Source: Ruficoccus sp. ZRK36 (GTDB lineage Bacteria; Verrucomicrobiota; Verrucomicrobiia; Opitutales; Cerasicoccaceae). Taken from it: DNA of 64,000 bases. Below, one piece after another: positions 1 to 64,000 of this stretch (positions are counted from its first letter, which is position 1; every line of letters starts with the position of its first letter). The notes under the pieces were generated by a model. The model made no database searches. It was not told where the DNA came from and was given only the letters and a program-made list of their open reading frames with translations. The stretch covers positions 1,565,501-1,629,500 of the forward strand of contig NZ_CP080649.1 in assembly GCF_019603315.1 (NCBI RefSeq), given 5' to 3'. Both the position numbers and the translations under genes were made by a program.

Positions 1-207
1 GACAGAAGGATCAATATGGTCAATATGCGTAAAGAGTTCTTTTGCGTAACAATTGAAGAGGTGGAGGAGGCGGTTTCTCGTTTAGCTCCCAATGCTAGTT
101 TCTTTAAGGATCGTGAAGCTCAGGAATGGCATGAAACGCTAGCTCGCCGAAATCAAATGTTGGAGGATTTGCAATGGCAGGGGGAAAGATTCCCCGCAGA
201 GCTATAG
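1..207 (+). CDS. C-terminal end of a GIY-YIG / T5orf172-type protein (partial)
   Basis: The reading frame is open from the first base of the window, so this is the tail of a gene that begins upstream. The visible 68 residues start DRRINMVNMRKEFF and continue with an acidic helix (VTIEEVEEAVSRL). The pattern R-(I/V)-N-x-(V/x)-N-x-RKEFF followed by V(S/T)xEE resembles the last strand and helix of T5orf172/Mug113 GIY-YIG domains. Those domains occur in phage-type and stand-alone nuclease-like proteins. The catalytic GIY and YIG strands would lie outside the window and cannot be checked. The remaining residues are charged and helical. It ends 97 bases before mutL on the same strand. The family call is tentative and rests on one motif. 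Confidence 0.45.
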   Translation, partial: DRRINMVNMRKEFFCVTIEEVEEAVSRLAPNASFFKDREAQEWHETLARRNQMLEDLQWQGERFPAEL

Positions 208-304
208 CCGCATACTTTTTCCTGCTGCTGCAAAACCGCATTGCACCGCCGGGCGAATGGCTTACGGTTGGCGGTTCTTGAGCGAGGAGAAGAACCAGTC
301 CCCG

Positions 305-2359
305 ATGGCCGAGCGGCCAAAAATCCGCGTCTTGCCCGATCGCGTGATCAACCAGATCGCGGCGGGGGAGGTGATCGAGCGCCCGGCGGCGGTGGTTAAG
401 GAACTGCTTGAGAACGCGCTCGATGCCCGCGCTGATCGGATCGAGATCGAGTTCCGGGGCGGCGGTAAGAGTCTGATCCGCGTCGAGGACAACGGTATCG
501 GCATGACCCCGGAGGATGCGCTGATCGCGCTGGAGCGTCACGCCACCAGTAAGCTGCGCGAAGCCGCCGACCTCTCCACGGTGCTCAGTCTGGGCTTTCG
601 CGGGGAGGCGTTGCCGAGCATTGCCAGTGTGAGCCGTTTCACCCTGCGCAGCCGCGCCCAGGGTTGGGAGCACGGCACGGAGATTTTTGTCAACGGCGGA
701 CGCATGATTCACCAGCGCGAGTGCGGGATGCCGACCGGCACCCGCATCGAGGTGGCCAACCTGTTCAACAGCGTGCCCGCGCGCCGGAAGTTTTTAAAGA
801 GCGACGCCACCGAGTCAGCTCATATCACGCACCTGGTGCGGCTCCATGCGGTGGCCCGGCCTGGCGTATCTTTTTCGCTGATCGAGAATGGCCGCAGCGT
901 TTTTTCGTCGCCCAAGTGCCCGGACATGCGTGAGCGCGTGGCGGAGATCTGGGGGCGCGATCTGGCAGAGGAACTGGTCGAGCTGACCCCGGCTGAGGGG
1001 GCGAACGGCATGCGCCTGTCCGGCCTGATCGGTAAGCCCGGCACCGGCCGCGCGACCCGGCGGCAGATGATCGCGCTGGTCAATGGCCGCCCGGTGGACA
1101 GCCGCACGCTCAACTACGCGCTGATCGAGGGCTACCACTCCTTTATCCCGAAGGGGCGCTACCCGCTGGCCTTCCTGTTTCTGGAGATCGACCCGGCGGT
1201 CATCGACGTGAATATCCACCCGGCCAAGCGCGAGATCAAGTTCCGCGACGAGGGCCGCGTGCGTCAGTTCGTACTGCAGTCGGTCGTGGCTCAGCTTCAG
1301 CAGCTCGCCTCGCAGGCACGGCATCCGACCCTGCAGGGTGGGCGCGAGGATTTCGAGAAGTACGTGCTGCCCCGCCGCGAGCCCAAGCCCTTCCCGCTGG
1401 CGGGCGAGGCGTCGGACCAGCCAGAGATAAAGGGACCGGCGAGCCCGTCCGCCAAGCCGACACCTGCGATCAAGCCTTCGATCTACCCGCGAACGAAGCC
1501 CGGCCCGGTCTCGGATGATTTTAAGCACAAGTATCTTTCCCCGGACTCCGACTCCCCGGCAGACAAGACGCCTGCCCCTGAAAAGACCGCTCCGCCCACC
1601 GAGAACCCGACGGGCAACGCCGCTTCCTCCCATGAAAAGGCCGGAGAATCACCGTCCCCCAAGGCAGCGGCCAAAGACGCTCCCTCAGGTGACGCAGCCG
1701 GCCTGCCAGTGGTTAAGTGGACCCCTGCGGGCGGCTCGTCCGAAGTTTCGGAGGATGACGAGTCCTCCGGTGAAAAAACGTTTCACTTCAGCTGGCGTTG
1801 CTTGGGGCTGCTGCGCGAGGGCTATGCGATCTTTGAGACCCCCTCCGGGCTGGTCGTTTTGGACCGGCGTGCAGCTCATGAGCGGGTCTGGTTTGAGCAG
1901 CTGCAGGCACGCTTTGCCGAGGATGACCAGCCCAGCCAGCGGTTGCTTTTTCCCGTCGGTCTGGAGCTGGAGCCCCTGGCCGCCGCCGCGCTGGAGGAGA
2001 ACCTGCCCGCGCTGCAGGCGCATGGTTTCGGGATCGAGCCCTTCGGGAAGAACTTTTTCCGCCTGGAGTCGCACCCCGATTGGCTGGCTGAGGCCGAGGC
2101 CGAGACATTTGTCCGCGACGTGATCGAGCGCCTGCGCGAGGGTTCGCTCGACCTCTCTCGGCCTGCGGTGGGAGACGAGGCGCTGGCCCGTCTGGCCGTT
2201 TCCCGCGCCATCCGCCCATCCGATGCTGTCGGCAGTGAAGAAATGACCGAGCTGGCCCGCGCCTTGCTACAGTGTCAGCAACCGCTAAACTGCCCGCGCG
2301 GACGCCCGACCTACTTCGAGTTGTCCCACCGCGAGCTGGCCCGTCGATTCGGGCGCTAG
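305..2359 (+). CDS. mutL: DNA mismatch repair protein MutL
   Basis: MutL is the ATP-dependent matchmaker of mismatch repair, linking MutS to downstream nicking and excision. The N-terminal GHKL ATPase is complete: VINQIAAGEVIERP at about residues 10-23, ELLENALDA, DNGIGM, HATSKL, GFRGEAL and the NLFNSVPARRKFL segment. A long Pro/Ser/Lys-rich linker (about residues 355-480) joins it to the C-terminal dimerisation domain, which starts near HFSWRCLG. I chose ATG 305 (684 residues) because MutL proteins begin just before the IRxLP motif and a GAGGAG lies upstream at 284-289; ATG 257 would add 16 unconserved residues. The C-terminal metal motifs that give many bacterial MutLs endonuclease activity are altered here: DRRAAHE at residue 520 instead of DQHAxxE, and CPRGRP at residue 663 instead of CPHGRP. 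This suggests a non-nicking MutL. Confidence 0.95.
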   Translation: MAERPKIRVLPDRVINQIAAGEVIERPAAVVKELLENALDARADRIEIEFRGGGKSLIRVEDNGIGMTPEDALIALERHATSKLREAADLSTVLSLGFRGEALPSIASVSRFTLRSRAQGWEHGTEIFVNGGRMIHQRECGMPTGTRIEVANLFNSVPARRKFLKSDATESAHITHLVRLHAVARPGVSFSLIENGRSVFSSPKCPDMRERVAEIWGRDLAEELVELTPAEGANGMRLSGLIGKPGTGRATRRQMIALVNGRPVDSRTLNYALIEGYHSFIPKGRYPLAFLFLEIDPAVIDVNIHPAKREIKFRDEGRVRQFVLQSVVAQLQQLASQARHPTLQGGREDFEKYVLPRREPKPFPLAGEASDQPEIKGPASPSAKPTPAIKPSIYPRTKPGPVSDDFKHKYLSPDSDSPADKTPAPEKTAPPTENPTGNAASSHEKAGESPSPKAAAKDAPSGDAAGLPVVKWTPAGGSSEVSEDDESSGEKTFHFSWRCLGLLREGYAIFETPSGLVVLDRRAAHERVWFEQLQARFAEDDQPSQRLLFPVGLELEPLAAAALEENLPALQAHGFGIEPFGKNFFRLESHPDWLAEAEAETFVRDVIERLREGSLDLSRPAVGDEALARLAVSRAIRPSDAVGSEEMTELARALLQCQQPLNCPRGRPTYFELSHRELARRFGR

Positions 2360-2652
2360 CGCTCTCACTTCACAGCTATGATCCAACCAGCACTCTGCGA
2401 GAAATCCCATTCCCGTTCGCGGCTGTCTGCTGGGTGCTTATGTGCCGTTGACGTGAAAATCCGTGCCCGTTTGGAACAAGACCGGGGCATCCCCCTGTCT
2501 TAATCGCTTTCAACCGTGTATGACTTGTTCTTTTAATCGTTAGCCCGGGCCATGCATTTTGCCTACCGGGGTCGAGAAACGTTGACCTTGGCCGCGTAAT
2601 GTCCGATTCCGGTGCTGTCACCTCCCTGATCTTAACCTCCATATCAACCGCT

Positions 2653-5184
2653 ATGCCTTCGAGTCCCAAAGCCACCAAAAAGACCGCCAAGAAAGCCTCC
2701 ACGGCTCCTGCCAAGAAAAAGGCCTTTAATTTTAACATCGACGCCGACGTCGAGGGGCTGAAGACCTCGATCGAAAACCACCTCACCTATTCGCTGGCGC
2801 GCGATAAGACCACCGCCACCTCGCGCGACTGGTGGCTGTCCCTGTGCTACTCGGTCCAGGACCGCATCCTGCACCGCTACATCAAGACGCAGGCCGTCCA
2901 TAATGAGAAGGACACACGCCGGTCCTACTACCTTTCGCTGGAGTACCTGATGGGGCGCCTGCTCTCGAACAACCTGGTCAACGCCGGGCTTTTCGACGCT
3001 GCCAAGCAAGCTCTGGAGGAGCTCGGTCTGGACATGGACGACATCCTGGAGGAGGAGCCGGACATGGGCCTCGGTAACGGTGGCCTCGGCCGCCTGGCTG
3101 CCTGCTTCCTGGACTCGCTCGCCACGCTCGACCTTCCCGCTGTCGGCTATGGTATCCACTACGAGTTTGGCCTCTTCCGTCAGGAGTTTATCGACGGCCG
3201 TCAGGTGGAGCGCCCGGATAACTGGCTGCAGTTTGGTAACCCGTGGCAGGTCAACCGCCCGGAGTACCAGGTGAGCGTGCCCCTCTACGGCCATGTCGAG
3301 TACCACTTTGACAGCAAGGGCGACTCCTACCCGGCATGGGTCGGGACAAAGGAGCTTATCGGCCTGCCCTGGGACATTCCGATCGTCGGCTATGGTGCCC
3401 GCACGGTGAACTTCCTGCGCCTTTGGGAGTCCCGCGCCTCGCAGGAGTTCGACTTTAGCGTCTTCAACGAAGGCGGCTACGTCGAGGCCGTGCGCGAGAA
3501 GGCCATCGGTGAAACCATTTCCAAGGTCCTGTACCCGAACGACAAGACCGAGAGCGGCAAGGAGCTGCGTCTGGTCCAGCAGTACTTCTTCTGCGCCTGT
3601 TCGCTGCACGACATTATCCGCCGCTTCCGCAAGCAGAACCACGACAACTGGGATGCCTTCCCGGACAAGGTCGCTGTCCAGCTCAACGACACCCACCCGG
3701 CTGTCGCTGTCTCCGAGCTCATGCGCATCCTCGTCGATGTGGAAAAGCTCGAGTGGGAGCGCGCCTGGGGGATCTGCCGCAAGGTCTTCGCCTACACCAA
3801 CCACACCCTGCTGCCCGAGGCGCTGGAGAAGTGGTCCGTGCCGCTCTTCCAGAAGGTCCTGCCGCGCCACCTGCAGATCATTTTCGAGATCAACCGCCGC
3901 TTCCTGGAGGACGAGGTCGAGGCTCAGTGGCCCGGTGACAACGTCAAGAAGAGCATCCTCTCGATCATCGAGGAGGGTAGCCCGAAGCAGATCCGCATGG
4001 CCTACCTCGCCACCGTCGGTAGCCACTCGGTCAATGGTGTGGCCGCGCTCCATACCGACCTGCTGAAGAAGCATCTCTTCCACGACTTCAACGAGCTGTG
4101 GCCGAACAAGTTTAACAACAAGACCAACGGCATCACCCCGCGGCGCTTCCTCAAGGTCTGCAATCCCGGCCTGGCTGCGCTCATCGAGCGGGAGATCGGC
4201 CCGGAGTGGCCCTTTGACCTGGACCGCCTGCGCGGCCTCGAAAAGCTGGCTGACGATGCTTCCTTCCAGAGCGAGTACATGGCCGTCAAGCGTGCCAACA
4301 AGGAGCGCCTGGCTGAGATTATCGAAATGGACTGTGGCGTCACGGTCAGCCCGGACGCGATGTTCGACGTGCAGATCAAGCGCCTCCACGAGTACAAGCG
4401 CCAGCACCTGAACCTGCTGCACATCCTCACCCTTTACCGCGATATCCTCCATCATCCAGAGAAGCAGCAGGCCCCGCGCGTGGTGCTCTTTGGTGCGAAG
4501 GCCGCTCCCGGCTACGAACTCGCCAAGGACATCATCTACACGATCAACAAGGTCGCCGACGTCATCAACAACGACAAGCGCGTCGGCGATAAGCTCAAGG
4601 TGGTCTTCCTGCCGAACTACCGCGTCTCGCTGGCCGAGCGCATCATCCCGGCTGCCGACCTCTCCGAGCAGATTTCCACCGCCGGTAAGGAAGCCTCCGG
4701 TACCGGTAACATGAAGCTCGCCCTCAACGGCGCGCTAACTATCGGTACGCTCGACGGCGCCAACGTCGAGATCAAGGAGGAAGTCGGCGACGATAATATC
4801 TTCATCTTCGGCATGACGGTGGAGGAAGTGCTGGAGCTGCGCGCCTCTGGTTACAACCCGTGGGACTTCTACCGCGGCGACGACGACCTCAAGCACGTGC
4901 TCGACTGGCTCGGTTCGGACACCTTTACGCCCGGCCATCCCTACGCGCTCGATCCGATTCGCCGCAGTCTGCTTGACGGGGGCGATCCCTTCCTGTGTTG
5001 TGCGGACTTCCGGTCCTACATCGACTGCCAGAAGCTCGTCAGCGACGCCTATCTGGACAAGCCCCGCTGGGCCCACATGGCGATCCTCAACACCGCGCGT
5101 ATGGGCAAGTTCTCCAGTGACCGCACCATCCGCGAGTACGCCGACGACATCTGGAACCTTAAACCGCTGCCGGTGGGCGAATAG
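2653..5184 (+). CDS. glgP: Glycogen/starch/alpha-glucan phosphorylase
   Basis: This enzyme (GT35) releases glucose-1-phosphate from the ends of glycogen or maltodextrin in the cytoplasm. The whole protein matches the family: the N-terminal [16 protein letters not shown] and [15 protein letters not shown] segments, the [13 protein letters not shown] motif, and the PLP site [14 protein letters not shown] with the Schiff-base lysine at residue 688. Length is 843 residues from ATG 2653, typical for the family. An in-frame ATG at 2599 would add 18 residues of unlikely sequence. A Lys/Ala-rich N-terminal tail (about residues 4-22) precedes the catalytic fold and looks disordered. The 293 bp upstream of the start contain no recognisable gene. 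Together with glgB at 7663-9879 on the other strand, it makes this a glycogen-turnover locus. Confidence 0.96.
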
Positions 5185-5210
5185 CCCGCCCGGCGGCCAA
5201 CCGCCATTTT

Positions 5211-6020
5211 GTGAAAAACCAAGAGCTTTGTAACTTCTTCCGCACCCGGGCTAAATCGGTCAATCTCTCCGCCAGCTACAAGGCGCTCAATGGCAAGTAC
5301 GTGGACAGCCTCTTGCCGGCTGAGCCGATTGCCGTGCAGCCGCGTCTGCGCGTGAGCCAGGAGACCAAACTCGACCGCGACCTCGTCCGTCATGGGGGCA
5401 TCCGCACGTTTGAGTGGGTGCTCACCGGACAGAGTGTGGCCGACATGGCCTTCCTGCGCGAGAGCCAGGAGATGCTGCACGATCTGTACCCCTCGGGCTA
5501 CCAGAGCGTGATCAACGCTGCCGGCACCTTTGCTACGCCGCAGGCGCTGCGCGGGTTTGTCGAGGCTCTCGATGATGATGACGACCTGGGCATGCTCGGG
5601 CGTAATCTGCTCTACATCCTGGACCCGTTCCCCACGGAGCTGTCCTTTCACCGCGACGTGGTGGCGCTCTTCGCCGAGTGGCCGCGTCGTCCTGCCATGG
5701 TGCTGACCGCCGACGGTACGCCCCCGAATTTCCTCTCCCGCGTGCTCGACTGGGGCTACGCCGGGATTGTGCTCCAGGCCGCCAAGGACTTCGAGCGCGC
5801 GGTGGTGGATCGTTGCTACCTGACCGCTCGCAAGGACCGCGAGCCGATCGGTAAGTACACCTTTGACGGCGGGGCGCTGCCCATCAGCCAGGGCCGCGAG
5901 GCGATCCTTAACGAGCTGGCCGCGCAGTCCGTCCTCGGTAACAAGTCCATCGCCTGCGAGCCGGTTGCCGCCATCCTCGAACTGCTCAGTGACTCCCATC
6001 CGGGCAGGGTCAACGCATAG
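5211..6020 (+). CDS. Conserved-looking hypothetical protein downstream of glgP
   Basis: I do not recognise this 269-residue protein. It starts at GTG 5211, 26 bases after the glgP stop and on the same strand, so co-transcription with glgP is likely. It has no signal peptide or membrane segment and is probably cytoplasmic. The sequence alternates hydrophobic strands and helices (PAMVLTADGTPP, WGYAGIVLQAAKDF, GNKSIACEPVAAILELL) and has an acidic stretch EALDDDDDLGM near residue 120. The strand-helix alternation would suit an alpha/beta or TIM-barrel fold, but no catalytic motif can be named. Codon use matches the neighbouring housekeeping genes, which supports it being a real gene. The first copy of a MITE-like repeat lies immediately downstream. 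Confidence 0.75.
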   Translation: MKNQELCNFFRTRAKSVNLSASYKALNGKYVDSLLPAEPIAVQPRLRVSQETKLDRDLVRHGGIRTFEWVLTGQSVADMAFLRESQEMLHDLYPSGYQSVINAAGTFATPQALRGFVEALDDDDDLGMLGRNLLYILDPFPTELSFHRDVVALFAEWPRRPAMVLTADGTPPNFLSRVLDWGYAGIVLQAAKDFERAVVDRCYLTARKDREPIGKYTFDGGALPISQGREAILNELAAQSVLGNKSIACEPVAAILELLSDSHPGRVNA

Positions 6021-6044
6021 AGTAGGTGCCGGCGATTCGTTTTC

Positions 6045-6276
6045 TTAACCGCAAAGACGCAAAGGGCACAAAGCGCTGCCGCTGTTTGGTCGATAGACAA
6101 AACATAACTGTCAGCATTCTGGTGGAACGAATGTTTGAGTATGTTGATTGATGGTGCAAATAACGCCATCAAAATTAACCGCAGAAAACGATCAGTGTTT
6201 AGGGCAATTTTAGGATAAGGAGAAGTTTTTCAGATATAGCGGTAGCGCTTTGTCCCCTTGGCGTCTTTGCGGTTAA
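6045..6276 (+). mobile_element. MITE-like element, copy 1 (232 bp, 39 bp terminal inverted repeats)
   Basis: The element begins TTAACCGCAAAGACGC and ends with its reverse complement (GCGTCTTTGCGGTTAA). The outer 39 bases of each end pair with three mismatches. The interior has no credible reading frame. A second copy lies at 7402-7634 in the opposite orientation, and the two align along their whole length with scattered differences, so the internal sequence is conserved as well as the ends. Size, terminal repeats and lack of coding capacity fit a non-autonomous miniature inverted-repeat transposable element. The terminal TTAA might be a target-site duplication, which I cannot prove. It fills most of the gap between the hypothetical gene and pyrC. 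Confidence 0.8.
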
Positions 6277-6336
6277 TCCCATTCCATTGGCCGTTGACTC
6301 CTGAGCCTCTGCGGCTGAAAACTATCAGCCTTTGCC

Positions 6337-7338
6337 ATGACGACCCTTACGCTTCAGTCCCCCCTCGATATGCACCTGCACCTGCGGCAGGATGCTATGC
6401 TCAAAGCCGTTGCTCCGCTCACGGCGGAGACTTTTGCCGGGGCAGTCATCATGCCGAACCTCGTGCCGCCGGTGGATTCGCTGGAACGGCTTCAGTGGTA
6501 TAAAAAGGAGATCCTAGCCGCCACTGGGCGCGATGACTTCGAGCCGTACATGACGCTCTTTTTCCGCTCCTACACGCGCGAGGAGCTGGAGGCCGCCAAG
6601 CCCCACATCATCGGGATCAAGCTCTACCCGGCGGGCATCACGACGAACAGCGAGGGCGGAGTTTCCCAGATCGACCAGGCCGAGCCGACCATCCGCCTGA
6701 TGGAGGAGCTGGGCATCCCGCTCATGATCCACGGCGAGAGCAACGGCTTCGTCATGGACCGCGAGACGGAGTTCCTCTCCATCTATCAGCGCCTGGCCGA
6801 GCGCTTCCCGCGCCTGAAGATCATAATGGAGCACATCACCACGGCTGGTGCGCTTGCTCTGCTGAATCAGTTCGAGAACCTGCACGCCACCGTGACTGTG
6901 CAGCACCTGATCATCACCCTCGATGATGTGGCCGGGGGCATGCTCGACCCGCACCTCTTCTGCAAGCCGATTGCCAAGCGCCCCGAGGACCGCACCGCGC
7001 TCGCGCATGCCGCTGTTAGCGCGCATCCGAAGCTTTCTCTGGGCACCGACTCTGCCCCGCACCCGCAGCATAAGAAAGAATGCTGTGGCTGCGCCGCCGG
7101 GGTCTTTACCGCGCCCATCGCCCTGCAACTGCTGGCCGGACTCTTCGAGGAGAACGACGCGCTCGATAAGTTGCAGGCTTTTGTTTCGGACAATGCCCAG
7201 CGCATCTACGGCGTGAAGCCGCCCGCCAAGACCGTTACGCTGGAGAAGAAGCCCTTTACCATCCCCGCCAGCTACGGCGATGTCGTCCCCATGTGGGCCG
7301 GACGCACCATCCCCTGGAGCGTGACCTCGGTCGAGTAG
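6337..7338 (+). CDS. pyrC: Dihydroorotase, PyrC (class II) type
   Basis: PyrC converts N-carbamoyl-aspartate to dihydroorotate in pyrimidine synthesis. The 333-residue protein has the amidohydrolase metal site in order: H13-x-H15 in DMHLHLR, the lysine expected to be carboxylated at K95 (GIKLYPAG), H132 (MIHGE), H166 (MEHITT) and the catalytic D238 (GTDSAPH). The CCGCAAG stretch near residue 250 and the [13 protein letters not shown] ending are typical of the short E. coli-like PyrC. No other pyrimidine gene is nearby. It sits alone between two inverted copies of the MITE-like element, so its neighbours may have been brought together by rearrangement. Confidence 0.97.
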
Positions 7339-7401
7339 GGGTTTGGTGGCAGGAGCATCAGTGAGCACCTGCGTCAGCTGCCAGTGATTCGTTTTTTTTA
7401 T

Positions 7402-7634
7402 TTAACCGCAAAGACGCCAAGGGCTCAAAGCGCTGGCGCTATATCTGGAGACCTTCTCCTTATCTTAAAATTGTCGTGAACACTGACCGTTTCCAGCGGT
7501 TGGTCTTGATGGATTTATTTCCACCATGAATCGACATGCTCAGGTATTCGTTCCATCAGAATACTGACAGTCTTTTTTGTATCTATGGACCAAACAGCGG
7601 CAGCGCTTTGAGCCCTTGGCGTCTTTGCGGTTAA
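7402..7634 (-). mobile_element. MITE-like element, copy 2 (233 bp, inverted relative to copy 1)
   Basis: Read on the minus strand, this sequence aligns end to end with 6045-6276. Its terminal inverted repeats are better preserved: 39 bases with a single mismatch. A GATTCGTTTT sequence lies just outside the left end of both copies, although the copies are in opposite orientation; this may reflect target preference or chance. Being only 28 bases beyond the glgB stop codon, the element could also act as the transcript end for both pyrC and glgB, since its ends would fold into a long stem in RNA. Confidence 0.8.
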
Positions 7635-7662
7635 ACTCTTTTACTCCTCCTTTTGCCTCCCC

Positions 7663-9879
7663 CTACGCGGTGGGGCCGGCGTAGCGCAGGATAAAGGTGG
7701 TGTGTCCGGGCAGGTCCATCTTGAGGGAGTGCTCGCGGCCATCCCAGGAGATTTCGTCGGTCATGAGGCCGCCGCCGAGACCAGCACCGCCGCCGCCGTA
7801 GAGGTCGGAGTTGGTGTTGATCATCTCGCGCCAGTACCCGGCATTGGGGACACCGATACGGTAGCCGGGGCGCGGCACAGGCGTAAAGTTGCTCACCACC
7901 GCGAAGGTCTCTTCCGGGCTGTCGCCGGTTCGCAGGAAGGACAGGACCGAGTTTTCCGAGTCGCCGCCGTTGATCCACTGGAAGCCCTTGGGGTCGCTGT
8001 CGTAGCGGCCCAGCGAGGGGTGCTGAGTGTAGAAATGGTTCAGGTCGCGCACCAGCCGCTGGATACCCTCGTGGTCCATGTACTGGAGGAGGTGCCAGTC
8101 GAGGCTGCTGTCGTAGCGCCACTCATCGCTCTGTCCGAACTCGCAGCCCATGAAGAGGATGTTCTTACCCGGCCAGGCCCACATCCAAGCGTAGAGCGAG
8201 CGCAGGTCCTGAGCCTTCTTGGCCATGTCAAACCCGGCCCCCATCTTGTTGATGAGGGAGCCTTTGCCGTGGACGACTTCGTCGTGTGAAAAGACCTGCA
8301 TGAAGTTTTCGGAATACTGGTAGAGCATCCCGAAGGTCATGTCGTTGTGATGCCAGCGGCGGTGGATGGGCTCCTTCTCAAAGTACTGGAGCGTATCGTG
8401 CATCCAGCCCATGTTCCACTTGTAGTCGAACCCGAGGCCCCAGTCCGAGGTGGGCTTGGTCACGCCGCCGAAGGAGGTGGACTCCTCCGCGATCATGAGC
8501 GTGCCGGGGTAGTACTCGTGTACGAGGTCGTTGGCCTGACGCAGGAACTCGATGGCCTCGATGTTTTCGCGGCCGCCGTACTGGTTGGGGATCCACTCGC
8601 CCTCTTGGCGCGAATAGTCCAGGTAGAGCATGGAGGCCACAGCGTCCACGCGCAGGCCGTCGATGTGGTAGCGGTCCATCCAGGACAGGGCGCTGGCGAC
8701 GAGGAAATTCCGGACCTCGTGGCGGCCGTAGTTAAAGATCAGCGTGCCCCAGTCCATGTGCTGGCCCTGGCGCGGGTCGGCATGCTCGTACAGGCAGGTG
8801 CCGTCAAACTCGGCCAGCGCGAAGGCGTCGCGTGGGAAGTGTGCGGGCACCCAGTCCATGATCACACCGATGCCGGCACGGTGCAGCGAGTCCACGAGGA
8901 ACATGAAGTCCTGCGGGCTGCCGTAGCGGTGGCTGGGGGCAAAAAAGCCGGTCACCTGATAGCCCCACGAACCGGTGAAGGGGTGCTCGCTGAGCGGGAG
9001 AAACTCCACGTGGGTGAAGCCCATGTCGTTGACGTAGGCGGTCAGCTCGGTGGCCATCTCGCGGTAGGTCAGGGGGCGGGCGCCATCCTCGACTACGCGC
9101 TTCCACGAGCCGAGGTGAACCTCGTACACGCTGACTGCGTTCTGCTGGTCCTTGCACTGAGCGCGTTGCTCCAGCCATTCGCCGTCACCCCATTCGTAGC
9201 CGTCGGTGTCCCAGACGATGGAGGCGTTATGTGGCGGGGCCTCGTAGAACGTCGCGTACGGGTCGGTCTTGAGGTGCAGGTAGCCGTCCCCGCCGACGAT
9301 TTCGTACTTGTAGTTGGCACCGGCTTCGAGGCCGGGGATAAAGATTTCCCACACACCGGAGGAGCCGAGGGTGCGCATCGGGTGGTAGCGGCCGTCCCAG
9401 CTGTTAAAATCCCCGACCACGGAAACGCGCCGGGCCGAGGGGGCCCAGACGGCGAAGCTCACGCCCTGCACGCCGTCGTAGTGCTTGATGTGCGCACCGA
9501 GCTTTTCGTAGATGCGGTGGTGGTTGCCCTGGTTGAAGAGGTACAGATCGTCTTCGCTCAGTGCGGGCAGGAAACAGTACGGGTCCCAGAACTGGCGGAT
9601 CTCGCCGTTGTAGCGCTGGGTGCGCAGCCGGTAGTTAAAGGGCTCCTTGCGGTCGGGGATGAACCCTTCGTAAAAGCCGCTCTTGTCCAGTTGCTTGAGG
9701 GGCCAGCGTTCATCGCTGTCGATGTCGACGACTTCACAGGTCTTGGCGTCGGAGAGGTAAGCTCTGGCGACCAGACCCTGCTTGCCCTTTTGTTTGGCGG
9801 GATGCAGCCCGAGTACATCGTGGGGGTGGGAGTGCCGGGCCTTGAGCAGCAGATCCAGATCGCTTTCCGGGATAATCAT
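7663..9879 (-). CDS. glgB: 1,4-alpha-glucan (glycogen) branching enzyme
   Basis: GlgB (GH13/CBM48) forms alpha-1,6 branches in glycogen. The order is a two-part N-terminal beta region (about residues 1-220, including VWAPSARRVSVVGDFNSW), then the catalytic barrel with DWVPAHFP, GLRVDAVASML (nucleophile D412), MIAEEST (acid/base E465) and FSHDEVVHGKGS, then a C-terminal beta domain. These numbers agree closely with D405 and E458 of the E. coli enzyme. ATG 9879 gives 738 residues and begins MIIPESDLDLLL. The frame stays open further upstream but there encodes Arg/Ser-rich nonsense. It converges on pyrC and is divergent from the zinc-ribbon gene at 10058. With glgP it forms a glycogen module that lacks glgA and glgC in this window. 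Confidence 0.96.
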   Translation of the reverse strand: MIIPESDLDLLLKARHSHPHDVLGLHPAKQKGKQGLVARAYLSDAKTCEVVDIDSDERWPLKQLDKSGFYEGFIPDRKEPFNYRLRTQRYNGEIRQFWDPYCFLPALSEDDLYLFNQGNHHRIYEKLGAHIKHYDGVQGVSFAVWAPSARRVSVVGDFNSWDGRYHPMRTLGSSGVWEIFIPGLEAGANYKYEIVGGDGYLHLKTDPYATFYEAPPHNASIVWDTDGYEWGDGEWLEQRAQCKDQQNAVSVYEVHLGSWKRVVEDGARPLTYREMATELTAYVNDMGFTHVEFLPLSEHPFTGSWGYQVTGFFAPSHRYGSPQDFMFLVDSLHRAGIGVIMDWVPAHFPRDAFALAEFDGTCLYEHADPRQGQHMDWGTLIFNYGRHEVRNFLVASALSWMDRYHIDGLRVDAVASMLYLDYSRQEGEWIPNQYGGRENIEAIEFLRQANDLVHEYYPGTLMIAEESTSFGGVTKPTSDWGLGFDYKWNMGWMHDTLQYFEKEPIHRRWHHNDMTFGMLYQYSENFMQVFSHDEVVHGKGSLINKMGAGFDMAKKAQDLRSLYAWMWAWPGKNILFMGCEFGQSDEWRYDSSLDWHLLQYMDHEGIQRLVRDLNHFYTQHPSLGRYDSDPKGFQWINGGDSENSVLSFLRTGDSPEETFAVVSNFTPVPRPGYRIGVPNAGYWREMINTNSDLYGGGGAGLGGGLMTDEISWDGREHSLKMDLPGHTTFILRYAGPTA

Positions 9880-10057
9880 TACCCGTGAAATTAAGTGCCC
9901 CTCTTTATGATGACAAGTGCGAACGCTTCTCGAAGTGCCTTCAGCGCTGAGAAAATCCTTTTCCCCCGGCGCATCGGCTGAGCGTGCCTGGCGGGAAAAC
10001 GCCTTCCGGGCGGTTTTTCGCTTCACAGCGGGCCGCTCCGCCGCCATCTTGGCGTCA

Positions 10058-10762
10058 GTGAACGCCGACGTGGAGAAACTCCTTACCCTGCAAGAGCGGG
10101 AATCACGTAAACTAGCGCTCGAGACGCAGCTGCTCCAGATCCCCCGCGAGGTGGACAAGGCTCAAGCCCGCATCGACGAGGAAAAAGCCGCCGTGGAGGC
10201 TGACCGCCAGGCGCTCAAGGAGGTTGAGGTGCGCCGTCTCGATCTCGACAAGGAGGTGCAGTCGCTGGAGGCACAAGTCGTCAAGTACAAGACCCAGCAG
10301 ATGGAGGTCAAAAAGAACGACGAGTACACCGCGCTCACCCACCAGATCGAGGGGCTAGAGTCCCAGATCGGTCAGTGCGAGGAGCAGGAGATCGAGCTCA
10401 TGCTCAAGTTTGACGAGCAGACGAAGGCCACCGCTGAGTCCGAGGCCACTCATAACGAGCAGATCCGTCTTTTTGAAAAAGAAATCGCCCGCCTGAATAC
10501 CCAGATGGAGGGCGTCAAGGCCGAGATCGGGGAGGCCACCGCTGCCGCCGAGGCTGCCGCCGTCGAGGTCACGGAAAACTGGCTCGCCCCCTACCGCGAG
10601 GCACAGGGCCGCCATGCCCGCCCGCCGTGGGTTGTCCCCATGCGCGACCACCACTGCGGCGGCTGCTACCTGAAGGCTTCCGGCGAGGTCGAAGGCACCG
10701 TCCTCAAGGACAAAGAGCCCGCCCACTGCGACAACTGCGGCCGCGTACTCTACAAGGAGTAG
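10058..10762 (+). CDS. Coiled-coil protein with C-terminal zinc ribbon (COG1579-like)
   Basis: The first 185 residues or so form a long charged alpha-helical hairpin (heptad-rich, Glu/Lys/Gln), followed by a C4 zinc ribbon with CGGC near residue 206 and CDNC near residue 226. This is the layout of the widespread C4-type zinc-ribbon proteins (COG1579, zf-RING_7), which are thought to bind nucleic acid or assemble with other factors, but whose role is not established. I chose GTG 10058 (234 residues, MNADVEKLLTLQ) because the family starts just before this heptad region. The upstream open frame to 9917 overlaps the glgB promoter region and has unlikely composition. It is a soluble cytoplasmic protein. 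Confidence 0.85.
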   Translation: MNADVEKLLTLQERESRKLALETQLLQIPREVDKAQARIDEEKAAVEADRQALKEVEVRRLDLDKEVQSLEAQVVKYKTQQMEVKKNDEYTALTHQIEGLESQIGQCEEQEIELMLKFDEQTKATAESEATHNEQIRLFEKEIARLNTQMEGVKAEIGEATAAAEAAAVEVTENWLAPYREAQGRHARPPWVVPMRDHHCGGCYLKASGEVEGTVLKDKEPAHCDNCGRVLYKE

Positions 10763-10781
10763 GGCAGGATAGCCGAGTGTT

Positions 10782-11135
10782 GTGCGCGACGATCCCTATG
10801 AGCTCTTTACAGCTCCGCTAGCTGATATTCTGCGGCGTTTAATAATGTTTATTGCCACGCTTTATGTGGCAGGGATTTTGGTGTGCTACGCCTTTGCGAT
10901 GATCGTTGAGGGAAAGATTGATATGATGTTGTTTGCAATCACCCCCATCCTTCCGTTTGGGCTGATCTATGCAGGCATCTCATCAGGACCAGGGTTGATC
11001 AGCTATACGATACTAGCATTTCTGGGATTTCTATTCATGGCGACTCAGATGCGCTACCGCTGGCTTTGGCTTGTATTTCTTATTCAGGGGGCCGAGGCAT
11101 TCCGTTTGATGTATAGTGCGTTTGCTTCCGTTTAG
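10782..11135 (+). CDS. Small membrane protein of unknown function
   Basis: A 117-residue protein starting at GTG 10782, 19 bases after the zinc-ribbon gene and on the same strand. Three hydrophobic helices are visible: LIMFIATLYVAGILVCYAFAM, MMLFAITPILPFGLIYAGIS and LISYTILAFLGFLFMA, with a fourth, weaker one (WLWLVFLIQGAEAF). There is no signal-peptidase site and no recognisable family motif. Codon use is less GC-rich than in the neighbours. It is probably an inner-membrane protein, but nothing points to a job. The start is uncertain because no clear ribosome binding site precedes the GTG. Confidence 0.55.
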   Translation: MRDDPYELFTAPLADILRRLIMFIATLYVAGILVCYAFAMIVEGKIDMMLFAITPILPFGLIYAGISSGPGLISYTILAFLGFLFMATQMRYRWLWLVFLIQGAEAFRLMYSAFASV

Positions 11136-11312
11136 CGTGGTGGAAGCAGGACTGTATCCACAGATTACAGAGAGAGAATACTGGGCTGCGATTGGCTTTT
11201 ACCGCCCAAGCTCGTACTCTCCCATACCTATTGAGGTTCGCGATTTTCGGGAACAAATCCTTGGTCGGGTTGATCCATGGGGAGCCGGCCATACTCTCAT
11301 AACCTCACTCTC

Positions 11313-11957
11313 ATGCCTGAATATACTGCTCCCCGCTTTCTGTCCTCCGCGCTGATCGTTATCGATATGCAGAACGACTTCGTCCTGCCGGGAGCGTCGG
11401 CCTGTGTCGAGGGGACATCTGCAGTGGTGCCGCAGGTGGCGGAGCTGGTTAACGCTTACCGCCAAGTCGGGCTACCGGTGATCCATATCGTTCGGCTGTA
11501 CGAGCCGGATGGCACGAATGCCGACCTGTGCCGCCGCGCGCATATCCAGCAGGCCGGGGGCGGTATCGCTGAGCCCGGTACTGAGGGTGCGCAGATCGTG
11601 GAGGCGCTGCGACCCAGCCCGACACTCAAGCTCGATACGGCCTCGCTACTGGCCGGGCACGCGCAGGCGGTGGGTGAGCATGAGTTTATTTTCTACAAGC
11701 CACGCTGGGGTGCTTTTTATGGGACGGCGCTGGAGGTCTTCCTGCGCGAGCACGGGATCGATACGCTGGTCTTCGCCGGGTGTAATTTCCCCAACTGCCC
11801 GCGCACCAGCATCTATGAGGCGAGCGAACGCGACTTCCGGCTCGTGCTGGCGCGGGACGCTGTCTCGCAGCTCTACCCGAAGGGCGAGGAAGAGCTGGCG
11901 TCCATCGGTGTCCGGTTGATGGGCGTAGGTGCGATTCGCGCCGAGCTGGGGTTGTAA
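11313..11957 (+). CDS. Isochorismatase-family cysteine hydrolase
   Basis: This family cleaves C-N bonds in small amides or carbamates (isochorismatase, nicotinamidase, N-carbamoylsarcosine and biuret hydrolases). The catalytic triad is present: D18 in VIDMQNDF, K129 in YKPRWGAF and C157 in FAGCNFPNCPRTS. Length is 214 residues from ATG 11313. An upstream in-frame ATG at 11277 adds 12 residues that do not look conserved. The substrate cannot be told from the sequence; the GCNFPNCPRTS loop resembles carbamoyl-hydrolase-like members more than nicotinamidases. The gene converges on the DUF2059 gene, with six bases between the stop codons. It has no signal peptide. Confidence 0.88.
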   Translation: MPEYTAPRFLSSALIVIDMQNDFVLPGASACVEGTSAVVPQVAELVNAYRQVGLPVIHIVRLYEPDGTNADLCRRAHIQQAGGGIAEPGTEGAQIVEALRPSPTLKLDTASLLAGHAQAVGEHEFIFYKPRWGAFYGTALEVFLREHGIDTLVFAGCNFPNCPRTSIYEASERDFRLVLARDAVSQLYPKGEEELASIGVRLMGVGAIRAELGL

Positions 11958-11963
11958 CCCCGG

Positions 11964-12752
11964 CTATTGCTGCTGCGTTGCCTGCTCCTGTGCGGCGGCT
12001 TTCTCGGCTTGGTACTGCTGCATGAGCTCAGCCGTCTTCTGCTGGACGGCAGGCATCACCTCCATCATGCGCGGCATGATGACCTCCATGGTCCGCTGTT
12101 GGACTTCGGGAGTTTTGGAGATTACAGCCTGCCCGGCAGGCGTGGCGTAAAAGTCGGAGATGCCCTTGAGTTCGCCCGCAGTGAATGTCTCGGCGTAGAT
12201 GTCGATCATGTCGTTGGCCATGGCGTTCCAGTCCATGAGATTGTTAATCTCGTCAAAGGCGCTGGCCTGGATCTCAAGCATACGCTCATCTACGGGCTCG
12301 CCCGATTGCTCCATCGCCTGGCGCTGCATCTGTAGCATGGCTTCTTTCTGTTTGGCCATCATCTCGCGCATCATCTTCTCGAAGTTTATGAGGCGGAAAA
12401 TCTCCTCGGCCTCGGCACGAGCCTCGGCGGTACCCGCTTCACCATCCAGCTCGGAGGCGCTGGCCAGCCGCAGGTGCTGTGTCTCGCCGTCCTTTTCCAG
12501 GGTGAGGGTTTTGGTCTTGGCGTCGTAGGCGCCGACGGTCCAGCCGGCGTAGACACCGCCGGGGGTGACCCAGCGGCTGTTCTCGCCGGAGGGTTCGCTC
12601 AGGGAAAAGGATATCTCGTCACCCATTTCAAGCAGAGCGCGCAGAACGATAGCGGGCGGCTCAGCATTCGGGGTCGGGGTGTTGGTGTCGGCACGCAGGA
12701 CCGAGGCACTCAGGAGGACTGTGATGAGTCCGCAGGCGAGAAATTTTTTCAT
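11964..12752 (-). CDS. Exported DUF2059-domain protein
   Basis: A 262-residue protein with an N-terminal signal peptide (MKKFLACGLITVLLSASVLRA) that points to the periplasm. The middle region is charged and helical, and the C-terminal third carries the DUF2059 pattern: a helix with FTAGELKGISDFYATPAG, where a catalysis-like pair F-Y precedes a GQAVISKTP segment, followed by Met-rich amphipathic helices. The function of DUF2059 is unknown. The first part (about residues 35-110) may be an SHD1-like or small beta domain (YAGWTVGAYDAKTKTLTLEKDG). ATG 12752 was chosen because it starts the signal peptide; the frame continues upstream without meaning. The tail is Gln/Ala-rich. Confidence 0.8.
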   Translation of the reverse strand: MKKFLACGLITVLLSASVLRADTNTPTPNAEPPAIVLRALLEMGDEISFSLSEPSGENSRWVTPGGVYAGWTVGAYDAKTKTLTLEKDGETQHLRLASASELDGEAGTAEARAEAEEIFRLINFEKMMREMMAKQKEAMLQMQRQAMEQSGEPVDERMLEIQASAFDEINNLMDWNAMANDMIDIYAETFTAGELKGISDFYATPAGQAVISKTPEVQQRTMEVIMPRMMEVMPAVQQKTAELMQQYQAEKAAAQEQATQQQ

Positions 12753-12864
12753 AGGATGGGGCGGTTTGGGTAGTAAGGCACGGGCCACAGGATGACCGGT
12801 GCCCGAAGATAGGCGGTAGAAAACAGGCACGCGTCAGCACCTGTGGATTGGGATGCAGTAAGCT

Positions 12865-13752
12865 CTAGTAGGTGTAGTGCTCGCTGCGCTTTTCGATGAT
12901 TTTGGAATGAAAAACAACGGGGCCCTGCTCGTTTTCACCAGAGGCATTAAACGTAATGGTAGCGGTAGCTTCCTTTTTCAGCGGGCCATCGGATGCGTTT
13001 ACAGGGAGCCAGTTGGTCGCGTCTAATTGAAACACACCTTGCGCGACCTTCAGGTCCGGGGGTAGGCGGGGAGGGGTCAGGTTCTCGACCGTCATGTCGG
13101 TATGGAGTTTGAGGCATTGCTGCCCGTCAACTTCCTCTGTGCCGGTAACGGTGACGGTGCCGTTGACGTCCTCGGCGACCACCTGGGTTTTTGCGTTGGA
13201 GGTGTTTTCGGCGGCTTTCTCTTTGTTAACCGTCCAGCTGTCGCCGGGTTTGACCAACTCGCTCGTGCCGTAGACTTCATCGGCAGTGGCGCGTCCGTCA
13301 TAGATGAAAAGCATGCTGCTGAGTGCTTGCTGGGCCTGCGGGGCCACGGGCTCCCCGTCCACGCTGAACTCGGGGCCATTGGCGCCCATGGTTGCGACAA
13401 TCACCGTGCCAGCCGGAGTGAGAATACGGGGAGAGTCTGCATCGCTTTCCACATCCAGGGTCAGCTCCTTGACGGTGATTTCGGCGCCGGTGACAAGCTG
13501 GCGATCATTGACAGCCGTGACGGCCACCGTGCCGTCGAAGACCAGCTTGATGCTGTTGGACTTATCCATGATCGACTCGCCGTTCACAGTCAGGTTGACC
13601 GCGATGCTGTTATCGAGCTCCATCTGCAGGCCATAGGTCTGCCCCACGTGGCGGTCTGGAGTGATCTTGACCGGCCAGGAGTCGGCGGCGTTTGCAGCAC
13701 AGGCGACGGCAAGGAGGATGCCCAGCAGGGTATGGCGGAAGACGGACTTCAT
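12865..13752 (-). CDS. Exported protein of unknown function
   Basis: A 295-residue protein starting at ATG 13752 with a clear signal peptide (MKSVFRHTLLGILLAVACAANAAD). The mature part is rich in beta strands with regular Val/Thr/Asp content (VAVTAVNDRQLVTGAEITVKELTLDVES, GTVTVTGTEEVDGQQCLKL) and resembles the DUF6263-like or lipocalin-like periplasmic proteins that repeat two similar halves. I cannot name a family with confidence. Downstream on the same strand lies the DUF2059 gene, 112 bases away, so the two exported proteins may be expressed together. No catalytic motif is visible. Confidence 0.7.
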   Translation of the reverse strand: MKSVFRHTLLGILLAVACAANAADSWPVKITPDRHVGQTYGLQMELDNSIAVNLTVNGESIMDKSNSIKLVFDGTVAVTAVNDRQLVTGAEITVKELTLDVESDADSPRILTPAGTVIVATMGANGPEFSVDGEPVAPQAQQALSSMLFIYDGRATADEVYGTSELVKPGDSWTVNKEKAAENTSNAKTQVVAEDVNGTVTVTGTEEVDGQQCLKLHTDMTVENLTPPRLPPDLKVAQGVFQLDATNWLPVNASDGPLKKEATATITFNASGENEQGPVVFHSKIIEKRSEHYTY

Positions 13753-13802
13753 GAGAGTAGGCTGCTTGCCCACGTACTTGTTTGCAATGGCATAATCCAG
13801 CC

Positions 13803-14603
13803 TCAACGCCAGCTCAGGCGAATGCCGAGCGGACAGTGGTCCGAGCCCATCACATCGCTGAGGATAAAGGCGTCGGCCAGATGCGGCTCCAGATCTCTGG
13901 AGATCAGAAAGTAGTCGATGCGCCACCCGATATTCCGGCCTCGTGCGCCAGCCCGGAAGCTCCACCAGGTGTACTGCTCGGCCAGGTCAGGGTTACGGTG
14001 ACGAAAAGTATCGATGAAGCCGCCCTCCAGGTGCTTGGTGAACTCTTCCCGTTCCTCGTCGGTAAACCCGGCGTTACGGCGGTTGGCCTTGGGCCGGGCA
14101 ATATCGATTTCCTCGTGGGCGACGTTGAAGTCCCCGCACACCACGACCGGTTTGGTCTTGTTCAGAGAGACGAGTAGCTCCCGGAACTGCGGGTCGAACA
14201 CGCCGGTGCGGTAGTCTAGCCGCCGCAGCTCGTTTTGGGAGTTGGGGACGTAGACGTTGACCAGATAAAAGCGCCCGAAGTCCGCCACCTGCACGCGTCC
14301 CTCCTGCGGGTGTACCGTGCGGTCCGGCCACTCCAGACTGACACCGTCGGCCGGATTTTGGGAGAATATCGCCGTGCCCGAGTATCCTTTTTTCTCCGCC
14401 GAGTGGTAGTACTGGCAGGAGTAGGGGATCTCCAGCTTGGGGATGTCCGCCTCGCTCGCTTTGATCTCCTGCAGGCAGAGGATATCAGGCTGATGGGTCG
14501 CGATAAAATCGCCGAAGCCCTTCTTCATCACGGCGCGCAGGCCGTTGACGTTCCAGGAGATAAGGGTCAGCTCGTCGGGCAGGTGGGTCTCGGTTTCGTT
14601 CAC
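13803..14603 (-). CDS. xthA: Exodeoxyribonuclease III (AP endonuclease)
   Basis: This endonuclease/exonuclease/phosphatase-fold enzyme cuts DNA at abasic sites in base excision repair. Visible motifs in order: [19 protein letters not shown] (metal-binding Glu), [41 protein letters not shown] (catalytic Asp and Asn), [30 protein letters not shown] and the C-terminal SDHCPL catalytic His. The GTG at 14603 gives 267 residues; a TTG at 14639 would add 12. The family normally begins only a few residues before the ISWNVNG strand, so even GTG 14603 may be slightly early. It is divergent from infA. Confidence 0.95.
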
Positions 14604-14818
14604 GCTGCCCAGCCAAAGCCAGGACCCCGGGCTGCTCAAGGTAATTGCACCTGCAGGACGAATTCCCGGATGAAAAAATCACCGAAAATGCGTAACCTCT
14701 CAGGGGCGCGGGGGCGCTGATTCCCGTTAATACTTGACTAAACTAGGCAATCGGGCTCATTTTTAGCCTTTACACATCTGAACCCAAGCCACCTCCAGCG
14801 AAAGAAGTTCCACACTGC

Positions 14819-15094
14819 ATGTCTAACGAAGTCATTGAAGTCGAAGGTAAGATCGTAGCCGTTTTGCCCGGTACCATGTTCCGGGTCGAGCTGCCTAACA
14901 AACACGTCGTTTTGGCGACGATTTCCGGTAAGCTCCGCAAGAATTTTATCAAGATCACGACCGGCGACATGGTGAAAATGGAAATGACGCCGATGGACTT
15001 GAATCGCGCCCGGATCACCTACCGCCTGCGTAATGCTAACCAGCAGCGCCGCGCGCCGATCCGTAGCTTTGGGCCGAGAAACCGCCGCCGCTAG
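14819..15094 (+). CDS. infA: Translation initiation factor IF-1
   Basis: IF-1 binds the ribosomal A site during initiation. The S1/OB fold is complete: [24 protein letters not shown], then [16 protein letters not shown] and the [21 protein letters not shown] segment typical of IF-1. At 91 residues it is about 19 longer than the usual 71-73; the extra is a basic C-terminal tail ([17 protein letters not shown]) that could contact rRNA. A TTGACT at 14734-14739, with an AT-rich stretch about 17 bases later, may be its promoter, though the -10 is poor. No ribosomal protein genes follow, so this is a detached infA. Confidence 0.95.
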
Positions 15095-15166
15095 ACGGTC
15101 TGCGCGGTTGCGGCCAGCCCGCATATCCCCATTTCTCTCACCCATTAACCTTAATCTCTGAACGTC

Positions 15167-16126
15167 ATGTCAGGAGCCTACACCAGTATTACGAACACCA
15201 TCGGTAACACACCGCTGGTCAAACTCAACAAGGTTACCGAAGGCCTCGAAGCCGAAGTCTGGCTCAAGTGCGAGTTCTTCAACCCGCTTTCCAGCGTCAA
15301 GGACCGTATCGGTCTGGCGATGATCGACGCGGCCGAGAAGGCCGGTAAGCTCAAGCCCGGCGGTCTCGTGATCGAGCCGACCTCGGGTAACACGGGTATT
15401 GCCCTCGCCTTTGTCTGCGCCGCTCGTGGCTACCGCTGCCTGCTGACCATGCCCGAGACCATGTCGCTCGAGCGACGCGTACTGCTGCGCATGCTCGGTG
15501 CTGAGATTGTCCTCACTCCCGGCCCGAAGGGCATGGGAGGCGCGATTGCCCGTGCCGCTGAGCTGGTCGAGGAGAGTAAGGGCGAAGCTTTCATGCCCCA
15601 GCAGTTTGAGAATCCGGCCAACCCGGAGGCTCACCGCAAGTCCACCGCTGAAGAGATCTGGAATGCCACGGAGGGCAAGATTGACGCCTTTGTCGCCGGG
15701 GTCGGAACGGGCGGGACCATCACCGGGGTATCCGAGGTGATCAAGTCGCGTAAGGACCTTTACACCGTGGCCGTCGAGCCTGAGGCCAGCCCCGTCATCA
15801 GCGGCGGTAAGCCCGGCCCGCACAAGATCCAGGGCATTGGTGCCGGTTTCATCCCGAAGAATCTCAATACGGATATTCTCGACGAGATCATTCAGATCAC
15901 CAATGAGCAGGCCTTTGCCACCGCGCAGGATATCACCGCTCGTGAAGGTATTCCGGTCGGCATCTCCTCCGGCGCTAATGTGCGTGCCGCTCTGAACCTG
16001 GCCGCCCGCCCTGAGATGGCTGGTAAGAAAATCGTCACGGTCGCCTGCAGCTCGGTCGAGCGCTACCTCAGTACGCCGCTGGCAGAAAAGGCCCGTCAGG
16101 AAGTCGCCGCTGGCTTCAATATCTAG
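15167..16126 (+). CDS. cysK: Cysteine synthase A (O-acetylserine sulfhydrylase)
   Basis: CysK makes cysteine from O-acetylserine and sulfide using PLP. The 319-residue protein has K45 in SSVKDRIG as the PLP lysine, the substrate loop TSGNTG at residues 72-77, the phosphate-binding loop [10 protein letters not shown] and the C-terminal serine loop GISSGAN. The length and the [11 protein letters not shown] segment fit the CysK rather than the CBS or CysM branch. It lies 72 bases downstream of infA on the same strand and ends in a strong intrinsic terminator, so it may share a transcript with infA. Confidence 0.96.
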
Positions 16127-16153
16127 GCTTTTTAGAAAGTTTTTCCTATCCTG

Positions 16154-16185
16154 AGCTCCCGGTTTTATGCCGGGAGCTTTTTTTG
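16154..16185 (+). terminator. Intrinsic terminator after cysK
   Basis: A perfect nine-base-pair stem, AGCTCCCGG (16154-16162) with CCGGGAGCT (16170-16178) around a seven-base loop, runs straight into a tract of eight T residues. It sits 28 bases after the cysK stop and should end transcripts from infA-cysK. Confidence 0.92.
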
Positions 16186-16259
16186 TTATGTTACTGGACC
16201 CTGCCGGGAGATACGGGCTGTGTTCGTTTTTAATATCAAAAAATATCTTATTTTGTGAA

Positions 16260-16378
16260 TAGGGTTAATTTTGGCTTGTCATGGGGTCGATAGGCCGGGA
16301 TGCTAGAGACTACTACAGGTAGATGTAGTAGCAGTAGTGGTAGCTTAAGGACCGCCGTTTCTCTCGGGAAGCGGCGGT
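16260..16378 (+). promoter_or_regulatory. Repeat-rich leader with attenuator-like hairpins upstream of the photolyase gene
   Basis: The 360-base gap between cysK and the photolyase gene holds an unusual stretch of trinucleotide-like sequence. CTACTAC (16310-16316) can pair with GTAGTAG (16325-16331), and the following GTAGTGGTAG offers an alternative partner. Just downstream, ACCGCCG (16351-16357) pairs with CGGCGGT (16372-16378) and is followed by TTTCTTGTT. A short frame from ATG 16300 reads MLETTTGRCSSSSGS across the repeats, with runs of Thr and Ser codons and one Cys, as an amino-acid-responsive leader might. Alternating hairpins next to a short peptide are the hallmark of attenuation, but no target amino acid pathway follows, so this is inference only. 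Confidence 0.3.
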
Positions 16379-16486
16379 TTCTTGTTATAAACATCCACCT
16401 CGTTACCCAATGGACAAACTGTCTGGGAAAGGAGATAGCCTCCGCCCTGAGCTTGCGGTTTCTGCGTTTATGGTTTGGCTGAAAGC

Positions 16487-17932
16487 ATGAGTACCCCGGA
16501 CAACTCGATGTGCCTCCTGTGGTTTCGCCAGGATCTGCGCGTTGAGGATAATCCTGCTTTATCGGTAGCCGCCGAGACTGGGCAACCGATCCTCCCCGTC
16601 TATATCTACGACGAAAAGTCTGACGGGGACTGGGCACCCGGTGGAGCCTCGCGCTGGTGGCTGCATCATGCTCTGGCCGACCTGGCCGAGCAGCTGAAGG
16701 AGCTGGGACTGCCGTTGATCATTCGCCGGGGTGAGACACTGGAGTGCTTGCGCGATTTGATCCGTGAAACAGAGGCGAGCGTCTTGTGTGCTAACCGTCG
16801 CTACGAGCCTGAGGCACGCCGCCTGCAGGATGCCGTCGAGAAGGCATTGTCAGGCGAGGGTGTCGAGGTGTCGCTTTCAAATGCGGCCCTGCTCTTTGAG
16901 CCTTGGGAGATCGAGAAAAAATCTGGCGGCCCCTTTCAGGTCTTTACTCCCTACTGGCGAACTTGCCGCGAGCAGGCGTGGCCTGTGCCGGTCGAAGCCG
17001 ACTCGCATGGCCTGCATGGCCCTGAGGAGCCCACCGAATCTCTGGCCCTGGACGATCTGAAGCTGCTGCCACGTATCGGCTGGGACGCTGGGTTCTATGA
17101 GGCGTGGACGCCGACCCGGGCGGGTGCGCTGGAGCGTCTGCGTACATTTATCGGCGAAGCTTTGGGCGACTACGAGGATCAGCGGGACCACCCGGATGCG
17201 GACTTTACCTCGCGTCTATCGCCGTATCTGCATTTCGGGCAGATCGGGCCGCGGGAGATTGTCGCCTCGTTGTCTGAGGCGGGATGTCTCGACCTGCCGG
17301 GGGCGGACAAGTTTCTGGCCGAGGTCGGCTGGCGTGAATTTTCATACCACTTGATGTATCATTTTCCCGATACGCCGGTCGCACCGCTTCGCTCAGAGTT
17401 CGAGGAGTTCCCCTGGCGTGAAAATGAGGAGCTGCTGCATGCCTGGCAAAAGGGCCGTACCGGATACCCGCTCGTTGATGCCGGGATGCGCCAGCTTTGG
17501 CAAACCGGATGGATGCACAACCGCGTGCGCATGGTTGCCGCCTCGCTGCTGGTTAAGCATTTGCTCCAGCCCTGGCAGGCCGGCGCGCGGTGGTTCTGGG
17601 ACACACTGGTAGATGCCGACCTCGCCAGTAATACTCAGGGTTGGCAGTGGACCGCCGGGTGTGGGGCCGACGCAGCGCCGTACTTCCGGGTCTTCAACCC
17701 TGCGGCCCAGGGAGAGCGCTATGACGCAGATGGCGAGTATGTGCGCCAATGGGTGCCGGAGTTGGCGGATATGCCCGCCAAGTACATTCACCGCCCCTGG
17801 GATGCTCCTGCCGAAGTCTTGCGCGCGAGTGGGGTTACGCTTGGGGAGGATTACCCGGAGCCAATCGTCAGCCATATCGAGGGGCGCGGGCGTGCGCTGG
17901 CCGCCTTCGAGAAATTTAAGAAAAGCCGCTAA
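16487..17932 (+). CDS. phrB: Deoxyribodipyrimidine photo-lyase (class I cryptochrome/photolyase family)
   Basis: Uses FADH- and blue light to split pyrimidine dimers in DNA. The N-terminal antenna domain (LLWFRQDLRVEDNPAL, near residues 9-24) is followed by the helical FAD domain with DFTSRLSPYLHFGQIGPREI, WREFSYHLMYHFP, GYPLVDAGMRQLWQTGWMHNRVRM and the FAD/adenine-binding stretch WTAGCGADAAPYFRVFNP. The conserved Trp and Asn positions of the electron-transfer chain appear present. ATG 16487 gives 481 residues, normal for the family. Four DNA or RNA repair and quality-control genes follow closely on the same strand. The match is to the CPD photolyase group; a cryptochrome-like role cannot be excluded. 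Confidence 0.94.
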   Translation: MSTPDNSMCLLWFRQDLRVEDNPALSVAAETGQPILPVYIYDEKSDGDWAPGGASRWWLHHALADLAEQLKELGLPLIIRRGETLECLRDLIRETEASVLCANRRYEPEARRLQDAVEKALSGEGVEVSLSNAALLFEPWEIEKKSGGPFQVFTPYWRTCREQAWPVPVEADSHGLHGPEEPTESLALDDLKLLPRIGWDAGFYEAWTPTRAGALERLRTFIGEALGDYEDQRDHPDADFTSRLSPYLHFGQIGPREIVASLSEAGCLDLPGADKFLAEVGWREFSYHLMYHFPDTPVAPLRSEFEEFPWRENEELLHAWQKGRTGYPLVDAGMRQLWQTGWMHNRVRMVAASLLVKHLLQPWQAGARWFWDTLVDADLASNTQGWQWTAGCGADAAPYFRVFNPAAQGERYDADGEYVRQWVPELADMPAKYIHRPWDAPAEVLRASGVTLGEDYPEPIVSHIEGRGRALAAFEKFKKSR

Positions 17933-17954
17933 CATCTACTGAGAGGAAAAAATT

Positions 17955-18839
17955 ATGAAAGTCGCTATTGCCGGTGGAACCGGCCTGATCGGAAAAGCCC
18001 TGCAAGCCTCGCTAAAAGCGGACGGGCACTCATGCCTGGTCCTGTCTCGTTCACCGGAGGAGGGCCAGATCGCGTGGGACCCGACGAGCGGAGAAATTGA
18101 TTGGGAGGCTCTCAACGGTGTGGATGCAGTGGTAAATCTCGCCGGGCGCAATATCGCCAGCCGCTGGAGTGAGTCCGTCAAGCGTGAGATCCGCGAAAGT
18201 CGAGTCGAGGGGACGGCTTTACTGGCCCGTACTTTGGCCCAGCTCGACCCGAAGCCGCGCGTGTTTATCAACGCCTCGGCCATTGGCTACTACGGGGTGA
18301 CGCGCGAGGAGGAGCTGACCGAGGAGGCGTCTGCCGGGGGCGGTTTCCTGGCTGAAGTTTGCCGCGAATGGGAGGCCGCTGCCGAGCCAGCAGCCGCCGC
18401 TGGCGTGCGAACCGTGCTCCTGCGCAACGGTGTCGTTCTCTCCCCGGAGGGCGGTGCTCTAGCCAAGATTCTCACACCCTTTCGCGCAGGCCTCGGTGGC
18501 CCTGTCGGCGACGGTAAACAGTGGATGAGCTGGATCGCTCTCGACGACGTAGTCGGCCTGATCCGCTTCTGTATCGAGCACGAGTCCATCCGTGGCCCCG
18601 TCAATGTCACTGCGCCCGCGCCCGTGACGAATGCCGAACTGGCGACCACGCTGGGTGAAGTCCTGGATAAACCTTCCAGTATGCCGACGCCCGCCTTTGC
18701 GATAAAGCTGGCCTTTGGCCAGATGGCGGATGAGACGCTTTTGTCCAGCGTGCGCGTACTCCCCGCCAAGGCCGAGGCCGCTGGCTACGTTTTTCGTTTT
18801 CCAGCCTTGAAACCCGCGCTCGAACACCTGTTGAGTTAG
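17955..18839 (+). CDS. TIGR01777-family NAD-dependent epimerase-like protein (SDR39U1 type)
   Basis: A 294-residue extended short-chain dehydrogenase-like protein. It begins MKVAIAGGTGLIGKAL (GxxGxxG nucleotide-binding motif at residues 7-13) and contains the family marks NLAGRNIASRWSE, SRVEGTALLARTL, FINASAIGYYG, LRNGVVLSPEGGALAK and MSWIALDD. The C-terminal DUF1731-like tail (PTPAFAIKLAFGQMADE) is also present. Proteins of this family, related to E. coli YfcH, have no settled substrate. A good GAGAGG ribosome binding site precedes the ATG. It starts 22 bases after the photolyase gene and ends three bases before dtd, so the genes probably form one operon. Confidence 0.93.
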   Translation: MKVAIAGGTGLIGKALQASLKADGHSCLVLSRSPEEGQIAWDPTSGEIDWEALNGVDAVVNLAGRNIASRWSESVKREIRESRVEGTALLARTLAQLDPKPRVFINASAIGYYGVTREEELTEEASAGGGFLAEVCREWEAAAEPAAAAGVRTVLLRNGVVLSPEGGALAKILTPFRAGLGGPVGDGKQWMSWIALDDVVGLIRFCIEHESIRGPVNVTAPAPVTNAELATTLGEVLDKPSSMPTPAFAIKLAFGQMADETLLSSVRVLPAKAEAAGYVFRFPALKPALEHLLS

Positions 18840-18842
18840 GGC

Positions 18843-19298
18843 ATGCGTGCGGTAATTCAGCGGGTGGACGCGGCCTCGGTCAGCGTCGAGGGTGACGTGG
18901 TGGGTGAGATCGGCCCTGGGCTGCTCGTCTTCCTCGGAGTAGGCGAGGGCGACACGGCGGACGATGTCGCCTGGCTGGCCGCAAAGGTGTGCAAGTTGCG
19001 TGTCTTTGAGGATGACGAGGGCAAAATGAACCGTGCGGTGACTGAGACGGGCGGGGGTGTGCTCGTCATCAGCCAGTTCACGCTCTTCGGGAATTTAAAG
19101 AAAGGCACGCGCCCTTCCTTCAATCGCTCGGCTCCGCCCGAGTTGGCGATTCCGCTTTACGAGGCCTTTATCGCGGAGACCTCGCGCCTGCTGGGGAAAC
19201 CCGTCCCCTCGGGACGCTTTGCTGCCGACATGACCATTCACGCCGTTAACGATGGCCCGGTGACGCTTGTCCTGGATACGCGCCAAAAAGATTTCTAG
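18843..19298 (+). CDS. dtd: D-aminoacyl-tRNA deacylase
   Basis: Dtd removes D-amino acids (and glycine from tRNA-Ala) mis-attached to tRNA. The 151-residue protein carries both signature motifs, SQFTL at residues 77-81 and GPVT at 138-141, which form the chiral-specific active site across the dimer interface. The start MRAVIQRVDAASV is typical. It lies three bases after the TIGR01777 gene and two bases before the glycosylase gene, indicating translational coupling within the photolyase-led operon. Confidence 0.96.
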   Translation: MRAVIQRVDAASVSVEGDVVGEIGPGLLVFLGVGEGDTADDVAWLAAKVCKLRVFEDDEGKMNRAVTETGGGVLVISQFTLFGNLKKGTRPSFNRSAPPELAIPLYEAFIAETSRLLGKPVPSGRFAADMTIHAVNDGPVTLVLDTRQKDF

Positions 19299-19300
19299 CC

Positions 19301-19843
19301 GTGCCCGAGCCGAGAGGTAAAGTCCTGCCCATCGCGTTCTACCGGCGTGATACCGAGCTCGTTACCCGCGAGCTGATGGGTAAGCTCCTGTGCCGCCGTA
19401 TGCCGGACGGCTCTGTCCTGCGCCTGCGTTTGACCGAGCTGGAGGCCTACGTCGGCCCGCACGACAAGGCCTGCCACGCCAGTCGTGGGAAGACCCCGCG
19501 TACCGCCGTGATGTTCGAGCCCGGCGGTGTCTTCTACGTTTACCTGTGCTACGGCATGCACTGGATGCTGAACATCGTCACCGCGGGAAAGGACTACCCG
19601 GCCGCCATCCTCGTACGAGGCGTCGAGGGCATGAGCGGACCTGGGCGCGTGACGAAGCATCTCGCCGTGGACCGGGCGTTGAACGCCCGCCCGGTTCGCA
19701 AAACCTGCGGGCTCTGGGTGGAGGACGACGGTATCCATATTTCGGATACACAGATCGAGCGCACGCCGCGCATTGGGATCGGCTACGCGGGTGAATACTG
19801 GATCAACCAGCCGCTGAGATTTGTCTTAGACACAGTAAGATAA
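19301..19843 (+). CDS. 3-methyladenine DNA glycosylase (AAG/MPG family)
   Basis: This monofunctional glycosylase excises alkylated purines, starting base excision repair. It shows the AAG pattern: ELMGKLLCRR, the catalytic Glu in LTELEAYVGPHDKACHA, GKTPRTAVMFEPGGVFYVYLCYGMHWMLN, ILVRGVEG and GPGRVTKHL. Length is 180 residues, slightly shorter than the 190-200 typical of bacterial members, the loss being at the N-terminus. The start is GTG 19301, two bases after the dtd stop. Its position after a photolyase gene groups two DNA-repair enzymes on one transcript. Confidence 0.94.
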   Translation: MPEPRGKVLPIAFYRRDTELVTRELMGKLLCRRMPDGSVLRLRLTELEAYVGPHDKACHASRGKTPRTAVMFEPGGVFYVYLCYGMHWMLNIVTAGKDYPAAILVRGVEGMSGPGRVTKHLAVDRALNARPVRKTCGLWVEDDGIHISDTQIERTPRIGIGYAGEYWINQPLRFVLDTVR

Positions 19844-19889
19844 AGGTCTCCGCCCTGAGCCGCTAAGCCGTATGGAGGGGTAAAAACAA

Positions 19890-19917
19890 GAAGCCCTTTT
19901 GCGGACAAAAGGGCTTC
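19890..19917 (-). terminator. Intrinsic terminator after the superoxide dismutase gene
   Basis: A perfect 12-base-pair stem, GAAGCCCTTTTG (19890-19901) with CAAAAGGGCTTC (19906-19917) around a four-base loop. On the minus strand it is followed by TTGTTTTTA, which suits termination of the superoxide dismutase transcript. It could also end the plus-strand operon that stops at 19843. Confidence 0.85.
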
Positions 19918-19943
19918 CGGTATTCGTTAAAGGTGATCTGGCC

Positions 19944-20714
19944 TTAGGAGATTTTCATCGCGGCCTCAGTGCGCTCGGCGACGTTGTCCCAGTTGACGAC
20001 GTCCCACCACTTGTCGACGTATTCACCGCGACGGTTCTGGTACTTGAGGTAGTAGGCGTGCTCCCACACATCGAGGGCGAGGATCGGTACGACACCCCAC
20101 TGAGTGAGGTTCTGGTGCTTCTCGGCCTGGAGTACGACGAGCTTTTTTCCAAAGGACTGGTATCCGAGCAGCCCCCAGCCACTGCCCTGCACGCGCTTGG
20201 CTACGGCGGAGAACTGTGACTTAAAGTTCTCAAAACCGCCGAAGTGATCGGCGATCGTTTTCTTCAGGGAGGAGGAGAGCTTGGTCGATCCGGCCGGGGC
20301 CATGTTCTGGAAAAAAACAGTGTGCAGGTTGTAACCGGCACCGTTGAAGCTGAGCTGATTCTGCCAGTAGGAGACTTCGGGGAAGTCCTCTTCGGCGCGT
20401 TGCTCCTTAAGCTTGGCCAGTGCTTTGTTCAGCCCGTCCATGTACCCCTTGAAGTGGATATCGTGGTGCAGGCGCATGGTCTCGGCATCGATCGAGGGTT
20501 CCAGCGCGTCATAGGCGTAGGGGAGGGGGGGGAGCTCGTACTGGCCGTCGGCGCTCATCGGCACCTCGAAAAGCACAGAATCAGTAGAGGCGGGGGTGGG
20601 GGCGGCCTGTGCCCGGGAGGCACCCAGGAGGCCGAGGCCGGCGAGACCGGCTGCGCCGACAAAACTGCGGCGATTCAGAGCAGAGGGGGGAGTTTGATCA
20701 GGTGTCTGTTCCAT
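19944..20714 (-). CDS. Fe/Mn superoxide dismutase with Tat signal
   Basis: Converts superoxide to hydrogen peroxide and oxygen. The N-terminus carries a twin-arginine signal (NRRSFVGAAGLAGLGLLGASRAQA, RR at residues 15-16), so the enzyme is likely exported folded and metal-loaded. The mature domain starts near YELPPLPYAYDALEPSID and keeps the metal ligands: His of RLHHDIHFKGY, His of YNLHTVFF, and the Asp and His of LDVWEHAYYLKYQNRR. Total length is 256 residues, with about 40 due to the leader. Fe versus Mn use cannot be settled here. It is a single-gene unit with its own terminator. Confidence 0.95.
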   Translation of the reverse strand: MEQTPDQTPPSALNRRSFVGAAGLAGLGLLGASRAQAAPTPASTDSVLFEVPMSADGQYELPPLPYAYDALEPSIDAETMRLHHDIHFKGYMDGLNKALAKLKEQRAEEDFPEVSYWQNQLSFNGAGYNLHTVFFQNMAPAGSTKLSSSLKKTIADHFGGFENFKSQFSAVAKRVQGSGWGLLGYQSFGKKLVVLQAEKHQNLTQWGVVPILALDVWEHAYYLKYQNRRGEYVDKWWDVVNWDNVAERTEAAMKIS

Positions 20715-20796
20715 GCAGGAGCATAGGGGAGGCTCCTTTTCAAGTCAACTGGCCCCCACCGATTTCTGGAGTCTTGCAGTTCGTCAGTAGGCAGGC

Positions 20797-21660
20797 TCAG
20801 GCGTAGGGGCGGTTGCGGTAGCTGCGGGGAGACTCGTTATGGCGGGCCCGGAACCAGTTGGAGAACTGCGATAGGTGCCGGAAACCCAGATCGGCGGCGA
20901 TCTCCTTGACCGAGACCGCCCGGCGGCGCAGTTGTTCGCAGGCGTACGCGAACCGCCGGTTGTCACGGTACTGCTGCGGGGTCAGCCCCAGCTCCTGCCG
21001 CCAGAGTCGGTCAAGCTGGCCGGGGGTCAGCCCCTGCTCGGATGCCAACTGCTCCCGCGAGAAGCGAGCCTGCATCGCCATCGTGGCCACACAGAGATGG
21101 CTGTCGCGCACGCGGGGGTCTCGGATCGGGGGCACCTCGTAGCGCATGCCCAGCGGCAGGGCCAGGCGCAGCAGGTGTGCGAAAAGGCTGGAGGCCGCAG
21201 CGTGGACGCAGAGGGCTGCCGGTAGCTCCATGGGCAGGCCCCGGATGTCGAGCTGCCGGGGTGGGATACCGGCAGCGGTGACAGCTCGCTGTAGCTGATG
21301 CAGTGCCTGGCGTGCAGGCTCGTCCGGGATGGCTACCACCAGCGGCTTACCGCGCCACTCAGCCCCGTTGCACGGATTACTCAGGCACAGGTGGACAGAG
21401 ATGATATCCGGATCGTCGGAGAAGTGCTGGGTACGCTCGCCGGGGATATTAAGGATCCATGGGCGCTCGGTCGCATCCGTATGGATGGCGATATCGTCGT
21501 GACTCATCTCCAGGCTGCCGCGCTGGAGTTGGCACAGGGTAAAAACCGTGCCGGGATAGGTTCCAGAGAGCCCGCAGGGGATGCCCTCGTAGCACCGGTC
21601 GACTGTGAGCTGGAGGGCCTGCCAATCGGCGGGCGGGAAGGGTGATTCGTCGGTGGACAT
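20797..21660 (-). CDS. AraC-family transcriptional regulator
   Basis: The C-terminal 100 residues form the double helix-turn-helix of the AraC family (FSREQLASEQGLTPGQLDRLWRQELGLTPQQYRDNRRF, then VSVKEIAADLGFRHLSQFSNWFRARHNESPRSYRN). The first part of the protein is probably a cupin-like ligand domain that is hard to recognise. ATG 21660 gives 287 residues; a TTG three codons earlier is less likely. It is divergent from the dehydratase gene across a 109-base gap, so it probably controls that gene and the SDR behind it in response to a sugar or sugar acid. Confidence 0.9.
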   Translation of the reverse strand: MSTDESPFPPADWQALQLTVDRCYEGIPCGLSGTYPGTVFTLCQLQRGSLEMSHDDIAIHTDATERPWILNIPGERTQHFSDDPDIISVHLCLSNPCNGAEWRGKPLVVAIPDEPARQALHQLQRAVTAAGIPPRQLDIRGLPMELPAALCVHAAASSLFAHLLRLALPLGMRYEVPPIRDPRVRDSHLCVATMAMQARFSREQLASEQGLTPGQLDRLWRQELGLTPQQYRDNRRFAYACEQLRRRAVSVKEIAADLGFRHLSQFSNWFRARHNESPRSYRNRPYA

Positions 21661-21769
21661 AGTCGCCAATGCCCATAATTATTAACTCTAAGCCCACCTG
21701 CGTAAAGCTCCTAAACGTGCGTCAGCAGGCAAATATGTTAACTTTATCCCACAAGAGAAAGACATCGTT

Positions 21770-22936
21770 ATGAAAATTGTTTCCCTTAAGCCCTTTATCG
21801 CTGACTGCTTCCGCACCAACTGGGTTTTCCTGCGCGTCGAGACCGACGACGGGTTGATCGGCTGGGGCGAAGCTTCGCTCGAATACCGTGAAAAGACCGT
21901 GGCCGAGGCCATGCTCGAAATCGGCCGCAACCTTATCGGCCGCCGTGCCAACGACATCGAGGCGATCTGGCAGGATGTGAACCGCGAGGTCTATTTTCGT
22001 GGTGGTCCCGTCTACATGTCCGCCCTTGGCGCGCTGGAGATGGCCCTGTGGGACATCAAGGGCAAGGCGCTCGGTGTGCCGGTCTACGAGCTGCTCGGCG
22101 GTAAGGTCCGCGACAGCATCCAGTGCTACGCCAATGCCTGGTTCGCCGGAGCGAAGGAGCCCGAAGAGTTTGCTACCAAGGCCAAGGCCGCGATCGAGGC
22201 CGGGTACAAGGGCCTCAAGTGGGACCCCTTCGGCTCGGCTTATCTGGACATTGCTCCGCAGGAGTTCGTCAAAGCTGAGGCCTGTGTCGCTGCCGTGGCC
22301 GAGGTTGTCTCTGGCCGTGCCGAGCTCTTGATCGAGGGCCATGGCCGGTTCAATGTTCCCACCGCTGTGCGTGCTGGCGATATGCTCTCAGCCTACAATG
22401 TGGGCTGGTTCGAGGAGCCGCTGCCCCCCGGTAATCTGGACGCCCTCGCCGACGTACGTCGCCGCACGAAGGTGCCGATCGCTGCGGGTGAACGCCTCTA
22501 CAGCCGCTGGGACTATGTGCCGTTCTTCAGTTCCCGCTGTGCGGACTTTGCCCAGCCCGACGTGACGCACGTCGGCGGTATTTCTGAGCTGCGCCGTATC
22601 TCGGATATGGCCGAGGCGCAGTTCCTGCCCTGCTGCCCGCATAATCCCTGTGGTCCGGTCGCCAACGCCGCTACGCTCCATGCTGCCGCCGCCACGCTGA
22701 ACATCCGCCGCCTCGAAACGATGGCCACCGACGTTCCATGGCGTGCTGAGATTGCGCGTGAGGATACGGACTTTGTCGATGGTTGCCTGACCATCCCGCA
22801 GTCGCCCGGCCTGGGCGTCGATATCGATCTGGAGGCGCTGGAAAAGCATCCCTACCAGCCGCACGAGCTGCGCCACTACATCGGCACCTTGACGGACATT
22901 CGCCCGGACGATGCCGGCTTCATCTTTAAAAAGTAA
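21770..22936 (+). CDS. Enolase-superfamily sugar-acid dehydratase (galactonate dehydratase-like)
   Basis: A 388-residue member of the mandelate racemase/muconate lactonizing group, which abstracts a proton next to a carboxylate and eliminates water from an aldonic acid. Metal ligands fit E189 (LIEGHGRF), E215 (WFEEPL) and E241 (AAGERLY); H191 and the D264-H291 dyad (PDVTHVGG, CPHNPCGP) fit the acid/base residues of galactonate-dehydratase-type enzymes. The first ligand is Glu where DgoD has Asp, so the true substrate may differ. K150 lies in GLKWDPFG. It is divergent from the AraC gene and is followed 23 bases later by an SDR, pointing to oxidative catabolism of a sugar such as galactose, fucose or a related acid. 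Confidence 0.88.
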   Translation: MKIVSLKPFIADCFRTNWVFLRVETDDGLIGWGEASLEYREKTVAEAMLEIGRNLIGRRANDIEAIWQDVNREVYFRGGPVYMSALGALEMALWDIKGKALGVPVYELLGGKVRDSIQCYANAWFAGAKEPEEFATKAKAAIEAGYKGLKWDPFGSAYLDIAPQEFVKAEACVAAVAEVVSGRAELLIEGHGRFNVPTAVRAGDMLSAYNVGWFEEPLPPGNLDALADVRRRTKVPIAAGERLYSRWDYVPFFSSRCADFAQPDVTHVGGISELRRISDMAEAQFLPCCPHNPCGPVANAATLHAAAATLNIRRLETMATDVPWRAEIAREDTDFVDGCLTIPQSPGLGVDIDLEALEKHPYQPHELRHYIGTLTDIRPDDAGFIFKK

Positions 22937-22959
22937 CCCCGCTTAGATCCTAAATTACC

Positions 22960-23763
22960 ATGGACGCGATATTTCCCTCTTCCCTTATGTCCTTCGCTGG
23001 AAAGACCGTGCTGGTTACCGGTTCCAGCCGTAATCTCGGCTATACTATCGCAGCAGCTTTTGCTGAGGCAGGCGCACGTGTGATCATGCACGGCTCGCAT
23101 GGCTCCGTCGAGGCGTCTCGCGATAAGCTGGCCGCCGCTTTCCCGCAGGCGGAGCTGCATGCCGCCAGCTTTAACCTCGGCGACTCCGCAGCGATCGACG
23201 CGGCTTTCGCGAGCTTCAAGGAGCAGGGCCTGATGCCCGACGTACTCGTTAACAACGCGGCCCACCTCGGGCTGGGCGAGTCCGATTTCCTCAAGCAGAC
23301 ACCGGAGCATTTCCGTGAGGTGCTGGAGGTAAATCTCTTTGGTGCATTCCGCTGTGCGCAGCTCGTGGCCCAGCATCTCAAAGAGATCGGCGGTGGTGCT
23401 ATCGTCAATATCTCCTCGCTGGCCGGTGAGCGTGGCATCTTCGGGCGCAGTGGCTATAACACCAGTAAGGCTGCCCTCGACGGCATGACCCGCTCGATGG
23501 CTCAGGAGCTCTCGGGAGATGGCATCCGCGTTAATGCCATCGTCCTGGGCTATGTCTGGACGGAGCGCTGGAATGCTCTCAGCGAGGCTGACACGCAGCG
23601 CCGCCTGATGAACACCCCGGCCGCTGCCCCCAGCTCGCAGGAGGAGATCTCGCGCCTGGTGCTCTTTGTCGCCTCCGAGGCTGTTCCTACGCTGGTCGGT
23701 GCCCGCATCGTCCTCGATGGCGGTCTCAACGTGCAGCAAGTGCCCCGCGACGTCGTGGTTTGA
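22960..23763 (+). CDS. Short-chain dehydrogenase/reductase (FabG-like)
   Basis: A classical SDR with the nucleotide motif TGSSRNLG, NNAAH, and the catalytic Ser-Tyr-Lys in NISSLAGERGIFGRSGYNTSKAALDG. The GIRVNAIVLGYV and DGGLNVQQVP stretches near the end are normal. From ATG 22960 it has 267 residues; ATG 22987 (MSFAGKTVLV) would remove nine non-conserved residues and may be the true start. It lies 23 bases after the dehydratase gene, so it probably oxidises or reduces a sugar or sugar-acid intermediate of the same path. It ends before a strong terminator, which closes the module. Confidence 0.9.
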   Translation: MDAIFPSSLMSFAGKTVLVTGSSRNLGYTIAAAFAEAGARVIMHGSHGSVEASRDKLAAAFPQAELHAASFNLGDSAAIDAAFASFKEQGLMPDVLVNNAAHLGLGESDFLKQTPEHFREVLEVNLFGAFRCAQLVAQHLKEIGGGAIVNISSLAGERGIFGRSGYNTSKAALDGMTRSMAQELSGDGIRVNAIVLGYVWTERWNALSEADTQRRLMNTPAAAPSSQEEISRLVLFVASEAVPTLVGARIVLDGGLNVQQVPRDVVV

Positions 23764-23831
23764 TTTTGAGTAAATGTGTGTGACGTGGGCCGTAGGCGTG
23801 AATCGCCGCGGCCCCGTCTCAATTTCCTTCG

Positions 23832-23858
23832 GCGCCCAAGTTTAGCTTGGGCGCTTTT
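23832..23858 (+). terminator. Intrinsic terminator after the dehydratase-SDR module
   Basis: GCGCCCAAG (23832-23840) pairs perfectly with CTTGGGCGC (23846-23854) around a five-base loop and is followed by TTTTAT. It closes the AraC-regulated sugar-acid operon. Confidence 0.88.
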
Positions 23859-23889
23859 ATGTTTCCGTATCTATTGGGCAGGCGACTGT

Positions 23890-23898
23890 TTATAGTTA
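23890..23898 (+). promoter_or_regulatory. TTATAGTTA motif upstream of the SGNH hydrolase gene
   Basis: One of four occurrences of TTATAGTTA in the window (others at 30289, 34754 and 38707), all in intergenic DNA next to carbohydrate or surface genes. Here it lies 49 bases before the SGNH hydrolase start and continues as TTTATAGTTAAAAT. It may be part of a promoter or an operator. Confidence 0.3.
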
Positions 23899-23946
23899 AA
23901 ATCGCAAGGAGTTCGTTTTTGGCAGTGAGTTGAAGAGCATAGCTGC

Positions 23947-24639
23947 ATGATTCAAGAGAGTCACTTTGAGCGCATAGGCAGTTTGGCTGAGCGCCGCCGC
24001 ATGGATCCATCCTGGCAGCCGAGGCTATTTGTCTACGGGGACAGTATTTCGATCCAGTATGGACCCCATCTCAAGCGTATGCTTGAAGGCAAAATCCGCT
24101 ATGACCGCATCACGGACAATCCCGGCGAAGTCGCTCTTGCGGACCTCAATCGCCCGATCGGTGCCAATGGGGGAGATACAAACCGCGCCGTCGGCTATAT
24201 GCGTCGTCGCCATCGAGATGATCCGATCCCGGCTGATATCCTTATGATCAACTGTGGCCTGCATGATCTGAAGACCGACCTGGAGACTGGTCAGAAGCAG
24301 GTGCCTCTCTGCCACTATGTAAAAAACCTGCGGCAAATCCTCGAATTGGCAGAGGCGATGAACTTGGTGGTGATCTGGGTTCGTATCACTCCAGTGATGG
24401 ATGAGGTGCACGATGCGGTTCAGCCGGTCCTCAGCCAGCGTTTTGCCCATGATGTCGATGCTTATAACAAGGAGGCGGATCAGGTAATGCTGAGTGCTAA
24501 AGTCCCTGTCCTGGACTTGTATGGTTTTTCGAGCCACTTTGTCCCCGCCGGATACAAAGATCATGTGCACTATAAGGACGAGGTCTGCGCGCTGCAGGCA
24601 GCCTACCTGGCTGGAGCCATCGAGATGCTGCTTAGATAA
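23947..24639 (+). CDS. SGNH/GDSL hydrolase (probable carbohydrate esterase)
   Basis: A 230-residue esterase-like protein. It has the four SGNH blocks: FVYGDSISIQYG (catalytic Ser near residue 34), the Gly block GANGGDT, the Asn block NCGLHDL and the C-terminal DHVHYKDE block holding the Asp-His pair. Such enzymes often remove acetyl groups from plant or algal polysaccharides. There is no signal peptide, which suggests action in the cytoplasm on imported oligosaccharides. It stands alone after a terminator and a TTATAGTTA motif, at the left edge of the accessory region. Start ATG 23947 or the downstream ATG near residue 19 are both possible. Confidence 0.85.
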   Translation: MIQESHFERIGSLAERRRMDPSWQPRLFVYGDSISIQYGPHLKRMLEGKIRYDRITDNPGEVALADLNRPIGANGGDTNRAVGYMRRRHRDDPIPADILMINCGLHDLKTDLETGQKQVPLCHYVKNLRQILELAEAMNLVVIWVRITPVMDEVHDAVQPVLSQRFAHDVDAYNKEADQVMLSAKVPVLDLYGFSSHFVPAGYKDHVHYKDEVCALQAAYLAGAIEMLLR

Positions 24640-24689
24640 GACCCTGCCTTCAGCTTCTCAGCAGAGCAGCTTGTGTGTGGGGGTTGCGG

Positions 24690-25361
24690 CTAGAGCACCA
24701 GATTGACTCGTTTCACAGATACCCCTCCTCGCTGTCCCTGTGGGAAGAGAAAGACGAGCGTGAGGGCATCGGGGTTCCTTTGCCAAATGGAGCTGTAGAC
24801 ACGCTTCCATTTTCCATTGTCGGGGACAGCCATCTGCACTTGCTCACCCTTTCTGTCTGTCTGGTTACTGCGGATGACTTGCTGAGACTGTTGTTGGATA
24901 GATATCGGGGTCTGAGAGCCTGCCTTGAATACGAGAGGCGATTGTGTGAGGTTATAGACCAGCCATGAGCCGGGGGCAGAGTTTGCGCGATCATAGGGGA
25001 CTGGAAAAACCTGATACCGTCCGTTTCCGGTTGGAGAAAAAACGAAGAGCCACTTGCCGTGCATTCCGCTGAGGTTGACGCTGGCAATGGGGGTTCGTGT
25101 GTTTATGTTCTCGCTCGTATTTTTGCCCTTATAAAAGGTCAACTGTGCTGGGCCGTTATATGACTCTAGCTCGGTATGTGAGGCATTGGTAATGAATAGC
25201 GTGTGCACACCGGTAGTGTCGCTGTAGCTGCAGTCAGGTATCGAAGATCCCAGACTGAGCGTGGCAAACTTTAGAGAGACATTTTCCTTTTGCTGAGCCT
25301 GCGTACTACCAGTAGCCAGTGTTGCTAACAGCAAGATGGTAGATATGGATCGAATTGACAT
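24690..25361 (-). CDS. Exported protein of unknown function, partner of the giant PilX-like gene
   Basis: A 223-residue protein with a signal peptide (MSIRSISTILLLATLATGSTQAQQ). The mature part is beta-rich, with a first domain that ends near GKWLFVFSPTGNGRY and a second with ALTLVFLFPQGQRGG. No known family is recognised. It lies 20 bases downstream of the 1174-residue PilX/Verru_Chthon-like gene on the same strand, so the two are almost certainly co-expressed, and this protein may decorate or assemble with the larger one. Codon use is less GC-rich than in the first 24 kb. Confidence 0.7.
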   Translation of the reverse strand: MSIRSISTILLLATLATGSTQAQQKENVSLKFATLSLGSSIPDCSYSDTTGVHTLFITNASHTELESYNGPAQLTFYKGKNTSENINTRTPIASVNLSGMHGKWLFVFSPTGNGRYQVFPVPYDRANSAPGSWLVYNLTQSPLVFKAGSQTPISIQQQSQQVIRSNQTDRKGEQVQMAVPDNGKWKRVYSSIWQRNPDALTLVFLFPQGQRGGVSVKRVNLVL

Positions 25362-25381
25362 CGGGGTGATGGGGTTCGGGG

Positions 25382-28300
25382 TTAAATCTCGTTTTCATTG
25401 AGCCAGCGGAAACTGACGATGACGAAGCGTCGGTTGGCATCGCGGTCGAGCATGTCCCGGCCATTGACGGTTTCGTCGGGTAAGCGCTGTACGATGGCCT
25501 CACACCAGGCACGGGCCTGGATACTACCGGTGAGGGGGGAGGTGGCATCTCCGTAGCTACGGATCACAAACGTGTCGGAGCGTGCACTCAGGACTGGCCC
25601 CAGGGCCTGAAGGATATCGGCCTGCGTCAGATATGAGGTGAAGCCCACTCCTTGGTTGGAGCCGTTCAACTCGTCATGGGTGACTTCGCCAGGCAGGGAT
25701 TGTCCGGATATGCTTGAAGAGGCTACCGAGTTGTTCAGCCCCGCTGCATCGATGGCCCTCTGCAGCAGGCCAGCCTTACCATTGGCACTGTTTTCAAGCG
25801 GTCGGTTCACAAACTCTGCCAGGTTGGCGAAGGGGCTGCCGCGGGCTTCAATCTCGGTAACGATAGCCTGCGCAAGATCATTCAATTCACTATCCGAGAG
25901 ACTGCGATAGCCGCTCCAGTAGGTCGCGCTGTCGCCGCTGCTGTAAGCGGTGTTTACAGGGTTGGGTAGATGGGAGATGGCTGTGTCTGCCTCGGTCTGT
26001 GTCCCTGTGTATAGGCCTGCGTTGCTCCCTTGTTTTGCGTACTGTGGGATCTCCAGCTCCTTCAGCGATCCAAGCAGTGATTTCCAGGCAGCGACCGAGG
26101 TGGAGTTGATGTTGAAGGCACCATTGACCATCAGGTGGGTGGCGTTCTTATAAAAGGTATCCGCGTCATCTGCGGTGTCAGTTAGTTCCAGCGGAGTGAT
26201 CGTTTTGGCATCGACGTAGAGACTTAGACGGTGGTTGTTGAGTGCGGCAGTGCCGTCGGTGAGCGTGTCGAGCTGTGACTGATCGAGGTCGTCCGGAATG
26301 GTGGAAAAATAATAACTGTCCCAGAGCTGTTGGTTGATGAGCCAGCTCAGGTCCCAGATGTCATAGCCGCTTTTGCCAGCGAAATTCGTGGAGTAGGGAT
26401 TGTTTAAGCTCTTGAGTCGAAAGGGGGCGAAGCTATGCCCGACGATGTAAGTGGGGTCGGTATTGTAGCGTCCAAGGTTGGCATGCTGAAAGGCTCCGAG
26501 CGAGAGTATCGGCTCGCGTGGGATGTCGAAGAGGACAACGCGCTCGGTTCCGCCATTTGCCGTGGTACTGTTCCCCCAGAAGCCGCTCAGACGACCCATA
26601 TCGCTGATCTGCGGAAGCGGGTCTGTTGTCACAAATCCGTACGTTTCGGAGCCTTCGATTTCACCGCTGTACAGGCCCATGAAATTGAAACTTCCGCTGG
26701 GGTCTTCCAGTCCCATGTGGCCGGTGACGGCGCGCAGGTTAGAGTCGATCAGTGTGCGTGTCTGAGTGCCCGCCTCGTTTGCTGTGCGTAGCCCGAATCC
26801 CCAGCTGGCCAGAATCGGATTCGCGCCATTGGAATAACTGCCGACGGGGACCTTGCTTGCGACTGTGAAGGATTGGGGAGCGGGAGCTACTCCTGTAGGC
26901 AGCGAGCTGGAGGCAAGAGATACAAAGCGTATGGCGTACTTGTTCTTAGCCTGAACATCGTTCAGGAAATTGTTTGTCGAAAGCCGCAGGGCCCCACCAT
27001 TTATTTTGTCGAATGTGATGGTTACGATGTCGGAGCTGTCCTGGGCTTGAAGCTGTGTAATTTCATTGGCAGTCAGTCCAAAGTCTCCCGACGAAACGTC
27101 CTCGGAGAGACCGTCGACAGTGGCGACCCAGCAGGTCGTTTCATCTTTAGACGTGTCATAGAGGGGCAGTTGAAGGTAGCCTTGAGACTCATCCCAAAGG
27201 CTGGCACTGCTTTCCAGGGTAGCTTCGAAAGTCGAGCGCAGAGAATCGTTGGCGAATGTGAAGTAGCGGGTTTCACCGGGTTGGAGGTCTGTATTCGGGA
27301 GTTTGAATGACAGATATTTGGCGGCTTTGTAACCTATGCTCTGCCGTTCTTTGCTGCTGAAAATCTCCTGAAGGGAAAATGACACGGTCGTGTTTCCACC
27401 TACGGTTATGTTCAGTGTCGGTGAGGACTCCCACTGGAAGATGTTTGTCACCAGAGATCCAGAGGCATCCAGTCCTGGGTTTAGTGTGACGTTATAGGGG
27501 TTGTAGAGTGCGACAATGGGCTTCAGCAATATCGTGGGGCTATAGACATTTTCCGTGGCGCCCGTAATGCTGTTGGTGATTGTATGCTGGTCGAAGCGTA
27601 GACCGATACAGACCTGCATCCGTGCTACGACGGGCAGGACAGGGTTGTTGCGTTGATACTGGTCGCTCGCATAGGTGTCCTTCCACGGGAATGCCTTCGG
27701 GGACAGCGATGTGTCGCCATTGGCATCCTTGGGGTTGGGCATCGTCATGTTAATTCCACCGTTGGATACCTTGTCTTTGAGGAGGTAATAATCGCGCAGG
27801 ATATCCCAATTGGGAAAGCCCGAGACGTAGCTATACTGGTCAATGTCGATAAAGTAGAGCGTGTTATCTGTCTCATTGAAGTAGCGTACGAAGAGTGTAT
27901 CCGATTCGAAGGCCTGGCTCAGGTCTCCCCTCATGCCACCCCATCGGGTGTCTGTGAGCAGCCCGTAGGAGCTGAGAGTGAGATCATGCCACCTCCCGCG
28001 TATTCCCTGTTTCTGCGCGTCGTTGGCAGCGTATATTTCCAATGCTTTCCGGTTGATGCAGCGTGCCAATGTTGATTCGTCCCGATCAAGGAATTCCAGT
28101 CCACCGATGAGCTCCGGATTTGAGGCGCTCGGAAGTTGAAAGGCGAGCTGTGTGCCAAGGCTAACTGTGTTACCGAGCGGCACAGGTGTTTCGCGGTACT
28201 GGACACGAGCCTTGACCCCTTCGTCTCCGACCCACCAGGCATAGTGACCTTCGGTTGCATTATTCGTGCCCTTAACACGGACTTTGGGAGCGACGACATT

Positions 28301-28906
28301 ACCTGTCGCACCAGCTACGGTCTCCTCTCCTGATCCGATGAGCGTGCCAGCGCCAACCAAATAAACGGCTTCGGCAGTGGCGCTGTGCCCAAAGTCGGCG
28401 TTGCTCTCCAGATTCCGCTGTGGACTGATGATTGGTATGGCATCCGCACCGTCCACCGTTTGTGTGCCCTCATTACCACTGACGAGCCAGTTCATCAGGT
28501 ATAGGTTGGAGTCGGTGTAGGTTTCCATCCCGTTCATGCGGGGTGGGATGGGGGCGAGAGCGTTGTACTCCAGAGGGGGGGTGCTCTTCCAGACGCCGGT
28601 CCACATGGGGTTGGGGGTGGCGGCAGCGGTGATTTCTGCTCTCGCTGTGACACGCCTGTCTGGCCCTGCCAGTTGCTGAAGCTTCCCCATCGCGACAAGT
28701 AGCCCGAATTTCGCATTCTGACGGGCTACGACCTCCGAAGAACTTGTTTGTGTGGACATCGTTTCGACTCTCACCAGTGCTGTAAGGCTGGTGAGCAGCA
28801 GAAAGATAAACGCCATCAGTACCAGTGCGACCAGAAGTGCGAAGCCTCCGCGCATGAATGGTTGGTAAGCGTCTGGGGTGGGGCAATTGATCCGTTTACG
28901 GGGCAT
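25382..28906 (-). CDS. Giant PilX/Verru_Chthon cassette-like membrane-anchored protein
   Basis: A 1174-residue protein with one N-terminal membrane helix (GGFALLVALVLMAFIFLL) after a short basic head, then a very long extracytoplasmic region. The head resembles a prepilin leader (Arg-Gly-Gly-Phe) but lacks the Glu at +5 that type IV pilins have, as in PilX/GspK-type minor pilins. The N-terminal helix is followed by VVARQNAKFGLLVAMGKLQQLAGPD and the C-terminus by RAWCEAIVQRLP and RRFVIVSFRWLNENE. I recall this combination from Verrucomicrobia 'Verru_Chthon cassette protein A'-like proteins; that assignment is from memory and unchecked. ATG 28906 was preferred over GTG 28930. The role is unknown; a surface pseudopilus component or secretion-linked protein is possible. 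Confidence 0.75.
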   Translation of the reverse strand: MPRKRINCPTPDAYQPFMRGGFALLVALVLMAFIFLLLTSLTALVRVETMSTQTSSSEVVARQNAKFGLLVAMGKLQQLAGPDRRVTARAEITAAATPNPMWTGVWKSTPPLEYNALAPIPPRMNGMETYTDSNLYLMNWLVSGNEGTQTVDGADAIPIISPQRNLESNADFGHSATAEAVYLVGAGTLIGSGEETVAGATGNVVAPKVRVKGTNNATEGHYAWWVGDEGVKARVQYRETPVPLGNTVSLGTQLAFQLPSASNPELIGGLEFLDRDESTLARCINRKALEIYAANDAQKQGIRGRWHDLTLSSYGLLTDTRWGGMRGDLSQAFESDTLFVRYFNETDNTLYFIDIDQYSYVSGFPNWDILRDYYLLKDKVSNGGINMTMPNPKDANGDTSLSPKAFPWKDTYASDQYQRNNPVLPVVARMQVCIGLRFDQHTITNSITGATENVYSPTILLKPIVALYNPYNVTLNPGLDASGSLVTNIFQWESSPTLNITVGGNTTVSFSLQEIFSSKERQSIGYKAAKYLSFKLPNTDLQPGETRYFTFANDSLRSTFEATLESSASLWDESQGYLQLPLYDTSKDETTCWVATVDGLSEDVSSGDFGLTANEITQLQAQDSSDIVTITFDKINGGALRLSTNNFLNDVQAKNKYAIRFVSLASSSLPTGVAPAPQSFTVASKVPVGSYSNGANPILASWGFGLRTANEAGTQTRTLIDSNLRAVTGHMGLEDPSGSFNFMGLYSGEIEGSETYGFVTTDPLPQISDMGRLSGFWGNSTTANGGTERVVLFDIPREPILSLGAFQHANLGRYNTDPTYIVGHSFAPFRLKSLNNPYSTNFAGKSGYDIWDLSWLINQQLWDSYYFSTIPDDLDQSQLDTLTDGTAALNNHRLSLYVDAKTITPLELTDTADDADTFYKNATHLMVNGAFNINSTSVAAWKSLLGSLKELEIPQYAKQGSNAGLYTGTQTEADTAISHLPNPVNTAYSSGDSATYWSGYRSLSDSELNDLAQAIVTEIEARGSPFANLAEFVNRPLENSANGKAGLLQRAIDAAGLNNSVASSSISGQSLPGEVTHDELNGSNQGVGFTSYLTQADILQALGPVLSARSDTFVIRSYGDATSPLTGSIQARAWCEAIVQRLPDETVNGRDMLDRDANRRFVIVSFRWLNENEI

Positions 28907-29115
28907 CCAAAAACCAATGAGCTTGTGCACGGCTGCTCGGACTTATGGGAAAGTCCGTGCAGTGGCTGGGTGAGATGAAGCTAGATTGAAATGTACAAGA
29001 AAAGAGATCGAATACGCCGGGGAAATGGGGCGCTACCCGAGCTTGACTGTTTTGGGGGTATGGTGATCAAAAGGGTATGAGACCCCTGCTTACCGCGGTG
29101 GTGGCTCACCGGGGA

Positions 29116-30177
29116 TCACGTGGTGATCTTCCATACCTCGGGGGTTATGACGTTATCCAGAGGCTGGCCCTCAAGATAGTGGAATATCTGGCGAAGCGCA
29201 TAGGCTCCGATATCCTTGAGACGGTCCTGGGTCGGGCCGGCCTGATGGGGCATGAGAAAAACATTGGGGTCACTACGCAGGGGAGAGTCTGCGGGCAGCG
29301 GCTCCTGGTGGTAGACGTCCAGTCCGAGACGCAGGTTTTTGCCCGCAGCGACTTCAATAAGGTCGTCTTCGCGTACGACTTTCCCGCGGCCGACATTGAT
29401 GAAGCATGCTCCGTTCGGAAGTCGCTCCAGCAGTTTGCGACCGACGAGGAATTGTGTCTGCGCGTTCAACGGCGCCGCCTCCACGAGTATCTCGGACGTT
29501 TCAAAAAGCTCCTCTACGCTCTGGCAGAAGTGTATGCCGTTCCAGTTGCCATCCGGAATAAAGGGCGTATAGGTCTGGATGTTGCAGCCAAAGGGTTTTA
29601 GCAGCTCGACGAGTGACTGGGCGACATTTCCAAAGCCATGGATGCCGACCGTGCGCCCGAACAGACTGCGCTCAAGGCGTTCCTTATTGTGTTGGCTCTT
29701 CCAGCCTTGACGGTGATGTAGAAGATACTGATGGCTGGCCGCATTGCGCAGGGTGGCAAGTATCATCATCAGTGCGCATTCTGCCACCACGCGACTGATG
29801 GACGGTCCCCAGTTTGTCACCTGTATGCCGCTCTCGATCCAGTCCAGCGGGATGCGTGTACGGACGGTTCCTGCCAGGTAGCAAATATACTTCAGCTCAC
29901 TCGGGGGAGCGAGCTCCTGGATAGGAGGCAGTGCAGGCATACTTCTGCCCACGAGCAGAATCTCGCAGCGAGTGCTTTCTAAAAAGTCCTTCCAGTTTAC
30001 GCCGGAGGGTTCCTGACACCATACGAATTCGGAGACCCGCTTTTTGAGGTCATTGAGACCGTCTGGGAAGTGGTCCTCGTACTCGCGTGGCGTCAACAGC
30101 ATGCTCACGTGAGGCTTGCTGGTTGTGTGACTGGTGCTTGACGCCGGAGAATGAGTGTTCGGGACAGTGATGGACAT
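29116..30177 (-). CDS. D-isomer-specific 2-hydroxyacid dehydrogenase (paralogue 1)
   Basis: A 353-residue NAD-dependent enzyme of the phosphoglycerate/hydroxypyruvate reductase family. It has the Rossmann motif GIHGFGNVAQ, the Arg of the NVGRGKVV segment, the Glu of DVYHQEPLP and the His of MPHQAGP, which together form the substrate triad. The exact substrate cannot be read off. The GTVRTRIPLDW and NWGPSISRVVAE segments are shared with paralogue 3 at 49724 rather than with paralogue 2 at 40773. It is divergent from a LacI-family gene, with a TTATAGTTA motif between them, so both may respond to the same sugar. A role in oxidising or reducing a sugar-derived acid is likely. Confidence 0.88.
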   Translation of the reverse strand: MSITVPNTHSPASSTSHTTSKPHVSMLLTPREYEDHFPDGLNDLKKRVSEFVWCQEPSGVNWKDFLESTRCEILLVGRSMPALPPIQELAPPSELKYICYLAGTVRTRIPLDWIESGIQVTNWGPSISRVVAECALMMILATLRNAASHQYLLHHRQGWKSQHNKERLERSLFGRTVGIHGFGNVAQSLVELLKPFGCNIQTYTPFIPDGNWNGIHFCQSVEELFETSEILVEAAPLNAQTQFLVGRKLLERLPNGACFINVGRGKVVREDDLIEVAAGKNLRLGLDVYHQEPLPADSPLRSDPNVFLMPHQAGPTQDRLKDIGAYALRQIFHYLEGQPLDNVITPEVWKITT

Positions 30178-30288
30178 GATCAGGAAGCGTTACGGTAGGG
30201 GGTGGGGTAGAGCTCTGCCCGTTAGGAGCTTTGCTTGATGCGTGTTATCATGCGCATTCGTGGAGGAGGATAAATCAGTCCTGTCCTG

Positions 30289-30297
30289 TAACTATAA
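30289..30297 (-). promoter_or_regulatory. TTATAGTTA motif (minus strand) in the lacI / dehydrogenase divergent region
   Basis: TAACTATAA on the plus strand is TTATAGTTA on the minus strand. It lies in the 297-base gap between the divergent dehydrogenase and LacI-family genes, 177 bases before the LacI start. On the plus strand TATAAAAT could serve as a -10 box for the regulator. Confidence 0.3.
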
Positions 30298-30474
30298 AAT
30301 GACTTGCTGATCGGAATCGCTGATGATTATTGTCGGGTACTGTTGCTACAGGGTGAAATTCCGCTTTTGCGTACGTTTTTCAGGCGTCGTGAGGGGATGA
30401 CGCCCTCGGCAGCTTACCCACCCCCATCCGCTGCGCCTTTTCATTACGGCTGCGGCAGTTCTTTTTCTCTCTCG

Positions 30475-31509
30475 ATGCCTACCCTGAAAAGAGTTTCCAT
30501 GCGCGAGATCGCCGACGCGGTCGGTGTCAGCGTGATGACCGTCTCACTCGCTTTACGAGGGCAGCCTCATGTAGCTGCTGAAACGCGAGATCGTGTCTTG
30601 AAGATGGCCGATAAAATGGGCTACAGGCCTGATCCTGCTTTGTCGGCACTGGTCGCCTACCGAAGTGTGAAGGCAACGCCGAAGTTTCATGGCCTGATCA
30701 CATACCTGAACTGCACGCCTTATCCCAATGTCGAGCACACAAACCAACTGCATACCGACTACTTCGAGGGAGCCTGTGAGCGTGCCCGGGAGTTGGGCTA
30801 TCGGTTGGAGCCATTTTGGCTGAACGAGCCGGGTATGACATCGCGTCGTGCCAGTCAGATTCTCAGCTATAAGCAAGTCGCCGGTATATTGGTCGCTCCG
30901 GTGCATCGGCTGGACGTGTCGATTGATCTGGAGTGGGAGCGTTTTGTTAGCGTCTCGTATGGCTTCTCGCTTGCGCACCCGAAGCTCTCCGCCGTGAGCA
31001 CGCACAACTTCCAGTGCATCTCGCTGGCGATGGAGAAGATCGTGGAGTATGGCTACAAACGGGTGGGCCTGGTCATTAATAAAAGCCAGGACAAGCGTAA
31101 GCTCGGTGCTTGGTCGGGTGCCTACCTGATGCAGCAGAGGAATTTGATCAAAGCGAAAGACCGCATCCCCATTCTCTCGATCGACGATGAAAATCTCGAA
31201 CACTTCGAGAAATGGTATAAGCGCTATCGGCCGGACGCCGTGCTAGTCGGCTACACCTCCGTCATTGATGCGTTCGATAAGATGGGGCTACGTATCGGGG
31301 AAGATGTCGGTGTCGTGCTGGCCTATACGGGGACGACGCACTACGACCTGGCCCACGTGGACCATAACAACCGCATCGTCGGGCGGGAGGCGATGAATGT
31401 ACTCTCCGGCTTCATCTATCATAACGAAAAGGGCCTCCCCTCTCATCCTGTGCAGACGCTGGTTGATGGCGAATGGAAGGACGGCTACTCCCTGCCAGAC
31501 AAGCGGTAA
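30475..31509 (+). CDS. LacI-family transcriptional regulator
   Basis: The helix-turn-helix sits at the very N-terminus (MPTLKRVSMREIADAVGVSVMTVSLALRG), followed by the hinge and a periplasmic-binding-protein-like effector domain. ATG 30475 gives 344 residues, normal for the family; the frame runs upstream to 30304 without conserved sequence. The YRPDPALSALVAYRS stretch after the hinge is shared with the LacI protein at 50921, so these two belong to one sub-clade. It is divergent from dehydrogenase paralogue 1 and ends at a bidirectional terminator facing the sialate O-acetylesterase. Likely a sugar-responsive repressor of adjacent glycan genes. Confidence 0.92.
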   Translation: MPTLKRVSMREIADAVGVSVMTVSLALRGQPHVAAETRDRVLKMADKMGYRPDPALSALVAYRSVKATPKFHGLITYLNCTPYPNVEHTNQLHTDYFEGACERARELGYRLEPFWLNEPGMTSRRASQILSYKQVAGILVAPVHRLDVSIDLEWERFVSVSYGFSLAHPKLSAVSTHNFQCISLAMEKIVEYGYKRVGLVINKSQDKRKLGAWSGAYLMQQRNLIKAKDRIPILSIDDENLEHFEKWYKRYRPDAVLVGYTSVIDAFDKMGLRIGEDVGVVLAYTGTTHYDLAHVDHNNRIVGREAMNVLSGFIYHNEKGLPSHPVQTLVDGEWKDGYSLPDKR

Positions 31510-31532
31510 CTCTTCGATACTGTCGTGCGACG

Positions 31533-31562
31533 AAAAAGCCTACGCTCCAGCGTAGGCTTTTT
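31533..31562. terminator. Bidirectional intrinsic terminator between lacI and the esterase gene
   Basis: AAAAAGCCTACGC pairs with GCGTAGGCTTTTT around a four-base loop. A-tract before and T-tract after make it effective on both strands, which suits the convergent genes ending at 31509 and 31584. Confidence 0.92.
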
Positions 31563-31583
31563 GTGGAAACGAATGCACTGCCC

Positions 31584-33173
31584 CTATGGGTTCTTCGCTG
31601 TCGTGAAAGGCACAGCGGGTAGGCCTTCGCGGTTGTACAGATTTACCTCGGGGGCGGGAGCCCAGCCATAGCGGACGGCCGCCGGGGTCGCGACTGCATC
31701 ACTACTGACGACGACGCACTCACCCTCGATCATGGCCTGCGCCGGATGGAACTCCCCATCAGCCCCGGCGATCTCAAAGCCGGTCAGGTGGTCGAGTGCC
31801 GATGCGGGTTGCTCACCGGGCTTACGAGGCGGGTTACTGTCAATCATCAGCCCGCTACCGGTCTGGGTGTAGTGAATACGTGCCCGGTTGCCCTCGATAT
31901 CGAGAGAGGCAAACATCGGCCCGGCATAGACGATATCCTTTCCGTATGCGAGAGCCTGGGCGGCCAGTGCCAGCCGCTTTGCCACCGTGCGCTTGTTACG
32001 CGGGTGAATGTTGCCGGCGTTGCCGACATCGATGGCGAGTGCCATCGCGGTGTTGGGGACTGAGAGCGTGGCCGTCTGCTGGTCGCGGAGGTCGGGCAGT
32101 GTGGGCGGTTGTTTGTAGGCGGCCAGCTGGACGTAGAGGAAGGGGAACTCACCCTCGCCCCACTGCTGTCGCCAGTCCTCGATCAGAGTGCTAAAAAGAG
32201 CCTGATAGTCACCAGGGCTTTTTGCGTTGGCCTCGCCCTGATACCAGAGCACACCCTTGATCCCGTAGGGAATGAGCGGGGCGATCATGCCGTTGTAGAG
32301 GGAGGAGGGGACGCGCTTGCTGAGCGGTGGAAGGGGCTTCCACGGTGCCTTGCGGTTCGCGGGTTTGCGACCGGCGGCCTTGGCCTCGGCGACTTCCTTT
32401 TCCCAAGCGTCGTATTTGACCTGCCAGGCCGGTAGGAATTCCTCGTCGTAGCGCTTTTGCCGCGCATCGAAGTTATTGACCACGTTTTGGTAGGCATCTG
32501 CGTAGGTCTTGAGGGTCGGATTTGCCTCAAGCGCGCCCAGACGGATCCATGCCTGTGCATGGGTGCCGCCCCAGTTGCTGCCGATCAGGCCAATGGGGAT
32601 ACCCTCGCTTTGCTGGATATCGCGCGCGAAAAAATAGCCGATAGCAGAAAAGTCTTTCACGACCTCAGGGCTGCACCTGCTCCAGCTGACGGGAACTTCC
32701 GAGACGGGCTTAAACTGCGCGTTGCGGGGAATGTCGATCAGGCGGATAAGCGGGTTGTTGGCGGTGGGGATCGCTTCGTTCGCGCTGTACGACCATTCCA
32801 CGTCGAACTCCATGTTTGACTGTCCCGAGCACACCCAGACATCCCCGACCAGCACGTCAGTAAACGTCAGCTCATTGCCTTCTCCGCTGACGCGTAGCTG
32901 CTGCGGCGTGGTAGAGGCAGAGAGCGGTTGCAGGCGGACGATCCATTTCCCGTCTTCTGCAGCGGTGGTTTCGGCGATTTGCCCGGCGATGGCGACGGTG
33001 ACTTTCTCGCCCGGATCAGCCTCTCCCCACACGGGCAGAGGTATCTCGCGCTGCAGGACCATGTGATCCGAGAATAGGGTCGGTAGGCTAACGGTCGCGT
33101 CGAGCGTGACTGCGCCTAAGCATAGCAATGCGGCCGCGAGGCCAGACGATAGGGGAGACGATGGGTATTTCAT
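31584..33173 (-). CDS. Sialate O-acetylesterase family protein (SASA)
   Basis: A 529-residue exported esterase. A signal-like N-terminus (MKYPSSPLSSGLAAALLCLGAVTLDA) precedes a beta-sandwich domain with LFSDHMVLQREIPLPVWG, then the SGNH-like catalytic core with VWVCSGQSNMEF (nucleophile S116), GLIGSNWGGTHAQAWI, VLWYQGEANA and PRNKRTVAKRLALAA near the end. These enzymes remove O-acetyl groups from sialic acids or from hemicelluloses and other acetylated glycans. It lies 67 bases downstream of the sulfatase gene on the same strand, so both esters would be removed by products of one operon. The exact substrate is not determined by sequence alone. Confidence 0.92.
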   Translation of the reverse strand: MKYPSSPLSSGLAAALLCLGAVTLDATVSLPTLFSDHMVLQREIPLPVWGEADPGEKVTVAIAGQIAETTAAEDGKWIVRLQPLSASTTPQQLRVSGEGNELTFTDVLVGDVWVCSGQSNMEFDVEWSYSANEAIPTANNPLIRLIDIPRNAQFKPVSEVPVSWSRCSPEVVKDFSAIGYFFARDIQQSEGIPIGLIGSNWGGTHAQAWIRLGALEANPTLKTYADAYQNVVNNFDARQKRYDEEFLPAWQVKYDAWEKEVAEAKAAGRKPANRKAPWKPLPPLSKRVPSSLYNGMIAPLIPYGIKGVLWYQGEANAKSPGDYQALFSTLIEDWRQQWGEGEFPFLYVQLAAYKQPPTLPDLRDQQTATLSVPNTAMALAIDVGNAGNIHPRNKRTVAKRLALAAQALAYGKDIVYAGPMFASLDIEGNRARIHYTQTGSGLMIDSNPPRKPGEQPASALDHLTGFEIAGADGEFHPAQAMIEGECVVVSSDAVATPAAVRYGWAPAPEVNLYNREGLPAVPFTTAKNP

Positions 33174-33240
33174 GTTTATTTAAGGGGGTGAAAATGGTGA
33201 TATCCGGTCGCGTGGTAGACGGTAAGGTTCGGGCGATAAC

Positions 33241-34611
33241 TCACGCAAGTGGGCGAAGTTTGGACTGCTCCTTAGTGATATTTCCGCTTTGGTAATCCAC
33301 CAGTAGCCAAGGGTCTTGTGTTTGTTGGCGAAGCTCGAGCAGCCGCTCACGGTATTTCCGGGTGAGTTCCTGATGCCCGGTTTGATCGGCAAGGTTATGC
33401 AGCTCAAGCGGATCGTTATCCAGATCGTAGAGCCCCTCCGGGGGGTGATGCAGAATACGCTCTGGCGGACGGCCACCGTGGTCGCCGGACTGTTGACAAG
33501 CAGACCATGTGGGTGACTCAAAAATATCGCTGGCCAAGGGCATGGACATCTCGTGGGCCAGACACTGGACATACTTGTAGCGGTCGGTCCGGAGCACACG
33601 GTACGGGAAGTAGTTGGTGATCTCGTGGACGCTGTGTGAGTAGTAAGTCTCCTCGCGCCAGGGGCCGTCGGGGGTTGTCAGTAGGGGGAGCAGGCTCTCG
33701 CCGGTCAGCTCTTTAGGCCAGCGCTCGGTGGGGATATCGAGTGCCTCTAAAATCGTGGGCATAATGTCCGTCCAGTTGACAAGAGCGCGGGTGGACTGAC
33801 CGGCCCCGACGCCGCCGGGATGGGCAATGATCAACGGGCAGTTGTGCCCTGCTTCAAAGGGGCTGGCCTTGGCGCCGGGGAAGGGCATGCCGTGGTCGGA
33901 CATGAGCAGTACCAGCGTTTCGTCCGCCCGTCCGCTATCCTCAAGTCGTTGCAGGGTCGAGCCGACGAACTCGTCGAAGCGTGTGATCTCTGTGTAGTAC
34001 GCGGCCAGATCCTGGCGCACCTGTGGGAGGTCGGGAAGCCAGGCGGGGACGATGACGTCCTCGGGCCGGTACTGGTCGTCGAGATCACCAAAAGTTTCCG
34101 GGTCGGGAGCGGCCTTGAACGTGCCCCCGGAGCGGTGCGGGTACTGGGCGGCAGCGTGCAGGTAAAAGGGCTCATCGCCGATTGATGCCAAGCACTCGGA
34201 GATAGCCTTTCGAAGGCGTGGAGCGCTGTTGGGGGCCAGCACCATGTAAGGATCAAACGGATACACGCTCTCCGGCGCGATGTGAGACTTTCCGGCCAGT
34301 GCGGCTTGGATGCCGCTTTCGCGTAGAATGGTCGGTAGACTGCGGACATGCTCGTGCGTGCGGAATCCATGGCGGTCGTGGCAATGGCCGTATTGCCCGT
34401 GCTGGTGGCTATACAGCCCGGTCAGGATGTTGGCGCGGCTGGCCGCACAGGACGGGGTGGTGCAAAAAGCCCGGTCGAAGCGCATCCCCCGGGCGGCCAG
34501 TCGGTCGATGTTGGGGGTACGGATAACCGGGTTGCCGTAGCAGCCGGCGATCGGGGACCAGTCATCCGCGATCATGAGTAGGACACCTTTGATGGGGTTT
34601 GGTTGGGGCAT
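33241..34611 (-). CDS. S1-family sulfatase (heparan N-sulfatase-like)
   Basis: A 456-residue sulfatase that hydrolyses a sulfate ester or sulfamate on a glycan. The formylglycine site is C55-A-A-S-R59 in TTPSCAASRANILTG, which has Ala in place of the usual Pro; this variant is seen in N-sulfoglucosamine sulfohydrolase-like subfamilies. Metal residues are visible at ADDWSP (D16, D17) and MSDHGMPFPGAK. There is no signal peptide, so it may act inside the cell or be exported by another route. It is the first gene of a minus-strand pair with the sialate O-acetylesterase and is divergent from the second sulfatase at 34948. A formylglycine-generating enzyme is not in the window. Confidence 0.93.
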   Translation of the reverse strand: MPQPNPIKGVLLMIADDWSPIAGCYGNPVIRTPNIDRLAARGMRFDRAFCTTPSCAASRANILTGLYSHQHGQYGHCHDRHGFRTHEHVRSLPTILRESGIQAALAGKSHIAPESVYPFDPYMVLAPNSAPRLRKAISECLASIGDEPFYLHAAAQYPHRSGGTFKAAPDPETFGDLDDQYRPEDVIVPAWLPDLPQVRQDLAAYYTEITRFDEFVGSTLQRLEDSGRADETLVLLMSDHGMPFPGAKASPFEAGHNCPLIIAHPGGVGAGQSTRALVNWTDIMPTILEALDIPTERWPKELTGESLLPLLTTPDGPWREETYYSHSVHEITNYFPYRVLRTDRYKYVQCLAHEMSMPLASDIFESPTWSACQQSGDHGGRPPERILHHPPEGLYDLDNDPLELHNLADQTGHQELTRKYRERLLELRQQTQDPWLLVDYQSGNITKEQSKLRPLA

Positions 34612-34947
34612 TGGAATGGCGAGGGTGGTTACAGCGACAGCTGCGTGTTCGTCTGTGGGATAGAGCTGTCTTTTCAGATAGCGTTTATGCCGTAGATGGC
34701 ATGCTGGTTATATTGACTCTTCGATTAGAAAAGCGGCGAGTCAGGGCGTGCTTTAACTATAAATATTCTAGCCCGATCCTATGCCTGTGAACCTGATTTA
34801 CATTGGTCTGTTAGGGGGAGGGGGATGCATTTTACAGTTACAAGGCGAGGAGAGTGGTCAGCCTGAATTTCTCCCTCGCTAATAGTGGCCACGTTGGCGA
34901 AAACCATTTCGTTTTCATCCGTAGTAGAATCTCAACCCTGTTTCCCC
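34612..34947. promoter_or_regulatory. Divergent sulfatase control region with TTATAGTTA motif at 34754-34762
   Basis: This 336-base gap separates two sulfatase genes that read away from each other. It contains the TAACTATAA form of the recurring motif near the middle (34754-34762), within an AT-rich patch that could hold promoters for both directions. No other gene or repeat was recognised in it. Confidence 0.4.
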
Positions 34948-36339
34948 ATGAAGCCGAATATCCTGCTCCTTCACAGCCATGATCTTGGCGACCTTATCGG
35001 TTGCTACCCGGGTAACTCCTCGGTCACGCCGCACCTGGATAAACTCGCTGCCGAGGGTGTCGTCTTTGAGCAGCATTTCGCGGCAGCCCCCACGTGCAGC
35101 CCGAGTCGTGGTGCAAACCTGACCGGGTTGGCCCCCACCCGTAACGGCCTCATCGCACTAGCCACTGATGGCATCTGGGAGGTCAACCGTGACGTCAAAC
35201 TGCTGCCTGAAATGATGCAGGAGGCCGGGTATAAGACCGGTAACTTCGGAGCGTGGCACATCACCGGTGACGAAACGCACCGTGGCTTTGACAAGTTTTC
35301 CGGTGAGTTCCCGGACAGCGAGATTGTCGATAATGCTTTGGCGTGGATGGAGGAGGTCGAGGGTGATCAACCGTTCTTCTGCACCGTGGGTCTGATCGCT
35401 CCTCATCGCCCTTTCACGGATAATTGGCGCGACTTGCAGGATCCGGACGATGTGGTCGTACCTCCCTACCTGAAAGATACGCCCGTCGTGCGAGAGGAGA
35501 TGCGCCGCTTTTACGGGGACACCAGTATGGCCGATGAGCAACATGGCCGCTTGATCGACTTCATCAAGCAAAAGGGACTGGATGAAAACACGATTATCAT
35601 CTTCACCGTGGATCACGGGATCGGCATGCCACGCGCCAAAGGCTCCCTCTATGATCCCGGCTTGAAAATCCCACTCATCGTCCGCTGGAAGGGACAGGTC
35701 GAGGGTGGTCGCCGCTTTGGCGGATTAACTTGTAACACGGACCTCGTGCCGACGATCATGGAGGCCATCGGGGAGAGTCGGATCGTGCCCGAGGGGATCG
35801 ACGGAAAAAGTCTCTGGTCTTTCGTTAGCGAGGGAAAGGATGTCGGGCACAAGTATGTATTTGCTGAGCAGACCTGGCACGATTTCTACGAGCCTATTCG
35901 TTCTATCCGTACCGCTTCGTACAAACTTATCTGGAACTTCGAGCCCGGCCCCGGCTTGCAGTTGCCGCCCGACACCCTCTACTCCTCTACAACCGGTGAA
36001 ATGCGCCAAATGCTTCGTGACTTCGAGCGCCCTGAGTTCGAGCTGTACGATCTGGATGCTGATCCAGACGAGCAGGTAAATCTAGCAGGGCGTGTCAAGT
36101 ACAGCGAGATCGAGAAAGAGCTGAAGGCGACGTTGCTAGCCCGACTGGAGGAGATCGAAGATCCGATCCTGAAGGGGCCCATTCCGAGTGTGCCCGGCTA
36201 CTTCGAGCACTTCCTGTATCACTTTAACTGCGGAGGGCTACCTCTGGAACCAGGACGTGAAAACTGGCTCCCGATCAAGTGGCCTTTTGGCAGAACCGCC
36301 CGCTATCGAAAAGTAAGCCCGGATAAGGGCGTGCAGTAG
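34948..36339 (+). CDS. S1-family sulfatase
   Basis: A 463-residue sulfatase with the canonical formylglycine motif C50-S-P-S-R54 (APTCSPSRGANLTG) and the second metal segment FTVDHGIGMPRAK. The start MKPNILLLHSHDLGDLIGCYPG is typical of a subfamily where the first metal pair reads His-Asp instead of Asp-Asp. ATG 34948 was chosen over an upstream ATG at 34885 because the family begins at the PNILL strand. It has no signal peptide. It is divergent from the sulfatase at 33241 and followed by a terminator, so it is a single-gene unit. A sulfated uronic-acid or amino-sugar glycan is a likely substrate, by analogy only. Confidence 0.93.
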   Translation: MKPNILLLHSHDLGDLIGCYPGNSSVTPHLDKLAAEGVVFEQHFAAAPTCSPSRGANLTGLAPTRNGLIALATDGIWEVNRDVKLLPEMMQEAGYKTGNFGAWHITGDETHRGFDKFSGEFPDSEIVDNALAWMEEVEGDQPFFCTVGLIAPHRPFTDNWRDLQDPDDVVVPPYLKDTPVVREEMRRFYGDTSMADEQHGRLIDFIKQKGLDENTIIIFTVDHGIGMPRAKGSLYDPGLKIPLIVRWKGQVEGGRRFGGLTCNTDLVPTIMEAIGESRIVPEGIDGKSLWSFVSEGKDVGHKYVFAEQTWHDFYEPIRSIRTASYKLIWNFEPGPGLQLPPDTLYSSTTGEMRQMLRDFERPEFELYDLDADPDEQVNLAGRVKYSEIEKELKATLLARLEEIEDPILKGPIPSVPGYFEHFLYHFNCGGLPLEPGRENWLPIKWPFGRTARYRKVSPDKGVQ

Positions 36340-36383
36340 CCGTAGAGGGCGGCGTTTCAGTGCTCAGTTGTGCTTAATAAAAG

Positions 36384-36410
36384 AGCCCCGTCGAAAGGCG
36401 GGGCTTCTTT
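36384..36410 (+). terminator. Intrinsic terminator after the sulfatase gene
   Basis: AGCCCCG (36384-36390) pairs with CGGGGCT (36399-36405) and is followed by TCTTTG on the plus strand. It lies 44 bases after the sulfatase stop. Confidence 0.8.
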
Positions 36411-36432
36411 GTTGCGATGATCGGACATAAAA

Positions 36433-36463
36433 AGGCCCGGTAGGTGCTATTCCGACCGGGCCT
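36433..36463 (-). terminator. Intrinsic terminator after the Gfo/Idh/MocA gene
   Basis: On the minus strand, AGGCCCGGT pairs with ACCGGGCCT across a 13-base loop and is followed by TTTTATG. It lies 15 bases after the stop of the oxidoreductase gene at 36479. Confidence 0.82.
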
Positions 36464-36478
36464 GATACTGCGTGTAGC

Positions 36479-37792
36479 TTAGAGAAAGTCGCACTTGAGC
36501 AGATCACTCACCTTGACCGGCTGGCCGGTGGCGAATGACCGGTTAGCGGCTATGCCAGTCAGGATGGAAAGTGCTCCGTCAACATGGGTGGCACTTCGCC
36601 CAAGGGCATCTGTGACCGGTTTGTCGCTGAACAGCGCATTAAGCAGAAGGGGGTCGCCGCCACCGTGGCCACCTTCGCCGTGCGGGACTTCTACCTCGTA
36701 GGGCTTCTCCCAGTGCGGAAGCACTTTAAGCTGTCGGGATTGTGTGACGCCATCGGTGATGTGACCACTGCCCGCGCTGATGTATGAGCGTTCCATCTCG
36801 TCCAGTTCGATGCGGCCGCGGGTACCGTTAAAGGCGATGCGGTATCCTTCCCAGGGGGAGTAGGCGTGAAGAGAGTAGCTCATTTGGGCACCGTTGCGGT
36901 ACTTGACGAGAACGTTCATGGTGTCCTCAATGCTGATGCCGTCACCAAAAACATTCAGGTCGCGTACGTATCCATCAATGTGTTCAGACTTCCAGTACAG
37001 ATTGTTGAGCTTTTCATTTTCGCGCATATCCAGGCCGAAGGGGTCGTCCCTGGCGGCAGGATTGTCGGTCGAGCGCAGGTAGGGGTAGTAGTTACCCTGA
37101 GCCATGCCGTTAATCTTCCCGTAAAAGCCGAGTGATCCGAGCCCGAATACCGTTTCCGGGACGGAGTCCAGCCACCAGTTGACGAGGTCAAAGTGGTGAG
37201 TGGCCTTATGGACCATGAGCCCGCCCGAGTTGCGCTTGTCGCGGTGCCAGCGGCGGAAATAGTCCGCCCCGTGGGTCGTGTCGAGCAGCCACTCGAAGTG
37301 TACTGAACGCACCTGACCGATCGCCCCTTCCAGTATCAGTTCCTTGACCTTGCTGCGGGAGGGTGCGTAGCGGTAGTTAAAGCTGACACGGACTTCTTTT
37401 CCAGTCTCCTTGACGGTATCGATGATCTGCTGACACTTGACTTCATCGATCGTCATGGGCTTTTCTGTGATGACATCACAGCCAGCTTTGAGAGCCCGGA
37501 TAATGTATTCATGGTGAGAGAAATCAGCCGAGGTGACGATCATGACATCGGGTTTTTCTCGCTCGATCATCAGGTCGAAGTCCCGGACATGATAGGTTGG
37601 GAGTGGCTCCAGTCCGTATTTTTCCTTGTAGATCTTATTGTGATAAGCACTGCGGAGTTCATTGGTGTCACACAGGGCAACGAGATCGTACTTCTCCTTG
37701 TAAGTCGTTAGAATTGCTTCTGTGAACATGAAGGCTCGGCTTCCGCTTCCGACAACTGCGTATCTGCGTTTTTCTTTCGATGTTATGTTCAT
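36479..37792 (-). CDS. Gfo/Idh/MocA-family oxidoreductase
   Basis: A 437-residue NAD(P)-dependent sugar or inositol dehydrogenase-like protein. The Rossmann motif VVGSGSRAF is at residues 13-21, and the family motif EKP at 110-112 (DVITEKPMTIDE) supplies a catalytic Lys. NYRYAPSRSKVKELILEGAIGQV and the catalytic-His-bearing HKATHHFDLVNWWL stretch follow. It has no signal peptide despite being longer than many members, so it should be cytoplasmic. It is divergent from an AraC gene 88 bases away and is probably regulated by it. Possible role: oxidation or epimerisation of a monosaccharide freed by the local glycan enzymes. Confidence 0.92.
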   Translation of the reverse strand: MNITSKEKRRYAVVGSGSRAFMFTEAILTTYKEKYDLVALCDTNELRSAYHNKIYKEKYGLEPLPTYHVRDFDLMIEREKPDVMIVTSADFSHHEYIIRALKAGCDVITEKPMTIDEVKCQQIIDTVKETGKEVRVSFNYRYAPSRSKVKELILEGAIGQVRSVHFEWLLDTTHGADYFRRWHRDKRNSGGLMVHKATHHFDLVNWWLDSVPETVFGLGSLGFYGKINGMAQGNYYPYLRSTDNPAARDDPFGLDMRENEKLNNLYWKSEHIDGYVRDLNVFGDGISIEDTMNVLVKYRNGAQMSYSLHAYSPWEGYRIAFNGTRGRIELDEMERSYISAGSGHITDGVTQSRQLKVLPHWEKPYEVEVPHGEGGHGGGDPLLLNALFSDKPVTDALGRSATHVDGALSILTGIAANRSFATGQPVKVSDLLKCDFL

Positions 37793-37863
37793 TGTGGAGT
37801 CATGATAACATTTTCATGGATGCCTCCGTAAATAGCCCTTTCGATCCTTATGTTGACATTTTC

Positions 37864-37879
37864 GATCATCATGATGGTC
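37864..37879. promoter_or_regulatory. Palindrome next to the AraC gene start (possible operator)
   Basis: CATCATGATG (37867-37876) is a perfect palindrome and extends to 16 bases with one mismatched pair (GAT...GTC). It lies in the 88-base divergent region between the Gfo/Idh/MocA gene and the AraC-family gene, immediately before the latter. Function is inferred only from position. Confidence 0.25.
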
Positions 37880-37880
37880 T

Positions 37881-38666
37881 TTGGGGGTGCTCTGTTATGT
37901 GAACGAGGGGGAACGTGATTACGCTGATAGTCCGGTGAACCTCTCCCGGCGACCCTATTGGTCTTTTCAGGCAGTCCTGACAGGTCGTATCGCTATGGTT
38001 CGTGAAAATCAGACACCCGTACTGTGCTCGCGCAGACTGTGGTTATGTCCCCCTCGCGATCCGCATGGGTGGACAGGTGAGCCTGGTCGAACGGCGGAGA
38101 TTGTGGTCTTTCATTTTATGACGCTCCCTGAGCCTTTGCTCCGGCGGATACCCACAGGAGGAAGACTGGAAATAGCGCTTCAGCCCGGCATGAGTAAGCG
38201 ACTTCGTGAGCTGGCGCGCTCGGCGAGAGCTTCCTGGTATAATCCGCAGCCCGATATGCTCCTGCGTTACGAACATACTTTGCTGGAGTTAAGTCTGCTG
38301 GTCATGGAGGCGGCCTTTACTCACGAGGTGAAGGATGTAAACCGCGAGCACGAGCGTGTGCGTACTGCGATCAAGTGCTTTACCGAGCGTATCGGTGATA
38401 ATCCCAGTCTGGAGCAGATTGCCCGCGAGGTCGGTAGCTCCGCCCCCCACCTGCGGCGGTTGTTTCATCGGGTGATGGGAACATCCCCTAAGCGGGCCTT
38501 TGACCAGATTCGTTTCCAGCGCGCGTTTCAGCTCATGGCCGAGCCTGAAACAAAGCTGAGCGAGGTTGGAGAGAGCTGTGGCTTCGAGAGTCCGAGTGCG
38601 TTTTCCCGTGCCTTTAAGAACAAATTCGGGTGTTCCCCTGATCGGTGGCGCAACGGAGTAAGATAG
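37881..38666 (+). CDS. AraC-family transcriptional regulator
   Basis: The C-terminal 100 residues hold the AraC DNA-binding domain: NPSLEQIAREVGSSAPHLRRLFHRVMGTSPKRAFDQIRF, then TKLSEVGESCGFESPSAFSRAFKNKFGCSPDRWR. The N-terminal 150 residues carry a degenerate cupin-like sensor region (WLCPPRDPHGWTGEPG). The start is uncertain: TTG 37881, GTG 37887 and GTG 37899 are all in frame and none has a clear ribosome binding site; 261 residues is the longest form. It is divergent from the Gfo/Idh/MocA oxidoreductase and likely controls it. Confidence 0.85.
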   Translation: MGVLCYVNEGERDYADSPVNLSRRPYWSFQAVLTGRIAMVRENQTPVLCSRRLWLCPPRDPHGWTGEPGRTAEIVVFHFMTLPEPLLRRIPTGGRLEIALQPGMSKRLRELARSARASWYNPQPDMLLRYEHTLLELSLLVMEAAFTHEVKDVNREHERVRTAIKCFTERIGDNPSLEQIAREVGSSAPHLRRLFHRVMGTSPKRAFDQIRFQRAFQLMAEPETKLSEVGESCGFESPSAFSRAFKNKFGCSPDRWRNGVR

Positions 38667-38706
38667 GGCGCTGAGGGATGCTTGGGGGCCTCCGTTTTTA
38701 GGGTTT

Positions 38707-38718
38707 TTATAGTTATAA
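38707..38718 (+). promoter_or_regulatory. TTATAGTTATAA motif upstream of the PEP-CTERM gene
   Basis: The most symmetric instance of the recurring TTATAGTTA motif: TTATA-GT-TATAA, palindromic except for the two central bases. It lies 94 bases before the PEP-CTERM start and overlaps a TATAAT (38714-38719) that could be a -10 box. Confidence 0.35.
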
Positions 38719-38812
38719 TGGCGGTTCTTTTGACCGTAGGTGGCCTTGGACTACGATGATGTCTGTATATACAAACCCTAACCCATATCCTAACCCCAAG
38801 TATCTACGTAGC

Positions 38813-39655
38813 ATGAATTACCTCGTTAAGACCCTTACCTCTACTGTTTGCCTCCTGGCCACTTGTGCCTTGGCTCAGGCAGACGTGATATTCACCGACG
38901 ATTTCACCGAGTATACCGCTGGTGAGCTGATTCCCACGGGCGGAGATAACCTCTGGTCGGGCACCTTGCCTGTGGGTGAGTTGACCTTTACTGCCGAGGA
39001 TGACACTGAGCACTATTTTTCTGCCGGTAGCAATAAGTACGCAGTCATGTCAGTGGCTACCACCGTCGACAATGCGAATGTCTTAGTGACCACGGGGATT
39101 TTCGACACCACATATACCGGTCAGATGACATTCTCTTTCTACGATCCCTCATCAGCTACTCACGATGGTACCGGGTGGCTGTTGCGTCTGGGCGCGAGTG
39201 CGGGTAATGGTTCCTCAGCTTTTGGTGTCTATATCAAGAATGGGACCCTTATCCTGGCTGCAGGCTCGAGCTTAAATGCCTCAGGAGGCACGATTTCCAC
39301 TTACACAATGGATACAGCACACGAGCTCAGCATTGTGTTTAACAACTCGAACTCCTCTCTCACCTATGCCGGTGGCACTGTTGCCTCCGGGACGATGGAT
39401 ATTTATCTCGACGGTGAGCGGATCGGGGATGACCTGGCCGGTTCCGGTGGCGCTGGTGTTGATAGCGTTATCTCGAATTTCAACTTCACTGCCAAGACGT
39501 GGAACTCGACCTTCGAAAGCACCTTGTATGTGGACGACTTTAATGTCGATACCTCGATCTCGATCCCTGAGCCCAGCTCCTCCGGCCTGATCTTTGGCGG
39601 TTTTCTCGGTTTGGCTTGGCTGCTGCGCCGCTTTAAGGGCCATAAGAAGGGTTGA
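38813..39655 (+). CDS. PEP-CTERM sorting-domain protein, LamG-like (paralogue A)
   Basis: A 280-residue secreted protein. A signal peptide (MNYLVKTLTSTVCLLATCALAQA) is followed by a jelly-roll-like domain that starts FTDDFTEYTAG and holds TMDIYLDGERIGDDLAGSGG, and the end has the full PEP-CTERM signature: IPEPSSSG, a hydrophobic helix (LIFGGFLGLAWLL) and a basic tail (RRFKGHKKG). In this system exosortase cuts at PEP and leaves the protein on or outside the cell envelope. ATG 38813 begins the signal peptide. It is clearly paralogous to the protein at 48791. A lyase-like gene follows 148 bases later. Function is unknown; glycan binding or a role in extracellular matrix is plausible. Confidence 0.85.
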   Translation: MNYLVKTLTSTVCLLATCALAQADVIFTDDFTEYTAGELIPTGGDNLWSGTLPVGELTFTAEDDTEHYFSAGSNKYAVMSVATTVDNANVLVTTGIFDTTYTGQMTFSFYDPSSATHDGTGWLLRLGASAGNGSSAFGVYIKNGTLILAAGSSLNASGGTISTYTMDTAHELSIVFNNSNSSLTYAGGTVASGTMDIYLDGERIGDDLAGSGGAGVDSVISNFNFTAKTWNSTFESTLYVDDFNVDTSISIPEPSSSGLIFGGFLGLAWLLRRFKGHKKG

Positions 39656-39803
39656 TTGCTCGTCCTCGCCTCATCGGTAGGGGGAGGCGAAGCGTCTAAA
39701 TCGGTTAGGGCACACTGGGGATTTCGTTCCCCTTTGTGTGTAGGGATGCCATGTCTTTAAGTCTCTGAGGTTTTTAATAAATACGTAACTAGAGGTATTC
39801 AAA

Positions 39804-40619
39804 ATGATAGAATTTCATAACCTGAAAAAGTGGGCCAGGGGCCTGTGTTTGCCTGCGGCAGTCATCTTTACTCCTATAGGCCAGGGCTACGCGCAAATGA
39901 TCTTCGAGGAAGATTTCGAGAGCGCAGAGCTAGATCTGACCAAGTGGAAGTACCATCTGGACGGTAATACTGCTCTGGTGGATATTGTGGATACGACTGC
40001 TCGTAGTGGCAGCCGCTCAGCCCATATGAAGACCGTCGCCGCCAACGGTGATCGCCGTGCCGAGATCGTACCAAAGTTCCCTCGCTTTGTCTGGGGAGAG
40101 GAGTACTGGGTCGGTTTTAGCCTGATGGTGCATACTCCCGTGGAAAAAGCAGGCGCAGTCCACCAACACCATTCGGTCCCTAATAACAACAACTGGGACT
40201 GTGGAGCGGGGCCCAACTCATTTACGATTCAGGCCAGAGATGATGTAGACCTGCTGATGAGAACTGCGACTAACCCTGAGTACATCGAGGCTGTTCCGAA
40301 GTCGAATTCAGCACTCGGAAACTCTGTGCCGACGCCTGTGGCCTACCTGCCGGATGAGTGGACCGATATCGTTTACCATTTCAGATATGCACCGGATGAA
40401 ACCGGATTTTTCCAGATATGGGTGGATGGCGAGATGGTGCTCGATCACCAGGGGCCCACCGTCTACCGCATAGACTACTGCGGTAAGCCGAAGGTGCAGG
40501 AACAGTACATGAAGATCGGACTCTATCCGGCCGCCAAAGGTGGGGATGGGGAAATCTATTACGACGAGCTTCGAGTTGCTGGTGCCTTGTCGTCGTATGC
40601 CGATGTCGCCCCACGCTGA
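39804..40619 (+). CDS. Heparin lyase I-like polysaccharide lyase
   Basis: A 271-residue exported protein with a signal-like N-terminus (LCLPAAVIFTPIGQGYAQ) and a jelly-roll fold of the Polysacc_lyase (heparin lyase I-like) type. Motifs: FEEDFESAELDLTKWKYH, RSGSRSAHMKTV, NGDRRAEIVP, GEEYWVGFSLMVHTP, AVHQHHS, and then EWTDIVYHFRYAPDETGFFQIWVDGEMV and YMKIGLYPA near the end. Such enzymes cut uronic-acid-containing polysaccharides (heparin/heparan, glucuronan or alginate, depending on subfamily) by beta-elimination. The catalytic residues cannot be assigned without alignment. It lies next to a PEP-CTERM protein and close to three sulfatases, which fits attack on a sulfated uronate-rich glycan. 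Confidence 0.78.
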   Translation: MIEFHNLKKWARGLCLPAAVIFTPIGQGYAQMIFEEDFESAELDLTKWKYHLDGNTALVDIVDTTARSGSRSAHMKTVAANGDRRAEIVPKFPRFVWGEEYWVGFSLMVHTPVEKAGAVHQHHSVPNNNNWDCGAGPNSFTIQARDDVDLLMRTATNPEYIEAVPKSNSALGNSVPTPVAYLPDEWTDIVYHFRYAPDETGFFQIWVDGEMVLDHQGPTVYRIDYCGKPKVQEQYMKIGLYPAAKGGDGEIYYDELRVAGALSSYADVAPR

Positions 40620-40772
40620 TTGGAGCCGTTTTGTGGCGTAGCTAATTGTGGCCTTGGCTAATCGCACAAAGGTATAGCTGCTCGGGCGGCTTGCCTTTGT
40701 CGAACATCGGACCCTGTGTGCGGGACGGTGTCGCAATGGGGGAACCGGCGGCATCCTCGAATCGACCAGAGT

Positions 40773-41798
40773 CTACTCAACCGGCTTGCTCCTCAGCTTG
40801 GCGACCGTTTCCAGCTGTGCCCGCTGACAGCGTTGCGGTGGCAGACCTTTGAGGATCTGCTCAATGTCATCAACGACCCGCTCACCCATCCAGGGCCAGA
40901 CCTCTGGGATATTGCCAGCGCGGTGGGCCTGCAGAAGGGTGTTGGGGGTCCGCCGGGCCCGGTGATCCTTCGGGATGGGCTCATCCGGCCACACATCGAT
41001 ACCCACGCGCAGGTGGCCTGACTCCGCCGCATCCAGAAGCTCATCGAAATTCACGACACCAGCACGGCTCATCAGAAGCAGCAGGCTGCCTTTGCTCATC
41101 TTATCGAAGTAGGTGCGCCCTATGCCGCCGGCATTCTCGGTCGTGACCGCCCCGGTCAGGAAGACGGCAGCGGACTGCTCGAAGCATTCCTCCAGCGTCG
41201 CTGGGACCATCCCGAGCTCACGCAGGACGCTGGGGTGGATCCAGGGGTCGTGCGCGAGGATCTTACCCCCGAACGGCTTGAGCAGGGGGAGCAGGGAGCG
41301 GCCGACATTCCCACAGCCGACGATGGCGGTCGTGCGCCCCGTGAGGAGGATGGAGTCCTGGTTGTCACCCTCTCCGTAGAGGGTCTCGGTACCCGCGCGA
41401 ATGGCCGCATCCGCCTCATGGACGCGACGAGCCAGCGACAGAGCCATGCCGAGGGCCATTTCCGCCACCGGTAAGGAAAAGACCGGAGCGGTCGAAAGGA
41501 CAGGGATGCCGCGTCGGTGGCATTCCTCGTAATCAATGTTGGGCAGAAAGTTGCTTTCCACATTGAACACCGCCTTGAGGTTCGGAGCCCGATCCAGGCG
41601 CTCTTTCGGGAGGGCGGGCTGGCCGATCAGAATCGTCGTCTCCGGCAGATACTTATCAATGTACTCGTCCGGTGCTGGCGTCCCCTCGTGCCAGATCACC
41701 TGGCCCAGACCGTTGAGGCGTGCTTTTTCCGCTTCACTGAAAAGCAGATCAATCGGGCGAGGGTGGGGGTCAAAAAGGATAAGTGGTTGTTCGGACAT
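40773..41798 (-). CDS. D-isomer-specific 2-hydroxyacid dehydrogenase (paralogue 2)
   Basis: A 341-residue NAD-dependent 2-hydroxyacid dehydrogenase. The Rossmann motif is IVGCGNVGRSLL, with NLKAVFNVESNFLP and PVFSLPVAEMALGMAL before it. The catalytic Arg lies in LLLMSRAGVVNFDELL, the Glu in GIDVWPDEPIPKDH and the His in LLQAHRAGNIPE. It differs from paralogues 1 and 3 in these segments and probably uses a different acid. It faces the AraC regulator at 42020 across a 221-base divergent gap. Its close relatives in carbohydrate clusters act on glyoxylate, hydroxypyruvate or sugar-derived keto acids. Confidence 0.86.
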   Translation of the reverse strand: MSEQPLILFDPHPRPIDLLFSEAEKARLNGLGQVIWHEGTPAPDEYIDKYLPETTILIGQPALPKERLDRAPNLKAVFNVESNFLPNIDYEECHRRGIPVLSTAPVFSLPVAEMALGMALSLARRVHEADAAIRAGTETLYGEGDNQDSILLTGRTTAIVGCGNVGRSLLPLLKPFGGKILAHDPWIHPSVLRELGMVPATLEECFEQSAAVFLTGAVTTENAGGIGRTYFDKMSKGSLLLLMSRAGVVNFDELLDAAESGHLRVGIDVWPDEPIPKDHRARRTPNTLLQAHRAGNIPEVWPWMGERVVDDIEQILKGLPPQRCQRAQLETVAKLRSKPVE

Positions 41799-42019
41799 GG
41801 GCTAGGGTTTTGGTGAAACTTGGTTGGCCTGAGTTGGCTTTGTTTGATGAATGACTGAGGGCGTCGCGTTGGCACCTCAGAGGGAGGAAGGGCTTTTCAT
41901 GCCCCTGAGAGCCGGAGTCGCCAGAGGCCTCGCGTCAAGTTAGCCCAAAATTATATACTTTTTTAATTGATGATTCATCGGTGTTTATTGACTAATGTAT
42001 ATCTTAAATTGATCAGGCC

Positions 42020-42847
42020 GTGCTGATACTAAAATGGAGAGCGAAGACTGGACAGTTCGGACAGATCGTGAAGGTCTCGTGCGAGCGAGGCTCGCCTCTG
42101 GAGGAGCATAGCCACGAGTATCCAGAGATTTTCTGGATCGAAGAGGGGCCCTGCCTGCATCGTATCAACGACACACAAGAGCGACTGGAGGCTGGAGATC
42201 TGGTCTTTATCCGGGCCCATGATCGGCACCAGTTTGTTTCGCTTGGGCGGCAGCGGTTCACCATGACGAATCTGGAGTGCCACCCGCAACTGGTTGCCGA
42301 CATCCAGCAGCGCCATCCGCAACCGTTTGCGGAATGGTTTGAGCTCAGGCGGAATATGCCTCTGCGCCGCAGGCTGGATATCGGTGTGCTGCGGCAGCTC
42401 AAGCATATAGCCCTGGATTATGCCGCCCGCTCTGCCGATGCGCTTCATACGGAGGCATTCTTGTTGGATTTGGCCCGACTGTTGGAGGCGTCATCGCCAT
42501 TAATCACGGAGCTGAAAAATTGTCCGGACTGGTTGCGCAGTGCGCTCCTTCGGGCAAAAGAGCGAGAGGTTTTCGTCGATGGGGTGGCGGGACTTGTTCG
42601 TGTGACGGGGCGCTCGGGTGAGCACGTGGCGCGCTCATGTCGCAAATACCTCGGGCAGGCCCCGACTCAAATTCTAGAATCTTACCGCATGGCCTATGCC
42701 GAGCGCTGCTTGCGGTTGACGACGGATCCGGTGACCGAGATTGCCTACGCCTGCGGCTATGCGACGACGACCCCGTTCTACCGGGCCTTCCGCCGCCATT
42801 ATAAGCAGCCCCCGCTGGCTTATCGCCGTTGGCTGCGAGGAGGGTAG
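42020..42847 (+). CDS. AraC-family regulator with cupin sensor domain
   Basis: A 275-residue regulator starting at GTG 42020. The N-terminal cupin is visible (SPLEEHSHEYPEIFWIEEG, LEAGDLVFIRAHDRHQF), and the C-terminal AraC domain has SGEHVARSCRKYLGQAPTQILESYRMAYAERCL and DPVTEIAYACGYATTTPFYRAFRRHYKQPPLAYRR. The His and Glu residues in the cupin could bind a metal or sugar. It is divergent from dehydrogenase paralogue 2 at 41798 and lies 157 bases before a glycoside hydrolase gene on the same strand, so it may govern both. Confidence 0.9.
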   Translation: MLILKWRAKTGQFGQIVKVSCERGSPLEEHSHEYPEIFWIEEGPCLHRINDTQERLEAGDLVFIRAHDRHQFVSLGRQRFTMTNLECHPQLVADIQQRHPQPFAEWFELRRNMPLRRRLDIGVLRQLKHIALDYAARSADALHTEAFLLDLARLLEASSPLITELKNCPDWLRSALLRAKEREVFVDGVAGLVRVTGRSGEHVARSCRKYLGQAPTQILESYRMAYAERCLRLTTDPVTEIAYACGYATTTPFYRAFRRHYKQPPLAYRRWLRGG

Positions 42848-43004
42848 CACGAGCCAAGGACTTCCCTGGTGTCTTTCTGGAATGCCATATTCAGGGCGCA
42901 AGGTAGGCTGACTCTGGTGCTTCTGCTGTGTGAAGATATTATTTATCTAGCTTTTTTTTGTGTGATGTCCGTAGATTGTGAATTTTAATCAAATTGTCAT
43001 TGAT

Positions 43005-44210
43005 ATGAGCGAACTTTCATCAATATCAAGCAACGCCGTTGGTAAGCCCAATTGGAGTTCAATGCTTCAATACTTGGCGAGATTACACCAGAACAGTACT
43101 TATGCGACGGACGGAGCTTTCCCTTATGACTGGGAAAGCATTGGAACGGGCTACTGCTGCGGTCTTGCCTTTGGGCATTGGGATATCATCCACGAAGTAC
43201 TAGACCATATCCCAGAGAATCCGCAGTTTGCCTGTAAGCAGATTATCAACGATCTCTACCACCAGCGCTCTGATGGTTTTCTGCCCGGATCTATCTGGAT
43301 TAAAGATGACGGTGCTGATTATTCGGATATTTTTGGCCATCCGCCTCTCTGGATTTATGCCGTCGATGAGTATTATAGGCGTTATGAATCTGGAGAATTT
43401 GTCATCGCTGTTCTGCCGAACCTCCTGCGCCAGATCAGCTGGTTTGAGAATAACCGAAAGGCTGACGACGGCGGCTATTTTTACTTGGATATCCTAACTC
43501 ACGAATGGGAAAGTGGTATCGACGAAGGCGTCCGCTTTAAGCAGGTTCAACAAGGGAAAAAGGCCTGTATTGATGCGACCTCGCATGTATATGCGATGTA
43601 CGAGAGTGCTGCCCGTTGGTTGAGCATTGCTGGGCAGAGTAATGACCAGTACGTCCAGAAAGCTCAAAGCCTCAAGGAGTTTATTGCCACTCAGTTATAC
43701 TCCCATGAGAGTGGTTTTTTTCACGACATATGGTCGGTCAATGATGCCAAATACAGGGTGCGTTGCTTTGATGGGTTTTGGCCATTGATTTGCGGTGCCG
43801 CGACTCCAGAGCAGGCGACTGAGCTGATTGAAAATAATCTCTTAAACGAGGAAAGGTTCCTGTGTGAGCATCCCGTTCCAACCGTTGCTCTGTGTGAGCC
43901 GGACTTTGAGCATCGGATGTGGCGCGGCCCCTCATGGAACAGCATGACATACTGGATTGCCAGAGGGTGCGCGCGGTACGGTAGAGCTGATGTCGCTGCG
44001 ATGCTCCTGGAGAAGGCTCTTGATGCTACTGCGATACAGTTTGAGAGGACCGGTACGATATGGGAGTACTACCACTGCGGACTTGGTGACCAGAAAACAG
44101 TCGAGAGAAAGCCTGATACGAGCAGAAATATGCCCAGTTGCGATTATCTCGGACATAACCCACTTATCGCCATGGCCTATCTCTATATGGAATGTCGTGA
44201 GGTGTCATGA
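43005..44210 (+). CDS. (alpha/alpha)6-barrel glycoside hydrolase, GH63/GH37-like
   Basis: A 401-residue cytoplasmic glycosidase of the trehalase/glucosidase type. Clues are GYCCGLAFGHWD near the start, the acid-bearing segment LTHEWESGIDEG, KKACIDATSHVYAMYES, and late motifs HRMWRGPSWNSMTYWIARGCARYG and GTIWEYYHCGLG (probable base Glu). This is the layout of the catalytic core of GH63, GH37 and related families, which remove alpha-linked glucose or mannose residues from short chains. The exact family needs an alignment. ATG 43005 was chosen; GTG 42978 would add nine residues. It lacks a signal peptide, so its substrate must be imported, perhaps by a GPH or MFS transporter such as those at 56403 or 63090. 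Confidence 0.75.
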   Translation: MSELSSISSNAVGKPNWSSMLQYLARLHQNSTYATDGAFPYDWESIGTGYCCGLAFGHWDIIHEVLDHIPENPQFACKQIINDLYHQRSDGFLPGSIWIKDDGADYSDIFGHPPLWIYAVDEYYRRYESGEFVIAVLPNLLRQISWFENNRKADDGGYFYLDILTHEWESGIDEGVRFKQVQQGKKACIDATSHVYAMYESAARWLSIAGQSNDQYVQKAQSLKEFIATQLYSHESGFFHDIWSVNDAKYRVRCFDGFWPLICGAATPEQATELIENNLLNEERFLCEHPVPTVALCEPDFEHRMWRGPSWNSMTYWIARGCARYGRADVAAMLLEKALDATAIQFERTGTIWEYYHCGLGDQKTVERKPDTSRNMPSCDYLGHNPLIAMAYLYMECREVS

Positions 44211-44761
44211 GGCTTGGCTGAAGGCATTCAGCTTCTTACCTGGAGTCAATCGATCGCAGAAGCATGCTTTCACGCGCGGCTTCCGCATTCGATGACTCCT
44301 CGTCGCGCCTCTAGCTCAGCGCGGACCTCTGACATACGTTGATGTGTCAATGGTCTGCCTACGCAAACGGTACCGCGCTAATGATGTGATTTAGGGTGTA
44401 GACGGTAGTCAAGGTTGGGCGGAGTGAGTCAGCGTTGTAAAGGTCGTCTGCCTCTGCCCTGTTAGAACAACGGCCTCCCGGCAGATGTCTGGTCAACGGG
44501 GCGTGGTCATGCTCCATCCTCCTTCATGGGGTGGATGCCTGAGTAATGTTGCATCAATTGTTGCTGCGCCTGGTGCATCGGCAGTGTGCGTGTATTGTAG
44601 TCGTACGTGTTTACTCCGGCTCACTCGGTAGATGTTCGCTCAATCCCGTGGGTAGTCTGTGCGAGCATAACGTAAATTGACCTGCGATGACTTTGAACGC
44701 TCACTCAGCATGAGTTAGCGCAGCTTTACCCTCTTGATTGCGCTATCCGTGAAAGCGTATC
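44211..44761. other. 551-base gap with no recognisable gene
   Basis: No frame longer than about 30 codons with convincing protein character was found on either strand. The sequence has balanced composition and no clear terminator, repeat or RNA fold that I could identify. A TAGCTCAG at 44312-44319 resembles a tRNA D arm, but there is no matching T arm. It may hold a decayed gene or a long regulatory region for the deacetylase gene downstream. Confidence 0.4.
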
Positions 44762-46729
44762 ATGAAAAATAAGTTCATCTTGTACTACCCCCTTCTGATG
44801 CTGGCTTCTGCATCCATCCTGCAGGCGTTAGATGCCCCCGCCATCCCAACCATCGAGCAAGAACTGGTCGTGGTGGGTGAGCCGGTCCATGTTGCTATCG
44901 AGCCCGTTTATGATGGAAACGCATGGGCGTTTACGGCCCGGTGGGACGATAACCACAAGATCAATCTGATGATGCGGGACGCGATGGCCGACATCGGGAT
45001 GAAGGGGACCTTCTACCTCAATCGTTCCGCAGGGCAGTACGGCGCCGGTCAGGAGTATGCCCTGGCTCTGATCGAGCGGGGGAGCAGTATTGGTGGCCAT
45101 ACGACTTGGCATTACTCGCTGCCGACGCTCAACCCCAACACGCTTTTTCGCGAAATCCTTCTGAACCGCATCGAGCGTGAAGCCGAAGTTGATACACCGA
45201 TAACCTCCTTTGCCTTTCCCTTTGGTCGCTACTCCGACCGTGACGAGGCAGACGCCATGGAGCGCGTTACCGATGCCTGGCTCAGAAACGGGTACCATCA
45301 TAATGTCTATCATGGCTTCGTCTATAACAACCCGCATATGCCAGATGGCTATGCCTCCTCCGTCCATCAGGTCAAACCGGGTGACTTCACTATCGATGCG
45401 GAGAGCTTTGAAGCGCAGATCAACAGAATCCTTGCGAACCCCCAACAGTACCAGAAGGACGATCCTGCGATCAGCCTGGGTGTGCACGCCCGACAGTCTC
45501 CCGAGGAAATGGATAAATTCAAAGCCCTGATATCGGGTTACTCAAGCCGGGACGATTTCTGGAAGTGTAACGAAACCGAGCTGGCCGCTTACCGGTTACA
45601 GGCCAAACATACCCAGATCCTCCCGGATCTGGACACTCCCAATGACTGGCACATGGTCCGTCCGCGTGCAGCCTATGCCGGGGCTGATGTCCCCCTCACC
45701 CTCCGCCTGCGTGGACCTGAGCCAGTGCGGGTCATGCTTGACGGGCAGGAACTTGAATGTCGCCCAGATGGCGACAGTTGGTTGGTTAATCTGCCCTATG
45801 GCACCGAACAGGGCGCCCCCGATAAGATTAGCTGGCTGCAAAACGGCCCCGGTGAACACCGCCCAACACCTGACAATGAATTTCCGGGTCTGGATTTCCG
45901 TCTGGAGCCGACCCGGGATGAGGGGTGGTCGCTGACGCTAACCAACGACAGTGATGTCACCGTACGCGACATACAGGTTATTATGCGACTACCCTTATAC
46001 TATGCCGATGGGGTTCGCATGTCGAAGGTCGGCGAGTTGCCCCCGGGGGATTCAGTCAAGCTGCACTTCGAGCGGGGGCCGGTGGTAAGTGATCCGAGCT
46101 ATCAGGATGGGGCAGTGTTTGCCGCCGCCGAAATCGATTTTAACCATGATGGTGTGCCCGGTCGCATTTACGCCTCATATATCGGGGAGGCCGCCGTTCG
46201 TCTGGTTGAGGATGTGCGCGATGCGGCTGTGGTTGTCGGACCCTTGCCACCAGATTTTTCCGTCAAAGAACTGTTGGCATATTCGCGGCCTGGAGCACCG
46301 TTTTCGCCGGTTATGGATTCTCCGCTCGGGCAGTGGCGAACGGTCAGCGACGAGGTCCGTGCCGAGTTTGCCGCCAATCGCTTCGTCGTTTATAACCGGG
46401 AACGGGCCTGGCGAAAGGCCGCTGAGGCCTACGAACGCAAGCCCGCTCTGGTCGGTGTCATCTGTGATGTTTCACTGGACCAAAGCGGCCCTTTGAAAAT
46501 TATTGCCGGTCTGAAGCTGACGAGTGTTGGGGTCGATGGTGTCGAGGTCTCGCTCAAAGACGGTGTGACCTCAAGTGTGAGCGCAGGTACACACCGTATA
46601 CTGCTAGTCTTTGAGAAAAACGTCCAAGGCGCCTACTACAAGGAAATGCCGACTTATCTGAATGTGTCCATTAACGGACAACCCATTCACTTCCTGCCCG
46701 CAGCGCCCTTGTCGCTGGCAGTGGAGTAG
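44762..46729 (+). CDS. Exported polysaccharide deacetylase (NodB homology) with C-terminal beta domains
   Basis: A 655-residue exported protein. The signal peptide (MKNKFILYYPLLMLASASILQALD) is followed by a NodB-type domain: metal pair D62-D63 in ARWDDNHK, the HxxxH motif H113 to H117 in GGHTTWH, and FAFPFGRYSD near residue 151. The later part (about residues 300-655) consists of beta-rich domains with no clear enzyme motifs (VPLTLRLRGPEPVRVML, GVSLKDGV-like strands) and may bind polysaccharide. NodB enzymes remove N- or O-acetyl groups, so this could expose amino sugars for the nearby GH3 and sulfatases. It converges on the GH3 gene, with 96 bases between stops. Confidence 0.88.
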   Translation: MKNKFILYYPLLMLASASILQALDAPAIPTIEQELVVVGEPVHVAIEPVYDGNAWAFTARWDDNHKINLMMRDAMADIGMKGTFYLNRSAGQYGAGQEYALALIERGSSIGGHTTWHYSLPTLNPNTLFREILLNRIEREAEVDTPITSFAFPFGRYSDRDEADAMERVTDAWLRNGYHHNVYHGFVYNNPHMPDGYASSVHQVKPGDFTIDAESFEAQINRILANPQQYQKDDPAISLGVHARQSPEEMDKFKALISGYSSRDDFWKCNETELAAYRLQAKHTQILPDLDTPNDWHMVRPRAAYAGADVPLTLRLRGPEPVRVMLDGQELECRPDGDSWLVNLPYGTEQGAPDKISWLQNGPGEHRPTPDNEFPGLDFRLEPTRDEGWSLTLTNDSDVTVRDIQVIMRLPLYYADGVRMSKVGELPPGDSVKLHFERGPVVSDPSYQDGAVFAAAEIDFNHDGVPGRIYASYIGEAAVRLVEDVRDAAVVVGPLPPDFSVKELLAYSRPGAPFSPVMDSPLGQWRTVSDEVRAEFAANRFVVYNRERAWRKAAEAYERKPALVGVICDVSLDQSGPLKIIAGLKLTSVGVDGVEVSLKDGVTSSVSAGTHRILLVFEKNVQGAYYKEMPTYLNVSINGQPIHFLPAAPLSLAVE

Positions 46730-46825
46730 GTGTCGTGTGGGTTTCCGTCATGGAAACTCAATACAATCATAATAGACAGCAAGCGCCGCTTGCTTATCTG
46801 CGGGTGAATCAAAGAGCCAGCGAGT

Positions 46826-48529
46826 TTAGCGCAGCATAAGGTCGACCGGGCATGTCCCCATGAACGGAATTTTTCCCAGCAAGGCCTTGGCATAAGCCTC
46901 CACCATATTTGGTTGGCGAGAGTAGGCGCAGACATAGTTATCGATGATGCCTATTTCGCGGATGGCGTATGGGTTTCCGAAAGAAACGAAATACGCAGCT
47001 TGCCCATTCTTAATCGCTGGCCAGTTGATGCGCCCGTGGCAGTCTGCGCTGAGGCGGATAGTTCCCCCCTTGGCACGCGGGCAAGCCTGTGTCAGGTAAA
47101 TCACCGCCTCATAGGCGCTTGTGTCTCCCGGCACCACATCTGTCCCGTTGACACAGGTCACTTCATAACCGTCCGATTCCAACTCGCTCGCCAAGAGGTA
47201 GATCGGCTGTGTATTGTCACGGTCTTCCCCGACATTGAGGTCGAAGGGCTTGGGCTCGTCTGCGGGCAGATCAATCAGCAATATCTTCGATCCCGTCGGG
47301 GCTTTAAGCGGGTAGCGGTTTTTCCAGTCGCGGACGAGTGTGAGTGAACGCTCGGCGACTTCATGCGGTAGCTCGATTGCCGCAGGTTCATTCACAAATT
47401 GATCAAAGGCAGCTTCATCCGGCAGTGACGGTTTGTCACTCAACAGGCCGAGTTTTGCTTTCATTGAGAGGATGCGATCGACCGAGGCATTGATTTGGGT
47501 TTCGTCGAGACGACCGTCATTAAGGGCCTGCTCAATGACTTCGACAGTGCTGTCAACACTGCTGGAAATGAAAAGAAGCATATCTGCGCCTCCTTGCAGG
47601 GCTCCGATTACGAGGTCATCTTCATTGGTGTAGACAGAGTCGAGGCCGCCCATGCCAAAAGCATCGGTAATGATGACGCCCTCAAAACCCATCTGCTCGC
47701 GCAGTAGGTCGATCTGAATCGCTCGGTCCATCGTGGCTGGCAGGAGCAGTCCGGTCCTTGGGTCGCACTGTGATCGCCCCTCCAGTGCGATCCAGCCGGT
47801 CATGATGCTCATGACGCCAGCATCTATCGCAGCTCCAAAGGTACGACCATAGGTGGCTTGCCACTGATCGAAGGGCAGGGTGTTGTGCGTGACGATGATG
47901 TGCTGGTCCCGCGTATCGACGCCATCGCCGGGGAAGTGCTTGGCGGTGGCGGCCATGCCATTCTCCTGAAAGGCTCGAATGTACGTCTGCGAGAGACTGC
48001 AAATACGCTCAACATTGTCACCGTAGGCCCGATGGTTAACGATGGGGCTATCCCAGTTCATGCTGATGTCCACAACCGGCGCAAAGTTCCAGTGGCAGCC
48101 TAGCGCGCGCGCCTGTTGAGCGACGTTGACAGACGCGCGATAGAGGAGCTCCTCGGCTTCTTCGATCGGCTCGATTGCTCCAAAGTTCATCGGCCTCCCG
48201 CACTGCGGAGCTCGTGTCGCGCGACACCCGCATTCGTGGTCACCAGAGACGAGCATAGGAATCTTCTGTCGTTGCTGGGCCTCCCGTAGCAAGGGTCCTT
48301 GGTCACATACATCAGCAGTCCCGAGAAAGCCTCCGCCCCAGGGCATTTTTCCAACGCGTCCCAGGACGCCCTCAGTGGTTTCCGTGCGCCAGTGGGCCCA
48401 GAATATCGGGTGCAGTAGCTGGGCCAGTTTTTCCTGCGCAGTGAGGCTTGCCTTTGCGCGTTCAAGTTGGAGCGCTTCTAGTTCGGTGAGGGATAACGGA
48501 GATGTTTTGCTCATTAAGTTAGATAGCAT
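46826..48529 (-). CDS. Glycoside hydrolase family 3 protein (NagZ-like beta-N-acetylhexosaminidase)
   Basis: A 567-residue GH3 protein. The NagZ-type loop KHFPGDG (residues 197-203) with DQH at 208-210 supplies the His-Asp acid/base pair, although the usual D-S/T-H reads D-Q-H. The nucleophile is D289 in VIITDAFGMGG. RALGCHWNFAPVVDISMNWDSP and AVINHRAYG-like VNHRAYGD also match. A C-terminal alpha/beta domain (about residues 400-567) accompanies the barrel, as in two-domain bacterial members. There is no signal peptide, so it should cut imported amino-sugar oligosaccharides. The region DHECGCRATRAPQCGRP departs from the common DxEGGRV motif of NagZ and may shape specificity. ATG 48514 is an alternative start. 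Confidence 0.9.
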   Translation of the reverse strand: MLSNLMSKTSPLSLTELEALQLERAKASLTAQEKLAQLLHPIFWAHWRTETTEGVLGRVGKMPWGGGFLGTADVCDQGPLLREAQQRQKIPMLVSGDHECGCRATRAPQCGRPMNFGAIEPIEEAEELLYRASVNVAQQARALGCHWNFAPVVDISMNWDSPIVNHRAYGDNVERICSLSQTYIRAFQENGMAATAKHFPGDGVDTRDQHIIVTHNTLPFDQWQATYGRTFGAAIDAGVMSIMTGWIALEGRSQCDPRTGLLLPATMDRAIQIDLLREQMGFEGVIITDAFGMGGLDSVYTNEDDLVIGALQGGADMLLFISSSVDSTVEVIEQALNDGRLDETQINASVDRILSMKAKLGLLSDKPSLPDEAAFDQFVNEPAAIELPHEVAERSLTLVRDWKNRYPLKAPTGSKILLIDLPADEPKPFDLNVGEDRDNTQPIYLLASELESDGYEVTCVNGTDVVPGDTSAYEAVIYLTQACPRAKGGTIRLSADCHGRINWPAIKNGQAAYFVSFGNPYAIREIGIIDNYVCAYSRQPNMVEAYAKALLGKIPFMGTCPVDLMLR

Positions 48530-48790
48530 TGAGAGGTACGTTTCTTCAGGGCACTCCGGCTTCTGCTCTCAAGATAACCATAGATAGTAGGGAGCAGAAG
48601 CCAAAGGCCTGAGATTCTAGCTTGTGCGGCCAGAGCTTTCGGAATGTATAGACAGACGAAGTGTAGCGGGAGGCACAACAATCGCGCATCACACAAGAAT
48701 GACCAATGTGACAGGCGAATGTCGCATCCTGATGGCCTGGCTGCGGATATCTGGAACGCAATTACGCATCGGATGTTAACTGTGCTCGTG

Positions 48791-49657
48791 CTACTGAGCG
48801 AGGGCCTTGCGGCGACGCTGAACCAACGCAAAGAGTGTGGCACCGAGCCCAATCAGAAGCGCAGAAGAGGAAGACTCGGGGATCGAGTTGTCCACGGTGA
48901 TGTTGTCGAGGTAGATGGTTCCCGCGAAATCGTCAGCGGGCTCCGAGCTGGTGATGGAAGTAAAGTTGAGTAACTCAATCGCCGAACCGACGGATCCACC
49001 GGAGCCGCCGAGGTTATCGCCGATCAGGACGCCATCGAGATAGATATTCATCGTGTTGGAGTCGATGGTGTCACCTTCGTAGCCGACAGCATCGCTGCTA
49101 TTATTAAAGACGATGTTCAGGTTATGTGCAGTGTTCAGCGTATAGCTCGACAAGGAGGTCGATTGCCAGCTTCCGGCGCCTGTGGCTGAGTATATCGTTC
49201 CGTTTTGGATCCATAACCCAAAAGCGGTGCCTCCATTTCCCGAGTCCGGGCCTATGCGAAGGAGAAAGCCCTCACCATTAAACAGACTCTGCGACGAATC
49301 ATAAAAGTCGAAAGTGAGCGAGCCGGTTTCGGTCGCCGCAAACTTGGTCGTGGCAATCGAAATGGATTGGTTATTGGTCGTGCTCGTATCAGAGATGACC
49401 CCGTACTGGTTCGAGCTGGAGCTGAAGATGTCTGTGGCGTCGTCTTGAGCGGTAAAGGAGACATCGTTCTTGTTCGTGGAGTATAGCCAGTGGCTCTCGG
49501 GATCCACATTGAGCTGCTGGATGGCTGATCCTGCCGTGTAGCTTTCGAAGTCTTCGGAGTAAATGACAGTGGCCTGGCTAAGGCAGGGCAATGTCGCTAC
49601 CAGACTGATGCCGAGAAGGGCAGAACGTAGAGGGGTGGGGGTGTTTTGGGTCTTCAT
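48791..49657 (-). CDS. PEP-CTERM-like sorting-domain protein, LamG-like (paralogue B)
   Basis: A 288-residue secreted protein paralogous to the one at 38813. Shared features in order: signal peptide ending LPCLSQA, an EDFESYTAG start to the mature domain, a central LLRIGPDSGNGGTAFGLWI block, LNTAHNLNIVFNNS, NTMNIYLDGVLIGDNLGGSGG and the final IYLDNITVDNSIPE. The sorting signal reads IPESSSSALL rather than IPEPSSSG, followed by a hydrophobic helix and a basic tail (RRRKALAQ). The Pro-Glu-Ser variant should be tested for exosortase recognition. It lies between GH3 and dehydrogenase paralogue 3 on the same strand, with gaps of more than 60 bases on both sides. Confidence 0.82.
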   Translation of the reverse strand: MKTQNTPTPLRSALLGISLVATLPCLSQATVIYSEDFESYTAGSAIQQLNVDPESHWLYSTNKNDVSFTAQDDATDIFSSSSNQYGVISDTSTTNNQSISIATTKFAATETGSLTFDFYDSSQSLFNGEGFLLRIGPDSGNGGTAFGLWIQNGTIYSATGAGSWQSTSLSSYTLNTAHNLNIVFNNSSDAVGYEGDTIDSNTMNIYLDGVLIGDNLGGSGGSVGSAIELLNFTSITSSEPADDFAGTIYLDNITVDNSIPESSSSALLIGLGATLFALVQRRRKALAQ

Positions 49658-49723
49658 TGTATCTATGGTTTTTTAGGGTTACGGTTTGAGAATAATGAAA
49701 TCCGTTAACGGGCGTATTCGTGC

Positions 49724-50746
49724 TTAGCTGGACCGAAGGTAGCTCTGGATATCGACGATTCCCGATAGCGGCTGCTTATTTAAAAAGCATCGGATATTGT
49801 TTAAGGCGAATTCGCCGCAATGCTCGAAGATGTCGTGTGTCGGTCCTGCAATGTGCGGAGAGAGGATGACCTCCGGGATGTCCCACAGTCGGGAAGAGGG
49901 GTCGAGCGGCTCGATCGCATATACGTCGAGTCCGACGCGCAGTCGGCCCTGCTCGGCCATGTCGGCGAGCGCGTCTTCGTCCACCAGCGCTCCCCGTGCG
50001 ACGTTAATAAAGATAGCATCCTCAGGCAGTCGCTCCAACAGGCTGCGAGACACGCAGCCCTGGGTTTCATCGGTTAAGGCTTCGCACTCTATGAGGATGT
50101 CGTTGTTTTCGAAAAGTGCTTCCAGGCTGGCACACGGCTCGACGTCATACTCGCGCATCATGGATGCGGGGACGGGCTTTGAATAGGCGCTAAGCTTGAC
50201 GCCAAAAGGCTGAAGAAGGGAAACTAACTCTCTGGCAACCTGGCCGAACCCGTGAATACCTACGCTCCGGCCCTTTAATCGCTTGGTCTGGAGGCTGGTG
50301 ATGAAGTCGATGCGGGGCTGCTCCTTCAGATGGCGAATGTCTTTCCAGACTGGCATCCTGCGCGCACAGCCCAAGGCGAGCAGCACCGCGTGCTCGGCTA
50401 CGGAGGTGGAGATGAGGTTACCCCAGTTCGTAACAACAACGCCCCGCTTGAGCATGTCCACGCTGAGTAGGTTTTTGACCGAGCCAGACAGATTACAGAT
50501 GTAGCGAACGTTGAACCAATCTGCATCCGTAATCTCATCAACGAGCTGCGGGGTTGACCACGCCGTTACTATGATATCGGGCTGGTATGACTTTAGGAGA
50601 CTTTCCCAGTTGCCGCCTTCAAGCTCTTCGGGATTGGCTATGCGCCAATCGACTGCGACGCCCTCTGCAGTAGTCCCGTGTGGGAAAAAACGCTTACGGT
50701 CACGGGGGGGATAGGGCGACAAGGATTCGTGCCGGGGACGCACCAC
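49724..50746 (-). CDS. D-isomer-specific 2-hydroxyacid dehydrogenase (paralogue 3)
   Basis: A 340-residue NAD-dependent enzyme close in sequence to paralogue 1 at 29116 (shared NWG...S..VAE.A, GxSVGIHGFGQVAREL, PFGVKLSAY, LLERLPEDAIFINVARGALVDEDAL). The catalytic set is the Arg of NVARGALV, the Glu of VYAIEPLD and the His of SPHIAGPTHD. The N-terminus is uncertain: it is translated from GTG 50746 and looks extended and Arg-rich. It lies 174 bases downstream of the LacI-family gene on the same strand, so the two may be co-expressed or controlled together. The pairing of this enzyme type with a LacI regulator repeats the arrangement at 29116-31509. Confidence 0.86.
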   Translation of the reverse strand: MVRPRHESLSPYPPRDRKRFFPHGTTAEGVAVDWRIANPEELEGGNWESLLKSYQPDIIVTAWSTPQLVDEITDADWFNVRYICNLSGSVKNLLSVDMLKRGVVVTNWGNLISTSVAEHAVLLALGCARRMPVWKDIRHLKEQPRIDFITSLQTKRLKGRSVGIHGFGQVARELVSLLQPFGVKLSAYSKPVPASMMREYDVEPCASLEALFENNDILIECEALTDETQGCVSRSLLERLPEDAIFINVARGALVDEDALADMAEQGRLRVGLDVYAIEPLDPSSRLWDIPEVILSPHIAGPTHDIFEHCGEFALNNIRCFLNKQPLSGIVDIQSYLRSS

Positions 50747-50920
50747 GGGCGACTGTCTCTGTTGCCCGTTTGTTACTCTCTATATCCGGGTGCGATATTT
50801 CTGCCATGGATTGTTTTTAATCCCGACATGGCAGGAATGAGAAGAGCGCCTCTACTAGCACAGACTACTTTAACTGGGTCGTGTCGTATAGCTGCGCCCT
50901 AAGCCTTGAGTGTAAATGGG

Positions 50921-51982
50921 CTATGTCCGCTGCGATCTCGATTTTCCCTTTTTACTGCGCGATTTTACCGGTGGCAGTGTCGTGCCATCCTGCCAGATCC
51001 CTTCGATATGGATGCGCTGGACTTTGTCGGGGATGCCTTTCTCTCCCCGGATTACCATTCGGGTCAAATGATCCACAGCGACTTCGCCGATGTGGTAGGC
51101 ATCTTCCACGACTCCTGCTACCTCGCCGTCCAGGCGATGAAGAACCGGGCAGGCTACAGCAATATCTTTGGGCACCCGGAGCTTGGCCTGCTGAAAGAGC
51201 TCCATGGTGATCACACTGCCAATCACAATCGCCTCAGGTTTTTGTTCCTTGAGGCGCTCGATAAAGCCCTCGCGATCATTCCAGAGATTTGTGTGCACAA
51301 GTGGAGCCTCACCGATCTCGAACTGTGAAGTGAGATACCCGGCGAGGTAGTTATGATCAGCACGGGCATCATGGCTTTTATCAAAGGCGAAGGCGATCCG
51401 TCGATATCCCTTCTCATGCATTTTCTGCATGGTTTGCATCGTCGCCCGGTATTGGGTGGTGCATACCGTGTGTAGCTCCGGTTTCATCAGGGAATAGCCG
51501 AAGGTGACGAAAGAAAAATCATCCCAGACAAGTTCCAAAGCGGTGTAGGCCTGGGCCTGTGGACAGAGGAGAACACCGCGTATGTCGCGTGCTTTCAGGA
51601 TCGAAGCCAAGCGCTTGGGAGTGATTTCAGCCGGATCAATCTCCAATGACTCCAGGACAAAGCCATGCTCTTTGCAGCGCGAAGTTGCACCCGCATGATA
51701 TTGTGCAAAAATCCCTTCTCCCTTCCATTTGATTTCGGTATTCTTGAATACCAGCCAGGCAAGCGTACCCTGAAAGGAACGATCCTGGATCGAGCTGCGG
51801 TACATCGCCAGAGCCGACATCATGGGGTCGGGGGTGTAGCCCAGCTTCTCCGCGGCCTTCATGACCCGCTCACGCGTGGAGGCGGGGATGCTTGGATGAT
51901 TTCTGAACACCAGCGATACCGTGGCACGGTGCACGCCGGCCTCTGCTGCTACATCTCGCTGCGTGACACGTCGCTGCTTCAT
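50921..51982 (-). CDS. LacI-family transcriptional regulator
   Basis: The helix-turn-helix is MKQRRVTQRDVAAEAGVHRATVSLVFRN, followed by a hinge (GYTPDPMMSALAMYRSS) and the sugar-binding core (GTLAWLVFKNTE, ILKARDIRGVLLCP, GYRRIAFAFDKSHD). ATG 51982 gives 353 residues; an earlier ATG at 52000 adds six. A lysine/arginine tail (KSRSKKGKSRSQRT) ends it. It is divergent from a prepilin gene at 52071 across 88 bases and lies upstream of dehydrogenase paralogue 3. The hinge region matches the LacI protein at 30475. Confidence 0.92.
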   Translation of the reverse strand: MKQRRVTQRDVAAEAGVHRATVSLVFRNHPSIPASTRERVMKAAEKLGYTPDPMMSALAMYRSSIQDRSFQGTLAWLVFKNTEIKWKGEGIFAQYHAGATSRCKEHGFVLESLEIDPAEITPKRLASILKARDIRGVLLCPQAQAYTALELVWDDFSFVTFGYSLMKPELHTVCTTQYRATMQTMQKMHEKGYRRIAFAFDKSHDARADHNYLAGYLTSQFEIGEAPLVHTNLWNDREGFIERLKEQKPEAIVIGSVITMELFQQAKLRVPKDIAVACPVLHRLDGEVAGVVEDAYHIGEVAVDHLTRMVIRGEKGIPDKVQRIHIEGIWQDGTTLPPVKSRSKKGKSRSQRT

Positions 51983-52070
51983 GGTTACTCGTCTGTGCAA
52001 ATGATCGCTTGATTGATCCTTGCGTCAAGTGAAACAAACTAGGCGTCAGAAACTGCTCATACCCCTAGAT

Positions 52071-52715
52071 ATGTATACCTCACGCCGCGCTTTTAGTTTG
52101 ATCGAATTACTTTCTGTCATCGCCGTCATCGCGTTATTGGCCGGGATTATTATTCCGGTCATCGGCAGAGTCCGGCAGCACTCCCATAGTGTTGAGTGTT
52201 CGAATAACCTGCGTCAAGTTGCCATGGCCATTCATCTGTACGGGCAGGAAAATAACGGTGCCTTACCGGGTCCGTTACTTGGTGGGCAGATCGCTGATTA
52301 TAAAATGGGAACCGGACAGATATCCGGGTTTATCCGGGAGTACGGCGACTTCGAGGTGACGAATGAAACATCACCGAAGATCAAGGCCCTCATCTGCCCG
52401 GGTAGCGATGAGCTTATCGAGGGAGACAGTCCCCGCTACTATTCTACGCGCCAGACTTACGTCCAAACGCTGTCCAATGATCGTGCGATTCCTTTCGGAC
52501 GCCCCAACGGAGATCCAAGTAAAACCGTCCAGGCCGTGCGTATCATGAATATCCTCAAGCCTCAAAGCGAATGGATGATGCGCGATCTCGATGCCATCGG
52601 AGCTGCATCGTACGTGGGGAATGATAATGCCTGCCAGCAAATCGCTCATGGAGATTTTCGCAACGTGTCTTTCTTTGACGGGCACGTCGAGGCTGTGCCG
52701 GTCGACGAAAGGTGA
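52071..52715 (+). CDS. Prepilin-like protein with H-X9-DG motif
   Basis: A 214-residue protein with a type IV prepilin N-terminus, MYTSRRAFSLIELLSVIAVIALL, in which the leader is followed by Phe and Glu at +5. The C-terminus has the H-X9-DG motif (H in AHGDFRNVSFFDGHVE), as in prepilin-type processing-associated proteins common in Planctomycetes, Lentisphaerae and Verrucomicrobia. After PilD-like cleavage it would form a pseudopilus or surface fibre; its role is not known. ATG 52071 starts the leader. It is divergent from the LacI-family gene and precedes a decayed CBM6-like sequence and a sulfatase gene on the same strand. The same gene pairing is repeated at 60681-62510. Confidence 0.88.
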   Translation: MYTSRRAFSLIELLSVIAVIALLAGIIIPVIGRVRQHSHSVECSNNLRQVAMAIHLYGQENNGALPGPLLGGQIADYKMGTGQISGFIREYGDFEVTNETSPKIKALICPGSDELIEGDSPRYYSTRQTYVQTLSNDRAIPFGRPNGDPSKTVQAVRIMNILKPQSEWMMRDLDAIGAASYVGNDNACQQIAHGDFRNVSFFDGHVEAVPVDER

Positions 52716-52781
52716 GCGGACCGGATACATTTAAAATGGTAACATACTCGAATCCTTTCGTTCATATGACTCGTATTCTAT

Positions 52782-53093
52782 GTGCGGCCAGTCTCCGTAG
52801 AGAAAGCCGGTTTCTATCCCGTGAGCATCAGGTGCTGTATGTGCGATGGTAACAGTAGCTTTGATCTGCTTGCTGGTGGTGAAGCCCCCTCCACGCAATG
52901 CCTTGGTCTGCCATTAACGCCTGCCGGCGGCTGGTCGAACAAGTCTCACGATTGGAAGATTGTCACGCTTGCCGAGGACAAGGACCCGCTGTTGCGCATC
53001 CCTCTGCGCGCAGGGTCGCATACCCTTGAAATCAGCAGCCCCTCAGGCCCCTTTAATTTTGACTGGCTGGAACTACATGGCGCTAAGCCTTAG
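52782..53093 (+). pseudogene. Fragment of a CBM6/CBM35-like carbohydrate-binding domain
   Basis: The 103 codons from GTG 52782 read like the second half of a CBM6-type jelly roll: VEKAGFYPVSIRCC, a GNSSFDLLAGGE loop, LPLTPAGGWSNKSHDW, LRAGSHTLEISS and the ending FNFDWLEL. The first half of the domain (the usual IEAE strand) is missing; the frame is closed by a TGA at 52767 just before it. An overlapping ATG frame gives no better protein. It is therefore most likely the remnant of a larger sulfatase- or hydrolase-type protein, or a truncated stand-alone domain. It sits between a prepilin gene and a sulfatase gene. Confidence 0.6.
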
Positions 53094-53158
53094 TCGGTTG
53101 AGTAACAAATGCCCTATCACATCCCTGCAACAGGCGCCAGCTCGGTGGCCGCTTCACT

Positions 53159-54550
53159 ATGAGTACGAATAAACCCAATCTCCTCTTTGTTTTTAGTGAC
53201 CAGCATCGTTGGTGCGATCTTGGATGCTATGGGAATGGAGAAGTTGTCAGCCCACATTTTAACGCCTTCGCGGGTGAAGGGTTGCGCTTGGACCAATGCT
53301 ACTCGCACTGCCCTCTTTGTGTTCCGGCTCGGGGCACGCTCTTGACCGCGCGTCATGCGATGAAGCATCGTGCCGCTGCCAATGATCTGCCTATCGATAC
53401 CAGCCTCGAAAGCGTCGCTCACGTGCTAAACCGAGCCGGCTACCAAAGCGGCTATATCGGGAAATGGCATCTGGCGGGAGTCCCTCGCGAGCAGGCCGTC
53501 GCACCGGAAAATCGCCTTGGCTTTCAACACTGGAAGGTTCGCCAGTGCAGCCATGATTACCTTAAGCCGGAGTATCACGACAAGGAGGGTGTGCTCCATC
53601 AATGCCCGGGTTACGAGCCGGCAGTCCAAACCGATCTGGCTCAAGCATTCATCCGCGAGCATCAGGACCAGCCATGGGGACTCGTGCTCTCCTGGGGGCC
53701 GCCCCATGACCCCTATGCTGCGGTCCCAGACCGTTACAAGACGTTGTTCGATCCGGATAAACTCAGCCTGCGTCCAAATGTCCCCGAGCGCATCGAGAAG
53801 TCATACCGTGGGCCCCTCGATCGTGATGCCATACGCCATGACCTGGCCGGGTACTATGCACACATAGCGGCCCTAGACGAGCAGTTCGGGCGTCTGGTCC
53901 AGCATGTTAAGGATCTTGGCCTCTGGGAAAATACGCTCATCGTTTACAGCAGCGACCATGGGGATCTCATGGGGAGTCAGGGCTTCACACAGAAACAGCT
54001 GCCGTACGAAGAGTCTGCTCATGTCCCTTTGCTTATCGGAGGGGGACTGCCGCAGCTTCGCCAGGGCACCTGCTGTGAGCTTATTGGCTTGGTCGATCTG
54101 TTCCCTACGCTGCTTGGGGCGTTGGGCTTATCCTATGCCTCAGACATCGACGGCAGCGACCTGAGTGCTTTGCTTTCGGATTCATCTGCGAAGGGGAGAG
54201 AAGCCCTCTACTTGAACAATCCGATCCCCTGCCACTTTGGGGCAGATCGGGGGGATGCCTCCTGGCGTGCCATCCGCAAGGGTAGCTACTGCTTTGCGAT
54301 GAATCTCGACGATGGTACCGACTGGTTCCTCTACGACCTGGCTAAGGACCCTTACCAGCAGGAGAACCTGCTGATGAAAACGCCGGAAATGGACCGACTC
54401 GCCAGTGAACTTCGCCAGGAGCTATTCTGTATGGTACAGGCGTATGATGACGCGCTCCCAGGGGAGCAACTGATTGCAAAATACCAGCTCACGGAAGCCT
54501 GGAACACGAGCCAACGTTTTTTCAACCTGCCTGCCTTGAACGAATCGTAG
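53159..54550 (+). CDS. S1-family sulfatase
   Basis: A 463-residue sulfatase with the motif C54-V-P-A-R58 (CPLCVPARGTLLTA), first metal segment FVFSDQHRWCD (Asp followed by Gln), GYIGKWHLAG and YSSDHGDLMGSQGF. This C-x-P-x-R and DQH pattern is common in sulfatases for glycosaminoglycan-like and algal glycans. No signal peptide was found. It follows the decayed CBM6-like stretch by 65 bases and is followed 55 bases later by the FAD-dependent oxidoreductase gene, so the two may be co-transcribed. The window holds no formylglycine-generating enzyme; it must be encoded elsewhere. Confidence 0.94.
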   Translation: MSTNKPNLLFVFSDQHRWCDLGCYGNGEVVSPHFNAFAGEGLRLDQCYSHCPLCVPARGTLLTARHAMKHRAAANDLPIDTSLESVAHVLNRAGYQSGYIGKWHLAGVPREQAVAPENRLGFQHWKVRQCSHDYLKPEYHDKEGVLHQCPGYEPAVQTDLAQAFIREHQDQPWGLVLSWGPPHDPYAAVPDRYKTLFDPDKLSLRPNVPERIEKSYRGPLDRDAIRHDLAGYYAHIAALDEQFGRLVQHVKDLGLWENTLIVYSSDHGDLMGSQGFTQKQLPYEESAHVPLLIGGGLPQLRQGTCCELIGLVDLFPTLLGALGLSYASDIDGSDLSALLSDSSAKGREALYLNNPIPCHFGADRGDASWRAIRKGSYCFAMNLDDGTDWFLYDLAKDPYQQENLLMKTPEMDRLASELRQELFCMVQAYDDALPGEQLIAKYQLTEAWNTSQRFFNLPALNES

Positions 54551-54605
54551 GCCATAGTGAAAACAGAGAGATGCTTTAACGTCTCACTTAACCCATATAC
54601 AATAA

Positions 54606-55934
54606 ATGCACATCAATACAGATTGCCTGGTAATAGGAGGAGGGCCCGCGGGATATGCCGCAGCTTGGGCCGCTGCGCACATGGGGGTGAAGACCGTCAT
54701 CGCCGAGCGCTATGGTTTTCTGGGTGGCATGGGTACGGTTGCCGGTCTGAACTCCTTTCTGAATCATCATTACGAGGATAAGGAAGACCTCTCAGATGGC
54801 GTTTATCGGCGTCTGGTGCGACGACTTTACCAAGCCGGGAGTATGTATCGAGCCTGGGAGCCAAATGTCGATGTATTCGACCTCGAAGATCTCAAATCTA
54901 CGATGGAAGTCTCGTTGGCGGAAGAAGGCGTCCGTATCTTGTATCACTGTGCCTTCGACACAATCCGCAGGTCAGGAAAAGGCCATACTCTCCGGTTTGT
55001 TGGCAAAGGCGACGAGGTTTTTGTCGATGCTCAATACGTCATCGATACGACCGGTGACGCCGATGTCTGCGCCAAAGCAGGTGTTCCAGTCTCGTATGGC
55101 AACAACGGCGCCAGGGATATGGCACAGCCGATGAGTATGATCGTACAGTTGGCTGGCTTTAACCCTTCAGCGTACGCGGCTGCGGGTTTTAGCCTGAGCG
55201 CGACCGGCCATGCCTGTCAGGGCGATTGCTGGAGAGAGGAAATCCATGCTGCCCGAGAAGCCGGGGAATGGTCGATCCCGCGGGACAGTATCGCTATGTG
55301 GTGGAGCTCGCCCAAAGACTCTACCCACATCTTTATAAATGGGACGCGCGTACAAGGGCTTTTGGGGTGTGACCCCGAACAACTGAGCCAGGCAGAAATG
55401 GAAGGCCGACGTCAGGCCAGGGAGCTCGCCATGTTTTTCCGTAAATACGTCCCCGGCTTTGAGCATGCCTATCTTCTGGCGACAGGGCCGCAAATCGGTG
55501 TGCGAGAAACGAGGCGCATCGTTGGGGATTATGTCCTGACGAAAGATGATGTGTTCAACGGCTATCATCCTGATGACACGGTGGCCGAATGTGCGTATCC
55601 GATCGACATTCATGCTGCCCAAGGCCTTGCGACCAATGTCTACAAAGACAGATCCATTCGCTACTGGGTCCCGTATCGTTGTTTAGTCCCCAAGGGCGCG
55701 GATAATATGCTGGCCGCAGGCCGCTGCATCAGCGCAGACCATCAGGCGGCAGGCAGTTTTCGTGTCATGCCGACATGTATGTCACTGGGGGAAGCTGCGG
55801 GGACCGCCGTGGGGATTGCCGCTCAAGAAAAAACCTCCTTGGAGAACCTGAATGGAGCAGCCGTGCGCCATGTTATGGATACGCGCCGTGGCAACGCATT
55901 GACCGACCCCGGCACGGGCGTCTTTACTCCTTGA
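54606..55934 (+). CDS. FAD-dependent oxidoreductase (FAD_oxidored, PF12831 type)
   Basis: A 442-residue flavoprotein. The N-terminal dinucleotide-binding motif GGGPAGYAAAWAA (residues 11-23), the AERYGFLGGMGTVAG segment, TTGDADVCAKAG in the middle and MLAAGRCISADHQAAGSFRVMPTCMSLGEAAG near the end match the FAD-dependent oxidoreductase family that is often encoded next to sulfatases and polysaccharide-utilising genes. The reaction is unknown; oxidation of a sugar or sugar acid is possible. ATG 54606 starts it. It has no signal peptide. Downstream lies a terminator at 56136-56166. Confidence 0.9.
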   Translation: MHINTDCLVIGGGPAGYAAAWAAAHMGVKTVIAERYGFLGGMGTVAGLNSFLNHHYEDKEDLSDGVYRRLVRRLYQAGSMYRAWEPNVDVFDLEDLKSTMEVSLAEEGVRILYHCAFDTIRRSGKGHTLRFVGKGDEVFVDAQYVIDTTGDADVCAKAGVPVSYGNNGARDMAQPMSMIVQLAGFNPSAYAAAGFSLSATGHACQGDCWREEIHAAREAGEWSIPRDSIAMWWSSPKDSTHIFINGTRVQGLLGCDPEQLSQAEMEGRRQARELAMFFRKYVPGFEHAYLLATGPQIGVRETRRIVGDYVLTKDDVFNGYHPDDTVAECAYPIDIHAAQGLATNVYKDRSIRYWVPYRCLVPKGADNMLAAGRCISADHQAAGSFRVMPTCMSLGEAAGTAVGIAAQEKTSLENLNGAAVRHVMDTRRGNALTDPGTGVFTP

Positions 55935-56135
55935 TTCCATACATGGCTATCAATAGGGTGATTATGATTTTTTGAGCGTTTGACGGCTGTATTTTCTGTT
56001 CGGGGAGAGCTATTCAGCACCAGGCTTCCGCACCACTCGTGGTGGTAAGATACTTGGTCTTGAAGCTGCTTCTGGCAGCAAGGATTTACCTCTGGTTTTG
56101 GAGATTGATCCCATCTCTATATGAAATTCTCCACG

Positions 56136-56166
56136 AAAAAACCCGCAGTGATTGCTGCGGGTTTTT
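56136..56166. terminator. Bidirectional terminator next to the tRNA fragment
   Basis: ACCCGCAG (56141-56148) pairs with CTGCGGGT (56155-56162) around a six-base loop, flanked by six A on the left and five T on the right. It should stop transcripts in either direction. On the minus strand it lies directly downstream of the tRNA 3' end fragment, as a tRNA terminator would. Confidence 0.88.
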
Positions 56167-56172
56167 AAATAG

Positions 56173-56200
56173 TGGCGGGATGGACGGGACTCGAACCCGC
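56173..56200 (-). other. 3' end fragment of a tRNA gene (T arm, acceptor, CCA); candidate att site
   Basis: On the minus strand, 56200 to 56173 reads a 17-base T arm (GCGGGTTCGAGTCCCGT, five paired bases), seven acceptor bases (CCATCCC), discriminator G and an encoded CCA. That spacing is exactly right for a tRNA 3' end. No matching 5' acceptor strand (GGGATGG) exists within the next several hundred bases, so the tRNA is incomplete. A GGTG/CACC hairpin (56202-56214) just 5' of it could be a leftover of a variable arm. Such 3' fragments are left when elements integrate into tRNA genes. By polarity the inserted DNA would lie at higher coordinates, with the intact tRNA beyond the window. Confidence 0.7.
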
Positions 56201-56402
56201 TGGTGGACTTCACCTATTTTCACTCGGTTTCCCTTCCTGTTACTCAACAGCAACTTGAATAAGTAACCGATGGCATGCAAATGCAGGTAGATGCACCAAC
56301 ATGCTTCGTTTTTGGAAAATATGAATGCGGCTTCAATGTGCCATCAGGTAACGAATGTTTGTCCATACGCGAAGCTCATATCAAGGGGTAGGGGGGGCGG
56401 TG

Positions 56403-57827
56403 CTATAGCTTGCCTCGGCGGGTTTCCAGTCGCAGACGGATATCCGCCAACCGGTTGCGCGTTAGCGGATAATAAAGAATCAACCCGAGTGATAGCATCC
56501 AGATCGTTACTGGAATAAGCAGGAACATCCACGTCATGCGGGCAAGGACTTCTGGTGTTTGTGTTGTCTCAGATACATCGAAGCCAGATAGCTCTAACGT
56601 GAAGCCTCCAATACCCATTGCGCATGTGTTGGCTGCCTTGATGAACCAGGAATAAAATGCATTAAGTGATCCTTCCCGTCTCCTTAGGGTTCCCAATTCG
56701 TCATAGTCGGCTACGTCGGCCTTCATCGATGGAAGAAATAACCAAATGGCAGAGAAGCCTCCTGCTTGCATCGCGGCGGGAATAAGCTGGAGGTAGGGCC
56801 TACTCGGATCGAGACAGAAGTAGTAAATAAGTTGACCTGTCATGGCGACAAGTAGCATGGCTATAACAAGAGTTTTCTTGTCATATTTTTCACTGAGCCT
56901 CGTTAGTATCGGAAGTGAAGCAATGCCCACTACAACGATGACGGTGTAGCGCCAGCCATCGATGACCGAAGCGCTAGCTAAATTCCCGTTGTTGATGAGA
57001 TATATGTTAACGTATTGCCCCAGGCTGACAACGGAACTGTTGCCGAGTGAGAGGAAAAACGAGGAACCTACAAGAAACCACAAGGGTTTACAGGTAATGC
57101 TTTCCCGTAGGCTTTGCCAAAAAGGTTCTTTGGCCTGCTTGGAGGCCTCCTTTTCATAGTAGCGTTCTTTGACAAAGAGCGCTGGCATAATTCCGATGGC
57201 GACGATGAGCGCCGCGAAGTACCAACTGCAGCTCAAGACGCCATTTACGATGTCAGGATCACCCGTGACGGGGTCTGCAAACCAAGGACCTGTGACAATG
57301 GCCATGATCCAGCCTCCTCCAAGTGCGACAAGCTTGGAAAAGAATGACATCCAAGCCGTCAAGTGGGTGCGTTCGTCGTAGTTTGGCGTCAACTCCAATT
57401 GCAGGCCGAAATAGGGCATCGACCAACACGTGTACGAAGTGAAAAAGAGCCACCCAACAAACAAAAGATAGAAAAAGACACCCATTTCGCTCCAGCCCTC
57501 TGGAGGTCGCCAGAGAAACGGATAGACCATCGCAGTCGCTATTGCCCCAACGAACATGAACGGTCTTCGCCGTCCCCAGCGCGTGCGGGCATTGTCTGAG
57601 ATGTTTCCCATTACGGGATCCGAAATCGCATCCCAGCCTCTTAGGATCATCAAGCAAGTGCCCAGCAGGATCGGGCGAATTCCCAGACCAATATTGAAGT
57701 ACGGCATCCAGAGGATGTTAATCGTCACTCCTGTGGCGAAGTAATCCATCTTACCCCCCAAGGCGAAAGCGATCTTTTGTCCCAAGGGTATGCGGTCGGA
57801 CTGGGGAATCGGAGATTTCGAAGACAT
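56403..57827 (-). CDS. GPH-family (glycoside-pentoside-hexuronide:cation) symporter
   Basis: A 474-residue inner-membrane transporter with about 12 hydrophobic helices. The beginning KIAFALGGKMDYFATG, the RGWDAISDPVMGNISDNARTRWGRRRPFM loop, which is the signature of the GPH/MFS_2 family, and YDELGTLRRREGSLNAFYSWFIKAA are present. GPH transporters take up melibiose, xylosides, glucuronides and similar sugars together with H+ or Na+. It is divergent from the PEP-CTERM gene at 58029. By context it imports oligosaccharides or uronides freed by the secreted enzymes. GC content appears lower than in the first part of the window. Confidence 0.93.
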   Translation of the reverse strand: MSSKSPIPQSDRIPLGQKIAFALGGKMDYFATGVTINILWMPYFNIGLGIRPILLGTCLMILRGWDAISDPVMGNISDNARTRWGRRRPFMFVGAIATAMVYPFLWRPPEGWSEMGVFFYLLFVGWLFFTSYTCWSMPYFGLQLELTPNYDERTHLTAWMSFFSKLVALGGGWIMAIVTGPWFADPVTGDPDIVNGVLSCSWYFAALIVAIGIMPALFVKERYYEKEASKQAKEPFWQSLRESITCKPLWFLVGSSFFLSLGNSSVVSLGQYVNIYLINNGNLASASVIDGWRYTVIVVVGIASLPILTRLSEKYDKKTLVIAMLLVAMTGQLIYYFCLDPSRPYLQLIPAAMQAGGFSAIWLFLPSMKADVADYDELGTLRRREGSLNAFYSWFIKAANTCAMGIGGFTLELSGFDVSETTQTPEVLARMTWMFLLIPVTIWMLSLGLILYYPLTRNRLADIRLRLETRRGKL

Positions 57828-58028
57828 ATTAAATATAACTAAATGAATATTGCGTTGGGGGATCGGTTGTTGTGTCGCTGGCTATGTGCATTGCGCCTAC
57901 TATCTGACTGTCAGGCTTGGAGAAAATAATCTGAATCCTCGGGCGTGACTGTGCGTTGGATGCATCAAATTAGCCATGTGAAATTCATTATTGACACGCG
58001 TCAATTTTCGTCAACGATAAACTCCATT

Positions 58029-58871
58029 ATGAAAAAAACCTACCCAAACCCTGTCCGTTGTTCTTGCCTTTTGACGTTCTTATTCGCCCTGTTGATGCCC
58101 AATATCGGGATGTCTCAGCTTGTGACGAATGCGACATTTGAGTTAGATACCATTGGGGATGCGCCGCCCGCCCCTTTTACTACTGCGTCTGATACTGGTG
58201 CCAATAGCATCACCGTAGAGGATACATCTTCCATTGCTTCCAGTGCCTTGGGAACTGGGGTAAAATCCGTTTATATCGTCAATGGATCTAGCACCAGTGG
58301 CAGCCCTGCGCTGTATGCTCCGGAATCAGCTGATCTCAACCAAGCATTAATGCTATCCGCCGATTTCTACCTTCCCGCTGCGAGTTGGACGAGTAGCAAC
58401 AACATTAGCCTGGCCGTTTATGGGGTGAGCAGCTCTAGTGGCCTGGAGGTGCAGGCCTATCGTGTTACATTCAGGGGGAGTTCCGATGATATGAACCTTC
58501 AAGACAGCAACGGGACTTCCTCTCCCAGCCTTGCCATTAACAGTTGGGGTACGGGAGTTGACGAATGGTATCGAATCACTCTGTCTGTTGGGGCTCTTGA
58601 TACTAGCGAAGATACGCTCACGCTCAGCATCTATGATTCCAGTGGCACACTGATTAGCAGTGCAGCGAACCGGTCCATGGCAGACATAACGTCGATTACT
58701 CAACTTCGACTTTGGGACAACTCGGCAGGGTCTACTGTCGGTAGTTTTTACGTGGACAATGTCAGTCTCTCTACGATCCCTGAGCCGCAGGCCTCCTCCA
58801 TGTTGTTTCTTATAGGTGTAGGGCTGCTAGCTGGAGCTAGCTTCTTTAAGCTACGCGCCGCGAAGCGCTAG
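58029..58871 (+). CDS. PEP-CTERM sorting-domain protein (paralogue C)
   Basis: A 280-residue secreted protein with a signal peptide (CLLTFLFALLMPNIGMSQ), a beta-rich Ser/Thr-rich mature domain (FELDTIGDAPPAPF at the start, AALMLSADFYLPAASW-like strand, SFYVDNVSLSTIPE at the end) and the PEP-CTERM tail IPEPQASSM, hydrophobic helix and basic end (KLRAAKR). It is only distantly like paralogues A and B but has the same architecture. ATG 58029 begins the signal peptide. It is the first gene of an apparent operon with a glycosidase (gap of 16 bases), an H-X9-DG prepilin (overlap) and a LacI regulator. Confidence 0.86.
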   Translation: MKKTYPNPVRCSCLLTFLFALLMPNIGMSQLVTNATFELDTIGDAPPAPFTTASDTGANSITVEDTSSIASSALGTGVKSVYIVNGSSTSGSPALYAPESADLNQALMLSADFYLPAASWTSSNNISLAVYGVSSSSGLEVQAYRVTFRGSSDDMNLQDSNGTSSPSLAINSWGTGVDEWYRITLSVGALDTSEDTLTLSIYDSSGTLISSAANRSMADITSITQLRLWDNSAGSTVGSFYVDNVSLSTIPEPQASSMLFLIGVGLLAGASFFKLRAAKR

Positions 58872-58887
58872 AATTGTTCTCGTTAAT

Positions 58888-60684
58888 TTGCAAATCGACC
58901 CCTGCATGCACCACAGTAATTATCCTCAAAGCCCCAGTCCCATTTATTCTCGTTTGGGCAATCGTGTGTCCCTCCTGTTACTATGCCTGGCGGCTATATT
59001 TGGAAGTACACCACTCTTAGCGGCAGGTGAGGGTTTGACCCGCTTATCGTTGATTAGTCCCCATTTTCAAAGCATCTTTTTTCCGGATGAACCTCCGATC
59101 ATAGATCTGCTATTAGATAAGGGGGATAAGGATGCCACCTATTCCATCGATTATACGATTACGGATTATTTCGGTAAGTCGGTTGGCAAGGGGATGGTAG
59201 ACTATACTAATCCTAGAGGAAGAAGATGTTGGGCGAGGGTGAAACTGTCATTTGATGACGAAAATCCGATAGGATGGTTTGAGACGCTCTTTACGGTTCG
59301 AGACGCTGGTGGCAAAGTGGTCGCCACGTTAGTGAGCGATATTGCCATTGTTCCTCCCTTAAACCCAAATGCGCCCATTGATGATTCTTACTTCGGTGTG
59401 TCTGATTTTTTTGGGAGCGGTGGGTCGGCGCCGCCGTTGACGGCTGTTACTGTCTTGCCCGTGAAGCGATTGGGAGCCAAGTGGGTTCGTCTGATGGTGG
59501 GCTGGCAACAAATGCAGGACGGTCCGAACTCGCCGGTGGATTGGCGGATGATGGATCAAATTGTAAACAGTGCCGTAAATGCGCAGATACGAGTATTGCC
59601 GATGATGGGCCTTTGCCCTGAATGGGCCGTGGATTCCCCTGAGACAGTAAAAGAGATAATGCAAAATGAGAGAGGGGACAATGGAAAGGCGTTGAGGATA
59701 TGGGCGTTTCGCCCGCAAAAGGATTATTGGGAACGTTTTCTTTCTGAGGCCGTCACTCGCTACAAGGATAGAATCTCTTACTGGGAGGTTTGGAATGAAC
59801 CGAATGCCTCGAGCTACTGGCAGGATGGGGACCCCACCACCTACGGAGACTTTTTCGCTGAAAGTTATACGGTGATCAAAGAGGCAGACCCGCATGCGAT
59901 TCCAGTGATGGGGGGTATTTCTGGAGTCAAAGCGAGCTGGCTTAAGGAATTGGGAAAGACTCCGGCAGGTCCGCTTATTGATATTGTTAATGTGCATCCG
60001 TATCGGCCTCCTGCGTCGCCTCCCGAGAAGGGGAGTCCCGAGTCCTCTCCGGGATATGGGCGTAATACCCTCGTTAACGATCTGAATGCGGCAAAGAGAA
60101 TGATGGCGCATTTTCCTCCAACGCTTTCCGGTAAACCACGTGAACTGTGGGCTGGAGAAGCGGGATACAATACATTGCCAGGTTTTCCGCCTCCTCTTCA
60201 CAAGGCTGTCTCAGAAAAAGAAATGGCCAAGTTGCTTGTCAGGACAATGGTTTTGGCTCACAGCGCAGGAGCAAAGAAGTTTTTCTGGTGGCGGTTGATC
60301 GATACGTACGGAGCGGGTATGGGGCTGCTTCGTAATCCCTCGGGGCATTTCCAGCCAAAGCCCGGCTATGCTGCCTACGCTGTCTTGGAAAGGATGATTG
60401 GCCAGGCTAGTGGACCGGGAAAAAGAATGCCTGATGAGTCGGGCAATGTCTACGCCATCGTCTTCCAGCGCCCACAGGGGCCCGTATGGGTTGTTTGGGG
60501 AATCGAAGACGGGATGACGTGGAATGTAGATGCTCCACAGGGCATTCGTCTGACGAATATGATGGGCATGTCGGAATATCAATCCGCTCAGGATGGTCGT
60601 GTATCTATCGAAGTAAGCACCGACCCTGTGTATATTGAATTTCTGAATGAAAAAGATACTCCTTCCGTAGATAGGCTGCCATGA
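58888..60684 (+). CDS. Exported clan GH-A glycoside hydrolase (GH39/GH5-like)
   Basis: A 598-residue exported enzyme. A signal region (VSLLLLCLAAIFGSTPLLAAG) is followed by a beta-sandwich of about 110 residues, a TIM-barrel with acid/base E304 in YWEVWNEPNASS and nucleophile E424 in ELWAGEAGY, and a C-terminal beta part (VYAIVFQRPQGPVWVVWG). The NEP motif with a second Glu after strand seven is typical of clan GH-A. GH39 (beta-xylosidase/iduronidase) is one option; others cannot be excluded. GTTTGC-type start is unclear: TTG 58888 or ATG 58906. It is followed by a prepilin gene whose ATG overlaps its stop codon (ATGA), evidence for coupled translation. Confidence 0.82.
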   Translation: MQIDPCMHHSNYPQSPSPIYSRLGNRVSLLLLCLAAIFGSTPLLAAGEGLTRLSLISPHFQSIFFPDEPPIIDLLLDKGDKDATYSIDYTITDYFGKSVGKGMVDYTNPRGRRCWARVKLSFDDENPIGWFETLFTVRDAGGKVVATLVSDIAIVPPLNPNAPIDDSYFGVSDFFGSGGSAPPLTAVTVLPVKRLGAKWVRLMVGWQQMQDGPNSPVDWRMMDQIVNSAVNAQIRVLPMMGLCPEWAVDSPETVKEIMQNERGDNGKALRIWAFRPQKDYWERFLSEAVTRYKDRISYWEVWNEPNASSYWQDGDPTTYGDFFAESYTVIKEADPHAIPVMGGISGVKASWLKELGKTPAGPLIDIVNVHPYRPPASPPEKGSPESSPGYGRNTLVNDLNAAKRMMAHFPPTLSGKPRELWAGEAGYNTLPGFPPPLHKAVSEKEMAKLLVRTMVLAHSAGAKKFFWWRLIDTYGAGMGLLRNPSGHFQPKPGYAAYAVLERMIGQASGPGKRMPDESGNVYAIVFQRPQGPVWVVWGIEDGMTWNVDAPQGIRLTNMMGMSEYQSAQDGRVSIEVSTDPVYIEFLNEKDTPSVDRLP

Positions 60685-61322
60685 ACAGGCAAGTTGGAGT
60701 GAAGAGCAGAATGAGGCTCCAGCAGCGAGCATTTACGTTAGTAGAAATACTCGTTGCTCTGATGGTCGTTGCGGTGCTTGCAGGGATCATTTCGTTAGCC
60801 CTGCCGAGTGTGGTAAAGCAAACCAGGCAGTCCAAATGCCTGTCAAATCTCCGTCAGATAGGCATCGGTTTTAAACTCTATGCCAGCGATCATCAGCAGG
60901 ACATTGTTTCAGGAGCTGCCTCGCCTTCTTGGTATCGAGTGCTTTGCAACGAGAACTATATTTCCAAGGACGTACTCTATTGCCCTGCGCGTGACAGTAT
61001 CTCTACCACTCCCAATAATTATTCCATGAACGGGCGTATAGGTGTAGGTCAATCGGGGACGATGGGTATTGAGAAAATGCCCCAGGCAGTCAACCCTGCT
61101 CAGACCATGTGTGTGGCAGATGCCCCCATGAGGAGCAAAGGCGTATTTTACTCTCTCATGTATCCCGCTGGTGATGCGAGGGCGCAGGCAGTTCACGACG
61201 ACGGGTTGAATATCCTGTATTTAGATGGTCATGTCAGTTGGGTTCAACTTTCTGACGTTTTCACGACTGGCGAGTCTCAGAAAGCAGGAAGCCCAGGCCA
61301 CATGTTTTGGTTTGGTGATTGA
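60681..61322 (+). CDS. Prepilin-like protein with H-X9-DG motif
   Basis: A 213-residue protein beginning with a prepilin leader and helix (LQQRAFTLVEILVALMVVAVLAG, Phe then Glu at +5) and ending in the H-X9-DG motif (HDDGLNILYLDGHVSWVQ). CLSNLRQIGIGFKLYASDHQQD, the typical segment after the helix, is also present. It overlaps the glycosidase gene by four bases, so it is translationally coupled to it. This is the second such prepilin beside a LacI gene in the window. Possible function: a surface pseudopilus or fibre used while degrading the glycan. Confidence 0.9.
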   Translation: MNRQVGVKSRMRLQQRAFTLVEILVALMVVAVLAGIISLALPSVVKQTRQSKCLSNLRQIGIGFKLYASDHQQDIVSGAASPSWYRVLCNENYISKDVLYCPARDSISTTPNNYSMNGRIGVGQSGTMGIEKMPQAVNPAQTMCVADAPMRSKGVFYSLMYPAGDARAQAVHDDGLNILYLDGHVSWVQLSDVFTTGESQKAGSPGHMFWFGD

Positions 61323-61490
61323 AGCGTTTTTGATCGATCCGGCCACATTTAATCATGCTGATTCTTGCCTAATTTCTACATGCCAACCGAGTATCAGGCT
61401 ACGCCAAAGAAGGTATTGTTGTCCAGTCCGCCCCAGCAGCCGATGTTCAGTGTTGCGAAAGCCGTCGGTGGCAAGCATGCTATAAAGGCA

Positions 61491-62510
61491 ATGCGTAAGC
61501 GGATCACGTCGCAACAATTGGCTGATTATTTAGGACTGGCCCGTTCAACGGTATCCATGGCCCTCAGTGATTCACCTAAGATAAAGAAGCAAACCAAGGA
61601 ATTGGTTCAGAGGGCGGCCCGTGAGTTGGACTATATCCCAAATGTGATTGCCAGGGCTATGCCCACCGGCAAAACCCGAGTGCTTGGATTTATCACTCAA
61701 TTGACTACGCCGGAAATCAAGTTTCGCTTGTTGATGGGAGTCATGAATGCGGCCACTGAGGCTGGGTATCACATCAAACTGATCCCAACAGAGTGGAAAA
61801 TGGATTCTGCCGAGATTGCTCGTATTTGCATTGGAGAATGCCTGGGAGGGGTCCTGGTGACTCAGGTTTGGGATGAGACGATAGGTGAGTTGGTTGAAAG
61901 TCTTCACGCGCGCTCTATCCCAGTTGCTACTATGTTAAGTGGCTTTTCTCACAGAAAAGTGGCCAACGCACTCTCCGATGACAGTGTGGGCATCCATGAA
62001 GCGATCGAGCATCTGGTGGGGTTGGGCCACCGGAAAATAGCTTATTTGGGGGGCGATCCTCAGGTGGCTTCTGAAAGGGCTCGTCGCGATGCCTTCCTGC
62101 ATGCGGTTAAGATTCATAAGTTAGCGCTCCCTTCGCGATTTCTTGTGGAAAAGAGCTTTATTGCTGACGAAGCAAAGGTGGCCTTTCGGACTATGCTTGA
62201 ATCCGGCCCGCCTCCTAGCGCGGTACTGTGCGGGAATGACCAAATTGCCATGGTGGCCATACGTACGGCACGTAGCATGGGGGTTAATGTCCCCACAGAC
62301 ATTTCGGTGGTAGGCTTTTCAAACACGGAAATGGCGAAGTGGTGTGATCCGCCTTTGGCATCTATTAATCAAGGCTTCGAAGAAGTTGGCAAAATGGCGA
62401 CACAGGCGGTGCTGCGGGCATTAGCTAAAAATCGCATCAGCACATCAGTCCGAAAGAGTGTTCCCAGCCATTTTATTGCCCGTGCCTCCACGGCTCCGGC
62501 GCATAAATGA
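61491..62510 (+). CDS. LacI-family transcriptional regulator
   Basis: A LacI-type regulator with helix-turn-helix MRKRITSQQLADYLGLARSTVSMALSDS, hinge YIPNVIARAM and the periplasmic-binding-like core (RVLGFITQLTTPEIK, GGVLVTQVWDE, GHRKIAYLGGDPQ, SAVLCGNDQIAMVAIRTARSMG). From ATG 61491 it has 339 residues, the usual length; ATG 61443 or TTG 61365 would extend the N-terminus. It lies 168 bases after the prepilin gene, probably under its own or a shared promoter. It likely represses the upstream PEP-CTERM-glycosidase-prepilin operon in the absence of the sugar. Confidence 0.92.
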   Translation: MRKRITSQQLADYLGLARSTVSMALSDSPKIKKQTKELVQRAARELDYIPNVIARAMPTGKTRVLGFITQLTTPEIKFRLLMGVMNAATEAGYHIKLIPTEWKMDSAEIARICIGECLGGVLVTQVWDETIGELVESLHARSIPVATMLSGFSHRKVANALSDDSVGIHEAIEHLVGLGHRKIAYLGGDPQVASERARRDAFLHAVKIHKLALPSRFLVEKSFIADEAKVAFRTMLESGPPPSAVLCGNDQIAMVAIRTARSMGVNVPTDISVVGFSNTEMAKWCDPPLASINQGFEEVGKMATQAVLRALAKNRISTSVRKSVPSHFIARASTAPAHK

Positions 62511-63089
62511 GCGTTTTATGTTGTGAGTCGATATGACTTTTCGTGGGTATCTGAGCCCTCTGCTGCGACCCCATTGCTAGTGATATGGTTTTTCTGTATA
62601 GGACAGATAATCTATATGAAGCGAGGTACGACGCCGATCACCGAGTTCCTTCAAGGAATTATCCACTCTAACTCCATACGAGTATATGGCCTGACTAAAC
62701 ACTCTATAAACATACGGAATTTAGAGAAACAAGTAACTACACAGGGCCCTATGTCTGGCTCCAAATGATCATAAAAACCCCTCTCTTGTTCCTGTTTTAT
62801 CCGCTCCTGACACTGAATCACTCTACCTGAACTGGCCCCGCTGGCTCACGCTGCTGGTGCTGTGCATGAGCTCGATCGTGAGTGGTGTGCTCATCCCCAA
62901 GGCGGCCCTTACTCGTCTGGATCCGGGATAAAAGACATATGCCAGTCGAGGTATAGACACGAGCGTTCGTCCCCAAACAGGGGCTCCGGTAGCAGCTTCG
63001 AAACCCAGCCAGCATTCGGGCTCAAGTTACCGGGTAGGTCGGCAGTGAGCAGGGCCCAGGTGTTGTCAGGATCGTTCAGCCACCTACGT
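62511..63089. pseudogene. Gap with decayed coding fragments
   Basis: This 579-base stretch has no intact gene, but two fragments have protein-like character. On the plus strand, about 62750-62930 reads an open frame without a start codon ending in a membrane-type segment (LYLNWPRWLTLLVLCMSSIVSGVL) before a stop at 62930. On the minus strand, 63089 to 62909 reads WLNDPDNTWALLTADLPG and later LFGDERSCLYLDWHMSF, again without a usable start. Their openness and composition suggest remnants of genes broken by rearrangement. The identities are unknown and this may be coincidence. No terminator or repeat was recognised. Confidence 0.35.
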
Positions 63090-64000
63090 TCATGGAGCTT
63101 CGTAGCTTTTCGTGCCTCCGAGTTGAATAAAACGCTTCAGCACGTAAGCACTGCAGATCAGGGCAGCGATGGTTAAAAGGGCAGCGCATAGAAACGCATA
63201 GCGATAAGCGTTTCCAGAAAGGTCGATGACGAAACCGAGCATTGGCCCGATCAGAATATTCGCTGGTGAGTTAAGCGTACTTTGAGCGGATGAAAACTGT
63301 GCATATTTATCATGCGGGTAGAGGCGTTGCCCCAGTGAGGCCGCGGAAGTATAAAAGCATCCGGATAAGACCCCGTGAAGCACCCAGGCGATCAGGAAAC
63401 TTTTTTGGTCATTCGCAAAGATGAATCCCCAGCCGGTAACGAGCATATAGCCTGTTAGCGAGATGATCACCATGCGTAAGGGGTGAAACAAGTCGACAAG
63501 CCACCCAAGGAAAAAAGAAAGGCAAAGTGAGATAAGGAAGGCGAGCGAGAGATAGTCCCCGTAAGTGTCCATGTCGATGTCGAGACTTTTGGCGTAGGGA
63601 AGCGCGAAGATGTTTACCGAACTGATGGCAACCAGGGAGAACATGATCATTGCGAAGATCGCAAGATAGTAGGGGTTGGTATAGCAGTCTCGGACATATT
63701 CTTTCACTCCGGCCCAAAACCTGCCGCAAATGCCCGGTTGGTTAGATGTGACAGGGGACGGTGGCGGATAGTCCCCCTCCTTAACTTTTAGGCAGACCCA
63801 CAGGAATGAGGTCCCATAAAAGACTGCGATAATCAGCATTATCAAAGTAAAGTGCGATGGGACCTCTCCCATGATCCAGTAGTTGAAAAACATGCCGTCG
63901 ATGAGGCTGATGGCTCTGAAGAAACCATAAAATCGACCAAGCAGTTCTTTCGGAACCACATCATTAATGAGTCCGCCGAAGACGGACTGGCCTATAATCG
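63090..64000 (-). CDS. MFS transporter (partial, cut by the window end)
   Basis: The frame is open to the last base of the window, so the N-terminus is missing. The visible 303 or so residues hold about eight hydrophobic helices, including FTLIMLIIAVFYGTSFLWVC, YLAIFAMIMFSLVAISSVNIFA, LSFFLGWLVDLF and AFLCAALLTIAALICSAYVL. The central loop RFYGFFRAISLIDGMFF and the LGWLVDLFHPLRMVIIS segment match the MFS fold. Substrate is not clear; the setting suggests a sugar or oligosaccharide. It reads convergently to the LacI gene at 61491 across a gap with decayed sequence. Confidence 0.85.
   Translation of the reverse strand, partial: IIGQSVFGGLINDVVPKELLGRFYGFFRAISLIDGMFFNYWIMGEVPSHFTLIMLIIAVFYGTSFLWVCLKVKEGDYPPPSPVTSNQPGICGRFWAGVKEYVRDCYTNPYYLAIFAMIMFSLVAISSVNIFALPYAKSLDIDMDTYGDYLSLAFLISLCLSFFLGWLVDLFHPLRMVIISLTGYMLVTGWGFIFANDQKSFLIAWVLHGVLSGCFYTSAASLGQRLYPHDKYAQFSSAQSTLNSPANILIGPMLGFVIDLSGNAYRYAFLCAALLTIAALICSAYVLKRFIQLGGTKSYEAP

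Follow-up and report, generated by a model that had tools for sequence, protein, structure and literature searches.

A CIME, as the excerpt of PMC5704250 words it, is a decayed element which keeps both att sites and has lost its integrase. The ssrA islands of Dehalococcoides, as far as the excerpt of PMC3146451 describes them, are catabolic islands arrayed in tandem behind a single RNA gene whose 3' end is repeated at their borders, a layout shared by the locus reported here, and in some of them the integration module lies beside attL. The tandem accretion of decayed islands at a tRNA is already known and its mechanism is established. The locus compared here with these systems lies in Ruficoccus sp. 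ZRK36 (genome G000, 3.76 Mb); the window, that is, the whole stretch of DNA analyzed, has 64,000 nucleotides and corresponds to C1:1565501-1629500 of this genome. It contains a 3' fragment of tRNA-Asp(GTC) which, judging from sequence comparisons, very probably marks, as its attR, the outer end of island C, which of three integrated elements in tandem at tRNA-Asp(GTC) is the outermost with clear limits. The initial annotation had taken the fragment for the scar of one integrated island; it is an island end, but three islands are involved instead of one. The features of the window are listed below (window coordinates, strand, description).

56136-56166, minus strand: hairpin with U-tract, 3' of the tRNA fragment (folding, z -5.2)
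56173-56200, minus strand: tRNA-Asp(GTC) 3' fragment, putative attR of island C (28-nt exact match)
56201-56321, minus strand: outer arm of island C (DNA alignment)
56173-64000, no strand: in-window part of island C, which runs on to C1:1650751 for a total length of 29.05 kb, with the next tRNA-Asp fragment there and a truncated integrase before it
56403-57827, minus strand: sugar transporter of the MFS_2 / GPH type (PF13347, 1.1e-65)
57945-58871, plus strand: protein whose tail resembles PEP-CTERM (recognized by eye, without a Pfam family)
58888-60684, plus strand: glycoside-hydrolase-like protein (weak match to PF00150 (GH5), 2.2e-4, 21.2 bits against a cut-off of 23.5)
60681-61322, plus strand: prepilin-type N-methylation protein (PF07963, 1.2e-6)
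61365-62510, plus strand: LacI-family regulator (PF00356, PF13377)
63090-63998, minus strand: MFS transporter, which runs beyond the window (Pfam)

The minus strand of window positions 56173-56200 reads GCGGGTTCGAGTCCCGTCCATCCCGCCA, which comprises the T arm, the 3' acceptor strand, the discriminator G and CCA. All 28 bases are identical to positions 50-77 of tRNA-Asp(GTC) (E value 7.4e-8 in a search of G000), which bears out the earlier description of a tRNA 3' piece with correct T arm, acceptor and CCA. ARAGORN found no tRNA in the whole window and Rfam showed nothing at gathering score for the fragment; therefore the 5' half is absent, as had been proposed. An intron-containing or split tRNA at this position was rejected, since the window contains none according to ARAGORN and the complete gene for tRNA-Asp lies elsewhere. 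The tmRNA, considered as another source of the fragment, was also rejected, since the G000 tmRNA sits at C1:2687700-2688051. The hairpin begins six bases past CCA (56166) and ends near 56136, U-tract included, with a 12-bp stem whose 3' side is the U run. The 70-nt stretch that contains it shows an MFE of -28.2 kcal/mol and was equaled by none of 200 shuffles, in agreement with the terminator described behind the fragment, although a simple consensus terminator scan does not list the hairpin at 56136-56166, possibly since the U tract is taken up into the stem. The hairpin is nearly symmetric and intrinsic-terminator-like, and possibly bidirectional.

The intact tRNA-Asp is located at C1:1709347-1709423, on the same strand as the fragment and 88 kb to its right, the side on which a search for a tRNA ending in these 28 bases had been suggested as a check. 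The 28-base core is identical at four sites, all on the minus strand and within 88 kb: the intact tRNA-Asp, C1:1666985, C1:1650752 and C1:1621673 (window position 56173). A whole-tRNA search shows one full-length tRNA-Asp copy in G000 among the matches listed. Since the intact gene lies rightward and two exact copies lie between, the window fragment is the outer end of a tandem array, in which three islands follow one another outward from tRNA-Asp, each bounded on its outer side by a fragment: A (42.3 kb) by fragment 3, B (16.2 kb) by fragment 2 and C (about 29.1 kb) by fragment 1. The polarity claim, which put the inserted DNA toward higher coordinates, was right. As a control, 32 distinct tRNA sequences of G000 (rather than all its 45 tRNA matches) were compared with the contiguous 149.5 kb, and 31 of them had no 28-base 3'-end match with up to four mismatches, tRNA-Asp being the sole exception. 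The right-hand context of the intact gene is conserved: a homologue of the adjacent gene, C1:1709599, adjoins tRNA-Asp in G001, G002, G004-G009 and G039.

A different origin, in which fragment and hairpin are a dispersed repeat (terminator or REP-like, with a bit of tRNA) spread by duplication with no integrase role, would fit the observation that the three copies have the hairpin as well as the tRNA end in common, a similar hairpin following the fragments at C1:1650752 and C1:1666985, and also the similar hairpin behind a tRNA-Leu elsewhere in G000. However, the four exact cores within 88 kb share one orientation and lie on one side of the intact tRNA-Asp, the remaining genome-wide matches of the fragment search are 79-86% identical and are found at tRNA-Leu genes, and integrase genes or remnants adjoin two of the fragments. 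Furthermore, at C124:72547 of the congener G001, a sequence 72% identical to fragment 2 and the far arm of island B joins a tRNA-Leu(CAA) 3' fragment, not tRNA-Asp, and another contig of G001 shows an integrase of the same family behind an intact tRNA-Leu(CAA). The dispersed repeat is already largely refuted by these data and we consider it extremely improbable.

Integration at the tRNA, the reading that we prefer, is also reflected in the island ends. The tRNA-side ends of islands B and C are 85.5% identical over 380 bp and their far ends 88.5% over 192 bp (window 56130-56321, with arm, core and hairpin, against C1:1650710-1650900), core and hairpin included in both cases. Without core and hairpin, the tRNA-side arms have an alignment score of 200.5, against a maximum of 28.5 in 300 shuffles. 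Both borders of B and of C carry core and arm sequence, the putative attL and attR being kept. That B and C are duplicates of each other was ruled out, because their cargo shows no DNA match. In the arm alignment, of four rows, the outer arm of island C can also be aligned to the G001 tRNA-Leu fragment and to a tRNA-Asp fragment in G004, which belongs to another genus; fragment 2 with the far arm of B is 71% identical to this G004 sequence over about 160 bp. The ends of island A share a 21-bp direct repeat (C1:1667117-1667137 and 1709264-1709284).

The block from 1621673 to 1709347 might have arrived as one large composite element and not by successive insertions, as the excerpt of PMC5704250 mentions conjugative transfer of CIME-ICE tandems, and internal fragments would ride along. 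We regard this as unlikely: the arms and the integrase of A are different from those of B and C, and the direct repeat at its two ends is expected if A entered alone. By successive insertion, a lambda-type tyrosine recombinase would have joined each circular element to the tRNA 3' end through a site-specific crossover in that half of the tRNA which bears the T arm. A copy of the tRNA 3' end, together with the hairpin, would have come with each element, and every insertion would have rebuilt tRNA-Asp and shifted the old 3' end outward. The simplest order would be C, then B, then A, since the arm of A now abuts the intact tRNA-Asp. Islands B and C would have lost the catalytic part of the integrase and would remain, presumably immobile at present, as CIME-like islands with their cargo.

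The initial annotation proposed to look for an integrase gene to the right, and both an intact and a broken one are present there. The intact gene, in island A, encodes a tyrosine integrase of 417 aa (C1:1667130-1668383) and lies beside fragment 3. It belongs to a different family from that of B and C and occupies the tRNA-distal end; hence island A does not represent merely a more recent copy of either of them. The remnants of B and C belong to one divergent integrase family and are located between tRNA fragment and cargo, just behind fragments 3 and 2, respectively. The remnant of B has about 40 codons in one frame. The remnant of C (frame C1:1649645-1650463, with matching codons up to 1650529) has about 220 codons, stops just before the 'FAGIRP' Arg of its full-length relatives and matches the phrog_1 integrase of PHROGs (7.6e-10); no PF00589 match was found between fragments 1 and 3. 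In G002, of the same genus, a homologue is 85% identical over the C remnant and its frame continues to its own C terminus; the aligned N terminus lies 61 bp behind an intact tRNA-Asp, and a weakly excisionase-like gene (8.2e-4) is found further on.

Other places of G000 also show integrases beside tRNA sequences. A tRNA-Gly(TCC) 3' fragment (C1:1477891-1477953, locus L194) is accompanied by a near-full-length integrase of the B/C family on the opposite strand (about 1476650-1477803; HMM 3.5e-54, 391-aa open frame), and this locus is another island border in G000. Three more tyrosine integrase matches, at C1:702862 (tRNA 702585-702659), C1:2603017 (tRNA at 2603230) and C1:3029804 (tRNA 3029523-3029594), lie within about 220 bp of tRNA genes, which makes additional tRNA islands in G000 likely. 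The second contig of the assembly (G000:C2:1-6050, L178) matches vector-type plasmids (lacI, aph(3')-Ia, Rop) from unrelated hosts, the best four with 86-88% coverage and 99.7-100% identity, and is probably an assembly contaminant.

The cargo was studied by Pfam in 27 proteins of B and C, a set which excluded two ORFs crossing locus borders and some smaller ORFs. Among the genes named in the initial annotation to the right of the fragment, the GPH transporter, the prepilin and LacI were recovered by Pfam; the glycosidase remained below the cut-off and the PEP-CTERM protein is recognized by eye. Island C (19 proteins) shows MFS_2 and MFS_1 sugar transporters, LacI regulators, GH130, a GDSL esterase, a heparinase II/III-like C-terminal domain, 2-hydroxyacid dehydrogenases and Gfo/Idh/MocA proteins. 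Island B (eight proteins) shows an oligogalacturonate lyase, a melibiase (just over the cut-off), LacI regulators, a GDSL protein and a prepilin motif. Several of the scanned proteins have no Pfam family. The cargo of B and C includes many carbohydrate-catabolism genes, and no conjugation genes were recognized by Pfam among the 27 proteins, a subset of the ORFs. The cargo of island A differs from that of B and C in the few genes looked at, which include a TIR-kinase protein (C1:1679760-1681616), a patatin-like protein (C1:1682346-1683437) and an IetA/IetS-like pair formed by an AAA ATPase and a subtilase (C1:1700252-1703791, L059:5253-8792), a candidate anti-phage system. A relaxase suspected by eye in island A (ORF C1:1705236-1706627) is not claimed here, as this ORF has no match in Pfam, PHROGs or PADLOC.

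The GC content had been described as appearing to fall where the inserted DNA begins. A local drop is present, from 0.546 at 52-56 kb to 0.497 at 56-60 kb of the window, but an earlier drop, from 0.614 to 0.543, precedes it at 24 kb; therefore 56.1 kb is a second GC step. Values are about 0.59-0.62 up to 24 kb and 0.54-0.59 between 24 and 56 kb, and islands A, B and C show 0.529, 0.524 and 0.545, respectively, and the outer flanks have 0.605 and 0.598. The region of lower GC, where carbohydrate-type genes abound, starts some 32-35 kb left of the fragment, so the fragment bounds island C and perhaps not all of the accessory DNA, which may begin near 20.8-24 kb of the window.

An older decayed island, D, might be located left of fragment 1 (about 20.8-56.1 kb), and the entire 123 kb between the housekeeping block and tRNA-Asp would then be accreted. 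We consider this possible, but less likely than not. It is favored by the first fall of GC at about 24 kb and not at 56 kb, by the average GC of 20.8-56.1 kb (0.56 against 0.605 further left) and by the lack of a counterpart of this region at the G001 site, although parts of it match other places in G001-G003. Furthermore, when the 429 bp on the left side of the fragment are aligned to the integrase-side arm of G002, the score is 34.0, the maximum of 300 control windows being 28.5. Nevertheless, this place is not among the best 40 hits listed for an HMM of the integrase N-terminus, the arms of B and C give unremarkable alignments (equaled by 10 and 5 of 300 controls) and the window shows no further core copy with up to eight mismatches. 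An initial left-side alignment had 67% identity over 251 bp with tRNA end and hairpin included; without them, the alignments to the B and C arms give z values of 2.9 and 3.5 with single shuffles scoring higher, and are unconvincing because their scores are near shuffle and control-window level. Sulfatase-, LacI- and glycosidase-like genes were seen by eye in window 20800-56100 (C1:1586300-1621600).

A comparison with genomes lacking the block had also been proposed. In G001, a block matching window 14.0-20.7 kb is found at C92:13851-20723 and the intact tRNA-Asp at C92:45716-45792, followed by the homologue of C1:1709599, so that the flanks are about 25 kb apart against 123 kb in G000. Between these flanks, a core search found no tRNA-Asp 3' fragment and none of the island proteins (ORFs of at least 90 aa) matched at 1e-8; the one G000 protein (ORFs of at least 90 aa) represented in this interval is a LacI-like one of the left part of the window, with 28% identity. 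The absence of the island proteins supports the proposal, but the G001 site is not empty, since the flanks there enclose 25 kb of other genes. The interval is itself variable, as 15.2 kb of it is found next to a tRNA-Leu in G002. None of G001, G002 and G003 offers a clean empty site: the G002 site consists of an element end and a contig end, and the G003 assembly has no full-length tRNA-Asp match among the matches listed. G001 also shows a second, 88% tRNA-Asp-like match on contig C46.

Copies of the tRNA-Asp 3' end alone are present in at least six of 54 genomes: three in G000, two in G005 and one in each of G004, G022, G026 and G046. The tRNA-Asp island of G004 has 31.6 kb, keeps about 43 integrase codons at the tRNA and carries, by eye, heparinase-like, enolase-like and Gfo/Idh-like genes. 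In G005, from another genus, the two fragments (C12:30598 and 83683, L118 and L119) are 53 kb apart, both with integrase pieces in changing frames behind them, and the intact tRNA-Asp is on contig C37; they probably represent a second array in another genus. A sequence of G039 (C31:35603-35640), which matches the tRNA-Asp 3' end and flank with 89% identity 3.4 kb from the intact tRNA-Asp, is a possible further fragment.

A search with the C remnant gave matches in 16 of the 54 genomes, G000 included, the closest other one being G002. A scan of public genomes with the family alignment retrieved 17 loci, three of which appear to repeat the relatives G001, G041 and G039, with titles naming Opitutia, Opitutales, Opitutaceae, Puniceicoccaceae, Coraliomargarita, Pelagicoccus or Verrucomicrobia. 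Sixteen of them have a tRNA or tmRNA upstream, on the strand of the integrase: six tmRNA, three tRNA-Leu, three tRNA-Ser, two tRNA-Pro and two tRNA-Asp; the other locus, L166, has merely 127 bp of upstream sequence. Between the RNA gene and the start of the integrase match there are 63-114 bp in 15 loci (15 of the 16 with such a gene); in L173 the distance is 916 bp, the match begins only with query residue 60 and the frame is open from that residue. An unbroken near-full integrase frame is present in 10 of the 17 loci and five are cut by a contig end. In Puniceicoccaceae bacterium M30B33 (L175, JAGYJE010000015.1, 3856-4639), the family integrase behind tRNA-Asp has 59 codons before an in-frame stop and matches the family no further than residue 216, though the contig continues, and is another decayed copy at tRNA-Asp.

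Residues R270, R353 and Y385, which we take to be the catalytic Arg, Arg and Tyr of tyrosine recombinases, are invariant in the 11 aligned family members. All 11 also show a His before the conserved Arg with H-x-x-x-R spacing and a G-N-S-E motif shortly before R-x-H-Y. PF00589 matches seven of the 11 at E values up to 1 (best 9e-4), and the first member, with 18.7 bits, is below the Pfam Phage_integrase cut-off of 27.1. One full-length member was modeled structurally (mean pLDDT 82.6, pTM 0.54); the best fold match of this model in Foldseek is lambda Int (1z1b, E 2.9e-7), and the sequence of the member matches phrog_1 at 5.7e-18. The family is thus predicted to have the tyrosine recombinase fold with the conserved Arg, Arg and Tyr, an end which the broken C remnant does not have. 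It resembles the lambda-type tyrosine integrases in fold and phrog_1 assignment, and differs from them in being below the Pfam cut-off and in its H-x-x-x-R spacing, the usual one in tyrosine recombinases being H-x-x-R; its active site may be unusual.

In marine Verrucomicrobiota, the repertoires of sulfatases and glycoside hydrolases are large and variable. Stacked islands at a defined integration site would offer one route for the arrival and fixation of such loci, and the tRNA-linked integrase family is a handle for locating islands of this type in other genomes. A more general reading, which we regard as rather doubtful, is that this tRNA/tmRNA-targeting element family is a vehicle for polysaccharide-degradation loci across Opitutia, whose cargo at tRNA-Asp has repeatedly been locked by integrase truncation; if so, catabolic loci would pile up at tRNA-Asp because a truncated integrase locks them in the chromosome. 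Truncation at tRNA-Asp was observed in G004 (about 43 codons), island B (about 40), island C (before the Arg) and L175 (broken frame). Against this reading, the frame is open to the C-terminal region in 11 of the 12 public loci uncut by a contig end, in a scan which is blind to strongly truncated copies.

Among the literature titles and abstract openings searched, none describes this tRNA-Asp array or the B/C-type integrase family, which does not prove that they are absent from the literature. The Dehalococcoides ssrA islands, according to the excerpt of PMC3146451, involve a serine recombinase and tmRNA, whereas tyrosine recombinases and tRNA-Asp are found here. The array resembles CIME accretion as outlined in the excerpt of PMC5704250: elements stand in tandem, parted by copies of the 3' end of the target, one element of the array has an intact integrase, and B and C keep putative att sites without a functional integrase of their own. 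It differs from what that excerpt describes in its carbohydrate-catabolism cargo, its Verrucomicrobiota host and the lack of conjugation genes among the B and C proteins scanned. Islands B and C fit the CIME definition as it is worded there.
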